Origin: a virus
Virus record (IMG/VR): IMGVR_UViG_3300037238_000069
Span: 1-39,325 of that record
Direction: 5' to 3' (one strand)
Length of the DNA: 39,325 bases
Part shown: piece by piece, positions 1 through 39,325 of the stretch
Numbering within the stretch: position 1 is the first letter of the stretch
How the letters are laid out: each line of letters opens with the position of its first letter
Notes under the pieces: model-generated
What the model was told of the DNA's origin: nothing
What the model saw: only the letters and a program-made list of their open reading frames with translations
The model's database searches: none
Translations under genes and position numbers: made by a program

Positions 1-342
1 CTGTTGCCAGTTGAAATTGACTCCATAGAATTGCCAAGGATCATGGAATAGTTTTATCTCCCTCTTAGCACAATAGCAGGGATTATTTACAGTAATGTAA
101 AGCTCGCTATTAAAAGGATAGACATCCTGGCCGACATTGGTTGTAAAGGTATAAATATCTTTAAGCTTTAGAGATCTGAATTTAGCCGGCAAATCATAGG
201 CATAGAAGCTATGCATTTGTTTTACGATATATGCATCCGTTACCTGAAAAGCATTGCTAGAACCTGTCAGTTTTCTAGTCTTAGTTATCGCATCGGCTAG
301 AGTCGGAAATAGAGGATATGTGGGGACAAATGTGACTGTCAT
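1..342 (-). CDS. Head-tail adaptor-like protein, N-terminal 114 codons (gene crosses the contig join)
   Basis: ATG at 342-340 overlaps the TGA of the 127-aa gene upstream (ATGA), and the frame is open to base 1. Because bases 1-127 equal 39199-39325, the frame continues without a shift at 39198 and ends at 38401, giving 379 aa. This part begins MTVTFVPTYPLFPTLADAIT. Its place between the capsid genes and the tail hub suggests a connector or adaptor in the neck, comparable in position to P22 gp4. The function is inferred from order and I recognise no catalytic motif. The rest of the gene is the entry ending at 39325. Confidence 0.8.
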   Translation of the reverse strand, partial: MTVTFVPTYPLFPTLADAITKTRKLTGSSNAFQVTDAYIVKQMHSFYAYDLPAKFRSLKLKDIYTFTTNVGQDVYPFNSELYITVNNPCYCAKREIKLFHDPWQFYGVNFNWQQ

Positions 343-722
343 AAAACCGGCCTATTATCAAATGCATCTTCTAATGTGACCGTCGTAGTTCCTTGTATTA
401 TCCCAGAGCCTGCTGGCACGGCAACACAGGGAATTTGAGGGTCTTCTACAGATATAAAAGGATAAAAATTGCTAGTGTCTATAGCTATTGTTACTATGTT
501 TCCATTGATTGAGATTATTTGTGCTTTTTGATTATTTAACTGAATCATCCCATTGGACGGAGGGATACGGAAACTAATCCACTCCGCAATGGTAAAATTT
601 GTATCAGTCGTAAAAGTGACAACTCCAGGATTGGATTGAGTGATATTAGTTATGTATTGCAGGTTAGGAATAAAATCCGCACCAAAAGGAGGCCCATAAT
701 TTGAATTATAAGGCGCTGTCAT
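339..722 (-). CDS. Structural protein of 127 aa, paralogous to the C-terminal half of the 363-aa protein
   Basis: The protein has a YITNITQSNP start to its module, then GMIQLNNQKAQI, then PAGSGIIQ and a C-terminal LEDAFDNR. The 363-aa protein at 1132-2223 carries the same order of motifs (YITQATQ, GMIQLSN, MPAGSGVVP, LADAFDNR). The first half also resembles the FCCH-like beta module in the tail hub (34970-37501). Start and stop overlap both neighbours by ATGA, so translation is probably coupled. A virion location is inferred from neighbours and homology. No enzyme motif is seen. Confidence 0.75.
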   Translation of the reverse strand: MTAPYNSNYGPPFGADFIPNLQYITNITQSNPGVVTFTTDTNFTIAEWISFRIPPSNGMIQLNNQKAQIISINGNIVTIAIDTSNFYPFISVEDPQIPCVAVPAGSGIIQGTTTVTLEDAFDNRPVL

Positions 723-1081
723 AACACATCTGTTGGAGTAAATCTAAGCCTAGAGACAACTTCATAACTACGAGGAGTCCTTTGTCCTGCTGCTGGCAAT
801 TCCATGCTATAGCGCCGAACTTTCTTTTTCGTGTTGTTCAAATGCTTGATAATTCCCATGGGCAAATCGCAAATCTCACCATGAATCAACTTAATCATCT
901 GAATTGGTTCGCCAGGATATTTTCTATAAGAAAATTCAAACCATCCGCCTTGAGCATCTAAGAACTCAAACATTCCAGTTCGGATTTTATCGTCTTCTTT
1001 ACGCATTTTTTTAACCAGTTCATCTCTTTCAGCTGGTGGTAACGTATGTTTTGCTTTTTTATTTAATTCTCTTACTTCCAT
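719..1081 (-). CDS. Conserved phage protein downstream of the capsid genes (120 aa)
   Basis: I chose ATG at 1081 (MEVRELNKKAKHTLPP) because AAAGGATTC sits at ribosome-binding distance; a longer frame to 1126 would begin inside a hairpin. The protein is basic and charged at the N-terminus, followed by GGWFEFSYRKYPGEPIQ, a drop to PMGIIKHLNNTKKK, and a C-terminal YEVVSRLRF. Proteins of this pattern are common next to capsid genes of podoviruses, but their role is not established. The TGA overlaps the next ATG (ATGA). Confidence 0.75.
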   Translation of the reverse strand: MEVRELNKKAKHTLPPAERDELVKKMRKEDDKIRTGMFEFLDAQGGWFEFSYRKYPGEPIQMIKLIHGEICDLPMGIIKHLNNTKKKVRRYSMELPAAGQRTPRSYEVVSRLRFTPTDVL

Positions 1082-1103
1082 GAATATGAATCCTTTAATT
1101 GGA

Positions 1104-1124
1104 GAGAGGGGAAAAACCCCTCTC
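1104..1124 (-). terminator. GC-rich stem-loop after the capsid-associated gene
   Basis: On the minus strand GAGAGGGG-TTTTT-CCCCTCTC forms a perfect 8-bp stem with a 5-nt loop, 8 nt beyond the stop of the 363-aa gene. No U-tract follows, so it may be a partial terminator, a processing site or an mRNA 3' stabiliser separating highly expressed capsid messages from the next gene. Confidence 0.45.
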
Positions 1125-1131
1125 AATTTAA

Positions 1132-2223
1132 TTATGCGTTGGTGATTCCGTTGACGAAATCAGCCTTGAACGCAAACACTTGCATGTTCGCATTCGCGAC
1201 TCCTACAGCAGATAAACCGATATTCATGACGTATTGCGATCTGTTATCGAATGCGTCAGCAAGGTTTGTTCCTGGAGGCGATGCAGGGATTGTTGCACTT
1301 CCATTAAGAGGCACAACACCTGATCCGGCAGGCATACACACAGCTGGAGAAGCTCCACCTGCAAAGGCAGCCGAAGTTGGGAATTGGAATGCTGTAAAGC
1401 CGGTTGTGTCTACGTCGATAGTGATCGATGAGACAGTTGCGGAATTAACAACACTCAAGACTCTTGCTGCACCGGATGGGTTATTTGTAAAAGGGCCACT
1501 TCCGGCCTTACGTGTCAGATTGCTTAATTGAATCATTCCGTAAGGTGTTGGGATTTGGAAATCTACAAGTTCACCTGGTGTATATGGGTTTTGTCTGAAG
1601 AAATAGACAACTGCTTGAGTCGCTTGCGTAATGTAAGCAACTGGCAATGTATTAGGCAGGAAGAAGCCAGGATAAACCTTTTGGTAGAACCCAGTTGTTC
1701 CATTGGCAACAACTAATCCAGCAGAAGCAGCAGAAGCAGCAAACCCTAAGGTAATGCTTACGCCAGCTGATACGGCTGTAACTTGATAAAGGTTTGGTCC
1801 GCTGATTTGCTGACCACCAACAATGTTAAATAAGCGAATGAAATCGCCGACATTAATTCCTGTTGTATTTGCTGTCGCAACAACAAACGTGGTTCCATTG
1901 ACTGTTGTAACCGCAACTTTTGTGAAAGTTGGAGGGTTAGCTTGATCAATGAATGTAAAGCCGCCCGATGTGCCTTGAGAAGCATATGTGGTGACTCCAG
2001 CTCCTGTAGAGCTTGGTTGTCCTAAAGCAAGGTATGAACCTTGTGCCATGGTAGCACTGAACCATTCCGCATAAATCGGATTAGCAGCTGTGCTTTGTGC
2101 GCCCCAGTTCGTTACATCCTTAACGAAAAACCAGTCGGGTTTTGCTGTCATTGGGATATTAACTGCAACTGGAGTTGCTGGGTTGGTGTAAGACCAAGAC
2201 CCAATAAAAGAAAATGGTAACAT
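1132..2223 (-). CDS. Capsid-associated structural protein (363 aa), possible decoration or head-fibre protein
   Basis: A strong site (AAGGAGG) precedes ATG at 2223, and the gene lies 13 bp after the major capsid gene. The protein is rich in Ala, Gly, Thr and Val with short beta-prone segments, typical of capsid decoration or fibre domains. Its C-terminal half (from YITQATQAVVYFF through GMIQLSN, MPAGSGVVP and LADAFDNR) is paralogous to the 127-aa protein at 339-722. With a strong RBS and its place after the capsid gene it is probably abundant in virions. Decoration is inference; it could also be a second capsid protein. Confidence 0.7.
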   Translation of the reverse strand: MLPFSFIGSWSYTNPATPVAVNIPMTAKPDWFFVKDVTNWGAQSTAANPIYAEWFSATMAQGSYLALGQPSSTGAGVTTYASQGTSGGFTFIDQANPPTFTKVAVTTVNGTTFVVATANTTGINVGDFIRLFNIVGGQQISGPNLYQVTAVSAGVSITLGFAASAASAGLVVANGTTGFYQKVYPGFFLPNTLPVAYITQATQAVVYFFRQNPYTPGELVDFQIPTPYGMIQLSNLTRKAGSGPFTNNPSGAARVLSVVNSATVSSITIDVDTTGFTAFQFPTSAAFAGGASPAVCMPAGSGVVPLNGSATIPASPPGTNLADAFDNRSQYVMNIGLSAVGVANANMQVFAFKADFVNGITNA

Positions 2224-2236
2224 TTATTTATCCTCC

Positions 2237-3400
2237 TTAGATTCCTGTTGAGCGTAGGTTTTGAATCCAAAGATCGTTAGTGATGCACTGTCCTTGATAG
2301 AACGAGCAACCTGCTGTATGTCTCAACATACATGGATCATTATTGTACCCTGGCGGTAGGTAGATAAAGCGTGCTTTACCCCCTGCTTGCCAAACAACTT
2401 TGTAAGCCTCTTTAGCGCTCACGAAGCAATTTGCGATATCATTACCAAGCATAGAGCCATTTGGAGTGACAGAACCTTGCTCAGAAGCAAAGAAACGAAT
2501 GTTGTTCGCTCCGCCAATTTCCACACTCAAAGTTTGAGAGATATTTGGATACTGGAATTTCTTGATAAATCCAGTCATGTTATATAACGTAGGAATCATC
2601 CTAGTCGTTAACATACAACCATATGCATCGCCGATTGGTGATGTTCCAAAACGTAGCTCAGCTTCAACAATGTTGGTGATATATTCACCGCTATTGTTTT
2701 GCAGAACTGTGAAGACGTCATCCACATCTGAGATTGTCATCTCTGTTGGGATATCACCATTAGTTCCACCAACGCAGTTTATAATACTTGCACTCGACTC
2801 AAGATTATCTCTTTGAAGAGCGTCCTGAGTTTCTCTACCGTCTGTTACTTTTTTTTTGACCTATTTCTAGGCGGGTCAACCTCTTCGGATCGACCTCTCT
2901 ATGTCTCCATAGAGGTCAGACTATCGCTTCCTCTTTCGAGGTCTTCTCACTTAGTCGTTCAGGCTGCTTTCGCTTGCCCCTTGTTGTCCGTCTGCTTAAG
3001 CAGCGAGGAGTTCCAAGTCAATCAGAGAAGATTTAAAGTCACCTAGAATGTTAAGCGACTGTCCTAAACGAGCCGCGGCACTATTAAGAACCGGATCTTC
3101 GTTACTAATTGTGACCTGTCTGGTCAAAACGATATAAGTAGCGTAAACGCGTACTCGGCAATCCACGTCGACTCTGTTGAGCTGCTGTGGTGGTGGGTTG
3201 TTTTGGCCATCATCGAGAGGCACCTCAAACAGATCTAGTCTGTCATAACGTGACTGACGATCAATAAAGCCATTATTGTCTGGCAACTCAACTGGTGTAG
3301 CAAAAAGCTGGTGAATCAGATTATGCTCAGGAGTTGACAAAAGCTTTGCGTTGTACCTCTGTTGTATCTGTGGAGGCAACGATGCAATTGATACTGTCAT
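2237..3400 (-). CDS. Major capsid protein, N4-gp56 family, interrupted by a putative group I intron
   Basis: Exon 1 is 3400-3041 (120 codons, RBS AAGGGA). Exon 2 is 2824-2237 (195 codons plus stop). The open frame of exon 1 runs on only 13 codons before TAA, and exon 2 has no good start of its own. Joining GGT to GAC gives a 315-aa protein whose junction reads LGQSLNILG|DALQRDNLESS. From my knowledge of the N4-gp56 family, the spacing from the LG pair to the following D-A-L-x-RD block fits without gaps. Exon 1 holds EDPVLNSAAARLGQ and exon 2 NCVGGTNGD and ITNIVEAELRFG, all typical of this HK97-fold family. Scaffold lies upstream. Without splicing only a truncated product of 133 aa would form. 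Confidence 0.88.
2825..3040 (-). other. Putative group I intron, 216 nt, ORF-less
   Basis: The insertion has group I end rules: the 5' exon ends in U (GGU) and the intron ends in G (CUCAG). A P7-like pair joins GACUA (2956-2952) and UAGUC (2923-2919). Between them lies a P8-like CCUC-GAAA-GAGG hairpin (2941-2930). AGUGAG (2951-2946) can pair with CUCGCU (3007-3002) as P3. A P4/P5-like GGC-AA-GC-GAAA-GC-A-GCC hairpin is at 2978-2962. P9-like hairpins with GAGA (2914-2897) and GAAA (2871-2860) loops follow. ACUUGGAA (3018-3011) can pair with the last eight exon bases UUCUAGGU as P1, although the terminal pair is U-A or needs a bulge instead of the usual U-G. No homing endonuclease is encoded. 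The P3-P4 spacer is longer than normal and P6 is minimal, so the fold needs modelling. Confidence 0.78.
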
Positions 3401-3421
3401 TGTTTATTTCCCTTAGACCTA

Positions 3422-4186
3422 TTAGGTCATTTCGGGAACCGAGCTAGCCATTGCAGCATATCCGTTCATCTCGCGATAAAGATCTTTCTTCATGGCATCA
3501 GTTAGTTGAAAAGCTTGGGCAATAGGACGCTTGTCGTAAGCCATAGGAGACGTAACCGCCTTCTCTTGCTTTGCGATAGCCTTGTCTATTTCCTTTTCTC
3601 TTCTACCTTCTTTTGCTTCTTTAGAAAGCCCCATGGCTTTGATGTACTTATAGCTTTGAACTCCGATTTGATAACCATCTTTCGATGCTCCTATCGCAGC
3701 CGCCAACTCTGGTTCCTTTTCTTCTAAAATTGATAAAGTTTCAGCAGTGACGATCTCGGAGAAATCCGAATATTTACGATTCAAGCGATCTAGGAATTGA
3801 CTATCTTCTTGTGTCTTGAGAGCTTTTTTGACTTCTTGACGTACAAGTTCTTCGGTATTTTTGAGTACTTTCTGAGAGTTTCTCTCAGCCAGCTTTTTCA
3901 CCTTACTAAAAGGAATAAACTCATCATCACCAATTTTATCGAATTCATCGACCTCTTGACGAGCAGCTGGCGCATTTGAAAGTTGTGCTTGCATTATGGC
4001 CATCTGATTGTCTCGTAATTGCTTCAGTTCTCTTTCGAGTTGGTCATTCTTAAGACGCATCGCCTTCAAGTGCTGGTTCGTGACTGGCTCTTGATTGCTC
4101 TGAGTCTCTTTTATTTCACTGACTTGTGTTTCTACCTGAGGCGCTACCTCTTGAATTTCGCTGTTCTGGTTTTGACTTTCTGTCAT
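3422..4186 (-). CDS. Capsid scaffolding protein (254 aa)
   Basis: This highly charged, mostly helical protein lies directly upstream of the major capsid gene, the usual scaffold position. The first 30 residues are Gln/Glu-rich and look disordered. Residues 40-75 (HLKAMRLKNDQLERELKQLR) form a coiled coil. A Lys/Glu-rich helical body follows and a short non-charged C-terminus (YAAMASSVPEMT). RBS AGAGGAA precedes ATG at 4186. Scaffolds direct shell assembly and leave before or during DNA packaging. A protease role is unlikely because no catalytic motif is visible. Confidence 0.82.
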   Translation of the reverse strand: MTESQNQNSEIQEVAPQVETQVSEIKETQSNQEPVTNQHLKAMRLKNDQLERELKQLRDNQMAIMQAQLSNAPAARQEVDEFDKIGDDEFIPFSKVKKLAERNSQKVLKNTEELVRQEVKKALKTQEDSQFLDRLNRKYSDFSEIVTAETLSILEEKEPELAAAIGASKDGYQIGVQSYKYIKAMGLSKEAKEGRREKEIDKAIAKQEKAVTSPMAYDKRPIAQAFQLTDAMKKDLYREMNGYAAMASSVPEMT

Positions 4187-4270
4187 TGAATTCCTCTTTT
4201 TGTTCGGTGGTTGGCTAACTCCACAAATACGCCAATGCGAAGGGCTAGTTCGCCTTATGTACGCCTATTG

Positions 4271-4299
4271 TTGACTTTGTTTAATAAAAATCTTATAAG
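4271..4299 (+). promoter_or_regulatory. Sigma70-type promoter for the 4.3-5.2 kb plus-strand island
   Basis: TTGACT at 4271-4276 and TATAAG at 4294-4299 are separated by exactly 17 bp. It lies just upstream of ATG 4319 and shows that the possible TTG start at 4211 would be upstream of the transcript. A GCGAA/TTCGC stem-loop lies at about 4238-4254, in front of it. Confidence 0.6.
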
Positions 4300-4318
4300 T
4301 CCAATAAAAAGTGATTAC

Positions 4319-4621
4319 ATGATATGCGATAGTTGCAAAATAGATAGAAATGAAGACGACTTTATAAATAATAATAAATATTGTTTTCGTTGCGCTTATC
4401 GTAAAAAGATGGAAAATATTACGGAAAAGCAAGACGTGAAGGTTTTGATTTGTCGTACTTGTGAGAACGAAATAATAAGAAAAGAGAACGAGAAAAAACG
4501 TCAGAGAACGGTTTTTTGTTCAAAAGAATGTGCTCAGAAAGGTCATGAGAAACAATTAAAAAATCACTGGACTAGGCGTATTAGAGATAAGGACACCTGG
4601 CTTCCAGAGGAGACAGATTAG
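4319..4621 (+). CDS. Small double zinc-ribbon protein (100 aa)
   Basis: Two Cys4 sites are visible: Cys3/Cys6 with Cys22/Cys25, and Cys45/Cys48 with Cys67/Cys71, each as CxxC pairs (the last CxxxC). The rest is strongly basic (KENEKKRQRT, HWTRRIRDKD), suggesting nucleic-acid binding. ATG 4319 is preferred over an in-frame TTG at 4211 because a promoter lies between them. It is transcribed against the surrounding late genes with the 185-aa gene that follows after 6 bp. The function is unknown; a regulator or nuclease accessory protein is possible. Confidence 0.7.
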   Translation: MICDSCKIDRNEDDFINNNKYCFRCAYRKKMENITEKQDVKVLICRTCENEIIRKENEKKRQRTVFCSKECAQKGHEKQLKNHWTRRIRDKDTWLPEETD

Positions 4622-4627
4622 TATATT

Positions 4628-5185
4628 ATGGAAAATCAATCACATATTGACCCTACACGGAAGACGGCAGGAGCCATTTATAGAGACGCGCAAATTAATG
4701 GCGAGAGAGGCGTAGTAATAGGCGACGTAAGTCATGAAATAAAGAAAGATCTAGTTGTAGATATCAATGAAGCGATTCAGCAAGGAAGGTCGCATCCTGA
4801 TTTTGTTGGTAAACCTTTTTATCTAGCCATTTATGAAAAATATGACTTGATGATGAAAAGGGGTTTGGCTCGTATTCGGAAGATTACAAAATACCGCCCA
4901 TATCCTGAACAGGATACAATGGTGTTTCATGTTTTCCCGAATGATGATGTCTACTTCTGTTGGGAATTGCCTCATAGATCGGCCATGTTGAATATTCTCA
5001 TGAGTCCAGATCTTTTCGATCCTGCTCGAGTTCAAATGATTAAGCGATGGGAAAACCTCCAGCTTGAATATTTTGGATTTACTAAAGATCAAGATGGAAA
5101 CTGGATAGAGAACGAGTTGTATCGAGGAGATAGTCTCATGGGTAGCTCTGATGGTCAGAAGAAGACTAAGTTATTGATGCCCTAA
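4628..5185 (+). CDS. Conserved hypothetical phage protein (185 aa)
   Basis: This soluble, mixed alpha/beta protein shares the promoter at 4271 with the zinc-ribbon gene. It contains HPDFVGKPFYLAIYEKYDL, a central PNDDVYFCWELPHRSAMLNI and a C-terminal region FGFTKDQDGNW. Such proteins recur next to structural genes in related podoviruses without a known role. The gene converges with the minus-strand gene ending at 5196. No catalytic motif is recognised. Confidence 0.72.
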   Translation: MENQSHIDPTRKTAGAIYRDAQINGERGVVIGDVSHEIKKDLVVDINEAIQQGRSHPDFVGKPFYLAIYEKYDLMMKRGLARIRKITKYRPYPEQDTMVFHVFPNDDVYFCWELPHRSAMLNILMSPDLFDPARVQMIKRWENLQLEYFGFTKDQDGNWIENELYRGDSLMGSSDGQKKTKLLMP

Positions 5186-5195
5186 TCAAATGCTT

Positions 5196-5504
5196 CTATT
5201 TAGTCTCGTTAAAGTGCTCGGCTATATACTTAAGTACTGCATCTTTAGGATATCGAATTCGATTCTTGCTAAATTGAACATAAGGTATTCCAATATTTTC
5301 TCGACGATCAGTGGCTAAGGTGGTTCTAGATCCTACGATTCCAAGTTCTACAAGGTCACTGGCTTTAATAAAATCTGGTAAGGCTTCCCTAAGTCTTTCT
5401 AAATATTCGTTTAATGTTGTCATATTCTTTTTCCTTGGATCAACTAAATCATGGCATTCACAATCTACAGAATGTTTAATGCATTTATCACATTCACCGC
5501 TCAT
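5196..5504 (-). CDS. Small DNA-binding-like protein with N-terminal Cys cluster (102 aa)
   Basis: The N-terminus has a CDKC...C-C-C cluster (residues 5-17) that may bind zinc. The rest (DFIKASDLVELGIVGSR, IPYVQFSKNRIRYPKDAVLK) has the pattern of an AlpA/excisionase-type winged helix, in which a target-site helix is followed by a wing and a final helix. The ATG overlaps the stop of the previous gene as ATGA. A transcription-regulator role is inference from the helix pattern only. Confidence 0.65.
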   Translation of the reverse strand: MSGECDKCIKHSVDCECHDLVDPRKKNMTTLNEYLERLREALPDFIKASDLVELGIVGSRTTLATDRRENIGIPYVQFSKNRIRYPKDAVLKYIAEHFNETK

Positions 5505-5722
5505 TCAAAAAAACTCCTAAAAAACCTTTTTCTTTCTTCTTCTGGCCATTTAGAGAAATAACATTCATCGCATTCAAAATCATGATAATTAGGAATAAAA
5601 TCTTTGCTGCATTTGAAGCAAAGACGCATTTTAATATCATAATCACCATTCATCAATTTTGCGACAAAGATATCTATATCTTCGATGGTCAATTCAGTTG
5701 CTTTATCTATATCATCATTCAT
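5501..5722 (-). CDS. Small zinc-ribbon protein (73 aa)
   Basis: The start MNDDIDKATEL at 5722 is chosen because it overlaps the end of the preceding gene; a frame extension to 5758 lies wholly inside that gene. CFKCSKDF and CDECYFSKW supply a CxxC/CxxC pair. The C-terminus is basic and aromatic. It is one of at least seven tiny Cys-pair proteins in this phage. No function is recognised. Confidence 0.6.
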   Translation of the reverse strand: MNDDIDKATELTIEDIDIFVAKLMNGDYDIKMRLCFKCSKDFIPNYHDFECDECYFSKWPEEERKRFFRSFFE

Positions 5723-6029
5723 CAACAATAACCGTCCCTTCTTTCTCCATACGCTCATATATGTTTTTGAAGTTCATTTTAACGCCCACAAGTTTCCCTG
5801 CATGAAATTCAGCTATTCTTGAGATGAGGTAAACTGTACGGATTAATCTTACGTTAGAAACATTGTCTTCACCTACAGCTTTTTCAACCCAATCCTCTTG
5901 TTCTTCGGGAATATTATAAAGATCGAAGAGAGGAATGATATCACGAAAGAAATCTTGCATTTGCTTTAAATCCCAATAGTTCAGGAATTCGTTGATTTCT
6001 TGTTCAAGAGTTTGTTTTTGTTTTGGCAT
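5715..6029 (-). CDS. Hypothetical helical protein (104 aa)
   Basis: An acidic, helix-rich protein (TLEQEINEFLNYWDLKQM, IPEEQEDWVEKAVGED) with a basic segment near the end. GAGTGAT is the likely ribosome site for ATG 6029. It is the first gene after the tRNA-like element in transcription direction and overlaps the next gene. I do not recognise a family. Confidence 0.65.
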   Translation of the reverse strand: MPKQKQTLEQEINEFLNYWDLKQMQDFFRDIIPLFDLYNIPEEQEDWVEKAVGEDNVSNVRLIRTVYLISRIAEFHAGKLVGVKMNFKNIYERMEKEGTVIVDE

Positions 6030-6101
6030 ATGTAAATCACTCTGTATGTGTTAATAATACAAAGTACATAGAGGAAACAATTCGGTCAAATAGAAATTGT
6101 A

Positions 6102-6193
6102 TGGCATATGATAGACTAGCACTATCGACCTCTTTGCGGAACTAGATATCAATCACAGTGGAACAAAGCGCTCTGCTGCTGAGCTAATATGCC
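6102..6193 (-). tRNA. tRNA-like gene with a 27-nt anticodon loop (20-nt insertion)
   Basis: Read on the minus strand: acceptor GGCATAT/ATATGCC (7 of 7 pairs), T8 A9, D stem GCTC/GAGC around AGCAGCA, G26, anticodon stem CTTTG/CAAAG (5 of 5), a 5-nt variable loop AGGTC, T stem GATAG/CTATC (5 of 5) around TGCTAGT, and discriminator A at 6102 without encoded CCA. The anticodon loop (6163-6137) is 27 nt, exactly 7 plus 20. If the extra 20 nt lay at the classical 37/38 site the loop would read TTCCACG, with anticodon CCA (Trp); this placement is a guess. The D loop lacks the GG pair and the T loop is atypical, but AGCA in the D loop is complementary to TGCT in the T loop. It could be a tRNA with an intron, a decoy or a decayed tRNA. 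Confidence 0.6.
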
Positions 6194-6206
6194 ATGATGC
6201 GGTAAA

Positions 6207-6250
6207 GGGGGCAACGCGTTTTAAGCGTACCCCAAACTCAAGTTACGCTT
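6207..6250. other. Two mutually exclusive stem-loops between the tRNA-like gene and the 66-aa gene
   Basis: One hairpin pairs GGGG-ca-ACGC (6208-6217) with GCGT-a-CCCC (6225-6233) around a 7-nt loop GTTTTAA. The other pairs AAGCGTA (6223-6229) with TACGCTT (6244-6250). They share bases and cannot form together. The 250-bp gap 6030-6279 holds no other gene besides the tRNA-like element. A terminator, a processing site for the tRNA-like transcript or a second degenerate RNA are possible; neither hairpin is followed by a U-tract on the minus strand. Confidence 0.4.
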
Positions 6251-6279
6251 GGTAAATGAGCAAATCATTGTTAATATTA

Positions 6280-6480
6280 TTATCTTTTAGGCTCATGCTT
6301 TGTCAGAGTCATCCCAGAGCGTCTATCTTGTAGATTTTGCATATCTTCGCGCGTTCTTTCGGGTTCTCTAGGAAACGCCATAGAATATTGCTCATCCATA
6401 GAAATTGGCCCTCTTTGGATTTCTATACCACCTGGCCTATCTTTCGAGGATGAAGACGATGATGATGATGATTTAGCCAT
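6280..6480 (-). CDS. Small Ser-tract hypothetical protein (66 aa)
   Basis: The protein opens with MAK and a run of nine Ser, then a Pro/Arg-rich polar chain (PREPERTREDMQNLQDRR). It lies 2 bp after the 97-aa gene in the portal operon. Low complexity suggests a disordered protein. No family is recognised. Confidence 0.6.
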   Translation of the reverse strand: MAKSSSSSSSSSKDRPGGIEIQRGPISMDEQYSMAFPREPERTREDMQNLQDRRSGMTLTKHEPKR

Positions 6481-6482
6481 GA

Positions 6483-6776
6483 TTAAGAATATCTCCCATG
6501 ATAAGCCTGTTTCTCAACAGCTGAAGCTTCTGCGCCTTGGAATTTATCTTGACGCTCGATGTAATCCAAAGTCTTGCTAAAGCCTTCTTGAGAAAAGTCT
6601 TTACTTGGTTTTTGATAATCTTTAATTCTTGGGTTCATATCGCCTTGATTAAGACCGGCCATAGCCATGTCCCCGTTGGGCATACCACCATTTCTTGATC
6701 CTGCTGTCCCTTTTTCACCAGGACTTTTGTAACCCCCCTGACCTTTTTCAGAACGACCACCATAATTCTTAGCCAT
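6483..6776 (-). CDS. Small Gly/Lys-rich hypothetical protein (97 aa)
   Basis: RBS AAAGGAGC precedes ATG 6776. The first half is Gly-rich and basic with little predicted structure (MAKNYGGRSEKGQGGYKSPG). The second half has a helix around DFSQEGFSKTLDYIERQ. It follows the portal gene by 37 bp and is likely cotranscribed, so a minor virion component is possible; this is context only. Confidence 0.65.
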   Translation of the reverse strand: MAKNYGGRSEKGQGGYKSPGEKGTAGSRNGGMPNGDMAMAGLNQGDMNPRIKDYQKPSKDFSQEGFSKTLDYIERQDKFQGAEASAVEKQAYHGRYS

Positions 6777-6813
6777 AATAAGCTCCTTTAATTAGTTATC
6801 TTTAATTTAACTT

Positions 6814-8829
6814 TCATGCAACATTTTGATTATTTGCAACTACTTCCTTCTCTGGATTTGCAACAGGACTTATCTCATTCAGAATTTGAACTTGTGTCAG
6901 CAGATGATCTAAATCCATACCTTTCAATTCTTTGAGTGCTTTAACAACATTGAGTAAGCTCGCCGTATCTTCTTGATGAGCGCGACGTAACTTATCTTGA
7001 GCAACCGCACTGTCTGTCTGGATCTTAGCAACACGCTCTTTAGCAAGACCTTCCTGACTATGTGCGTAGGCAACCTTAGTCATATTATCGATTTGGATTT
7101 GCTGCATTTGCAACTCTTCCATTTTCTGTTGCTGTTCTTGCTGTGCTTTCTGACGCGCCATGACTTTTTCCATGATGCGATCTTTATTCTGTATCGTTAG
7201 GCATTCAAGGATTTCATCTGGAGGAGTCAAATCAGGATATAATTGCTGGAAGTGAAGTAACTGAGCTAATTCTAATTGTTGTTGTGTTTCTGTTAATGCT
7301 GCTTGAACAACCTTGCAGCCATATTTAAAGAAGATTTTGCTATCGAATTCAGCTGTAGGCTCTTCACCGATGACTTGACGAACTTTTCCATATGTCCAAT
7401 TCTTTTGGATATATTCTACTTCTATCTCCGCGCATATTCTTTGCGATTCATCGGCTTGATCAAAAAGCCTCTGAAGGTTTCGAGCTGTAGCAGCTTGTCT
7501 CATCATTGTAATGATCCCGGCTTTGTCATCGATATCCATGCCCATGGCATTAGGATCTATACCGGCGATATTGAAAAAGATACCCTTGAGCATCTCTTCC
7601 ATTTGCAACATGACCGGAGAAGGAGGCACAATCGGCATTGGCTGAACGTCATCCATGGAGAAGTCGGGATCAATAGATAGAACTCGACCATGGCCTGAAT
7701 TTAGAGCATCATCTGGAGTAACAAGAGCGCCTTTTTTGACCTTCAAGCCTTGCTGTTGAGCATCGAGGATTTCGAGATTGGAAACCTTCAAACGATTCAA
7801 AAGATATTGACAATCTCTGAGCATAGTCATCGGGCTATTGAACTTGTATGCGTAGTATGGAGTATCCGCAGTGAAGAAAGCGAGCATCGGCACCACGGGG
7901 TAGCGATCCATGCCGTAGGGGTTAGGTTCATCTACAATGACTCTATCATTTAAAATAATGCTTCTGCGTACTGTAGGAACCTGCTTTTTAATTGTAGTTA
8001 ACTTTCCTTTGAAAGCCTGCATAATCTCTTTTAGCTGATCTTTGGTTCCTTGAAATTCTTGGCATTCTTCTGTTTTTTTATCGACTAGGAATGTGGCTTC
8101 TCTGCTTGTCAAATACCAGTATTCATCAAAAGCTATCAAATTTGGAAATTGGATTTGATAGACTTCAGGCATGTAGTAAAATTTGTCATCGCGATAAGTG
8201 CCTTTAGGAAGAGAGAGAATTTCGTCACCAAATTGCGGATACATAAGAGCGGCTTCTTGAGCATCAAAGAAAGTCCTTACCCACCAAAATCTTGCGTCAC
8301 TCATGTCTTTTCGTCTAAAATATGGATCAAAGAGGCATGACTTCATATCTACGTATCGCCAAACCGGATTTGGACTGATAGGATCTTTTGTACTATCACC
8401 ATACATGTACATAAATCCTAAGCCCTGAATGATGGCTCCAAGTTGAAATGCATCACTAAATGTCTGATGGAATCCTTCTTTATGATTATGATAGAGGCAC
8501 TTTGTTAGCTGATCAGCAGTCTTTTGCATTCCATTATGAATAGGAATGACGGCGGAGCTTTTGCGCGTTTGTCTTTGCTGTCCTGATATCGCTTCAGATA
8601 TCGGATTCATGATGTTGAAATTCCAGATTTTGCGTCTATAAGTTGCGACGCCTGGAAAGATTAAACCCCAAACTTCTTGATCATTTATCGTGAATCTTTG
8701 ATTTAGATCGGCTTGATACCATTGTGTTTGTAGAATATTAATACTATCGCTATAATTCTTTTCCATGCTCTGACGAAGAGAGACATTTAAACTGTCTTCT
8801 GGCCAGAAAATAGGGTCATTGTTGCGCAT
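6814..8829 (-). CDS. Portal protein, P22-type (671 aa)
   Basis: The portal is the dodecameric ring at one capsid vertex through which DNA enters and leaves. Length and sequence fit P22-like portals (P22 gp1 is 725 aa): the N-terminal core includes WNFNIMNPISEAISGQQRQTR and MDRYPVVPMLAFF, and a region near residues 420-460 includes IAGIDPNAMGMD and AGIITMMRQAATARNLQRLFD. The last 150 residues form a long Gln/Lys-rich helix (RQKAQQEQQQKMEELQMQQ), corresponding to the barrel helix of P22. RBS GGTGAAAG precedes ATG 8829. It lies downstream of the terminase genes as in other tailed phages. Confidence 0.9.
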   Translation of the reverse strand: MRNNDPIFWPEDSLNVSLRQSMEKNYSDSINILQTQWYQADLNQRFTINDQEVWGLIFPGVATYRRKIWNFNIMNPISEAISGQQRQTRKSSAVIPIHNGMQKTADQLTKCLYHNHKEGFHQTFSDAFQLGAIIQGLGFMYMYGDSTKDPISPNPVWRYVDMKSCLFDPYFRRKDMSDARFWWVRTFFDAQEAALMYPQFGDEILSLPKGTYRDDKFYYMPEVYQIQFPNLIAFDEYWYLTSREATFLVDKKTEECQEFQGTKDQLKEIMQAFKGKLTTIKKQVPTVRRSIILNDRVIVDEPNPYGMDRYPVVPMLAFFTADTPYYAYKFNSPMTMLRDCQYLLNRLKVSNLEILDAQQQGLKVKKGALVTPDDALNSGHGRVLSIDPDFSMDDVQPMPIVPPSPVMLQMEEMLKGIFFNIAGIDPNAMGMDIDDKAGIITMMRQAATARNLQRLFDQADESQRICAEIEVEYIQKNWTYGKVRQVIGEEPTAEFDSKIFFKYGCKVVQAALTETQQQLELAQLLHFQQLYPDLTPPDEILECLTIQNKDRIMEKVMARQKAQQEQQQKMEELQMQQIQIDNMTKVAYAHSQEGLAKERVAKIQTDSAVAQDKLRRAHQEDTASLLNVVKALKELKGMDLDHLLTQVQILNEISPVANPEKEVVANNQNVA

Positions 8830-8900
8830 CTTTCACCATGGATATTTTTAACTTGATCCTGTAGGATAAAATTTAATTTAGGCAAGGAACTAATCCATCC

Positions 8901-9179
8901 ATGGAACAAATACCTCTATCTCAAGACGATCTATTAGATGTGACAGAAATGACGCGTAAAATTGAAGGACATATTTCGGAAGTGCTTAAAGACAATGACC
9001 TCGTCTTGGCCATGTCAGCTCTAATTAGTGCGTCAATTAATTGTATATTAGTTCAATGTAAAACTATGGAACATGCTTTACTTTATAGAAATATCTTTAT
9101 GGGAACCTTTGATTTTGCAATTAAAAATATACAAATCAAAGGCCCCGATCAATCAACTTCTTCTACTTCTTCTTCTTAA
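8901..9179 (+). CDS. Hypothetical helical protein (92 aa), plus strand
   Basis: ATG 8901 follows AAGGAAC by about 13 nt. The protein is helical (LLDVTEMTRKIEGHISEVL, ALISASINCILVQCK) with a Ser/Thr-only tail. It starts 71 bp from the divergent portal gene and overlaps by 17 bp the end of the convergent gene at 9163. The gap between the divergent starts contains the inverted repeat ATCCTGTAGGAT (about 8857-8868). The function is unknown; an antisense artefact is less likely given the protein-like composition. Confidence 0.6.
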   Translation: MEQIPLSQDDLLDVTEMTRKIEGHISEVLKDNDLVLAMSALISASINCILVQCKTMEHALLYRNIFMGTFDFAIKNIQIKGPDQSTSSTSSS

Positions 9180-9651
9180 TGACAGTTTCCTTCTTAATGA
9201 CAGGTTTCTTATTCCTTGGGGATTTCTTTTTCTCAGGATTATCAAGTTGCTTGCGCTCATTCAAAGCGCTTCTGGCAATAGAGACACAGCCTTTGAATTC
9301 ATTAATCATCATGTGTAACTTATCCACATTCTTCATGTAGTCTTCAAATTTTTCCAGAGTCTTTTCAGCCAAAGAAACTTGTTTACATCTTCTCTGATCA
9401 TATCTTATCTGATCATATCTTAATTCATCTAATTTTTCATGAATTCTGTTAATAGAACTGACTTCATTATTTGGATCAAATGTCTCTTTCAAATTTTCAT
9501 AAATATCTTGTGTTACTTTAGTTGCATCAGATTTATTTTGAGCAAGAATTAAAAGATTTTCAACTCCTGTATCTATTCGCATTAAACGATCAGTTAAGCG
9601 ATCCATCCATTCTTTGATGCCTTCGATTTCTTTTCTAACAGTAAAAAACAT
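9163..9651 (-). CDS. Coiled-coil protein (162 aa)
   Basis: Nearly all of the protein is helix-forming (IEGIKEWMDRLTDRLMRI, IHEKLDELRYDQIRYDQRR, LEKFEDYMKNVDKLHMMI). A repeated RYDQIRYDQ lies in the middle and a very basic Lys tail at the end. Spacing to the upstream gene is 5 bp. It may be a virion-associated or DNA-binding coiled coil. No family is recognised. Confidence 0.68.
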   Translation of the reverse strand: MFFTVRKEIEGIKEWMDRLTDRLMRIDTGVENLLILAQNKSDATKVTQDIYENLKETFDPNNEVSSINRIHEKLDELRYDQIRYDQRRCKQVSLAEKTLEKFEDYMKNVDKLHMMINEFKGCVSIARSALNERKQLDNPEKKKSPRNKKPVIKKETVIKKKK

Positions 9652-9656
9652 AGTGA

Positions 9657-9953
9657 TTATAAATCCCCTGACCAGCAGTTTAATAGAACATTGAAAACTG
9701 AGTTCGCTACTTCTTCGTTTTCCAAGTCAACGTAAATCGTATTTGTGTAGAAGTTAAAGTGAATTCTTTTTCCTTCAAGCGCCATGTGTGTGACATGTTC
9801 AAGATTAATGACGGTCGGTTTCTCTCCATTGAAGCGAAAGATATCTCTTTTACGAGGAATTTTAGGTGGTTTCTCAGGTTGGCAATTTCCTGAATCACCT
9901 ATAATTTCTTGCACTTGGGTTTGTGCTTCTGTTGGTGCTTGTTCTTCATTCAT
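9657..9953 (-). CDS. Hypothetical protein (98 aa)
   Basis: ATG 9953 follows AAGGATTTTAT. The first third is Glu/Gln/Pro-rich and probably disordered. The rest alternates beta strands (INLEHVTHMALEGKRIHFNF, TIYVDLENEEVANSVFNVLL) in the manner of a small PH-like or beta-sandwich domain. Function unknown. Confidence 0.65.
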   Translation of the reverse strand: MNEEQAPTEAQTQVQEIIGDSGNCQPEKPPKIPRKRDIFRFNGEKPTVINLEHVTHMALEGKRIHFNFYTNTIYVDLENEEVANSVFNVLLNCWSGDL

Positions 9954-9965
9954 ATAAAATCCTTG

Positions 9966-10208
9966 TTATTCATTATAAAAATTCCTTCCTTCATCCATAG
10001 TTTCCATACCACCTGAACATCGGATCATTGCATCAGAAACCAAATCGGATTTTTCTCTATACCACTTTCGTTTATATTCGTCATATTCAATTTGAGTCAT
10101 AGTGCCTCTAGAGTCGAATAGAGGGCATTCGCATCTTCTTTTGCAATTCCTGCAAAATCCATAGACAATCGTATGTTTTGGGTTGCAATAATCACAATGG
10201 TTTTTCAT
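9966..10208 (-). CDS. Small Cys-rich zinc-ribbon protein (80 aa)
   Basis: CDYCNPKH and CRNCKRRCECP give two CxxC knuckles plus further Cys and His, suggesting one zinc ribbon. The rest is charged and helical. Its ATG overlaps the previous stop. It belongs to the run of tiny Cys-pair genes between portal and terminase. Function not recognised. Confidence 0.6.
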   Translation of the reverse strand: MKNHCDYCNPKHTIVYGFCRNCKRRCECPLFDSRGTMTQIEYDEYKRKWYREKSDLVSDAMIRCSGGMETMDEGRNFYNE

Positions 10209-10513
10209 TTTCTCACCAACTTGATTCCCTCGGAACCATCATCGGTTTTTCTTACACGTCTAAAACCCATTTGCGAGCAAAATTCAAGTATCTTAACGTA
10301 TATTTCGACATTAAGAGTCCCTCTAATTATTGCGTGATTTTCATATATTTCTAGGGAATATTGCGGCTCTTCTTGTGGCGAGATAAGACTTTCAAGATAT
10401 TCAGTTCCGGAAACGATGGAACATGCTTCGCATAAACGAATCATATGCCCTTTACCTGGTGAGCTTTTCTCCACTTCTTTAAGACAATTATTGCATAACG
10501 GTTTAGTTTTCAT
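10205..10513 (-). CDS. Zinc-ribbon plus alpha/beta domain protein (102 aa)
   Basis: CNNCLKEVEKSS and CEACSIVSG form a CxxC/CxxC ribbon at residues 8-32. The C-terminal half (YSLEIYENHAIIRGTLNVEI, KILEFCSQMGFRRVRK) looks like a small strand-helix-strand domain. Function unknown. It precedes the 80-aa ribbon gene with a 4-bp overlap. Confidence 0.6.
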   Translation of the reverse strand: MKTKPLCNNCLKEVEKSSPGKGHMIRLCEACSIVSGTEYLESLISPQEEPQYSLEIYENHAIIRGTLNVEIYVKILEFCSQMGFRRVRKTDDGSEGIKLVRK

Positions 10514-10523
10514 TTTTTATTTA

Positions 10524-10658
10524 TCACATCCCATCATAACTACGTTGAAATTCTTTAATCGATTCTTCTTTTTCTTTTTCTCTCGCATCTTCTCTAGCTG
10601 TTGCCCATATAACTATTGCACAGGTAAAAAAAGCTAAAATTAGGTTAATCTTTCTCAT
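10524..10658 (-). CDS. Small single-pass membrane protein (44 aa)
   Basis: The start MRKINLILAFF at 10658 is chosen for its RBS AGGAAAG; the frame extends to 10748 only inside the upstream gene. Residues 4-20 (INLILAFFTCAIVIWAT) are a membrane segment or uncleaved signal, followed by a charged helix (REDAREKEKEESIKEFQ). This layout resembles small phage inner-membrane proteins such as i-spanins or holin partners, but that is only a possibility. Confidence 0.55.
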   Translation of the reverse strand: MRKINLILAFFTCAIVIWATAREDAREKEKEESIKEFQRSYDGM

Positions 10659-10962
10659 TTTCTTTCCTACATTGGACAGTCCGTTCTTTAATGAATATTC
10701 TCTTAATACGCCTATATAAAAACCACCAAGAACGTTTGATATAGGCAATAGGATGTTTCAGTCTAAATATAATTCGTTGCCCTAGTGTCTTCCCGATTAG
10801 CATAAAACCCCAAGGATCGAGAAAACGAACTCCTTGAGCAAATTTCACTCCTATTGTGGCATTTTCTGCTAAAGCATTAGAAGGATTAGAAGAACGATAT
10901 ATAAAGTTTTCAGACTTTTTTTGGTTATCGAATATAAATCTTAATCCTTGTTCATCTTTCAT
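10645..10962 (-). CDS. Hypothetical basic protein (105 aa)
   Basis: The protein is basic and aromatic, especially in its C-terminal half (IIFRLKHPIAYIKRSWWFLY followed by RRIKRIFIKERT), with no clear domain. It overlaps the upstream gene by 11 bp and the membrane-protein gene by 14 bp. Peripheral membrane or nucleic-acid contact is possible. No family is recognised. Confidence 0.55.
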   Translation of the reverse strand: MKDEQGLRFIFDNQKKSENFIYRSSNPSNALAENATIGVKFAQGVRFLDPWGFMLIGKTLGQRIIFRLKHPIAYIKRSWWFLYRRIKRIFIKERTVQCRKENEKD

Positions 10963-11434
10963 TCCCTAACTTTTCCAGATCTTGCATAGCTTCTTGAAGA
11001 TTCTTCTTAAGTTTATCGACATAAGTACTCTGCCATTTTATCTTATCTTTCTTGCTTGGTCTTGTAAATTTCATAGTGGTTGAGATCTCAGGAAATGGAG
11101 GCATTTCAGCAAACATTTTTAACATTCCTTCTGGAATTGGCGTTGAAAGCAAGTTAGGACTTGTCTGGAAATGTTCACGCATCATGCGTAAAGATTCTTC
11201 AGTTACCTCATTAACCCATCGATCTCGATCTAATTTGTCCTCTTCATTTTGTTTATCATATAAAAAGCCGCGAAATGTTTTGTGATAACCTATATCATAA
11301 AGATAGTCATATGCCATCAAGAACATACATTCGCTACTACATATACGCAAATAAGAGAGAGTAAAAACGTCCCCCAATTGGACCGGCAATATCTCGCATT
11401 CTTTGCCACATTGTAGGCACCGTTTTGTTGACAT
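10952..11434 (-). CDS. Zinc-ribbon hypothetical protein (160 aa)
   Basis: It begins MSTKRCLQCGKECEILP with CxxC and C, then CSSECMFLM, making a zinc-finger head at residues 6-34. A helical, charged body follows (EEDKLDRDRWVNEVTEESLR). RBS AGGATAACG. It is one of the longest members of the Cys-pair gene run between TerL and portal. Function unknown. Confidence 0.62.
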   Translation of the reverse strand: MSTKRCLQCGKECEILPVQLGDVFTLSYLRICSSECMFLMAYDYLYDIGYHKTFRGFLYDKQNEEDKLDRDRWVNEVTEESLRMMREHFQTSPNLLSTPIPEGMLKMFAEMPPFPEISTTMKFTRPSKKDKIKWQSTYVDKLKKNLQEAMQDLEKLGNER

Positions 11435-11436
11435 CG

Positions 11437-12000
11437 TTATCCTATAAACATTAGTTCATCTTTTTTAATCTGCATATTACCAAATTCAGTCGGATTGAAT
11501 GGAAGAGTTATTATGTGATAGCCATTCTTAGTTTTATATTCCATGAGCATATGCCTCGTGTTTCTTAGTTGCAATTTGGCGTACTCATATTCTTGCTCGG
11601 TATCGCAATCTATCAGGAAGTTATTTTGCGCTCTGCAACTAGGATTCATCAAGCAGCTGAAGAAACGGTTTTTGATATCACAATAGAATGAGTTTAACTC
11701 ATAGAGATTCCCATAGTCCATTTCAAGTTGTCGGCGTTTGAACTCATGTATGGCTTTAGTTACATCTCTTTCATTGACTGAAGAATAGATGCGATGCTCT
11801 TGGTGGCTTGTCTGTTGGATATTGTATAACTCCATGATGCATTCTCTCCACTCTTCAGTATTCTTAGAGATACGCTTGAGTGATTTCCTTTGCGCATTAC
11901 CTTCTTCGCCATCTTTATTGCGCTTAATGAGTAAGATACCTCGATAGCCTGAAGTAAACATTTCTGGAATGGATTCAAGATCATCGATTAGTTTATTCAT
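11437..12000 (-). CDS. Conserved phage protein, possible primase- or nucleotidyltransferase-like fold (187 aa)
   Basis: The N-terminal half is helical. The C-terminal half has RIYSSVNERDVTKAIHEFKR, FYCDIKNRFFSCLMNPSC, FLIDCDTEQEYEYAK and YKTKNGYHIITLPFNP. The DCD acidic pair followed by a KNGYHI strand is reminiscent of archaeo-eukaryotic-primase-type folds, but a full active site cannot be shown, so the functional assignment is tentative. The ATG overlaps the upstream gene by 8 bp. Its place beside the terminase does not suggest a replication role. Confidence 0.6.
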   Translation of the reverse strand: MNKLIDDLESIPEMFTSGYRGILLIKRNKDGEEGNAQRKSLKRISKNTEEWRECIMELYNIQQTSHQEHRIYSSVNERDVTKAIHEFKRRQLEMDYGNLYELNSFYCDIKNRFFSCLMNPSCRAQNNFLIDCDTEQEYEYAKLQLRNTRHMLMEYKTKNGYHIITLPFNPTEFGNMQIKKDELMFIG

Positions 12001-12325
12001 TCTTCTTTTTCTTCCTTAACTTCTTGCTTTCAACCTTCTCATGAAAAGCAACTTCAGCTCTCAATTTCTTGGGCACTTTCTTGCTGACCGTGATCTTTCC
12101 GGACTTGCTATTCTTGCCAATTAGCTCATCATCGGGTATTGTTTCATCCATATGTTTGAGCCTAGTGTAATCTTTACGGGGAAACTTTGCTTTTTCTTTT
12201 TTGCTGGTTTCCTCGTGAGCCGTCTTATAGCCTTTTTGAGAAACTGGATATCCTTTAGCTGATATCTTATTCGCTAGATGATAAGATGCTTTATGATCTT
12301 TTCCACAGACTTTACATTTCTTCAT
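11993..12325 (-). CDS. Basic hypothetical protein (110 aa)
   Basis: CKVCGKDH at residues 4-11 is a CxxC knuckle with a nearby His. The centre (YTRLKHMDETIPDDELIG) is acidic. The C-terminus (VPKKLRAEVAFHEKVESKKL) is strongly basic. An FHEKVE sequence recalls a metal-binding helix but does not meet the HExxH pattern, so no protease is claimed. Its ATG overlaps the stop of the methyltransferase remnant. Confidence 0.6.
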   Translation of the reverse strand: MKKCKVCGKDHKASYHLANKISAKGYPVSQKGYKTAHEETSKKEKAKFPRKDYTRLKHMDETIPDDELIGKNSKSGKITVSKKVPKKLRAEVAFHEKVESKKLRKKKKNE

Positions 12326-12399
12326 ATTAAACCCATTAGGATTTGGAACGCTTTTTTCGCTTGCTGAGGAACCACTGCATTGCCCAAGCCATTGATCAT
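12322..12399 (-). pseudogene. C-terminal remnant of a cytosine-5 DNA methyltransferase (25 codons)
   Basis: ATG 12399 overlaps the TerL stop as ATGA, and the 25-codon frame reads LGNAVVPQQAKKAFQIL in its middle. GNAVVPQ followed by a short helix is the hallmark of the last motif (motif X) of C5-cytosine methyltransferases, normally within the last 30 residues of a 300-400-aa enzyme. The rest of the enzyme is absent: the frame is closed by TAA four codons before the ATG and upstream sequence is TerL. It looks like the tail left by a deletion, possibly still translated by coupling. Confidence 0.5.
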
Positions 12400-13907
12400 A
12401 AACCGTAATACTTATTCACTGCTTTAATGTCTTCATCAGCACCTCTTCCATCTTTACGCTCTAGTGCTTTAAGTCCTACAGCGAGATATCTAAAGCTGTC
12501 GGCCGCGTGAGAATGCTCATCATGCAATGGTGTGTTTTTATAACATCCGAGCCTATCATCCCAAACCTTTTTGTAAGCTTCCAGGTGTTTAAAGCCCTTC
12601 GACGTTTTTTGTTCATCGAATACACAGCGTGATAGCATTGATCTGACTGTTTGGATACCTTCCAGTTTGTCGCACTCTTTGATGTCCAATACGACAAACT
12701 TGCCGTCAAGGAGCGGCGTAACATAGTCAAGATACTGTGTCTTAGATCCAGCGTCTCTTTTTCGCGCATCATGAGGGAAGATATGACGTCCAAATCTGTA
12801 TTTCTGTTTATTAAGCCAATCACAATAATGCGCTGCTCCTTCATCCCAATTTTCATAATAGTTTATTATTGATACTTGTCCTCCACGCCCCAGGGTAAAG
12901 CACCAAATGGCCGTAAAATCATCCAGACCAATGTCCCAACCGGTATGAACAAGCAAACTATCATCATATGGAACGCGAGTAACGGAACCAGATGCACGCA
13001 ATTTAGCAAGTTGAAACCCATAGTATAAACCTTCATTAGCGCTTTCAAATGCTTCTTTGGGCGTGCTTGGATATTCTTGTTTCATAGAATCGCCAAGCAT
13101 TTTAAGCTTCATCTCATACCATCGTCTCTGTTCCTCGTCAATCTTTCTTTGACGCTCTAACTCGATCTGATCTAGATATTCATTTGTTTCCTTGCTCACA
13201 GATATTGCCAAGCTTGATTCTCGGTATCCGGGCTCGTCAAACCAAGGAAAGAAGAAGAAGCGCAGTTGCATCGGCGACAGATCGGCTCCTTGCATTGCGA
13301 GCATTTCAGCTTGTTTGCTGAACTCGTAGAAATATCCCTCACGTCCCTCTGCTGTAGACTCAATAGCAATGACCTGATCTGAAGAAACTGTGTTAAGGCT
13401 TCCTGTGACGATTTCTTTAGCGACGTCAGGAGATTTGGCGCAAATTTTGCCAAACTCAGATACAAGTAAACGCTGGTAAGTACCTGATCGAAAACCTGTA
13501 GAGACTCGATAACTGGAGCCATTTTCAAAAGCAAGCTCTCCGCTTCGATCATTTGTTGCACTGTTAAAAGTTCTTGTCCATCCTGGCATTCTGTCATAAG
13601 CGTATTTAACCTTTTTTTTAAAGATATCCTCGGCATCCTCTTTTCGATGCGCGATGATGCCTGCATTAATATTACGATGCCAAAAGCAATCGTCCAAGAA
13701 TTTTATTGAAAAGTAAGTTGTAACCCCAATTTGCCGGGCCTTAAGCACCAGCATTTGATGCCATTCGCGCTCATATAAATCTAATTGCGCCCAATTGAGA
13801 TTGAAAAGAATTTCATTGCCATGCTTATCAGCAATGTAATAGAGGTTGGTTAGACGCCACAGAGTATTGTTGAGTTGCTCTTGCGTGGGGATATATTCAT
13901 CACTCAT
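12396..13907 (-). CDS. terL: Terminase large subunit (503 aa)
   Basis: TerL is the packaging ATPase and nuclease. The ATPase half has an adenine/Walker A region MLVLKARQIGVTTYFS (ARQIGVTT near residues 57-64) and a Walker B-like VIAIESTAEG. The RNase H-like nuclease half has HTGWDIGLDDFTAIWCF, FPHDARKRDAGS and HDEHSHAADSFRYLAVG with the expected Asp residues. ATG 13907 (MSDEYIP) overlaps the end of the upstream gene; an in-frame ATG at 13937 would add ten residues and also lacks a clear RBS. Length and motif spacing are normal, so the gene appears intact. Confidence 0.92.
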   Translation of the reverse strand: MSDEYIPTQEQLNNTLWRLTNLYYIADKHGNEILFNLNWAQLDLYEREWHQMLVLKARQIGVTTYFSIKFLDDCFWHRNINAGIIAHRKEDAEDIFKKKVKYAYDRMPGWTRTFNSATNDRSGELAFENGSSYRVSTGFRSGTYQRLLVSEFGKICAKSPDVAKEIVTGSLNTVSSDQVIAIESTAEGREGYFYEFSKQAEMLAMQGADLSPMQLRFFFFPWFDEPGYRESSLAISVSKETNEYLDQIELERQRKIDEEQRRWYEMKLKMLGDSMKQEYPSTPKEAFESANEGLYYGFQLAKLRASGSVTRVPYDDSLLVHTGWDIGLDDFTAIWCFTLGRGGQVSIINYYENWDEGAAHYCDWLNKQKYRFGRHIFPHDARKRDAGSKTQYLDYVTPLLDGKFVVLDIKECDKLEGIQTVRSMLSRCVFDEQKTSKGFKHLEAYKKVWDDRLGCYKNTPLHDEHSHAADSFRYLAVGLKALERKDGRGADEDIKAVNKYYGL

Positions 13908-14211
13908 TGTGAGGCACGTATTTTCTGTGGAATTCATCTGTTAGATATTGATCGCCAAAATAAGTATCATATAACTCGCAGGAATCATCATAAATAGCGT
14001 TTTGATCCTCTAGTCTCATATCAATAAGATAACGCAATCCAAGCAAATGCAAGCGTCCTAGATCGGTAAGCTCGTAGTCCGTCGAAAGATAATGTTCATA
14101 AAAGAACTTATTTTGTACATATATCCCTGAATATGGTGAAAAATCAGAGGAATATAAACATATCGGCAATAGGGCTAGGAAAAAGTACTTACAATGTTGG
14201 CATCTTGTCAT
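13900..14211 (-). CDS. Small protein with N-terminal hydrophobic segment (103 aa)
   Basis: It begins MTRCQHCKYFFLALLPICLY, with a CxxC followed by a membrane or signal segment, then a soluble acidic domain (YELTDLGRLHLLGLRYLIDM, DDSCELYDTYFGDQYLTDEF). It sits between the two terminase genes and overlaps both neighbours. Whether the hydrophobic stretch is a signal peptide cannot be decided. No family is recognised. Confidence 0.55.
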   Translation of the reverse strand: MTRCQHCKYFFLALLPICLYSSDFSPYSGIYVQNKFFYEHYLSTDYELTDLGRLHLLGLRYLIDMRLEDQNAIYDDSCELYDTYFGDQYLTDEFHRKYVPHNE

Positions 14212-14362
14212 TTATTTGGTCTTTCCCTTTCTCTTTATGTTTATAAACTTCTCTCAACATTTCTTCATATGTTTCAAAGAAATGTTGAATATGTTCAGGA
14301 AATGGTTCAATAGGTACTACTTGTTCTTTCAGAATCAATTGCATTCCAAACCATTCTGTCAT
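14189..14362 (-). CDS. Small hypothetical protein (57 aa) between the terminase genes
   Basis: ATG 14362 is adjacent to the TerS stop (TAA-ATG) and AAAGGAAG lies about 11 nt upstream. The protein is helical and charged (PEHIQHFFETYEEMLREVYK) and ends in NDKMPTL. The frame overlaps the next gene by 23 bp. The arrangement fits coupled translation. Function unknown. Confidence 0.55.
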   Translation of the reverse strand: MTEWFGMQLILKEQVVPIEPFPEHIQHFFETYEEMLREVYKHKEKGKDQINDKMPTL

Positions 14363-14791
14363 TTATTTGGGCTTCCTTTTATTCCTCTGAACTTCTTCTA
14401 AGACTTTCTGTTTTTCTTGCTCAATGGCTCTAGCTTCGCTTTTAAGGGCGGTAGCTTTGCGAAGCTCATTATCGTCGGCGTCTTTATCTTCTTGCTCGCG
14501 GAGATCGGGGAAGTAGATCCTTTGCCATCTGTCGGAGATTTTGTCCCGGACGTTGCTGTTTTTATTGACATATTTCTTACCTATAATTTTAAGTGCTTGC
14601 TCGTAATATGGAAGGAACTCTTCTATTTGTATAAAGTTTTTCCACTCATTATAAGTATAGCCTTTTTCGATCGTATACCATTCCGATAAATGTAGGATAT
14701 CTTCTATGTTTTCGTTAACAAATTCGACCATTTCTTGTCCAAGCTCAATCATCTTCGCGGTTGAATATGCAAATACACGTGGCCTAACCAT
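14363..14791 (-). CDS. terS: Terminase small subunit-like protein (142 aa)
   Basis: TerS recognises phage DNA and regulates TerL. The pattern of an N-terminal segment, then HLSEWYTIEKGYTYNEWKN, FLPYYEQALKIIGKKY, DKISDRWQRIYFPDLREQED and a charged C-terminal helix (EARAIEQEKQKVLEEV) matches small terminases of podovirus type. It is first in the minus-strand late block, directly before TerL, and has RBS AGGAG. A promoter-like TTGACT lies upstream. The assignment rests on pattern and position. Confidence 0.72.
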   Translation of the reverse strand: MVRPRVFAYSTAKMIELGQEMVEFVNENIEDILHLSEWYTIEKGYTYNEWKNFIQIEEFLPYYEQALKIIGKKYVNKNSNVRDKISDRWQRIYFPDLREQEDKDADDNELRKATALKSEARAIEQEKQKVLEEVQRNKRKPK

Positions 14792-14822
14792 TAGTTATAC
14801 TCCTATTAATCTTATTATCATC

Positions 14823-14851
14823 AAACTAAATAAAAAAAAACATTTAGTCAA
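14823..14851 (-). promoter_or_regulatory. Candidate promoter for the terminase/late block
   Basis: On the minus strand TTGACT (14851-14846), a 17-bp spacer containing a T9 tract, and TAGTTT (14828-14823) precede the TerS start. The -35 is good and the -10 weak, so a phage-specific factor may be needed. Confidence 0.4.
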
Positions 14852-14906
14852 GGTAACAGGGGAATAGGGTTTTTGTCTATGAATTAAGGGTTATGATTAA
14901 CTTGTG

Positions 14907-14938
14907 TTGACTTATATTAACTTATATTGCACAATATA
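14907..14938 (+). promoter_or_regulatory. Early promoter with palindromic operator
   Basis: TTGACT at 14907-14912, 17 bp, CACAAT at 14930-14935. A perfect 16-bp palindrome TATATTGCACAATATA (14923-14938) covers the -10 region. The rtcB-unit promoter at 28345 has the same -35, spacing and a related palindrome, so one repressor may control both. Confidence 0.55.
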
Positions 14939-14965
14939 GGCATATATCAAACAAAAGGATGCGAA

Positions 14966-15157
14966 ATGACAAAGATCGACAAGTTAATAGAGAAAGTTAA
15001 AAAAGGAAAACCTGTTCTTCAATTCATGGAAGGAGAATTTTCTTATTACATAGTTTTTATTTCAGGGCGCTTTTCGATCGAGAAATATAACCTTAATGGT
15101 TGGCTGATAGGCGTCGAACCTATTGACGAGGCAACCGCAAGGTTTTCTCTCACGTAG
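14966..15157 (+). CDS. Small hypothetical early protein (63 aa)
   Basis: ATG 14966 follows AAAGGATG. The first 17 residues are basic and helical (MTKIDKLIEKVKKGKP), then beta strands (FSYYIVFISGRFSIEKYNL). It is the first gene of the plus-strand unit 14966-16560, directly behind the palindromic promoter. A small regulator or host-takeover protein is possible, but there is no recognised domain. Confidence 0.6.
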   Translation: MTKIDKLIEKVKKGKPVLQFMEGEFSYYIVFISGRFSIEKYNLNGWLIGVEPIDEATARFSLT

Positions 15158-15203
15158 TTTAAGGCTTCCTTTGTCTCTCTTTTTTTGGGGGGCAACGATA
15201 AGT

Positions 15204-15230
15204 TTTAAACCAAAAAAGGACAGAAAATGA
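15204..15230 (+). repeat. Repeated 27-bp gene leader, copy 1
   Basis: TTTAAACC, A6, GGACAGAAAATGA: this stretch carries the RBS AAGGA and the ATG of the 137-aa gene. Copy 2 at 15636-15662 differs by one base. Confidence 0.7.
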
Positions 15231-15640
15231 AAGCACAAGATTTTGGATACAATGATCATGATTTACTTATGCATCCGCATACCGGGAGGATATGTTTTGC
15301 TAATGAATGGGTAAATGATGCGGAAGATTGGGACACAGAAAATCTTTCTATTCAATCCCAATTTGATTCGTTGGAACAAGTAGATTATGGAACCGTTCGA
15401 TTTGGAAATAAAACCCTTTACCAAACTCAACAAGCTTATGCAGGCACGGATTTTTCAACGCAATATGAGGAAGTCGATGAACATGGCTTTACTTCATTAA
15501 TTAACCCTTCGGTTTATTTTGCCTCTGCAATAGATGAAGAAAATAACGAATACGAGGTGAAATGGCTCGTTACTAATGAAGAGGCTGAAGATGAAAGCGA
15601 CGCTTGCGATTGGAATGATTATACAGTTAGAAAACTTTAA
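15227..15640 (+). CDS. Acidic hypothetical protein (137 aa)
   Basis: Asp/Glu-rich and poor in Lys, with blocks such as NEWVNDAEDWDTENLSIQ, EEVDEHGFTSLINPSVYF and NEEAEDESDACDWNDY. The strong negative charge could indicate DNA mimicry, as in small phage anti-host proteins, but that is only an idea from composition. Its RBS is within the repeated leader. No family is recognised. Confidence 0.65.
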   Translation: MKAQDFGYNDHDLLMHPHTGRICFANEWVNDAEDWDTENLSIQSQFDSLEQVDYGTVRFGNKTLYQTQQAYAGTDFSTQYEEVDEHGFTSLINPSVYFASAIDEENNEYEVKWLVTNEEAEDESDACDWNDYTVRKL

Positions 15641-15662
15641 ACCAAAAAAGGATAGAAAATGA
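15636..15662 (+). repeat. Repeated 27-bp gene leader, copy 2
   Basis: This is identical to 15204-15230 except for one C/T change in the RBS region (GGATAG instead of GGACAG). It overlaps the stop of the 137-aa gene and supplies RBS and ATG for the 89-aa gene. Duplication of an expression leader is the likely origin. Confidence 0.7.
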
Positions 15663-15928
15663 TTGATCTAATCGAACCTAGCGTTTTGAAAGATATGTCG
15701 AAAGTAGCAATAGATGATTTTATGAAAGACTTTGAAAAAGTGATCTTATCATCTGGTTTTACTTATGAAATACTAAAAGGCGACATTATTTGGGAATATC
15801 CCCTAAAAGATGATCGTTTGACTAGAATAAAGCTTAATTTATTACATGATGCATTAATTAAAATTAAAACAAGTCCATTAAAATTAATTGCTAAAATTCA
15901 AAAAAACGGACGAGTAAAATACTTTTAA
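15659..15928 (+). CDS. Hypothetical protein (89 aa)
   Basis: A compact alpha/beta protein (DLIEPSVLKDMSKVAIDDFM, FTYEILKGDIIWEYPL) with a basic C-terminus (SPLKLIAKIQKNGRVKYF). Its leader duplicates that of the preceding gene, and it is third in the early plus-strand unit. Function unknown. Confidence 0.6.
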   Translation: MIDLIEPSVLKDMSKVAIDDFMKDFEKVILSSGFTYEILKGDIIWEYPLKDDRLTRIKLNLLHDALIKIKTSPLKLIAKIQKNGRVKYF

Positions 15929-15975
15929 TAAAAAAACAAACGATTAAAAAAAACAATAAAAATAAGGTGAATAAC

Positions 15976-16560
15976 ATGAATGCCAATCAAAATCAAAATG
16001 AAACAAGAAACTTTATCTACAACCACACAAGCCCTGAAACCGCCTATGTTGTTGCTGATTATCCATGGGGTTTCAGATTAAGAACTACAATTCGCTATTG
16101 GATTGAAAGCAAAAAAGCAAAGAATGGCGGTCAACGTTTCGCAAGTCAGACTATCAATCCTAAAACCGGCCAATGGTGCAAACCTAAATACTCAACTTAT
16201 AGCCCTATCATTGTGTTATATCTTGATGAAAACAATCACGTTCAAAGTACAGCAATAAACCATAATTCAGGCACTGAAAGAATTGAGGCTTTCAAGGAGC
16301 AACATTTAGAATATTTAGATGATTTCCAAAAGTCCTATCTAAAAGAAATCATGGCATATGACAAAGTTATGAAGCATGTGACATTTGAAGTTAGAAAATC
16401 AACCTTTGGCCCTGTTAGCTTAATCTCTCAAGCTCCTGAAGATATAGCGAAACGCAAAGCTCTATTTGAAGAACAAGAACAAAGAAAGATCGATCAAGAT
16501 AAGACTTTTGAAAATATTAACAAGGCCATATATTTTGAGACTAAAAAGATAACTCTTTAG
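15976..16560 (+). CDS. Conserved phage early protein (194 aa)
   Basis: ATG 15976 with AAGGTG five bases upstream is preferred over an in-frame GTG at 15967, which would lie in the RBS. The central part (YVVADYPWGFRLRTTIRYW, SQTINPKTGQWCKPKYSTY) is seen in many tailed-phage genomes without a function. The last third is a charged helix (DIAKRKALFEEQEQRKIDQD). It converges with the GroES-like gene, 3 bp apart and with no clear terminator. Confidence 0.68.
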   Translation: MNANQNQNETRNFIYNHTSPETAYVVADYPWGFRLRTTIRYWIESKKAKNGGQRFASQTINPKTGQWCKPKYSTYSPIIVLYLDENNHVQSTAINHNSGTERIEAFKEQHLEYLDDFQKSYLKEIMAYDKVMKHVTFEVRKSTFGPVSLISQAPEDIAKRKALFEEQEQRKIDQDKTFENINKAIYFETKKITL

Positions 16561-16562
16561 TC

Positions 16563-16799
16563 TTAAACTTTAGCTAAAATGCTAAATTCATCAATGACTA
16601 AGTATTTCTCTTTTTCATACTCGATTTCTACACCGTAATGCTTTTCAAGAAATATGGTATCTCCTGGAATAACCTTCGTGACTTCATCGCCTATAACAAG
16701 GACATGAAATTGCGAAGGTTTTGCATTTGTGACTATTAGACTTCCGGCTTTAATTTCAAGCGGCTTTACAATGATACGTTTTCCAACTGGTTTCAACAT
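16563..16799 (-). CDS. GroES-like co-chaperonin (78 aa)
   Basis: The sequence follows the Cpn10 fold from end to end: LKPVGKRIIVKPLE (strand 1), a mobile-loop segment IKAGSLIVTNAKPSQF holding a hydrophobic LIV tripeptide like the GroES IVL, VLVIGDEVTKVIPGDTIFLE, then YGVEIEYEKEKYLVIDEFSILAKV. GroES is 97 aa; here the loop and roof are shortened. Co-chaperonins cap GroEL. T4 gp31 and RB49 CocO are phage versions that let GroEL fold the capsid protein. No GroEL gene is present, so the host chaperonin must be the partner. It is last in the replication operon. Confidence 0.82.
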   Translation of the reverse strand: MLKPVGKRIIVKPLEIKAGSLIVTNAKPSQFHVLVIGDEVTKVIPGDTIFLEKHYGVEIEYEKEKYLVIDEFSILAKV

Positions 16800-16828
16800 T
16801 TTATTTAAACTCCGATATTATCGTTTTT

Positions 16829-17356
16829 TTAGGCAAACGTTATTTCAACTCTAACGCCATAAGCCTGACTTTTTATTTGATCGCAAGCAATCGATATTCT
16901 CTTATCGCTGTCGGCTTTACCGGCTCTATATTCGCCCGTGATTATTTCGCATATGGCATCGACAATATATTTCATACTCATGGGCAAATTGTCAAATGTA
17001 TCAAGTTCATGAGGTGCTAATCTAGTAAGAAATATTTTACACGGCAATTTAACTTTGTCTTTCAGGGGCTTAAGAGCTAAAGAAACGATCCTTTTTTGCT
17101 CTTTATGCCTTCCATGCTTGACTTGCCAAGGCTCAAAACAATTCGCTTCACTCACAGTTTTCAAAGGAAGGTCAATTAAGACCTTTCCCTCGCTAAATTG
17201 TGAATTCATCGTTATTTTGACCACAGTGCGTTTATTTTTCTTAATTGGCGTCTTCATACCACCTACCCCATTATCGTTTAACCTTGGTGCCTTATCGTTA
17301 GAATTTGAGGCATTCGGCTTATCATTCATGAAGTCAAAAAGGTACGGCGTCGTCAT
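16829..17356 (-). CDS. RusA-like Holliday-junction resolvase (175 aa)
   Basis: The C-terminal 75 residues match the RusA pattern: TRLAPHELDTFDNLPMSMKY, IVDAICEII and GKADSDKRISI. Candidate metal ligands are D119, D122, D133, D149 and D151, in the order expected for RusA Asp residues. The first 40 residues are extra, polar and probably disordered. ATG 17356 lies inside the end of the upstream gene; ATG 17329, after the upstream stop, is an alternative. A role in resolving replication or recombination branches before packaging is expected. Confidence 0.75.
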   Translation of the reverse strand: MTTPYLFDFMNDKPNASNSNDKAPRLNDNGVGGMKTPIKKNKRTVVKITMNSQFSEGKVLIDLPLKTVSEANCFEPWQVKHGRHKEQKRIVSLALKPLKDKVKLPCKIFLTRLAPHELDTFDNLPMSMKYIVDAICEIITGEYRAGKADSDKRISIACDQIKSQAYGVRVEITFA

Positions 17357-17660
17357 TTTCTGTATTTGAGCTTTTCGAAAAAACGGAATTACTTCCTTTG
17401 CCTTCCCAAGCTCTGCTTTCGAGATAGTGCTTGATATCCTCGTGGAGAAAGTTGCTATCCTGTGAATATGATTTCAAATATTTCTTTTCACCATTCACTT
17501 TCACCGCTGCTGAAATGACATCCCAAAACATAGCGCCATTTTGCATTTTTTTTCTTACGTAAGTGACTCTATGCTTCTTTTCGATGCATAAAACCACAGC
17601 CTCTTTCGTGTATTCATCGTCTGTAAATCTCTCATGACTAACAAAATCAAACATGCTCAT
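17334..17660 (-). CDS. Replication-associated protein with SSB-like C-terminal tip (108 aa)
   Basis: The body is a mixed beta/alpha domain (AVVLCIEKKHRVTYVRKKMQ, MFWDVISAAVKVNGEKKYLK). A Ser/Asn-rich linker then leads to the final NTENDDAVPF. An acidic stretch closing in Pro-Phe is the signature of bacterial SSB tails, which recruit replication and repair proteins. Position between helicase loader and resolvase supports a single-strand-DNA role. The OB fold itself is not demonstrable by eye. Confidence 0.6.
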   Translation of the reverse strand: MSMFDFVSHERFTDDEYTKEAVVLCIEKKHRVTYVRKKMQNGAMFWDVISAAVKVNGEKKYLKSYSQDSNFLHEDIKHYLESRAWEGKGSNSVFSKSSNTENDDAVPF

Positions 17661-17695
17661 ATTTTAACTCCTAATCTCTAATTTTAAATAGCTTA

Positions 17696-18220
17696 CTAAA
17701 AATTTATGGCCCGTCTGTCAGGCCCATCATGCCTCACACATCTTCCTGAAGCAATCCTACTCACAAAAGCATCACTAAACATCTCTCTCATTGTCTGAGA
17801 GTTCAAGTTAGTCGTGATGATCGTTCCGTGGGTATTTTTTTGCTTATGCCTCTTATCTGCAATGTTGTAAAGAAACTCCATAAAACTCTCTGATGGCCGA
17901 CTTGTTCCGATGTCGTCCAGGACAAGCAAAGGAGCTTTGATTATCTCTCGAAAAAGATACTCAGTGGAGCGAAATTCAGCATAATATTCCTGCCACTTCA
18001 TACGCAAATCGGCTTGATTCCAAAACATATTGTCGCTCCAGCGAGTCAGATGTTTTCCAAAAATTGCCTCAGCCGTGAAAGTCTTGCCATTGCCATTTTT
18101 TCCAGCTATGAGAAAAAATCCCACCGGATTGGCAACAAATTCATTCACATGCTTCATAAACTCAACAGGTTTGTCGTCTATTTCTTCTAGCTTGGGAATG
18201 TTGGTCAGTGGGGGATACAT
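17696..18220 (-). CDS. DnaC-like helicase loader, AAA+ ATPase (174 aa)
   Basis: Walker A AGKNGNGKT lies at residues 39-47 and Walker B LLVLDDIG at 98-105. TIITTNLN fits sensor 1, and VSRIASGRCVRHDGPDRR near the C-terminus fits sensor-2/Arg-finger regions of DnaC/IstB-type ATPases. ATG 18220 with GGGAGG eight bases upstream is chosen over TTG 18226. It lacks the N-terminal helicase-binding domain of E. coli DnaC (245 aa). It directly follows the initiator gene, as lambda P follows O, so it likely loads host DnaB at the iteron origin. Confidence 0.85.
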   Translation of the reverse strand: MYPPLTNIPKLEEIDDKPVEFMKHVNEFVANPVGFFLIAGKNGNGKTFTAEAIFGKHLTRWSDNMFWNQADLRMKWQEYYAEFRSTEYLFREIIKAPLLVLDDIGTSRPSESFMEFLYNIADKRHKQKNTHGTIITTNLNSQTMREMFSDAFVSRIASGRCVRHDGPDRRAINF

Positions 18221-18222
18221 AG

Positions 18223-19080
18223 TCAAAACCTCCCTGTATGCGGACTGTCGACAGGATTGCCGTTTATGTCCTTCGTTCGCCTATCTTGCTGAATGCTTCC
18301 AGCTGAACGATAAGCTTTCTTATTCTCGACGCTATCATTCGAGCGCCCGAACCATCCGGTAAGATATCTTCGCCAGTTCTTCTTTTTGCTTTTCGAAGGA
18401 TTGCTCTTAAGCCACTGAGCCGCCTTCAGCGTCTCAACCATCAAATCAAGATGAGGATATATAAGCCTCCAGTCTGATAAATCCTTTTCAAGGATTCCTT
18501 CAAACTCCATCTTTTCAAAATTGAAATTCAAAATATCTTTTGTGCGAGGCTGCTTTGCAGACCGAGCATCTTCTTGTATATCGTTAGATATACTTCTTAT
18601 TCCTTCTTGTTCGTCGCCCTTCGGTCGCCCCTCGGTCGCCCCTCGGTCGCCCTTTCGGTCGCCCTTTTGATGGTTGGTTAAATCTGAATTTATATCATAA
18701 GATGATGAAATACAAAGCTCTACAAGAGTTCCAATAGTGGTTGATCTGGTCGCCCTTTTATCCGCCCATTTTTCGTCTTTTTTGAAATTCAATGTACTTT
18801 TTGAATTTATTTTGTTTTTTCTTGTACGACAAGTTTCAATAATTTTTACATGTCCTCGGTCTGATAAGATCTTTTTAGCGTTTCGATATTCTTTTTCTGT
18901 AAGACCATATTCTTTATGATCGCCAATATGACATTGGCCGATTGTCAATCCATCAGGATGACCATTTTCTCTTCTAGCTCTATCAGCTATAAAAAAGAGA
19001 AGTATAAAAGCATTGGGATGTTTTCGGGCTAAATAACGAGTTTCATCTGAAGGAATAAGTTTAAGAAATCTATCAGCCAT
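18223..19080 (-). CDS. Replication initiator, lambda O-like (285 aa)
   Basis: The N-terminal 105 residues look like a winged-helix domain (AFILLFFIADRARRENGHPD, YGLTEKEYRNAKKILSDRGH, VKIIETCRTRKNKI). A low-complexity linker (KGDRKGDRGATEGRPKGDEQ) is encoded by the iteron repeats. The C-terminal part (DWRLIYPHLDLMVETLKAAQ, KKKNWRRYLTGWFGRSND) resembles domains that contact the helicase loader. RBS GGAGAGTT. Iterons inside the gene plus the loader next door is the lambda O/P and P22 gene 18/12 arrangement. Name by architecture, not by a catalytic motif. Confidence 0.75.
   Translation of the reverse strand: MADRFLKLIPSDETRYLARKHPNAFILLFFIADRARRENGHPDGLTIGQCHIGDHKEYGLTEKEYRNAKKILSDRGHVKIIETCRTRKNKINSKSTLNFKKDEKWADKRATRSTTIGTLVELCISSSYDINSDLTNHQKGDRKGDRGATEGRPKGDEQEGIRSISNDIQEDARSAKQPRTKDILNFNFEKMEFEGILEKDLSDWRLIYPHLDLMVETLKAAQWLKSNPSKSKKKNWRRYLTGWFGRSNDSVENKKAYRSAGSIQQDRRTKDINGNPVDSPHTGRF
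18613..18755. repeat. Iterons, probable replication origin
   Basis: GGTCGCCC (or GTCGCCC for the first) begins at 18613, 18623, 18634, 18645, 18657 and again at 18748. The first five are phased at 10-12 bp, one helical turn. The consensus is TCGGTCGCCCYTT. An AT-rich tract (about 18785-18830) lies beside them and could be the unwinding element. Position inside the initiator gene matches lambda-type origins. Confidence 0.7.
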
Positions 19081-19118
19081 AACTCTCCATAAAAATATTG
19101 CGAGGTTTTAGAGAGAAT

Positions 19119-19153
19119 GCTATGATGATTATAGTCTCCATGACTCTCATAGC
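19119..19153 (-). promoter_or_regulatory. Control region of the replication operon
   Basis: GCTATGA (19119-19125) and TCATAGC (19147-19153) form a 7-bp inverted repeat. Between them, on the minus strand, is an exact TATAAT (19133-19128) about 48 bp before the initiator ATG. No good -35 is seen at 17 bp, so activation or an extended element may be needed. Confidence 0.4.
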
Positions 19154-19173
19154 GATTCTCCCAGAATCAAAAT

Positions 19174-19202
19174 AAAGCCTCGATTACCCGTCGAGGCTTT
19201 TT
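19174..19202. terminator. Bidirectional intrinsic terminator
   Basis: AAAGCCTCGA-TTACCCG-TCGAGGCTTT is a perfect 10-bp stem, with T5 after the hairpin on the plus strand and TTTATTTT on the minus strand. It ends the minus-strand transcript of the 102-aa and 96-aa genes before the initiator promoter. Confidence 0.85.
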
Positions 19203-19249
19203 CATTTACGACGTTAGCACATCTATAAAACCCTAAGCAATAGACTTTT

Positions 19250-19540
19250 TCATAAGTCATTTGTCTTAGTCCCTAGGATTTCTATTTGATATTTTTCACC
19301 TGATTCAACAAATTGAATTAGATTAAGAAACGCCAGGGGAGAAAGCAAATTCCGAAACATGGTAGGCGACATGAGATAGTCCTTCCGGATATCCTTTTTG
19401 TCGGCAATAATGTTGTTGTATTTGCCTTTGTTTTTCCAAATTTGGATATAGAGTAGAGCTGACTTAGGACAGCTTTTTAAAACCCTTATAAAGTAGTTAA
19501 AGGGGGGAAAATGACTATAATCTTTCATTATTATTACCAT
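19250..19540 (-). CDS. Small winged-helix-like protein (96 aa)
   Basis: The segment IIADKKDIRKDYLMSPTMFR, then NLLSPLAFLNLIQFVESGEKY and QIEILG has the helix-turn-helix plus wing pattern of replication or regulatory proteins that respond to single genes. It starts 2 bp after the preceding gene; MKDYSHFPPF at 19528 is an alternative start. It ends before the terminator at 19174. A regulator role is inference. Confidence 0.6.
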   Translation of the reverse strand: MVIIMKDYSHFPPFNYFIRVLKSCPKSALLYIQIWKNKGKYNNIIADKKDIRKDYLMSPTMFRNLLSPLAFLNLIQFVESGEKYQIEILGTKTNDL

Positions 19541-19542
19541 GC

Positions 19543-19851
19543 TTATTCTTCAGCCTCCATTTTTCTCTTCCAATAAAGAACTTTATCGGTCGATTTTAGT
19601 CTTATAGCATCCCAATTCGTTCCGCTGATCCAGCCTGGTATTGTCCTCTCTCTTTCAAGTCTTAGGTAAACTAGGTCAAAATCGGCAGGTAGATATTTCA
19701 TGCAATCCGCCCAACCGTCAATGTCATATTCAACGTCATTGTAGGTATAGAGGACTTTGATATGGTTTAACTTCCCAGTGATAGGATTTATTTTGCTTTT
19801 CTTTTCTTTGATTTCTCCAACTTTCTTAATCTTATTTTTGATCTTACTCAT
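19543..19851 (-). CDS. Conserved hypothetical protein (102 aa)
   Basis: A very basic N-terminus (MSKIKNKIKKVGEIKEKKSK) precedes a compact domain (YNDVEYDIDGWADCMKYLPA, DFDLVYLRLERERTIPGW, NWDAIRLKSTDKVLYWKRK). I do not recognise the family. It is first in a two-gene minus unit between the regulator terminator and the initiator. Confidence 0.6.
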   Translation of the reverse strand: MSKIKNKIKKVGEIKEKKSKINPITGKLNHIKVLYTYNDVEYDIDGWADCMKYLPADFDLVYLRLERERTIPGWISGTNWDAIRLKSTDKVLYWKRKMEAEE

Positions 19852-20046
19852 AAAAAGATAGTCTTTGTGGAGTTATATAGATGATTTTTCAAAGTTATTA
19901 TCCTCAAGATGTTCTAGTTGTATTTATTTCGAGGATAACTTACGATCTGACGCAGAAATGTCCGCTTCCTCGAATTTATAGGCTAATTTATAAGTCTGTA
20001 AACCTCCGGAAACTTTTTGGCGTTTTGATGGTATTCATTCATATTC

Positions 20047-20082
20047 AAAAAAAACGGCGCAGCTGATTGGCGTTAGCTGCGT
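20047..20082 (-). terminator. Intrinsic terminator of the regulator gene
   Basis: On the minus strand CGCAGCT-AACGCCAATC-AGCTGCG is followed by CCG and eight T. It lies about 150 bp downstream of the XRE-type regulator. Confidence 0.7.
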
Positions 20083-20156
20083 CACCCTTTAATGGCGTCA
20101 CTCCTCATAATATTTCTTAAAATATATTTGCAAGATCTTTTGATTATTATATAGAG

Positions 20157-20172
20157 TCCCTCGTATGAGGGA
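20157..20172. other. Perfect 6-bp hairpin downstream of the regulator
   Basis: TCCCTC-GTAT-GAGGGA lies 62 bp beyond the regulator stop, with no U-tract. It could be an operator half-site pair or an RNA processing hairpin. Confidence 0.35.
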
Positions 20173-20234
20173 TTATGTATGAAAGAAGTTTTTTTGGAGC
20201 TTTTGGAAGGCTTAAAGACGAGCCAAGACTTTCG

Positions 20235-20495
20235 TTATGTTTTGATCTTCTTGGTCTTAGTTGTGGCTACAGTTTCGTTGATGTTCTTATCTATCTGGAT
20301 AGACTGATCAATCCAATCGTAGATTGTCACGGCCCCATGTGTGTATTTCTCTATCTCATAAGCCAGACGCAAGCTTGGCATCTGCCCCTTGCGAAGTATA
20401 TCATGCAACGTAGAGGTACTGATACCTATCTTCTCTGCTACGCCTCTCTGTTTCTTATCATTGCTTTTCATCCAGATAGCAAATTTATTCAGCAT
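20235..20495 (-). CDS. Cro/YdaS-type helix-turn-helix regulator (86 aa)
   Basis: Residues 16-40 (KQRGVAEKIGISTSTLHDILRKGQ in part) form an XRE helix-turn-helix. AYEIEKYTHGAVTIYDWIDQ matches the typical Cro/YdaS sequence in which a final helix and GAVT turn close the domain. The Thr/Lys-rich tail is short, with no cleavage domain, so it resembles Cro more than CI. RBS GAGGGAT. It diverges from the recombination unit at 20606, as cro/repressor genes do at early switches, and ends with its own terminator. Confidence 0.82.
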   Translation of the reverse strand: MLNKFAIWMKSNDKKQRGVAEKIGISTSTLHDILRKGQMPSLRLAYEIEKYTHGAVTIYDWIDQSIQIDKNINETVATTKTKKIKT

Positions 20496-20529
20496 ATCCC
20501 TCTTTTTTATTTATTTTTGTTGTGCAAAA

Positions 20530-20582
20530 ATTCGGTATTCCGATACAGTAATGAGTATAACAAGCAAAAACAATAAAAACAA
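20530..20582 (-). promoter_or_regulatory. Regulator promoter and palindromic operator
   Basis: On the minus strand TTGTTT (20582-20577), 17 bp, TATACT (20559-20554). Downstream lies the near-palindrome ATTCGGTATTCCGAT (20530-20544). It is a natural operator between the divergent regulator and recombination units. Confidence 0.45.
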
Positions 20583-20605
20583 CAAACATTAAGGAAATTA
20601 ATCGA

Positions 20606-20791
20606 ATGAATACCAGCCCAATAAGCGAAGCTATCGCCAATATAGTTTCGACATCGCAAAAGCTTGAGGAATATTGTAACGATCCTAAGAACTACAATAC
20701 CTCTAAGGCTATATTTTTAGAGGAAGTCTCCTGGGACTTACAAAAAAGGGCCAGTGAGCTGAAAGAATTCCTATATATGTATGGAAGTTAG
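20606..20791 (+). CDS. Small hypothetical protein (61 aa)
   Basis: ATG 20606 follows AAGGAAATTAATCGA. The protein is helical and acidic (SEAIANIVSTSQKLEEYC, FLEEVSWDLQKRASELKEFL). It is the first gene of the plus-strand recombination unit and may be a small regulator or anti-host factor. No family is recognised. Confidence 0.55.
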   Translation: MNTSPISEAIANIVSTSQKLEEYCNDPKNYNTSKAIFLEEVSWDLQKRASELKEFLYMYGS

Positions 20792-20795
20792 GATT

Positions 20796-20969
20796 ATGAC
20801 AGCCGCTTACTGGAACCAATGGAGTCGCACCGAGCTATTATCTTGGCAAGGTGTGGAGTTAAACGACTATCAAGAAGATAAAGAACAAAAAGATGAAAAA
20901 CAAAAAGAATGTTCTTGTTCAAATGTGTGTATGATCTGTTTAGGAATGTCTTATTCAGATTTTATGTAG
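20796..20969 (+). CDS. Small hypothetical protein with Cys cluster (57 aa)
   Basis: The start MTAAYWNQWSRTELLSWQG is chosen over the longer frame at 20781, which overlaps the preceding gene. A Lys/Glu/Gln stretch (YQEDKEQKDEKQKECSCS) precedes CSCSNVCMIC, a four-Cys cluster that may bind metal. Function unknown. Confidence 0.5.
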   Translation: MTAAYWNQWSRTELLSWQGVELNDYQEDKEQKDEKQKECSCSNVCMICLGMSYSDFM

Positions 20970-20978
20970 GGAGGCGGA

Positions 20979-20996
20979 GAGAGGTTGTAGCCTCTC
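20979..20996 (+). other. Stem-loop before the recombination genes
   Basis: GAGAGG-TTGTAG-CCTCTC forms a 6-bp stem between the Cys-cluster gene and the annealing-protein gene. No U-tract follows; it may act as an attenuator or an mRNA stabiliser. Confidence 0.35.
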
Positions 20997-21064
20997 CCCA
21001 CTATGAAAAGGATACGTGCTAACGCCAATATCATCAAAAACAACAAATAAAGGAAGTAAAATTT

Positions 21065-21874
21065 ATGACAACATCAACATCATTAACAAAATACCAATCG
21101 AAAGCTCACGATATCGATCACTTTCGTATGCTTGCCAGTATTGCATCAAAGGGAGGAAGCTCTAACGGTTCTCCAGAAACCCTAATGAATATCATGCTCA
21201 CGGCGAAAGACCTTGGGATAAGCCCAATGAAGGCTATCAATGGCGGTTTTTATATCGTTAACGGCAAAATAAGCATGAGTACTGCACTCATGGCTGATAG
21301 AATCCGCAAGGAGGGCCATAGCATTAAGATTCCTGAATGGACGAACAAGAGTTGCGTCATTATAGGAGTAAGAAAAGACAATGGAGACAGTGTAAAGTTT
21401 GAGTACACAATTGAAGATGCTCTAAACGCAGGGCTTTTGAACTCTCCTACCTGGAAGAAGTTTCCTAAGCAAATGTTATACAATCGGGCCATGTCAACTC
21501 TAGCAAGGACTCTATTTCCTGATGTAATTGGAAATAGCTACTCTGAGGATGAAAAGTGGGACATTATGAATGTAGATCCAGCAGATAGACCGCTTGAAGA
21601 CCCGGATGCCATTGAAGTTAGCCCTAATGTTGATGAGTCGTATTTACCCGAATTCTTAAGCGGTGAGAAAGCAAAAATCCTATTGAACTTAACTAGTCAA
21701 TTGGACTTAGAGAGTGTTGCAAATTTTGATGCATGGATTAAAAAAGAATACAATGCAATTTCAGTTACTGAATTGCCCGAAAATAGTTTTGAAAAGTGCG
21801 AAAGATCTCTCTTAGCTAAAATTAAATATTTGAATGATAAAAACAAAGAAAACAAAATTGATGAGGCGGTATAA
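21065..21874 (+). CDS. RecT-like single-strand annealing protein (269 aa)
   Basis: The central region carries the pattern of RecT-family annealing proteins: MLTAKDLGISPMKAINGGFY, IVNGKISMSTALMADRIRKE, YTIEDALNAGL, WKKFPKQMLYNRAMSTLAR and LFPDVIGNSYS. Such proteins coat single strands and pair complementary DNA during replication-coupled recombination. A YqaJ-type exonuclease gene follows 0.2 kb downstream, completing a two-component system like lambda Red or RecET. Length is normal (RecT is 269 aa). Confidence 0.8.
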   Translation: MTTSTSLTKYQSKAHDIDHFRMLASIASKGGSSNGSPETLMNIMLTAKDLGISPMKAINGGFYIVNGKISMSTALMADRIRKEGHSIKIPEWTNKSCVIIGVRKDNGDSVKFEYTIEDALNAGLLNSPTWKKFPKQMLYNRAMSTLARTLFPDVIGNSYSEDEKWDIMNVDPADRPLEDPDAIEVSPNVDESYLPEFLSGEKAKILLNLTSQLDLESVANFDAWIKKEYNAISVTELPENSFEKCERSLLAKIKYLNDKNKENKIDEAV

Positions 21875-21875
21875 C

Positions 21876-22082
21876 ATGAAAAGTACTGATTTAATAAATA
21901 CAATTTGTACAATAAGAAATCTTCATTATGACTTTGATACTATCCAATCTTGTGTTGTTTTTGAAATGTCAGAAAGGAAGTATGAAATTACTCTTAAAAA
22001 AATAAATGGAGTATTAACCACTTTTGAATTAAGAGACACGGGAAAGGTTCAAAGTAAGGAAGCTGAGGCGGTAGTAGTATGA
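21876..22082 (+). CDS. Small hypothetical protein between annealing protein and exonuclease (68 aa)
   Basis: ATG 21876 overlaps the end of the annealing-protein gene, and GAGGCGG is the RBS; the exonuclease gene uses the same GAGGCGG sequence. The product is an alpha/beta mini-domain (IQSCVVFEMSERKYEITLKK). It could be a nuclease modulator, judged by position only. Confidence 0.55.
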   Translation: MKSTDLINTICTIRNLHYDFDTIQSCVVFEMSERKYEITLKKINGVLTTFELRDTGKVQSKEAEAVVV

Positions 22083-22939
22083 AAATTATCCAAGTCGAAC
22101 AAGGTTCCTCAGAATGGCTCTCTTGGAGAAAGTCAGTCATAACCGCAACAGACTGCCCAGCGATCCTGGGTTCCTCTCCCTGGTCAACGGCCTATAAGGT
22201 TTGGCAAAGAAAGCTAGACCTTATTCCTGAGCAAAAAAGTAACGAGGCCATGGAAAGAGGAAAACGACTAGAACCAGAGGCGAGAGCGCAATTTGTGCAA
22301 CGTTTTGGGGTCGAAATGGAATCTATGGTTGTAGAAAGCACGGAATTTGACTTTCTCGGAGCTTCCTTGGATGGCATGTCTCATTTAGCGAATTCTATCC
22401 TTGAGATCAAATGCGGAGGAGAAAAACTTCATGCTATGGCTAAGAAAGGAGAAATACCCCCATATTACATGGATCAAATGCAACATCAATTGCTTGTTAC
22501 TAGAGCTTCAAAGTGCTTCTATTACAGTTTTGATGGCGTCGATGGGATTTGTATTGAAGTTCTACCCGATCCAGAGTTTGAAGCTAAATTCCTGGCTAAA
22601 GCTCGCGAATTCTGGAAGTGCGTAGCTTTCAATGAAGCGCCTGCTTTACAGGATTCAGACTATAAGGACATGTCTCATGATATGCCTTGGATTAATATTG
22701 CTAATGATTATAAAAAAGTCAGTTGGCAAATTAAAGAATTAGAAGCTCGTAAAGAAGAATACAGGAGACTTCTTTTGAATCTTTCAGGCGATCAAAGTTG
22801 TATGGGAGAAGGAGTGAGAGTCATGAAGACCACAGTTCGCGGTCGTGTGGCATATGATGAAATCCCTGAAATTAAAGCCTTAGATCTCGATAAATATCGA
22901 AAAGGTTCAACTGTTACTTGGAAAATTTTAGTTGCATAA
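22079..22939 (+). CDS. YqaJ-type viral recombinase exonuclease (286 aa)
   Basis: The PD-(D/E)xK nuclease pattern is clear: SEWLSWRKSVITATDCPAIL, GKRLEPEARAQF (E65), FLGASLDGM (D98) and ILEIKCGGEKLH (E109-x-K111), then MDQMQHQLLVT. These match lambda exonuclease/YqaJ enzymes that resect one strand of double-stranded ends for a partner annealing protein. The last 80 residues are a charged helical extension. Start ATG overlaps the previous gene by 4 bp. A strong terminator follows. Confidence 0.88.
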   Translation: MKIIQVEQGSSEWLSWRKSVITATDCPAILGSSPWSTAYKVWQRKLDLIPEQKSNEAMERGKRLEPEARAQFVQRFGVEMESMVVESTEFDFLGASLDGMSHLANSILEIKCGGEKLHAMAKKGEIPPYYMDQMQHQLLVTRASKCFYYSFDGVDGICIEVLPDPEFEAKFLAKAREFWKCVAFNEAPALQDSDYKDMSHDMPWINIANDYKKVSWQIKELEARKEEYRRLLLNLSGDQSCMGEGVRVMKTTVRGRVAYDEIPEIKALDLDKYRKGSTVTWKILVA

Positions 22940-22963
22940 TCTAAAATCTTCTTCCTTAAAATT

Positions 22964-22993
22964 CCCTATGGTATTGAGTTACCATAGGGTTTT
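22964..22993. terminator. Intrinsic terminator between convergent units
   Basis: CCCTATGGTA-TTGAGT-TACCATAGGG, a 10-bp stem, is followed by TTTT on the plus strand; the other strand is followed by AATTTT. It ends the recombination unit and probably also the late minus unit that stops at 22998. Confidence 0.85.
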
Positions 22994-22997
22994 GCAT

Positions 22998-23132
22998 TTA
23001 GCAGCCTTTTTTTTTCATAGCCTTCTTCATGCCTTTCTTCTCATGCTTCTTGTCATTTTTCTTATCCATGGCAGCGAGCTTATTCATGCCTTTATCCATA
23101 GCTTTCTTTTCTTTTTTGATGGCTTTATCCAT
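22998..23132 (-). CDS. Lys/Met-rich small basic protein (44 aa)
   Basis: The sequence is built of MDK/KKE-type repeats (MDKAIKKEKKAMDKGMNKL) and ends KKKGC. Nearly half the residues are Lys. RBS GGAAAG. Strongly basic small proteins at the end of late operons may bind DNA or be packaged; this is inference. The composition makes chance similarity searches useless. Confidence 0.5.
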   Translation of the reverse strand: MDKAIKKEKKAMDKGMNKLAAMDKKNDKKHEKKGMKKAMKKKGC

Positions 23133-23140
23133 AATAATAA

Positions 23141-23296
23141 TTACTTCTTTCCTTTTTTCTGAGGGATTTTAGCGCCGGCTTTTCTTGCTACATTAAGAGC
23201 AATGGCCACACTTTGGGCCTTTGGTTTGCCCGCTTTCATTTCTGTCTTAATATTCTCACCAACAGATTTCTTTGATCCGGATTTATTGAGCGGCAT
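23141..23296 (-). CDS. Small basic phage protein (51 aa)
   Basis: The start MPLNKSGSKKSVGENI at 23296 has RBS AAGGGG. The sequence continues with MKAGKPKAQSVAIALNVARK and GAKIPQKKGKK. This pattern, an N-terminal MPL plus a GKP-x-QAVAIAL-like helix and a Lys tail, is widespread in phage genomes without a known role. It overlaps the end of the 77-aa gene. Confidence 0.65.
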   Translation of the reverse strand: MPLNKSGSKKSVGENIKTEMKAGKPKAQSVAIALNVARKAGAKIPQKKGKK

Positions 23297-23516
23297 TAGA
23301 TGCCCCTTGAGTCGCGGCCGGCTGTGCTGAGGCTGGTACATCTTTATGGCTCTGTAAAATTTCACAAATGGCATCAATAGCAGCATTCTTTCCTTGATCT
23401 TCTTTCATATATTGAGCATTAACGATATTCACAACATTGGCTATCTGTTGAAGAAGACCAGCTACGTGAGTATATTTCAGTTCTTCTTTGAAAAGTTCTT
23501 TGATTTTATCTAACAT
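23283..23516 (-). CDS. Helical hypothetical protein (77 aa)
   Basis: A single long amphipathic helical region (KIKELFKEELKYTHVAGLLQ, QIANVVNIVNAQYMKE) with an Ala/Gln-rich C-terminal tail. RBS AAGGAATT. It overlaps the lipoprotein gene by 7 bp, so the two are likely coupled. No family is recognised. Confidence 0.58.
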   Translation of the reverse strand: MLDKIKELFKEELKYTHVAGLLQQIANVVNIVNAQYMKEDQGKNAAIDAICEILQSHKDVPASAQPAATQGASNAAQ

Positions 23517-23761
23517 ATAGTTGAATTCCTTTTTTTCTTTAGTTTTTCACTTTCTATAAGAAAGGATGTTTTTACAGGTATTTTTGAATCCTTATTCTGG
23601 ACATTGACGTTGATTTGCAAATCAGTTTCTTTTTGGAATGTTTCCCTAGAAACCTCAATTCTAATCGCTGTATCTGTTTCTATGCTCTCTAAGTCTTTAG
23701 CCATTTCTGGAATAAATTGACAACCCCCTAAGAGGATCAAAAGCAACAATAAATAATTCAT
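23510..23761 (-). CDS. Small lipoprotein (83 aa)
   Basis: MNYLLLLLILLGGC is a signal peptide ending in a lipobox (LGGC), so the mature protein should be lipid-anchored at Cys14. The mature part is a charged, beta-prone chain (TAIRIEVSRETFQKETDLQI) with a Lys-rich end. RBS GGAGAATATAA. Short lipoproteins in late operons may be o-spanins or superinfection-exclusion factors. No i-spanin partner overlaps it, so neither is assigned. Confidence 0.65.
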   Translation of the reverse strand: MNYLLLLLILLGGCQFIPEMAKDLESIETDTAIRIEVSRETFQKETDLQINVNVQNKDSKIPVKTSFLIESEKLKKKRNSTIC

Positions 23762-23794
23762 TTATATTCTCCGGTTTATTTTATCAATATTTTT

Positions 23795-26521
23795 TTAGTG
23801 AATATATTCAGTGATAATAATTGTTCCTTTCCCTCCGCCTCCGCCTGCTTTTGCAGATTGAGAATTACCATTAGATGAACCTCCGCCACCTGCGCCATAA
23901 CCTGATGCAGCCGGACCTGTTGTGTTGCTTGAAAATGATCCTTGACCTCCTCCTAATGGACTATTACCACCTGAACCTCCGATCAAAAGCTGTGTACCTT
24001 GTTGACCAATACCATAAAATCCAGCTGTTCCCCCAATGCGAACTTGTCCACCTGTTCCACCGCTGCCACCGGCTCCACCGAATTCAAAAGTCGCTAAAGT
24101 TTGAACTGCTCCTCCTCCCCCTCCTACACCTCCGACAGAAGTAATTAAAGCTCCTAAAGAAGTCGTACCGCCTGTTCCTCCAGCATTGGCTCCTGCTGAA
24201 CCAGGTGTTCCACCTGCGCCAATTGTAACGGTTTGAGATGCTCCGATTGTTGCGGCGCTAAAAGCCCCTACAGAATATTCACCTGCTCCGCCACCACCAG
24301 CTACTGCATAATTGGCCGCACCTGTTGCGGCTACTCCTCCACCAGCTCCCCCTCCTCCTATGCATTGGACAATGCAATACATCATTCCCGAAGTCGGGGT
24401 ATATGTGCCTGATGATGTGAAAGTTTGGATATTTATAGAATTAAAAGCATTAGCGCCAGAAGATGCTTGCCAAGTGGGTAAAGTTGCCGCTCCATTAGAG
24501 GTTAGAACCTGTGCAGTGCTTCCAAGTCCCGAGACGTTTTGAAATGCCCCTGTTGCTGTAGTCCCGGCACAAATAACAGAATAGGCAGTAAAGGTTGTAT
24601 TTCCTGTTCCTCCGCCAGCAACAACAGCGGTTCCAAAAGCCGGATCAGTAGTTGAACCCTCCGAAATAAGCGGTATTCCGGCGGTTGCAGAAGGGGCAAC
24701 ATTGGTTATCGTTGCGGTTCCAGCTCCTACAAGCACATTGTGATTGGTCAATCCGGTCAATTCAACGGTTTCGGTGTTAGCTGATCCTACGACGGTAATA
24801 CTTCCAGTTCCGAGAATATTGAAATTACCGCTCAAAGGCGATTCCGCTCCCCCCGTGTTACCCGTAATAGTTGTGATACCACCTAGAGAACTTATAGTTT
24901 GAAATGAAGGATCTGAAGAAGCACCATTAGAGGCCAATACCGATCCGGCAGTTGCAGATGGGCCGACTTGTGTAAGGGTAGCTGTACCAGCACCAACTTG
25001 AACAGCATGATTAGTCAGGCCAGTCAATTGAGTTGTTAAAGTGGATCCCGATCCCACAACCGTTATGCTTCCAGTCCCGACAGTATTAATATTCCCGGCC
25101 GTTGGACTAATTGCACCTCCGGAATTGCCTGTTAGGGTTTGAACAGCTGCGGACCCAGAGGCCAACGTGACGAAACCATTAGCATCAACGGTAAAATCTG
25201 CTGAGTTAAAAGCTGCAAGACCAACATTAGTTGCATTTGTGGATGCAATTGCTTGCGCCTTTTGAACCTGAACCGTGAGAGTGCTTCCTGTACCCGATGT
25301 CTGAACCGGCGTGGCTCCTGCTGCTGTCGAAGTACCGAGGATATTCCAATTTCCAGCTGTAGGAGATAAAGCACCACCGACATTGCCTGTTATCGTTTCT
25401 CCGATGGCTGTACCGCTTAATGAAACGAAACCGTTGCTATCGACAGTGAAGAAAGCACTATTAAAAGCAGCTAGACCAACATTCGTGGCGTTCGTGGAAG
25501 CTATAGCCTGTGCTTTTTGCACCTGTACCGTTAATGTACTTCCAGTTCCTGAAGTTTCGACTGGGACTGTACCAGGCGCCGTTGAGGTTCCTAGAATATT
25601 CCAGTTTCCAGCCGTGGGAGAAAGAGCGCCCCCTGTATTCCCCGTGATTGTCTCGGCAACAGCTGCTCCATTCAAGGAGACAAAACCATTGGTATCTACA
25701 GTGAAGAAAGTTGAGTTGAAGTGGGATACCCCGTTATCTCCGACCGTCGAAGTGGCTACTGCTTGAGATCTTTGAATTTGGACGATGTACGTATTGGCCG
25801 CAAGGGAATCCGTTCTAATGACGTTTGGGGTCGTTCCTGCTGCGACTTGACCTCCCGTGATTGTTATATTGCCTGAGACATTTGGCATGACTGGATTGGT
25901 TCCAGGGGCCGTGAAAGTGTCTACAGTGACAGAACTTCCGACAGACGAAGGAACTATAGAGACAAATCCATTGGCGTCCACGGTGAAGTAAGTCGAGTTG
26001 AAGTGAGAAACTCCATTGTCCCCGATAGTTGAAGAAGCGACGGCCTGGCTTCTCTGAATCTGAATTGTGTAGGTATTGGCGGCTAGGGAATCGGTTCTTA
26101 TGACATTGGTCGTTGTGCCAGCTGCGACCTGACCACCTGTTACGATGACCATTCCAGAGCCATTAGGAACGACTGGATTAGTTCCGGGAGCTGTAAAGGC
26201 ATCTACCTCGAAAGATTCAGTAACTGCGCCTCCTGTGAAGGAAACAAAGCCATTGGCGTCAACAGTAAATTGAGCTGAATTAAAAGAAGCAATACCGGCA
26301 TTTGTTGCGACTGATGAAGCAGCAGCTGAGGCATATTGAACATTAATAGAGATTGTATTCCCAGATGCCACGGTCTGCAAAGGAACGCTATGAGCAAGTA
26401 CTGCATCACCAAGAATTTCAAGAGTATTCGCTATTGGAACGGCTGTCCCCATATTTGCAATAAAAGCTGTTGGTACTTGAGGATGAGAACCCTCGAAATC
26501 GACTATTCCTGCCTGACTCAT
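23795..26521 (-). CDS. Tail fibre/adhesin with repeated modules and glycine-rich tip (908 aa)
   Basis: The N-terminal two thirds consist of diverged repeats. Units carry FNSxxFTVDxNGFVSL, TGNTGGALSPTAGNWNILGT and QVQKAQAIAST, and later units TGLTNHAVQVGAGTATLTQV and GPSATAGSVLASNG. The last 180 or so residues are very Gly-rich (GGGGAGGG, GGTGGTTSLGALI, GAGGGGSSNGNSQSAKAGGG), as in glycine-rich tips of receptor-binding fibre proteins, where Gly loops carry receptor specificity. It ends IIITEYIH. A receptor-binding role is expected; the receptor is unknown. It is one of several fibre genes downstream of the rtcB island. Confidence 0.82.
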   Translation of the reverse strand: MSQAGIVDFEGSHPQVPTAFIANMGTAVPIANTLEILGDAVLAHSVPLQTVASGNTISINVQYASAAASSVATNAGIASFNSAQFTVDANGFVSFTGGAVTESFEVDAFTAPGTNPVVPNGSGMVIVTGGQVAAGTTTNVIRTDSLAANTYTIQIQRSQAVASSTIGDNGVSHFNSTYFTVDANGFVSIVPSSVGSSVTVDTFTAPGTNPVMPNVSGNITITGGQVAAGTTPNVIRTDSLAANTYIVQIQRSQAVATSTVGDNGVSHFNSTFFTVDTNGFVSLNGAAVAETITGNTGGALSPTAGNWNILGTSTAPGTVPVETSGTGSTLTVQVQKAQAIASTNATNVGLAAFNSAFFTVDSNGFVSLSGTAIGETITGNVGGALSPTAGNWNILGTSTAAGATPVQTSGTGSTLTVQVQKAQAIASTNATNVGLAAFNSADFTVDANGFVTLASGSAAVQTLTGNSGGAISPTAGNINTVGTGSITVVGSGSTLTTQLTGLTNHAVQVGAGTATLTQVGPSATAGSVLASNGASSDPSFQTISSLGGITTITGNTGGAESPLSGNFNILGTGSITVVGSANTETVELTGLTNHNVLVGAGTATITNVAPSATAGIPLISEGSTTDPAFGTAVVAGGGTGNTTFTAYSVICAGTTATGAFQNVSGLGSTAQVLTSNGAATLPTWQASSGANAFNSINIQTFTSSGTYTPTSGMMYCIVQCIGGGGAGGGVAATGAANYAVAGGGGAGEYSVGAFSAATIGASQTVTIGAGGTPGSAGANAGGTGGTTSLGALITSVGGVGGGGGAVQTLATFEFGGAGGSGGTGGQVRIGGTAGFYGIGQQGTQLLIGGSGGNSPLGGGQGSFSSNTTGPAASGYGAGGGGSSNGNSQSAKAGGGGGKGTIIITEYIH
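25140..26330 (-). repeat. Tandem diverged repeats inside the fibre gene
   Basis: Three families of direct repeats of roughly 180-300 bp alternate in the fibre gene: units around TVDANGFVS, units around GGQVAAGTT-NVIRTDSLAANTY, and units around SPTAGNWNILGTSTA. Coordinates are approximate. Copies are close enough to support unequal recombination. Confidence 0.6.
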
Positions 26522-27165
26522 GATTCTTCACCTCTTTTTTTTTGGTTTATTCTTTCAATTAATGTGTAGATATTTTCAATTTTTTTTTCGATGATGAAGG
26601 TGTTTTTTCCCTGTATTTGCATTAGCTTTAGAACACTATCTTTATCTATTCGTGAAAGGTTGAAATTGCTTTCAATTTTTAGAATTAATAAATCATTCTG
26701 TTGATCAATATACTTTTTCAATTGGATCACATCTTCTTTCACCTCATGAAGCAGGGTATCCAATTCTCTTTGGTATTTCTGAAAGGTTTCTAAATGACTA
26801 TTTGTGTTATTTTGTATTGCCGATTGAAGGTTTGTCTTAAATTTCTCTATACTAGACTTGCTTGCATGTTGTTCATGAAATTCATCCAATTGCTGATACA
26901 GCGATTTGATAGTTTTCTGCTGTTCAGAAATAATATATTCATCGGCATAAATTCTTTCTTTCAATAAACAAATTTGATCATGCATCTTCTTTTGAAAATC
27001 ATTTAAATCCTTCTCATTGCGCTCAGATATAGACTCAAATTTCTCCTTAGCAACTGTTAGGGAATCCCTAAGAGTTTGCATCTCTTTATTATGATTATCC
27101 AAAAGATGCTTATGCTCTTCCGCTTGCTGTTTGAGAAGAGCATTAAGCTTTGCATCTGCCTTCAT
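26518..27165 (-). CDS. Long coiled-coil virion-associated protein (215 aa)
   Basis: ATG 27165 (MKADAKLNALLKQQAEEH) is chosen because the longer frame overlaps the preceding gene. Almost the whole protein is heptad-like (HNKEMQTLRDSLTVAKEKF, IISEQQKTIKSLYQQLDEF, YQRELDTLLHEVKEDVIQLK) and ends in NQKKRGEES. It has no good RBS; coupling to the upstream gene is likely. The ATG of the fibre gene overlaps its end by 4 bp, so it may be a fibre connector or chaperone. Confidence 0.62.
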   Translation of the reverse strand: MKADAKLNALLKQQAEEHKHLLDNHNKEMQTLRDSLTVAKEKFESISERNEKDLNDFQKKMHDQICLLKERIYADEYIISEQQKTIKSLYQQLDEFHEQHASKSSIEKFKTNLQSAIQNNTNSHLETFQKYQRELDTLLHEVKEDVIQLKKYIDQQNDLLILKIESNFNLSRIDKDSVLKLMQIQGKNTFIIEKKIENIYTLIERINQKKRGEES

Positions 27166-27181
27166 AGAGGTAGAGGGCAAA

Positions 27182-27526
27182 TTAGAAAGGTTGTGCGTAG
27201 ACGACTTCAATATAAACCGCTCCCGAAGATGGCGCAGATGCATATTTGACATACCACTGCGTGCCATTTGCAAAACAAAAATCATCCTGATTCACAGGTC
27301 TATGGTTTGTCGTTATGTCGAACAGTTTGAAGCTACCGGCCGGAACAATCAATTGATCGGTAATGCCATCCATGCTGAACGTCACATCTTCATTGGTTGT
27401 ATTGGTAAAGCAGATAATACGCGCTTGAAATGCAAGTGGAGGGCCAACAGGTGTATAAGCTCCTGTGATGCTTCCAAAAGCTACCGTTCTTAATGTGTCA
27501 ACTCTTGCTTGACTTGTAAAAGCCAT
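27182..27526 (-). CDS. Small beta-rich structural protein (114 aa)
   Basis: RBS AGGAGG precedes ATG 27526. The protein is a beta-sandwich-type chain (LRTVAFGSITGAYTPVGPPL, RIICFTNTTNEDVTFSMDG, LIVPAGSFKLFDITTNHRP, GAVYIEVVYAQPF). Proteins of this pattern occur near fibres and decoration proteins in metagenomic podoviruses. A virion role is inferred. Confidence 0.65.
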   Translation of the reverse strand: MAFTSQARVDTLRTVAFGSITGAYTPVGPPLAFQARIICFTNTTNEDVTFSMDGITDQLIVPAGSFKLFDITTNHRPVNQDDFCFANGTQWYVKYASAPSSGAVYIEVVYAQPF

Positions 27527-27546
27527 AATAAAAAACCCTCCGATAA

Positions 27547-28251
27547 TTAGTTAATGATCAAATAGTTAAATGTTGAAGTTTCATTGCCTGTCGAAGTCAG
27601 AGTAAAGCTTCCCGCCGATTGGGCTGTAATTGAAACCTGTCCTGGAGTACCTCCGGTAACATTTCTACTAAATAGAATGATGCTTGAGGTGGTTACGGCG
27701 GTTGAAGATACTGTGACTGCTCCAGGGCTTCCGGACATTGCTGCTGTAGTACCTACGGATGCATTAGTTCCAGTGGCGATCGAGAGCTTATTTCCAGCTG
27801 TTCCTAGGACTAGATTGCCATTGGTAGCTGTGATATTCCCCAATGTCGCAGTCAGCGAGGTTCCAGCCGTGATCGAAGTACCGGCCGACATGCTTGTTCC
27901 AGCAGCTAGAGTCGTTCCTGAAGCTAGAGTGGAAGTAGTCGCTAAAGATCCCGGTGTTGTGATAGCAGCAGGGAGAGAAATAGTTGCCACACCTGCGACT
28001 GTAGTGACTGTGACTTGACTAGCCGTTCCATTGATAGCGACAATTGCTCCTGTATTAGTGGCAAACTCAATCCAATTGCCTGCTCCCCCATAAAGGAAAA
28101 ATGCTGTAGGCGCCTTAGGTGGTGTAAATACCATCTGTCCAATCTCATAATTAGTTTGATTGATTGTTGGTGGATTCTCGAAAGGAAGAGGAGGGGGTAA
28201 TACTGGGATAAGAGCCTGACCAATTCCATAAACTTGAAACATTTTAGACAT
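27547..28251 (-). CDS. Short tail fibre-like protein (234 aa)
   Basis: The start MSKMFQVYGIGQALIPVLPP at 28251 follows GGAG. After a Pro-rich N-terminus (residues 15-30) comes a phage-fibre-type domain (MVFTPPKAPTAFFLYGGAGN) and then Ala/Gly/Thr repeats such as LASGTTLAAGTSMSAGTSIT and NITATNGNLVLGTAGNKLSI, typical of trimeric beta-helical fibres. The C-terminus is VTGGTPGQVSITAQSAGSF. It is the first gene of the fibre group and diverges from the rtcB unit. Confidence 0.7.
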   Translation of the reverse strand: MSKMFQVYGIGQALIPVLPPPLPFENPPTINQTNYEIGQMVFTPPKAPTAFFLYGGAGNWIEFATNTGAIVAINGTASQVTVTTVAGVATISLPAAITTPGSLATTSTLASGTTLAAGTSMSAGTSITAGTSLTATLGNITATNGNLVLGTAGNKLSIATGTNASVGTTAAMSGSPGAVTVSSTAVTTSSIILFSRNVTGGTPGQVSITAQSAGSFTLTSTGNETSTFNYLIIN

Positions 28252-28325
28252 AATGAGAGACAACTCCATTTAGTGTTTTAAAATTCATATTTGCTGTATA
28301 AATTTCACAGACGTCAATGTTAATC

Positions 28326-28373
28326 TATATTGTTCGATATAAGTTTGACTTATAATGTTCAATATGAAACAAT
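28326..28373 (+). promoter_or_regulatory. Promoter/operator region of the excisionase-like/rtcB unit
   Basis: TTGACT at 28345-28350, 17 bp, AACAAT at 28368-28373. Two palindromic boxes lie here: TATATTGTTCGATATA (28326-28341) and TATAATGTTCAATATG (28351-28366). They match the perfect box TATATTGCACAATATA at 14923, and the promoter has the same geometry. Confidence 0.55.
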
Positions 28374-28413
28374 ATGATCTTATGTGATGCAAATAATTAT
28401 GGAGAAAAAAAGC

Positions 28414-28605
28414 ATGAATTATCTTACTGTTGAAGAATTTGCTGAGATCATGAAGATGCATCCAGGAAGCGTCAGAAGAGCCATTAAGGCTGGAAAGATA
28501 TACGCCAGTCGACCCGGTTTAGGTAAAAAGTCGCCCTATAGGATTGCTTATTCTGAATTAGAGAGATTGCATTTACAAAGCATGTGTGAGAACAAAACAA
28601 AATGA
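28414..28605 (+). CDS. Excisionase/MerR-like DNA-binding protein (63 aa)
   Basis: MNYLTVEEFAEIMKMHPGSV-RRAIKAGKI is a helix-turn-helix of the excisionase/MerR type, and SPYRIAYSELERLHLQ closes the domain with the typical wing-plus-helix. ATG 28414 with GGAGA is preferred over two upstream in-frame ATGs. No integrase is visible, so excision is unlikely; a regulator of the rtcB unit is more plausible. The gene precedes rtcB by 28 bp. Confidence 0.75.
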   Translation: MNYLTVEEFAEIMKMHPGSVRRAIKAGKIYASRPGLGKKSPYRIAYSELERLHLQSMCENKTK

Positions 28606-28633
28606 ATTTGTGTGATGAAAATTGAGAGGGAAA

Positions 28634-29812
28634 ATGAATCTAATTGATGGAATTCCGGTTTGGGGGGATCCTCTACCTGAAGCAGTAGAACAAATGAAGG
28701 AGGCTATGAAGTATGGTGCGATTTACGGTGCCCTCATGGCCGACCATCACATTGGGTATTCTATTCCTGTTGGAGGTGTTATTGCTTACCAAGGGAAGAT
28801 TTGCGTTAACGGCGTGGGATTTGATATTGCTTGCGGTAATAAGGCTGTTATGGTGGATTGTTCTGCTGAACAGCTTAAAGATAACATTTATAGGACGATG
28901 AATGAAATTCAGAGCAAGATTAGCTTTGGAGTAGGAAGAAAAAATGATGAAAAAGTTGAGCATAGCCTTTTCGATGACCCAATCTGGAATGAAATTGAAG
29001 TGTTACAAGGACTTAAAGACAAAGCTAGAACTCAACTCGGTACAGTGGGATCAGGAAACCATTATGTTGACCTCTTTACAGATGAATCAAACAGAATATG
29101 GATTGGAGTTCATTTCGGAAGTAGAGGACTTGGACATAGTATTGCAACACATTTCATAAAACAGGCAGGAGGAAAAGATGGCGTCCACGCAGAGCCGGTC
29201 GTTCTTGATGAGAATTCAGACCTCGGAACCCAATATCTCAAATGCATGGAACTTGCTGGTCGCTATGCTTACGCTGGAAGAGATTGGGTATGTTCACGAG
29301 TGGCGCAAATTCTTCGAGGACAAATTTTGGAAGAAATCCATAACCATCACAACTTTGCCTGGAAAGAGCGACATTTTGATAAAGATCTATGGGTCGTCAG
29401 AAAGGGCGCAACACCATCTTTTCCTGGTCAAAAAGGTTTTGTTGGAGGATCTATGGGAGATATGTCGGTTATCCTCGAAGGAGTTGAATCCCCTGAATCA
29501 GCAGCTTCTCTGTGCTCGACTATTCACGGAGCAGGACGTCTACTTGGAAGAACTCAAGCCAAAGGAAAAACCTGTAGAAAAACGGGAAAGAAGCTCACGC
29601 AAGGTCTCGTCAAACGTGAAGAACACGATATCTGGATTAAAAAAATTGGTGTCGAAGTGCGCGGAGGAGATCTTGACGAATCACCATACGCATACAAAAG
29701 GATCGAAGAAGTCCTCAAAGCGCATGAAGGAACAATAAAGATATTGCATAAATTGACGCCTATCGGAGTTTGTATGGCTGATGATAGATGCAAAGACCCG
29801 TATAAGGATTAA
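28634..29812 (+). CDS. rtcB: RtcB RNA ligase (392 aa)
   Basis: RtcB joins RNA 2',3'-cyclic phosphate (or 3'-phosphate) ends to 5'-OH ends, using GTP and Mn2+. All active-site motifs are present: VGFDIACGN (D64, C67), GTVGSGNH (136-143, N142/H143), VHFGSRGLG (H160), HNHHN (H239), RKGATPS and GGSMG (256-275), and HGAGR (298-302), whose His is the one guanylylated in characterised enzymes. Length matches E. coli RtcB (408 aa). RBS GAGAGGGAAA precedes ATG 28634. No archease or RtcA gene is present. Its reading frame is intact, so an active ligase is expected. Substrate in the phage is unknown; the tRNA-like gene at 6102-6193 is a candidate. Confidence 0.95.
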   Translation: MNLIDGIPVWGDPLPEAVEQMKEAMKYGAIYGALMADHHIGYSIPVGGVIAYQGKICVNGVGFDIACGNKAVMVDCSAEQLKDNIYRTMNEIQSKISFGVGRKNDEKVEHSLFDDPIWNEIEVLQGLKDKARTQLGTVGSGNHYVDLFTDESNRIWIGVHFGSRGLGHSIATHFIKQAGGKDGVHAEPVVLDENSDLGTQYLKCMELAGRYAYAGRDWVCSRVAQILRGQILEEIHNHHNFAWKERHFDKDLWVVRKGATPSFPGQKGFVGGSMGDMSVILEGVESPESAASLCSTIHGAGRLLGRTQAKGKTCRKTGKKLTQGLVKREEHDIWIKKIGVEVRGGDLDESPYAYKRIEEVLKAHEGTIKILHKLTPIGVCMADDRCKDPYKD

Positions 29813-29814
29813 TT

Positions 29815-29898
29815 ATGATTATTTTATTTTGTATTTGTTGTATATTTGGATTTAAAGTTATAGGATTAGCAATAGCATGGTCTATTTTAACTGATTAG
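29815..29898 (+). CDS. Tiny membrane peptide downstream of rtcB (27 aa)
   Basis: ATG 29815 is 2 bp after the rtcB stop, with AAGGATT as RBS. The peptide (MIILFCICCIFGFKVIGLAI, then AWSILTD) is almost entirely hydrophobic. Its stop overlaps the end of the convergent 840-aa gene. A membrane peptide cotranscribed with rtcB is consistent with a small effector or toxin, but size makes certainty low. Confidence 0.45.
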   Translation: MIILFCICCIFGFKVIGLAIAWSILTD

Positions 29899-32417
29899 AG
29901 AATTCCTAAAGTGACTAAAGCCTTTATTGCTAAAATGTTTTTTCCAAGCTTAAGGAGATTTTCTTTTGTAAAGGGACTATCACGCAAGGCTTGTGCTGCT
30001 TCTAAGGTTTCCTTAGCTTCTGCTTCCCCTAAAAATTCGGACATGATTTCATAATTATGTCCTTCATTTAGTCTCTGAGCTATTTGTTTTCCCGTGACTT
30101 TTCTTGGATTCACGTCTCCTTTATAAAATATTTCTCTTAATCTCTGTTGACCAATTTTTTTAAATACATCCGGAGAAACATTTTCTTTCAATTTTTGTAT
30201 CCCTTCAGGATTTTCTGCTAAATTTCTAATTTCCGAAGGGGTTTTATTCATCTCTTTCGCTGCAATTTTAACTTCAGGAGTTTCTTTGAATTCTCTATGA
30301 GGAATTTTAGCCGAAGTGACTTCTTTCGCTCTCGGAGTTTCACCTCTAAATTCTGGTAGTTTAGCTTCTCCAATTTGTTTCAAGAAAGGTTGTTTTGGAG
30401 GCTTATTAACTAACTGCGGAGCATTTCTTGCATTACGAAAAACCTCTCTTATTTGCCCAGCTTCTTGAGGTGTAATAGCTGATCCAAGTTCTCTAATCGC
30501 TAACTCAAATTCTCTTCCATTTGCTGCATGGGGATTTTCGAGGAATTTATGTAGTTTATTTTCTACTAAGCCTCTTCTTGTCGCTGATGATAATTGCTGA
30601 CCGGCATTTGATTTAGAGAGAATTCTATTTACGGCATTAAACTCGTCGGTATCATTAATTAGTCTTTTTGTTACACCGCTAAAATCTTGATTTTTCGTAT
30701 CTCTAAAAGGGCGAATATAATTATTATCATATTCATTAGCCCATTGGCGATATAACCCTCTCGCATTGATGTTAGCATCAGCAGCAGCATCATTTCCTTG
30801 AGATCTAGCGGCAATTTCAGCGGCTTCTTCAAGTTGTCCGACAGTTCTACCAAAGATGCCTCTAGTATTACCATGCTCAAAAGTGAAATCCATGACATAG
30901 CGTAAAGATTTTGCCTGTTCATGCAAAAAATGATTATTTACTTCTAAAAGTCCTGTAATTTGTCCATTTTCTCCATAAGTTCCAAGTCTTTGTAAAATAT
31001 CTTCAATTGCACGTAAATGTTGTGTCTGAGGAGCAGATAGGTGGGCAATTTCCTGAAGTTCGCGAGCAGATGTTTGTAGTTGATTTATTAAATCAGTATG
31101 AAAAGCGGATACATCTCTACTCAACTCATCAGATAATGCATATGCTTCATTTATAACTCTGTAATCACAAGCATCATTAGCACGGATAGCTTCAATTTGG
31201 GATCTTCCCATATTCTCACTATTAACCATCTCATTTTTGCTTATGATATTTCCGACTTCATTTGATGTAGAAGGATTCTCGATATTATTTGATGCAGGAC
31301 GATATGGAAGGTTTTCTTCGCCGGGACGGAGAATCGTAGCGTTTTCAACGGCCGCTTCCCTTGTTTTTAATTGCTGAAAAGATGTTTCAGCTTCCTCGAA
31401 CTCTTTAGTCATTTGCTCATTTTCAGCTTTAATTTCAGAAGCCTTTGCCTCATGTTCATTCATGGCTTTTTCAAGATTTTTTTCATATTCCCTAACAGAT
31501 CGTTCATACTTTTCCTGGTTAAGGTTGTTCTCTTGTCTAGCTTTATATAAGTCACTTTCATGATTAGCTTTAGCTATTGATAGGTCTTGTTGATATTTAG
31601 CATCAGCTGCTTTATTAGCGTTGACTACAGAATCTTGATATTTTTTTTGTGAACTTTCCAACCATTCAGGAGCAACTTCATTTTGCCAGAATTTATATTG
31701 ATTGGGAGTTAGATCGGAAGGAAGTACTCCTTGAAGGAATTCTTCTGTTTGGCCTGGTTTTAAAGAACTCAGCCAATCTTTTGCTTTGGGAGCATATTTC
31801 ACTAAGCCATGAAGCAAAGCGCCAAAGGCGGCAAATTCAAGACCTTCTTCTACTGGAGCATATGGATCAAATTCTTTTCCCTGAGTGACGTTTGCGGCTT
31901 GCTTGGTTGCTCCATATGTTGCCCCTGTTAATCCCTGATGCAAAATCTCTAAACCAGTAAGAGCCTTTGGCCCAAAATTATAAAGATTTTTTAATACGTT
32001 AAATCCAAGTCCTATACCCTTATATGTCAAACTAATGGGCAACAAAGCTCCTGCGAAATAACCAATTCCACTGCCTTCTTCTTCATAATCTACTTTTAAG
32101 AAATCGAAATATTCAGAAAAGCCAGCTGTAGCACCTGATAGACCTGCCTTAAGAGTATTTCTATTTCTTTCTCCTTGAAGCCGGCTTCCTTCGAGTGTAA
32201 AGTTTTTTTCTACCCAATTTAAATCTTCCAATTTTCTTTCTCTGGGCTTCTCTTCAGGAGTAGTAGGTTTAATTAATGATTGAAAAGGATCATTATTTGT
32301 TTGAGATGTTTGAGACGATTGAGGTAGATTTTGATTTGATTGACTATCTATTGTTTGAACCCTTGGGCTTCCTCTTTGAGAGGTTTTAATCAAACTTTGA
32401 AAAGGATCATCATCCAC
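29895..32417 (-). CDS. Large internal virion (ejection-type) protein (840 aa)
   Basis: The GTG start at 32417 shares one base with the upstream TAG. The N-terminus contains DPFQSLIK twice (residues 4-11 and 43-50), joined by a Ser/Gln/Asn-rich linker. Next come Gly-rich, possibly membrane-inserting segments (IGYFAGALLPISLTYKGIGL), then a long coiled coil (about residues 265-355), Gln/Glu-rich helices and a helical C-terminus (GKNILAIKALVTLGIL). Position as third of three internal-type proteins after the tail hub resembles P22 gp7-gp20-gp16. No lysozyme or protease motif is visible. Confidence 0.68.
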   Translation of the reverse strand: MDDDPFQSLIKTSQRGSPRVQTIDSQSNQNLPQSSQTSQTNNDPFQSLIKPTTPEEKPRERKLEDLNWVEKNFTLEGSRLQGERNRNTLKAGLSGATAGFSEYFDFLKVDYEEEGSGIGYFAGALLPISLTYKGIGLGFNVLKNLYNFGPKALTGLEILHQGLTGATYGATKQAANVTQGKEFDPYAPVEEGLEFAAFGALLHGLVKYAPKAKDWLSSLKPGQTEEFLQGVLPSDLTPNQYKFWQNEVAPEWLESSQKKYQDSVVNANKAADAKYQQDLSIAKANHESDLYKARQENNLNQEKYERSVREYEKNLEKAMNEHEAKASEIKAENEQMTKEFEEAETSFQQLKTREAAVENATILRPGEENLPYRPASNNIENPSTSNEVGNIISKNEMVNSENMGRSQIEAIRANDACDYRVINEAYALSDELSRDVSAFHTDLINQLQTSARELQEIAHLSAPQTQHLRAIEDILQRLGTYGENGQITGLLEVNNHFLHEQAKSLRYVMDFTFEHGNTRGIFGRTVGQLEEAAEIAARSQGNDAAADANINARGLYRQWANEYDNNYIRPFRDTKNQDFSGVTKRLINDTDEFNAVNRILSKSNAGQQLSSATRRGLVENKLHKFLENPHAANGREFELAIRELGSAITPQEAGQIREVFRNARNAPQLVNKPPKQPFLKQIGEAKLPEFRGETPRAKEVTSAKIPHREFKETPEVKIAAKEMNKTPSEIRNLAENPEGIQKLKENVSPDVFKKIGQQRLREIFYKGDVNPRKVTGKQIAQRLNEGHNYEIMSEFLGEAEAKETLEAAQALRDSPFTKENLLKLGKNILAIKALVTLGIL

Positions 32418-33634
32418 TATTTTTTTATCCTTACTGCGCCTAAAGATTCAGCTTCTTTGACTTTATTGCGTTCAATTGGAACTTGACGTCCATCAGGAAG
32501 TCTCATTAAAACGCCATTTTCTTCTTCATTTTGGAACTCTTCAAAAGCATTAGCTACTTGTCTTTCATAACCTAAAGGTCTAAGCTTACCACTTCTATAG
32601 GGAAGGCCATTTTTCTCTAAGACTTCGTTAGCAATTTGCTCTAATTGTAAAGATCTCTCTGCCGCTTTTTTCATTAAATTAAGAATAGCTAGATTTGCTT
32701 CTTTACTTTTTCCAATGTCGGGCAATTTATCCTGCAATATTTTTAAGTCAGCATCAGATAATCTTACACCGAAAAGCTCCTTTCTTCCTTCTAAAAACTC
32801 AGGAATAGATCCTAAAAGAGCTGATTCATCTTTAGAAAGCAATGCATTAGCTATTTTCTTTCCAGTATCGCCAAATAAATTGAAAACATTAGCTAGACTA
32901 GTAGGTTTAATTTTACCTTCAGAAACCGACTTTATACCACTTTCTATAAGAGGTATTTGTCTTCGAGCTGTATCTGCATGTGTCTTTACTGATTTATCAA
33001 AATCTGCTGATTCCTGATGGAATTTAATATCATGCTCTGAGCCTGTTTCTTGTGTTCTACGACGATTTTCAACATAAGGATTGCTATAGATAGGAGGAAC
33101 TTGCGCTTGATCAAAGGCGCTTTTTAATTCATCAGCTGACAAATCTCTGGAATTATTCAAAATCTGACTCATGACTTGGTTAACTTCAGGGGGAATTGCC
33201 TGACCTGTTAGGCCACCTTGAGGTTTAGGATTCTTAGCTTTATGCAGTGCAGCAAATTCCTGGGGAGTAAAAAGGCTTTCTTCATCTTCACTTAACTGTC
33301 CACCTTTAAGATATTTGCCAACAGCTTTCCCTTTTTGTTTTTGAATACCCTCTTGTTTTTTTTTCTCTTTCTCTTGCGCTTCTAATTGTTCAATCTGCAT
33401 CCGCTGTTGAAAGATTTCTTGACCTTTCTCACCATAGGGACTAAGAGCAGAGCGTATTGCTTCTAATTTCTTGGATTGCGGAGCGCCTTCAAGGGCTTTA
33501 TCCTGCATGACGCTATCAAGGCTTCTATTAGCAAAGAAGGTATTTAAACCGTTTCCAATGCCTTGACCTAGACTCATACCGAGAGCTTCGGATAATTTGC
33601 CATGGGGATTACTTGTTTGAAAAACTTGAACCAT
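32417..33634 (-). CDS. Internal virion (ejection-type) protein, coiled-coil (405 aa)
   Basis: It starts MVQVFQTSNPHGKLSEALGM with a Gly-rich helix (LGQGIGNGLNTFFANR). A very charged coiled coil follows (EQLEAQEKEKKKQEGIQKQK), then a helical domain and a final segment VLMRLPDGRQVPIERNKVKE. It sits between the 222-aa and 840-aa genes. The trio suggests an ejection apparatus like P22 gp20; sequence similarity to P22 is not evident. Confidence 0.62.
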   Translation of the reverse strand: MVQVFQTSNPHGKLSEALGMSLGQGIGNGLNTFFANRSLDSVMQDKALEGAPQSKKLEAIRSALSPYGEKGQEIFQQRMQIEQLEAQEKEKKKQEGIQKQKGKAVGKYLKGGQLSEDEESLFTPQEFAALHKAKNPKPQGGLTGQAIPPEVNQVMSQILNNSRDLSADELKSAFDQAQVPPIYSNPYVENRRRTQETGSEHDIKFHQESADFDKSVKTHADTARRQIPLIESGIKSVSEGKIKPTSLANVFNLFGDTGKKIANALLSKDESALLGSIPEFLEGRKELFGVRLSDADLKILQDKLPDIGKSKEANLAILNLMKKAAERSLQLEQIANEVLEKNGLPYRSGKLRPLGYERQVANAFEEFQNEEENGVLMRLPDGRQVPIERNKVKEAESLGAVRIKK

Positions 33635-33638
33635 AATA

Positions 33639-34307
33639 TTACATACCTAAAAAGTTTGGTAAACCATATTTGCCCGTACCGCTTCCTGCACTTATTCCTC
33701 CAGTTCCGGATGATCCACCGCCGCCGCCCCCACCACTTTTGAATAAACTACTGATTCCACTGCTAACTAGATTACCTATGCCAGCACCAATTGGCCCACC
33801 GGCATATGTTCCTATAGCAGTTAAAAGAGGGTTTAAAAGTCCTCCCGACCCTTGCTGTTGTTGATATGAAAAAGGCTGATAATTTAATCCTGTCTGGGCG
33901 TTTTGATTATATTGACCATATTGCTGCTGTGCAGCGTTTCCTTGCAGCTGAGAGAATAATTGAGCTAACTGAGCTTGTAAACCGGATGCTGCACCTCCTA
34001 AAGCTTGCCCGAAGCCGCTAGATGATAAAGCGCCACCACCAGCAAACCTTTCAGCTATCTGCGGCAGAGTTTGCTCATTGAACTGCTGCATATAAGGCTG
34101 TGAGAATTGATTGAAAGCTTGTCCCTGATTTGGGCCGAGTAGGTTATTGTAATATTGATTTGCAAGATCATAACCACCACCTCCGGCTCCCGATTGCATA
34201 GCTTTTTGAATGACATCATTATGCAAGCCCTGTTGCTGTTTGTTGCCATTTGGAAGTTTAGTAAATTTATCTTCGCTTCCGAAGATCCAATCGTTAAAAC
34301 TCGGCAT
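33639..34307 (-). CDS. Internal virion (ejection-type) protein, Gln/Gly-rich (222 aa)
   Basis: After a short acidic N-terminus the protein is dominated by Gln, Asn, Gly and Ala (LANQYYNNLLGPNQGQAF, GLQAQLAQLFSQLQGNAAQQ), a potential membrane hairpin (NPLLTAIGTYAGGPIGAGIG), and a poly-Gly run near the end. P22 gp7-type ejection proteins are small, helical and hydrophobic, and come first in such a trio. The assignment is by position and composition. Confidence 0.6.
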   Translation of the reverse strand: MPSFNDWIFGSEDKFTKLPNGNKQQQGLHNDVIQKAMQSGAGGGGYDLANQYYNNLLGPNQGQAFNQFSQPYMQQFNEQTLPQIAERFAGGGALSSSGFGQALGGAASGLQAQLAQLFSQLQGNAAQQQYGQYNQNAQTGLNYQPFSYQQQQGSGGLLNPLLTAIGTYAGGPIGAGIGNLVSSGISSLFKSGGGGGGGSSGTGGISAGSGTGKYGLPNFLGM

Positions 34308-34319
34308 GTTCTTTTTACC

Positions 34320-34823
34320 TCAGTTTTTCAAATATTCCATGACCCATACACACCATGTCAGGGCATTACCTGAATTGTTTTGAATAATAATTGTATTTGT
34401 CGAGTTATTATATCTCACATAAAGGTCTGGATCGTTTAAGAAATAAGAAAGGCCATTAGTATCTTTTGCTCCTCCAAAGCCTTGAACAGGATATAGATAC
34501 CCCATGATGTTCATTGGCTGAGTTGTTGCCGAAAGAACTATGCTCGTCGCTCCAGTAGGGATGTTTCCGCCATTTAGCATGACCAAATCAGCAGTGATTC
34601 TATAGGCATTTCTATTCTGTTGAGGGTTTCCATTTTGAAACCATTGCTCGAAATTGGCATTCTCCTGCAAAAGGAAAAGACCACTTTCTTTAGTATTTAC
34701 GGCATTAGCTACTCTACGAAGATAGAGCAATAAAATATTTTCAAAGCCTTCATCTTCAGGATTTACATCTAGCGATACAGGGAGTTGATTTGTATTTAGA
34801 GGATTATTGCTTGAGGAAGTCAT
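34320..34823 (-). CDS. Structural protein near the tail hub (167 aa)
   Basis: ATG 34823 (MTSSSNNPLNTNQLPV) overlaps the small upstream frame as ATGA; a GTG 12 bp earlier is less likely. The chain has LDVNPEDEGFENILLLYLRR, VNTKESGLFLLQENANFEQ and a beta-rich C-terminus (TGATSIVLSATTQPMNIMGY, LTWCVWVMEYLKN). The type is common in podovirus tail regions with no assigned role; a neck or fibre-base protein is possible. Confidence 0.6.
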   Translation of the reverse strand: MTSSSNNPLNTNQLPVSLDVNPEDEGFENILLLYLRRVANAVNTKESGLFLLQENANFEQWFQNGNPQQNRNAYRITADLVMLNGGNIPTGATSIVLSATTQPMNIMGYLYPVQGFGGAKDTNGLSYFLNDPDLYVRYNNSTNTIIIQNNSGNALTWCVWVMEYLKN

Positions 34824-34909
34824 GATGTTTTCCACAGCCTTCTAATAAGATAATACATATATATACTTTCTCTTCTTCTTAAGACACTGTGGATTTGTTC
34901 ATAAGTCAT
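34820..34909 (-). CDS. Possible upstream small frame (29 codons)
   Basis: ATG 34909 preceded by AGAGAT reads MTYEQIHSVLRRRESIYMYY and then LIRRLWKTS. Its TGA overlaps the next ATG as ATGA, the coupling used throughout this phage. The gap 34836-34969 also contains the direct repeat ATATGTTTATA (two copies around 34931-34960), which could be a regulatory site. Confidence 0.35.
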   Translation of the reverse strand: MTYEQIHSVLRRRESIYMYYLIRRLWKTS

Positions 34910-34969
34910 GGTTTTATCTCTGTTTCTCATATGTTTATAATAGTGTTCAAATATGTTTATATATGTGCA

Positions 34970-37501
34970 TTAATTGATTAAACGGCCACCTTCGCGGAAC
35001 CAAATGTTCATAGCATTAAGCTCAAAAGGAGTTTGATGCGTGGCTAATTGATTCATTAGATTATCATCATAAGTCAAGCCAATGCGTAGATATTGACCGA
35101 ATTGAGTACTATAGAAGCGATACCATGCATATTCCGAGCCAGGGATATAAACTTGACCATCGACCGAAGAGGTATTCCATATTCCCCCCTTGGTATAGGC
35201 TGTAAAGCCGGTTGAATCCAAGCCGTTCAAAGTAAAATTATTTGCATCTATCACGGTTATTGGGTAAATGACCGCATTTAATTGAATCATTCCTTGAACA
35301 TTAGCAATGTAAATCTGAGTTCCAGAGGTAAGGCTATGATTAGGACTTGTGATTTTACAAGGATTAGATTGAGTTGCGTTTGTGATAAAACCACAGGCTT
35401 GGGATGAATTGATAAGCTCTTGATTTGTGTTGATTAGGTTTGCTTGCTCTCCTAAATAAGAGTTTACAAATAACTGTACAGTAGTAGCGGTAATGGCAGG
35501 AGAGAATAAATTTGAATCTAATTGGAAATCTATGAAAGAAAGCTTAAATTGTTTTCCTTGCCCCTGGAAAGGATTAAAGTCCTTACCCTGTATGTTCATC
35601 TTCGGAAGGAGGGTTATACGTCCACCGCCCAAATAAACCGCCGTAGAATTGATATCAACAGCATCGTAGTTTTGAGATAGAAAGTCCCAGGTTGATAAAG
35701 TGATAATATTCGGATCGTTATCGCTAATAGTGACATTGAAAATCATATTATTTAAACCGGGATCAGTGCCAAGCCAGATTGCCCCTTCGATATAAATAAT
35801 TTCACTATTTGCTAAATTATGATTTGGGATGGTGATTTGCGTAGGCTCTGTAGAAAAGTTAACAGCAGTAATCGCCATGGTATTGGCATATAGCGTTGGA
35901 GATCCAAAGGGGGTTTCAGCATCTGGGTTCTGATAGATGTTGATGAAGCCTTGCTGAGTTCCGGCAGTCACATAGTCGACATATTGCTGATCATCTACAT
36001 TATCCCAAGTGACGTTGCTTTCCCAGAGAGTTGTGAAACTGTCCCAAGTAATTCCGAATTGGAATTGTGAGGTTCCAAAGCAAGTGATGGTATCGCGGAA
36101 TTTTGCCCACGTATTGTTTCGATAGTTGAATAGGAGAACTGTATTGGGATATGTCTGAGTTGTTGAGGCATTAGAAGTATCTAAATAATTCCAATAGACA
36201 AGTTCTTTCTCAAAATCTCTGACACCATGAACAAAATTAGGAGCGCTATTTTGAATCTCAAAGCTAAAGACTTGTTCGGGAATTTGTTCATCTAATCTAC
36301 TAACTCCATTGGCTGCTGCTTGAATTACTCCTCTATCACTAATGACCATGACGCCTTGATCAAAGACAATAGGACTATAAGGACTTACGGCTCCAAAATC
36401 AGAAGAAATACGCTCCCAGATGAAAGGGAGTCCATATTCGCCGATATATCTAAGTTGCCATGTAGAATATTCAAAGAAGACGATTAAAGTATTTCTAAAG
36501 AAAGCTGCGCTTACTATCGCCTCATTTGTAGGAGCATCGATGAATCCTCCGCGACCGAAAATATCAGATCTCCATCCATTCGTTTGATCGGTAGGATCTC
36601 CTATTTGACTAAAGCGGCATCGAGCGAAGAAGTTAGTTGCGCCTGTGTAAGTCGAAGTTGTTGCTCCTTCCCAAGTATTTAGAGCCAAGAGGCGCCCATA
36701 ATATGGGATTATAATAAGAGCTTGCCATAGGGTAATGCTTGCAGTGAGAAGGGGTTGTAAATCTGTCCAAGCGGTATTATTGTAAAATCTTATTGGATCG
36801 TAAGAAGTAGCAGGTATATCAATATTATTATTCGTGACGAAAAAGTACCTTAAATCGGGAGTAGCCCCTTGATAATTTGCCGCCCAGAAGAAGTCAGTGT
36901 TTGTTCCAGTCCATGTAGTGCCAGGAGCTAATTCTTGAAACCCGTTGATATATTGATAGGCATATTTAGTATCGAAAAAAACGGTAGCATCAATACCAAA
37001 AGTTGCGACATCCCTCTTCAAGATTCCCATGACAGGTAAAGCCGGGTAATAAGTCAGAGATACTGTGGTCGCATGTCCAGCACCTACCGTCGTGGTCAAA
37101 GTCACGGAACCAGTCATGTAGTTAATAATGCCTGAATTGTCAGCAGTCGCATTTGTAAGCGTTCCATTGCCTTGATCAATGAAAGGAGTGGCAAGAGTCG
37201 CAATCGTGATAGTAACGCTTCCTGGAGCAATCTCTGCGTTAGCTTCAGGAGTTATGGACAGAGCGGTATAAAGATTGAAAGTCCAAGGAGAAGCTGAACT
37301 GTCTCCAATTGAAATAGATGAAAAAATTCTAGACAAGCGCCCCATGGGGACTTCGCCATCTCTTTTCTTTGTCCGATCACGGAAGATATAGGCGTTTTCA
37401 AGATTAGAGAAAGCCTCATTGGCTAGAAGCGCAGGCTTTTTATCCTGTGTAAGACCGCCTCCTGGATAACCGCCAATTGTAACTTGATGAAAACCAGTCA
37501 T
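34970..37501 (-). CDS. Tail hub/stabilisation protein, beta-propeller type (843 aa)
   Basis: Repeated blade-like motifs are visible: GRGGFIDAPTNEAIVSAAFF, FRNTLIVFFEYSTWQLRYIG, YGLPFIWERISSDFGAVSPY, PIVFDQGVMVISDRGVIQAA and VSRLDEQIPEQVFSFEIQNS. This series is typical of P22 gp10-like tail hub proteins that plug the portal-tail channel. Near the C-terminus two FCCH-like beta modules occur, with NHSLTSGTQIYIANVQGMIQ and NHNLANSEIIYIEGAIWLG. The N-terminus begins MTGFHQVTIGGYPGGGL. It is the largest neck gene and starts 2 bp after the 203-aa gene. Confidence 0.75.
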   Translation of the reverse strand: MTGFHQVTIGGYPGGGLTQDKKPALLANEAFSNLENAYIFRDRTKKRDGEVPMGRLSRIFSSISIGDSSASPWTFNLYTALSITPEANAEIAPGSVTITIATLATPFIDQGNGTLTNATADNSGIINYMTGSVTLTTTVGAGHATTVSLTYYPALPVMGILKRDVATFGIDATVFFDTKYAYQYINGFQELAPGTTWTGTNTDFFWAANYQGATPDLRYFFVTNNNIDIPATSYDPIRFYNNTAWTDLQPLLTASITLWQALIIIPYYGRLLALNTWEGATTSTYTGATNFFARCRFSQIGDPTDQTNGWRSDIFGRGGFIDAPTNEAIVSAAFFRNTLIVFFEYSTWQLRYIGEYGLPFIWERISSDFGAVSPYSPIVFDQGVMVISDRGVIQAAANGVSRLDEQIPEQVFSFEIQNSAPNFVHGVRDFEKELVYWNYLDTSNASTTQTYPNTVLLFNYRNNTWAKFRDTITCFGTSQFQFGITWDSFTTLWESNVTWDNVDDQQYVDYVTAGTQQGFINIYQNPDAETPFGSPTLYANTMAITAVNFSTEPTQITIPNHNLANSEIIYIEGAIWLGTDPGLNNMIFNVTISDNDPNIITLSTWDFLSQNYDAVDINSTAVYLGGGRITLLPKMNIQGKDFNPFQGQGKQFKLSFIDFQLDSNLFSPAITATTVQLFVNSYLGEQANLINTNQELINSSQACGFITNATQSNPCKITSPNHSLTSGTQIYIANVQGMIQLNAVIYPITVIDANNFTLNGLDSTGFTAYTKGGIWNTSSVDGQVYIPGSEYAWYRFYSTQFGQYLRIGLTYDDNLMNQLATHQTPFELNAMNIWFREGGRLIN

Positions 37502-37503
37502 TA

Positions 37504-38115
37504 TTAATTACCTATAGCTAACCAATAATAGGCTAAATTTGTAGCAGAACTATTCGCGTTGTTAATTACAAAGTTTGTCTTAGTCAAACTAGTGACTGAA
37601 AAATTGGTTGTAAATGTACCAAAAGTCCTTAAAACTGTTGCTTGAACATTGAATGCATTATTAGGAAAAGCAGGAGTGAAGGGTACGTTGATATCTCCAG
37701 TCGAAGCAGTAGTAACGCCCCATTGAAAAAGGATACCTCCGGCCCAGCAAAATCCATTATTAGCCGCATTATATCCAGTTAATTGTGCAAGAACGCCTCC
37801 ACCAGTCAAGGAATAGAGTTGTTGATCTCCTCCAGATGGTATCGCAGGTGTAGTCGTAGCATTGACGGTAAGGTTGCCAGGAACTCCAGAGAAAACCTGA
37901 TTATATCCCGTGACGGTCGTGACAGCTGCTTGAGGAACTTGATGTATAATCGTATGATAACCGGCCGGCTGAGAACCTGGCTGACCATTGTTATTGACGT
38001 GATCAATACCTAGAGTTTGGAATGTGCCGTCGAGATTATTTCGAATAGTCACTTTCGTTTGCCCTAAAGATCCACCATCTGGTGGATATCCTGGCGTGTA
38101 TGTTGGAATTGGCAT
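37504..38115 (-). CDS. Tail fibre-domain protein (203 aa)
   Basis: The C-terminal half has the order FQWGVTTASTGDINVPF, TPAFPNNAFNVQATVLR, FSVTSLTKTNFVINNANSS and NLAYYWLAIGN, the pattern of the gp53-like tail-fibre C-terminal domain (IQWG ... FPxAF ... FYWLAIG). The N-terminus is Pro/Gly-rich (MPIPTYTPGYPPDGGSLGQT). A short fibre or host-contact protein near the neck is likely. Confidence 0.72.
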   Translation of the reverse strand: MPIPTYTPGYPPDGGSLGQTKVTIRNNLDGTFQTLGIDHVNNNGQPGSQPAGYHTIIHQVPQAAVTTVTGYNQVFSGVPGNLTVNATTTPAIPSGGDQQLYSLTGGGVLAQLTGYNAANNGFCWAGGILFQWGVTTASTGDINVPFTPAFPNNAFNVQATVLRTFGTFTTNFSVTSLTKTNFVINNANSSATNLAYYWLAIGN

Positions 38116-38123
38116 TTAAACTC

Positions 38124-38261
38124 CTAGCTAACGCAAACAGTTGCTATTGGCTGACAATCTTGTGGTCTGCGTAATTTCTTTTTCGACTCTTTGCTCAATT
38201 TAGCTTTCGCAGGAGAAAGAGGTTTTTTTAACTTCTTTTCTTTTCCTTTAATGACTGCCAT
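38124..38261 (-). CDS. Small Lys-rich protein (45 aa)
   Basis: ATG 38261 reads MAVIKGKEKKLKKPLSPAKA and ends CQPIATVCVS. It is highly basic in the first 32 residues, with a Cys-containing tail. It is one of two basic mini-genes between the adaptor and fibre-domain genes. Function unknown; DNA contact is possible. Confidence 0.48.
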   Translation of the reverse strand: MAVIKGKEKKLKKPLSPAKAKLSKESKKKLRRPQDCQPIATVCVS

Positions 38262-38269
38262 AAAATAAT

Positions 38270-38404
38270 CTACCCTGTTGTATGGCGCCCAACAAATGGC
38301 CCTCCTCCAAGAGGAATAGGCTTGTTTGGCAATGATTTAAGTTTTTTCTTTTTATTAATATTTGGTATCTTCTGTGGCTGACTTCTATTTTGCTTCTTTT
38401 TCAT
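38270..38404 (-). CDS. Small basic protein (44 aa)
   Basis: ATG 38404 overlaps the TGA of the adaptor gene as ATGA. The sequence starts MKKKQNRSQPQKIPNINKKK and ends with a Gly/Pro-rich GGGPFVGRHTTG. Coupled translation with the adaptor supports a real gene. Function unknown. Confidence 0.5.
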   Translation of the reverse strand: MKKKQNRSQPQKIPNINKKKKLKSLPNKPIPLGGGPFVGRHTTG

Positions 38405-39325
38405 AGAGAACCAAATGATGTTCCCGATCCACTAGAACCATAGTTGTAAGTGAGTTGATCGGTATAAAGTGTTGAGATCCTTTCTTGTCCTATTTGCGCA
38501 TAGGTACGCGTTTCGATTATGTCGTAGCGCTCTTTCAGCATCTTATCGATGAAAAGCACACCATCAGAATCTAGCCTTTCCTCGAATATTTTCTTTGAGG
38601 ATCCTACTGATAGAATTTCCCACCATTCGGATAGTTCAGGATTGCCAGCCATGTCAGACGCTATGAGAGCTTGAATAGGCTGACGATAACAGGTCATTTC
38701 GATCGTATAGCCTTTATCGGGCACTGGTGAAAGTGTGAACTGGTTCTGATAGAACATGATTGCAAGGGGAATGGAGAATTTCTTAGGGTTGTATTGAATT
38801 TGAATCGGTGTTCCGTCAGGAATAGCTTCAGCAAAAACAAGACCCGTAATTTCTCCAGTTTGATAATTAATCGTTGCATTGCCTGGGATAGTTGGTGTTG
38901 ACGAAGCATACTGTCGATAGTACGTCCATCCATATTCTTGATTACCATTATTCGATGTCTGGAAAATCTGAATTAAATTACCCTGTCCATCGTCCGTGAC
39001 ATTCTGAGTTTGGCCAATACCATTAGGCCCGATAACATTTGCTGTGATGAGGATATTTTGAACTCTTCCTTGAGGAAAGAAAAGGTTCCGATTAGTCTGA
39101 GTTCCTGGATCATTATTGACGCTGGCTATCAAAGGTCTTGCAATTGTAAAGCCGCTATACGGCCCTGCAGTATTATCTCCTGAAGCAAAAGTTCCATGCT
39201 GTTGCCAGTTGAAATTGACTCCATAGAATTGCCAAGGATCATGGAATAGTTTTATCTCCCTCTTAGCACAATAGCAGGGATTATTTACAGTAATGTAAAG
39301 CTCGCTATTAAAAGGATAGACATCC
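38401..39325 (-). CDS. Head-tail adaptor-like protein, C-terminal part (gene crosses the contig join)
   Basis: This is the continuation of the gene starting at 342; bases 39199-39325 duplicate 1-127. The complete protein has 379 aa. Its C-terminal third reads YTIEMTCYRQPIQALIASDM, NPELSEWWEILSVGSSKKIF and DKMLKERYDIIETRTYAQIG. A beta-rich middle contains NATINYQTGEITGLVF. Adaptors or neck proteins of podoviruses often carry such a helical end next to a beta domain, but the match is by position. An apparent TTG start at 39132 is an artefact of the linear cut. Confidence 0.75.
   Translation of the reverse strand, partial: DVYPFNSELYITVNNPCYCAKREIKLFHDPWQFYGVNFNWQQHGTFASGDNTAGPYSGFTIARPLIASVNNDPGTQTNRNLFFPQGRVQNILITANVIGPNGIGQTQNVTDDGQGNLIQIFQTSNNGNQEYGWTYYRQYASSTPTIPGNATINYQTGEITGLVFAEAIPDGTPIQIQYNPKKFSIPLAIMFYQNQFTLSPVPDKGYTIEMTCYRQPIQALIASDMAGNPELSEWWEILSVGSSKKIFEERLDSDGVLFIDKMLKERYDIIETRTYAQIGQERISTLYTDQLTYNYGSSGSGTSFGSL
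39199..39325. repeat. Terminal direct repeat, 127 bp, second copy of bases 1-127
   Basis: The 127 terminal bases are identical to the first 127 and lie inside one open reading frame. This is expected for a circular or circularly permuted assembly ended by a fixed overlap length, so it marks completeness, not a biological long terminal repeat. Confidence 0.92.

Follow-up and report, generated by a model that had tools for sequence, protein, structure and literature searches.

A phage RNA with a conserved tRNA-like body and a variable arm at the anticodon position

The phage DNA analysed here encodes an RNA on its minus strand that folds as a tRNA (G1 = 6193 to N73 = 6102), and this RNA belongs to a family of 36 distinct phage elements in which the acceptor, D and T arms and the tertiary core are kept and the arm at the anticodon position is remodelled. 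The window, by which we mean the whole stretch of DNA analysed, is a virus record of 39,325 bases with matches to the phage portal (phrog_156), terminase, RecE- and RecT-like families and to DnaC-like helicase loader and tail families. Since the standard anticodon arm of 5 bp and a 7-nt loop has been given up, the RNA is most likely non-decoding. The explanation that we put forward, tentatively and at a probability appreciably below even, is that it represents a tRNA-derived structural RNA, mostly a non-decoding tRNA mimic that would engage one or more host tRNA-binding proteins.

The cloverleaf in the window is real and its structure is well supported. As the original prediction had stated, without naming a strand, its four stems pair perfectly, namely the acceptor GGCATAT/ATATGCC (7/7), the D stem GCTC/GAGC (4/4), the anticodon stem CTTTG/CAAAG (5/5) and the T stem GATAG/CTATC (5/5), and T8-A9, G26, a 5-nt variable loop (AGGTC) and a 27-nt anticodon loop are all present. 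The acceptor could be extended by two further pairs (ATGGCATAT/ATATGCCAT). The prediction had also held that such an arrangement is tRNA-like and non-random, and a descriptor of four fully paired stems agreed with this, giving one match on both strands of the 39,325 bases and none in each of 20 dinucleotide shuffles. ARAGORN called a tRNA-Ser(act) of 94 bases at 6101-6194 and no tmRNA in the window. The Infernal-type check that had been suggested came out negative, as the Rfam tRNA model (RF00005) had no match to 5900-6400 of the window even at E up to 10. The window sequence alone has a minimum-energy fold of -27.9 kcal/mol compared with -24.3 kcal/mol for the cloverleaf, and when it was folded with its flanks the z-score was -2.28, with 5/200 shuffles folding equally well. 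Since the single-sequence minimum-energy fold is not the cloverleaf, the proof of the cloverleaf is comparative. A model trained on the family members (R1) scored the window element at 65.7 bits (E 3.9e-13), but this element is one of the 35 training rows, and R1 scores on members are therefore not independent. The features of the region are listed in Table 1.

Table 1. Coordinates in the window of the tRNA-like RNA, its parts and its neighbours
Feature	Position	Strand	Evidence or remark
Downstream ORF, 104 aa	5715..6029	-	Relatives in L091, L111, L126, L218
tRNA-like RNA	6102..6193	-	ARAGORN, descriptor against shuffles, R1 model, family covariation
Acceptor stem 3' strand ATATGCC + N73	6102..6109	-	N73 = A here; CCA not encoded here
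T arm GATAG-TGCTAGT-CTATC	6110..6126	-	Two-sided changes in 4/5 T-stem pairs; G55 in 35/36
Variable loop AGGTC (44-48)	6127..6131	-	C48 = Levitt partner of G15
Anticodon-position arm, 37 nt: 5-bp stem + 27-nt loop	6132..6168	-	Hypervariable among relatives
T8 A9, D stem GCTC, D loop AGCAGCA, D stem GAGC	6170..6186	-	Sequence; family TA at 8-9
Acceptor stem 5' strand GGCATAT	6187..6193	-	7/7 with 6103-6109; two-sided changes in 5/7 acceptor pairs of the family
G+C-rich hairpin + short T run, between upstream ORF and element	6204..6233	-	Terminator-like by eye only
Upstream co-directional ORF, 66 aa	6280..6480	-	Relatives in L125, L126, L207, L213
Portal protein gene, syntenic marker	6814..8829	-	phrog_156, E 3.2e-44

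The 36 distinct elements were gathered through the portal and through pattern searches, with scripts and a structural scan. From viral contigs we fetched the 80 best of 113 loci whose portal is related (L-numbers denote the loci compared), and downstream of the portal many of these relatives carry near-identical acceptor, D and T arms together with a quite different anticodon-position arm. The pattern searches reached more distant phages, the portal being only ~26% identical in L111, L159 and L219. Identical or same-contig copies were dropped (for example L008, L025, L043, L066, L086, L153, L170, L189, L190 and L199), as was the damaged copy in L033, and the alignment (A2) has 35 rows with L219, which has a D-loop insertion, left out. 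The member list was drawn from elements whose arm differs from 17 nt, and the patterns and scans demanded A14, A21 and parts of the D and T arms; the lack of 17-nt arms and the base counts given below therefore carry selection bias. Positions 15, 26, 44 and 48 were not required when looking for members. Other unusual arms occur outside the family, for example in L105, L142, L163, L167 and L177. The one in L163, on the reverse strand near position 2898 of the reverse complement, is a 32-nt anticodon arm in a tRNA-like gene with an encoded ACCA, on a contig of 182,859 bases that lies outside this phage group.

Among the 35 aligned elements, 99.1% of the 560 cells in the acceptor, D and T stems are paired, and 11 of the 16 pairs show two-sided change, with compensatory changes in all three core stems. 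The original prediction had named stems without compensatory changes in related phages as one finding that would overturn it, and the opposite was found. RNAalifold, given the alignment only, returned exactly the same 16 pairs. None of 500 shuffles reached any of the five covariation measures, and when partners were slid by 1-3 columns only 20-60% remained paired. The covariation, the descriptor count against shuffles and the RNAalifold result together exclude chance hairpins. The strand of the RNA is also fixed, since pair 5-68 is U-G in 24/35 and this wobble pairs only in RNA of this strand.

The elements thus have the 7-bp acceptor, 4-bp D stem and 5-bp T stem with 7-nt loop of a canonical tRNA, with covariation, and also its tertiary core (8-14, 15-48, 19-56, 26-44 and 54-58). 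T8-A9, A14 and A21 are present in 36/36, some of these bases having been required by the searches. The Levitt pair 15-48 covaries, being G-C in 28, A-T in 4 and other in 4 of the 36, while positions 26-44 are G-A in 30, A-A in 3 and A-G in 3. C56 is found in 33/36, A58 and T60 in all 36, and pair 49-65 is G-C in 35/36. The unaided minimum-energy fold was the cloverleaf in 11 of the 34 members tested (L004 and L015 were skipped for one extra acceptor base, and in L029 and L087 the forced fold lay below the free minimum, which is an artefact).

The anticodon-position arm measures from 16 to 67 nt across the 36 members and takes 18 different lengths, the commonest being 23 nt (6/36); none has 17 nt, the list having set this length aside. 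A fairer sample was obtained with a 5'-half pattern that does not touch the arm. This returned 27 stretches, of which 25 were family members (19 distinct), none with a 17-nt arm, and the other two were canonical tRNAs in large phages. The canonical 17-nt arm, with 5 bp, a 7-nt loop, U33 and an anticodon, was therefore absent from the members in this sample as well. The original prediction had regarded the window arm as a normal arm with a 20-nt insertion, suggestive of an intron, and the excess over a normal loop in the window is indeed exactly 20 nt. An intron-bearing tRNA is nevertheless extremely improbable, as the 18 arm lengths show no common junction in the alignment and the same 20-nt excess, looked for in related phages, is not shared by them. 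Furthermore, since some arms are only 16, 18, 19 or 20 nt long, there is no room in them for both an intron and a 17-nt arm. An inner helix between ACUG and UAGU had also been predicted within the loop; the ACUG is there, at 6159-6156 rather than 6157-6154, but the helix is not shared by the relatives.

With one mismatch allowed, the arms close with a mean of 6.5 pairs compared with 1.4 after shuffling, and at least 5 pairs are formed in 27/36 and at least 6 in 23/36. Judged from this predicted pairing, an arm with six or more pairs is a longer stem and not a normal stem with an inserted loop. In L112, L093 and L087 the arm forms a hairpin in two parts, tipped by TTCG and with paired changes of its own, and these arms seem unable to present an anticodon. 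Over the 190 pairs of 20 portal-linked members, identity was 0.90 for the portal protein, 0.35 at four-fold sites and 0.83 for the element core (core and arm from gapped alignment, four-fold sites ungapped, and the portal only partial for L052, L011 and L018). Since the core is so much more conserved than four-fold sites, it must be under strong selection. The identity of the arm over the same pairs was 0.46, compared with 0.41 after one arm was shuffled (60 sampled pairs), and core identity exceeded arm identity in 190/190 pairs. By these comparisons most members differ in arm sequence almost as random sequences would, and yet the hairpin is usually kept. The exceptions are L022 and L029, which share 0.94 of the arm at a four-fold identity of 0.43, and L024 and L031, which share 0.67.

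The same identities bear on the suggestion that the element is a decaying tRNA pseudogene. The window element does fail the Rfam tRNA model, and L033 holds a damaged copy that R1 scores at 43 bits (43.4), the next best after the members. Decay, however, does not keep stems and is contradicted by the core identity relative to four-fold sites and by the compensatory changes in the three core stems, so that this origin is very unlikely. In the phage loci the R1 gap is wide (62.4 compared with 43.4 bits, other tRNA matches in these loci reaching at most 41 bits), but across genomes it is narrow, the L219 copy scoring 60.4 bits and the best canonical tRNA 59.1 bits.

A fixed body with a hairpin that differs between most phages is also what would be expected of a natural tRNA scaffold, in which the body would protect and mature a phage-specific hairpin cargo replacing the anticodon arm, much as in the laboratory tRNA-scaffold method. 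The family member at L219:6025-6127 (-) fits this idea, as it has a 28-nt D loop and therefore insertions are not confined to the anticodon arm, and so do the tRNA-like genes of 111-115 nt found downstream of the portal at L021:2926-3040, L044:3329-3443 and L042:8641-8751, in which a long arm containing CTCGTACGG is seemingly located in the D region. Against it, the putative cargo is near neutral by the arm identities given above, and in the one member looked at, that of the window, the complementarity of the arm to the phage that carries it is unremarkable, the longest complement being 11 nt, a length reached by 80/200 shuffles. The same result led us to reject the idea that the window arm acts as an antisense RNA on this phage, and the scaffold explanation as a whole appears improbable. 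A second structured RNA is shared by L042 and L062 downstream of the portal (ATAGAGC-AGCATACTC-...-GAAACTGTG-...-ACGTGAAACTCGT), with no Rfam match at the gathering threshold.

The best evidence against a purely non-decoding reading comes from the 11/36 arms that close symmetrically to a 7-nt loop on a 6-10 bp stem (at most one mismatch). U33 is present in 10 of these 11, for which the chance is ~2e-5 if they were independent and 2e-4 over the 9 distinct loops, although the members are not independent; the loops have UAU in 5 and GAA in 2. Since U33 in a 7-nt loop is anticodon-like, "non-decoding" is weakened for these 11 members. It is conceivable that some members are decoding tRNAs with an extended anticodon stem of 6-10 bp and that the rest are derived from them, and the ACCA encoded in L031 would be in keeping with this. 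However, 25/36 arms do not close to a 7-nt loop, long hairpins are found in L028, L022 and L112, and the members do not share an anticodon. ARAGORN isotypes disagree where the element is called at all (Ser, Gly, Asp, Tyr, Met, Phe), and the Rfam tRNA model found none of the six elements scanned at its gathering threshold (L004, L015, L022, L028, L031 and L052). We consider decoding by the family a rather poor prospect, a shade better than the scaffold.

The one systematic departure from canonical tRNAs in the conserved half is at position 55, which is G in 35/36, a base enriched in the sample because one search pattern required it (that search, with position 18 left free, gave at least 120 matches). 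The D loop ends in A-G-Y-A in 25/36, A18 being present in 25/36 by a simple rule and G19 mostly kept, and the G18-U55 elbow pair is accordingly missing. This suggests that A18/G55 takes the place of G18/U55. In 175 cloverleaf candidates with 17-nt arms, T55 occurred with GG in 125/130, whereas G55 occurred with GG in 1/38 and with AG in 25/38. Since A18/G55 is thus found with canonical arms, the elbow change alone does not imply that an RNA is non-decoding. The canonical-arm cloverleaves that often combine G55 and A18 include those of L085, L144, L127, L201 and other loci, and phage tRNAs seem here to have a second type of elbow pair; no mention of the swap was found in the literature searched, and "G55" is absent from PMC7912444. 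Complementarity between the D loop (AGCA) and the T loop (TGCT) had been noted in the original prediction and holds for the window, but TGCT occurs in none of the other 35 T loops and T57 in only 1/36.

Pair 51-63 is G-C in 0/36 members compared with 50/130 of the T55 canonical-arm cloverleaves, but as it is G-C in only 4/38 of the G55 ones, its lack is not special to the family. CCA is encoded in 1/36 (L031, with ACCA at the right place) compared with 64/130 T55 and 21/38 G55 canonical-arm cloverleaves. In the non-proteinogenic tRNA-Gly of Staphylococcus, which functions in cell-wall synthesis, the T loop has GUGC, the amino acid is known and the anticodon arm is normal. In passages of a review (PMC4052509) the loss of G51-C63 and G18-G19 from this tRNA in S. 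aureus is tied to weak EF-Tu binding. The phage family resembles it in lacking G51-C63 and, in most members, in an altered position 18, but in the tRNA of that review (PMC4052509) both 18 and 19 are altered, whereas the family mostly keeps G19. No Fem-type enzyme was present among the subset of ORFs scanned.

The window element sits between two co-directional ORFs, downstream of the portal gene and 86 nt past the stop of the upstream ORF; the downstream ORF has no Pfam or PHROGs match. In the 23 portal-linked members the element begins 6-145 nt beyond the stop of a co-directional ORF, and in 8/23 the distance is only 6-29 nt (<30), the stops being ends of open stretches of more than 35 codons and not annotated genes. 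Since a gap of 6-29 nt leaves no space for a promoter, co-transcription with the portal operon or read-through is the probable source of the element, unless there is a promoter that extends into the gene before it. A promoter-like motif was found downstream in 5/23 members compared with 14/2160 control stretches, and was absent from the window by the same rule. The G+C-rich hairpin between the upstream ORF and the element was flagged neither by a terminator scan nor by our own hairpin rule, and the terminator scan of 5600-6900 in the window found none.

This location raises the possibility that the fold is RNA-processing punctuation, marking where RNase P and 3' nucleases cut the end of the portal operon transcript, and that the released RNA has no further role. 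The short distances to the preceding stop would agree with this, as would T(-1), found in 33/36, and the fact that the upper half is the conserved half. However, the commonest pair of the acceptor is kept in 24-34/35 at each position, beyond what pairing needs, with the inner T-stem pairs changing more, and the arm hairpin persists although RNase P is not known to require it. Moreover, in 20/36 members the 70 nt before the element contain a terminator-like hairpin, compared with 23% of random stretches under a loose rule. We therefore regard punctuation as unlikely, though it deserves more weight than either decoding or a scaffold.

Some recurrent sequences were seen in the same part of these genomes. 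A hairpin GGCTACTG...CAGTAGC with T runs recurs downstream of the portal in L010, L018, L026, L032, L037, L052, L054 and L213; it is a possible terminator and in several cases lies directly before the tRNA-like element or a small ORF. The motif GCGATACAACCCGC/GCGATATAACCCGC recurs in a hairpin-like stretch beside the element or at the same place in L004, L006, L015, L052 and L207.

Among portal relatives with at least 1 kb downstream (from the best 80 of 113), R1 gives the element a score of at least 60 bits in 22/73, a count that includes the identical or same-contig copies L008, L025, L043 and L066; with L207 and the window added, the element is found in 24/85 sources. Since it is present in only 22/73 portal relatives, the element must be dispensable or replaceable. 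Searches of whole records found one strong copy in each of 11/19 viral records, one in the phage contig of the metagenome-assembled genome (MAG) G020 and, in a set of 13 viral records selected for carrying the element, again one apiece. There is no evidence for a mobile element, most portal-linked copies being at one place and the searched records that have the element holding one strong copy each. Among named phages, a 601-base stretch surrounding the element had no DNA match, nor did the portal match any of 50,697 records at E up to 1e-5; near records may be absent from the set. MAG-binned contigs were considered as a guide to the host, but since the four portal matches bear four different labels (Verrucomicrobia, Myxococcales, Deltaproteobacteria and Acidobacteria), no host is claimed.

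RNase P, 3' nucleases, the CCA-adding enzyme, EF-Tu and some synthetases read the acceptor and elbow half of a tRNA. In the family G1-C72 is present in 34/35, pair 3-70 is C-G in 32/35 and N73 is T in 31/36. T(-1) and G1-C72 suit processing by RNase P, at least as predicted from sequence. The acceptor and the inner T stem both need only pairing, yet the commonest pair at 50-64 to 52-62 is kept in only 19-26/35. Since the acceptor is the more conserved, something may read its sequence, and its conservation would fit sequence-specific reading. We propose that a tRNA mimic would be transcribed with the portal operon or by read-through, and that host enzymes would release and finish it, with RNase P cutting between U(-1) and G1, a 3' nuclease trimming the other end and the CCA-adding enzyme completing it. 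The mature RNA, which would stay out of translation, would then bind at least one host protein for which the acceptor and elbow identify a tRNA, as a competitor or decoy. The anticodon-position hairpin would be free to change, or may target a factor that is not the same in every host.

The family shares its acceptor, D and T arms, variable loop and tertiary core with canonical bacterial and phage tRNAs, from which it differs in having an arm of 16-67 nt instead of 17 nt, mostly A18/G55 instead of G18/U55 and CCA encoded only once in 36. When R1 was run against 194 genomes of one phylum, 20 non-phage genomes matched, besides the phage copy, at E up to 1e-9 with 54-59 bits, and the nine of these that were read (L248-L256) were all tRNA-Thr with U73. 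By profile the nearest relatives are thus bacterial tRNA-Thr with U73, and descent from a tRNA-Thr-like gene would be a reasonable guess. The acceptor GGCAYGT was found on a canonical U73 tRNA in 0/387 genomes of the phylum of G020, a result silent on other phyla.

The tRNA-like domain of tmRNA has the upper half of a tRNA with the anticodon arm replaced by another helix. The family resembles it in this respect, but has a full D stem, is a much smaller RNA, with arms of 16-67 nt, and lacks G3-U70, 3-70 being C-G as above. It does not qualify as a tmRNA with a tag reading frame. Modestly longer anticodon stems are described in passages of a review (PMC7609411) for tRNA-Pyl, the tRNA-Sec-like selC* tRNA-Cys, allo-tRNA and mitochondrial tRNA-Ser, and the word "phage" is absent from its main text. 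Those stems have 6 bp where the passages of PMC7609411 give a number, whereas the family has up to 10 bp or a wholly remodelled arm that differs between close relatives. Phage tRNAs with mutated anticodon loops evade host tRNases according to passages of PMC10264068. These are also phage-borne and changed in the anticodon region, but their mutations are in loops, and the word "decoy" is absent from those passages (PMC10264068).

A phage tRNA body that is conserved while its arm is remodelled and largely specific to each phage appears to be a novel variation on these known kinds, and no description of such a family was found in the open-access literature searched. It is almost an even prospect, in our estimation, that these elements constitute an undescribed family of phage RNAs, each genome having one tRNA mimic devoted to a role other than decoding (or one natural tRNA scaffold), with an acceptor and elbow that would capture a host tRNA-binding enzyme or defence nuclease and a hairpin rebuilt in most lineages. 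The tRNA finders tried missed many copies or named them conflictingly. The RNA is small and easily tested, and the natural arm variants on a near-fixed body provide a ready-made mutational scan. Phage tRNAs are usually seen as a codon supply or as replacements for cleaved tRNAs. If our proposal is true, phages would also use the tRNA shape for another purpose, keeping the parts read by processing enzymes, EF-Tu and synthetases and abandoning the decoding arm.

Follow-up and report, generated by a model that had tools for sequence, protein, structure and literature searches.

Do a ligase gene, rtcB, and an odd tRNA-like gene that occur in the same small phage genome belong to one RNA-processing system, or are they separate elements? 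An earlier note on this genome had described the ligase as paired with a tRNA that bears an insertion. The window, by which we mean the whole stretch of DNA analysed, comprises the 39,325 bases of an IMG/VR record and has a 127-base direct repeat common to both ends, as expected of a circular assembly; it is therefore probably a complete or nearly complete phage genome. It encodes a P22-like portal (6817-8829, minus strand; Pfam P22_portal, 6.8e-39), a terminase, tail genes and RecT/RecE-like recombination proteins. In the ORFs that were scanned, no integrase could be recognised. The portal gene, for which a search of cultured phages gave no match, is the syntenic anchor for the tRNA-like gene among the relatives compared within the window's lineage. 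A portal 90% identical to that of the window, split in two, was found in a MAG from a bog that carries the label Deltaproteobacteria (G086:C64:8700-10693). It is absent from 7 other members of that MAG's family, and the contig may be a hint of the host or a binning error.

The rtcB gene is an uninterrupted ORF on the plus strand, from the ATG at 28634 to the TAA at 29812, that encodes a 392-residue protein. The protein matches the Pfam RtcB domain at 1.8e-69 (235 bits against a family cut-off of 27) and PHROG 1075 at 4.8e-79. Its predicted structure has a pLDDT of 92 and superposes on the P. horikoshii RtcB-GMP/Mn complex (4dwq) with a Z score of 41.1 over 362 residues at 2.5 Å. The catalytic residues examined, comprising the metal and guanylate ligands (Asp, Cys, Asn, His) and the nucleophile His, are all present. 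In an alignment of 75 phage homologues, in which one row is gapped at D64, residues D64, C67, N142, H143, H160, H239, N240 and H298 are invariant. Family, predicted fold and active site thus identify an intact RtcB ligase, as had been claimed. The dN/dS among rtcB relatives is about 0.13, and the sequences indicate that the protein is under selection for enzyme function. GTP/Mn-dependent sealing of 2′,3′-cyclic phosphate and 5′-OH ends is the activity of this family. Matches to the protein occur in 618 cultured phage records, the closest being Tunturiibacter phage Tunturi_5 (58%). A PrfH-linked RtcB2 was considered and rejected, because the corresponding models match weakly and far below their cut-offs (TIGR03073 release_rtcB, 105 against 271.8; PRK09588, 127 against 407), and no release factor was recognised beside the gene.

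The surroundings of rtcB are those of a cargo site. The gene runs in the direction opposite to that of the structural genes and starts 28 nt behind a gene for an HTH_17 protein (28399-28605, plus strand; Pfam HTH_17, 1.4e-9), which is excisionase- or repressor-like and has homologues at the same locus in relatives. Across 10 related loci of the lineage the HTH gene stands ahead of rtcB, often with other genes between them, among which are genes for an SPFH/Band 7 protein, a Cys-rich protein and a DUF7448 protein. The HTH gene is also kept at this locus in six rtcB-negative relatives, with different cargo behind it, and we therefore regard the locus as a cargo site headed by this gene. In one of the relatives that lack rtcB (G034), the Cys-rich gene, or at least its C-terminal part, and an HNH gene are still present. 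The proposal that rtcB has its own promoter fared poorly, since sigma-70-like matches near rtcB and the HTH gene number 5 against 5.1 in shuffled sequence. The stretch ahead of the HTH gene where a promoter might lie (28304-28373, plus strand) holds matches no better than chance. Given that only 28 nt separate the two genes, rtcB probably uses the promoter of the HTH_17 gene. The tiny hydrophobic peptide reported alongside rtcB was confirmed as an ORF of 27 residues immediately 3′ of the gene (29815-29898, plus strand), with homologues in the same place in L004 and L015.

Several relatives have additional features at or beside rtcB. Homing-type endonuclease ORFs follow it directly at L006:2607-3083, L007:9197-9673 and L008:8344-8580, of the Endonuclease VII/NUMOD3 type in L006 and HNH-like in L008. 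In L053 (3599-5779) a single open frame encodes RtcB with an in-frame insertion of about 300 residues after D-I-A-C, which is intein-like by position and sequence. Pfam shows RtcB parts only in this protein, and a LAGLIDADG-like ORF comes next.

The phylogeny of RtcB points to exchange between phages. Many rtcB-positive contigs of about 40 kb encode a portal only 25-33% identical to that of the window together with an RtcB that is 66-81% identical. Maximum-likelihood analysis places the podovirus proteins in a single clade (support 100/99) that excludes every sampled bacterial sequence except one MAG contig. Members of the window's lineage are scattered inside this clade and interleaved with phages whose portals are 25-33% identical, with at least 4 changes forced by well-supported branches. 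By this comparison, rtcB moves horizontally between unrelated podovirus lineages as cargo behind the HTH gene. An SPFH gene lies near rtcB in seven genomes, four of which are L003, L007, L008 (5964-6809, SPFH/Band 7) and L012, the others being the unrelated L019, L020 and L056; it is absent from the window's own rtcB cassette. An SPFH gene also occurs in L213 (G076), which has no rtcB, about 2 kb from the tRNA-like gene. The rtc locus of P. aeruginosa holds an SPFH gene as well (PMC13086221). In unrelated lineages, 8 of the 22 loci that bear tRNA genes have a canonical one no more than 1 kb from rtcB, where 3.6 would be expected (p 0.018), a modest nearness that, as one of several comparisons, is suggestive and not strong.

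The tRNA-like gene (6102/6103-6193, minus strand) is real, as the earlier reading held. Its RNA forms a four-arm cloverleaf without an encoded CCA, consisting of a 7-bp acceptor (GGCATAT/ATATGCC), a D arm (stem GCTC/GAGC), a 37-nt anticodon hairpin (stem CTTTG/CAAAG) and a T arm (stem GATAG/CTATC). With relaxed filters it scores 45.6 bits against the Rfam tRNA model, whose gathering threshold is 29, although the default scan of the whole window missed it. It reaches 69.7 bits with our own covariance model, of which the window is a member by construction. ARAGORN folds the same site differently, as a tRNA-Ser(act), which is less convincing. The unconstrained minimum-energy fold also differs from the cloverleaf (-27.9 against -24.3 kcal/mol), so that support for the cloverleaf comes from comparison and not from energy. 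Among 14 aligned members, the acceptor, D and T helices are all paired and the anticodon stem is 73% paired. Two-sided changes occur in 12 of 21 pairs, including all 5 pairs of the anticodon stem, and the observed covariation is reached in 0 of 500 shuffles. The structure was derived from the window, itself one row of the alignment, and is somewhat favoured by this, while sliding controls score far lower. Comparative support for the cloverleaf is accordingly strong.

About two dozen distinct members of this family were found. The weaker ones rest on shared sequence and position, because their scores with model R1 (53-64 bits) overlap those of plain bacterial tRNAs (58-60 bits); they were accepted because their acceptor, D and T arms match those of the family, and in most cases also because of position. 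The standard tRNA elbow (G18 and G19 with U55 and C56) is missing from the family: none of 26 members has U55, the position being G in 25 and A in 1, and positions 18-19 are usually AG. Together, these features indicate a real, selected cloverleaf that is unable to act as an ordinary decoding tRNA. One member has ACCA directly behind the acceptor (L111:12523-12526), as if discriminator and CCA were encoded, unlike the other members listed. A conserved, structured-looking element (GTGAGCCCGAAAGGGATGAGAC...CCGCCTCAC) occurs at L084:3050-3106, upstream of 10666 in L095 and downstream of 1994 in L132; it precedes the tRNA-like gene in some genomes and follows it in another. A blastn search with one member as query gave no relatives in cultured phages, and no description of such a family was found in the open-licence literature.

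The supposed insertion lies in the anticodon arm (6127-6163, minus strand), and both folding and comparison among members give a different account of it. In the window, this 37-nt arm is a two-part hairpin, in which a 3x3 UCC/UCC internal loop separates a 6-bp stem from an upper stem, in place of the 27-nt loop with an excisable insert that had been proposed. Across the members compared, the arm ranges from 16 to 67 nt while the acceptor, D and T arms are conserved. It usually folds as a compact hairpin whose sequence is particular to each member. The family has no standard 7-nt anticodon loop in common, and no insert at a fixed site between the halves of a normal loop was found. Since the whole arm varies in length and sequence yet remains folded, the supposed insertion is better described as a hypervariable arm. 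Two nearly identical members (L083:10895-10973 and L163:1501-1579) differ at the tip of this hairpin, with GGC-TTA-GCC in one and GGC-ATC-GCC in the other. We also considered the anticodon loop as an antisense sequence to the phage's own genome and rejected this, the longest match being 11 nt, which shuffled sequences equal (p 0.28).

The distribution of the two genes bears directly on whether they are linked. When 27 rtcB-positive records were searched whole, the tRNA-like RNA was found in 4 (G001, G003, G004 and G008); in 8 others the matches, at 42-56 bits, were ordinary tRNAs, and in 15 the model gave no match at all. Among 50 portal-relative records, many of them fragments, rtcB occurs in G004 and G008 only. 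We then compared the lineage genomes of at least 37 kb, with near-completeness judged by length only. The RNA is present in 3 of 6 rtcB-positive genomes (the window, G001 and G003; not G002, G005 or G007) and in 2 of 8 rtcB-negative genomes (G047 and G049), while G034, G038, G040, G054, G056 and G060 have neither gene. No association is detectable from these counts (Fisher p 0.58), in which the window is counted as a positive despite being the discovery case and which are small enough for a weak association to escape detection. A pattern search added three RNA-positive, rtcB-negative genomes of 36.9-40.0 kb (G076, G077 and G078), which stand outside the Fisher test because they were selected for having the RNA. 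Five near-complete genomes thus hold the RNA without rtcB.

A substitute ligase of the Rnl2 type was also considered and rejected. An Rnl2-type RNA ligase occurs in an rtcB-negative relative, away from the rtcB locus (G054:C1:16819-17331), but this genome itself lacks the RNA, and no such ligase was found in the RNA-positive, rtcB-negative genomes searched. The RNA therefore needs neither RtcB nor an Rnl2-type ligase. The claimed pairing of rtcB with the tRNA-like gene, which lie about 17-22 kb apart, is unsupported because the two genes occur independently, a result close to what the earlier note had itself named as grounds for abandoning it. The distribution, together with the anatomy of the arm, led us to reject splicing of this RNA by RtcB. 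The RNA also offers no intron for excision, and a tRNA endonuclease was not found in the scanned ORFs of the window, as the earlier note had already observed for the endonuclease. The RNA is, on comparative grounds, inherited separately and neither spliced by nor dependent on RtcB. We consider it probable that rtcB is mobile RNA-repair cargo and that the tRNA-like RNA is a separate, non-decoding element independent of RtcB.

What might such an RNA do? One possibility, which we hold to be real though short of probable, is that the RNA alone serves as a decoy that occupies anticodon nucleases or other defence proteins that read tRNAs. The body of the RNA is conserved, while its anticodon arm is hypervariable and yet paired, with two-sided changes throughout the stem. 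The gene follows the portal gene at a distance of 0.4-1.3 kb in the window's lineage, and phages whose portals are unrelated have the RNA too (G076, with a portal 25% identical, and L049). There are precedents as well, in that phage tRNAs are documented to alter the anticodon loop to evade nucleases (PMC10264068) and the tRNA-like domain of YrlA has been suggested as a nuclease inhibitor (PMC7790460). However, variation of the arm would also be expected if another factor recognised only the acceptor and T arms. A rather doubtful alternative follows this line, namely that the RNA acts as a signal, in the portal transcript, for processing or 3′-end formation, with RNase P reading the acceptor and T arms or these arms forming an end structure with a U-run, while the anticodon arm drifts. 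The conserved acceptor and T arms, the position behind the portal gene and the composition of the 6 nt after the acceptor (on average 62% T against 28% background) are consistent with such a signal. Against it, the RNA is also present where the portal is unrelated, several members have terminator-like hairpins with T-runs immediately upstream, and pure drift would lose the pairing that, by comparison of the members, is kept in the changing anticodon stem. Returning to the decoy, we tentatively suggest that this RNA may represent a phage RNA family not described before, a non-decoding tRNA mimic that is mobile, has an altered elbow without U55 and carries a hypervariable anticodon hairpin, evolving as a decoy for or inhibitor of host nucleases that read tRNAs.

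As for the ligase, we propose that rtcB is a mobile cargo gene of podoviruses of about 40 kb that would supply RNA repair in one enzyme. End joining by the RtcB family is established chemistry, and the phage protein would join 2′,3′-cyclic phosphate or 3′-phosphate ends to 5′-OH ends, such as may be left by metal-independent ribonucleases, for example anticodon nucleases. Should tRNAs or other RNA be cleaved by the host in the course of infection, resealing would let translation continue. RtcB would most likely act on tRNAs cut by host anticodon nucleases, where both the RNA that is repaired and host defence as the source of the damage are inferred. Of the repair role put forward in the earlier note, the biochemistry is thus well supported and counter-defence is plausible, while the connection to the tRNA-like gene is lost. 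The outcome proposed here resembles that of T4 Pnkp/Rnl1, which reseals tRNAs cut by an anticodon nuclease; RtcB differs in enzyme fold and chemistry, and it requires no end healing. The window protein belongs to the same family as other phage RtcB ligases (PHROG 1075; in jumbo phages, mycobacteriophages and Tunturi_5), and is set apart by its own podovirus clade, its genome of about 40 kb and its place behind an HTH gene. Repair of tRNAs by phage RtcB has already been proposed for jumbo phages (PMC7824862).

Alternatively, RtcB may serve in rRNA repair, as RtcB2-PrfH is known to do (PMC9223846), make a circular RNA, or work on different ends. It is unlikely that RtcB and the HTH gene, with SPFH in relatives, form a stress- or lysogeny-like module that is of use to the host or keeps other phages out. 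The excisionase- or repressor-like gene at the head of the cassette, the orientation of the cassette opposite to the structural genes and the SPFH partner in relatives would fit such a module, but no integrase was recognised, the window cassette is without SPFH, and SPFH genes are found in many phages. Bacterial rtc operons (RtcR-RtcB-RtcA, with Rsr/YrlA or SPFH) share RtcB with the window and SPFH with some of its relatives, whereas RtcA, RtcR and Ro60, the last sought as a TROVE domain, were not recognised among the window ORFs scanned, which are part of all its ORFs. The Y RNAs of the YrlA type, which mimic tRNAs and are linked to rtc, resemble the window's RNA in being non-coding with a tRNA-like part, but the latter is not linked to rtcB, and in Rfam scans its region exceeded the gathering threshold for the tRNA family only, with no match to YrlA. 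It is very improbable that RtcB splices or reseals the tRNA-like RNA, with the expanded loop as bait or sensor in a single system, for although both genes occur in the window, G001, G003, G004, G008 and L049 and rtcB of other podoviruses tends towards canonical tRNAs, their independent distribution brings this idea close to refutation, and their separation, the folded arm of very unequal lengths in place of a fixed-site intron and the lack of a splicing endonuclease among the ORFs scanned also speak against it.

With rtcB as mobile repair cargo and the tRNA-like RNA as a separate element, the two carry different weight. RtcB is one more phage enzyme for RNA repair, and a role of phage RtcB in tRNA repair had been proposed before. 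The movement of rtcB as cargo among small podoviruses, with SPFH beside it in some relatives, adds weight to the view that phages exchange RNA repair functions. If it is expressed, the tRNA mimic would matter more, as it offers a concrete RNA to test. A conserved tRNA body combined with a fast-changing anticodon hairpin is the trace that would be expected from an arms race with defences that read the anticodon.
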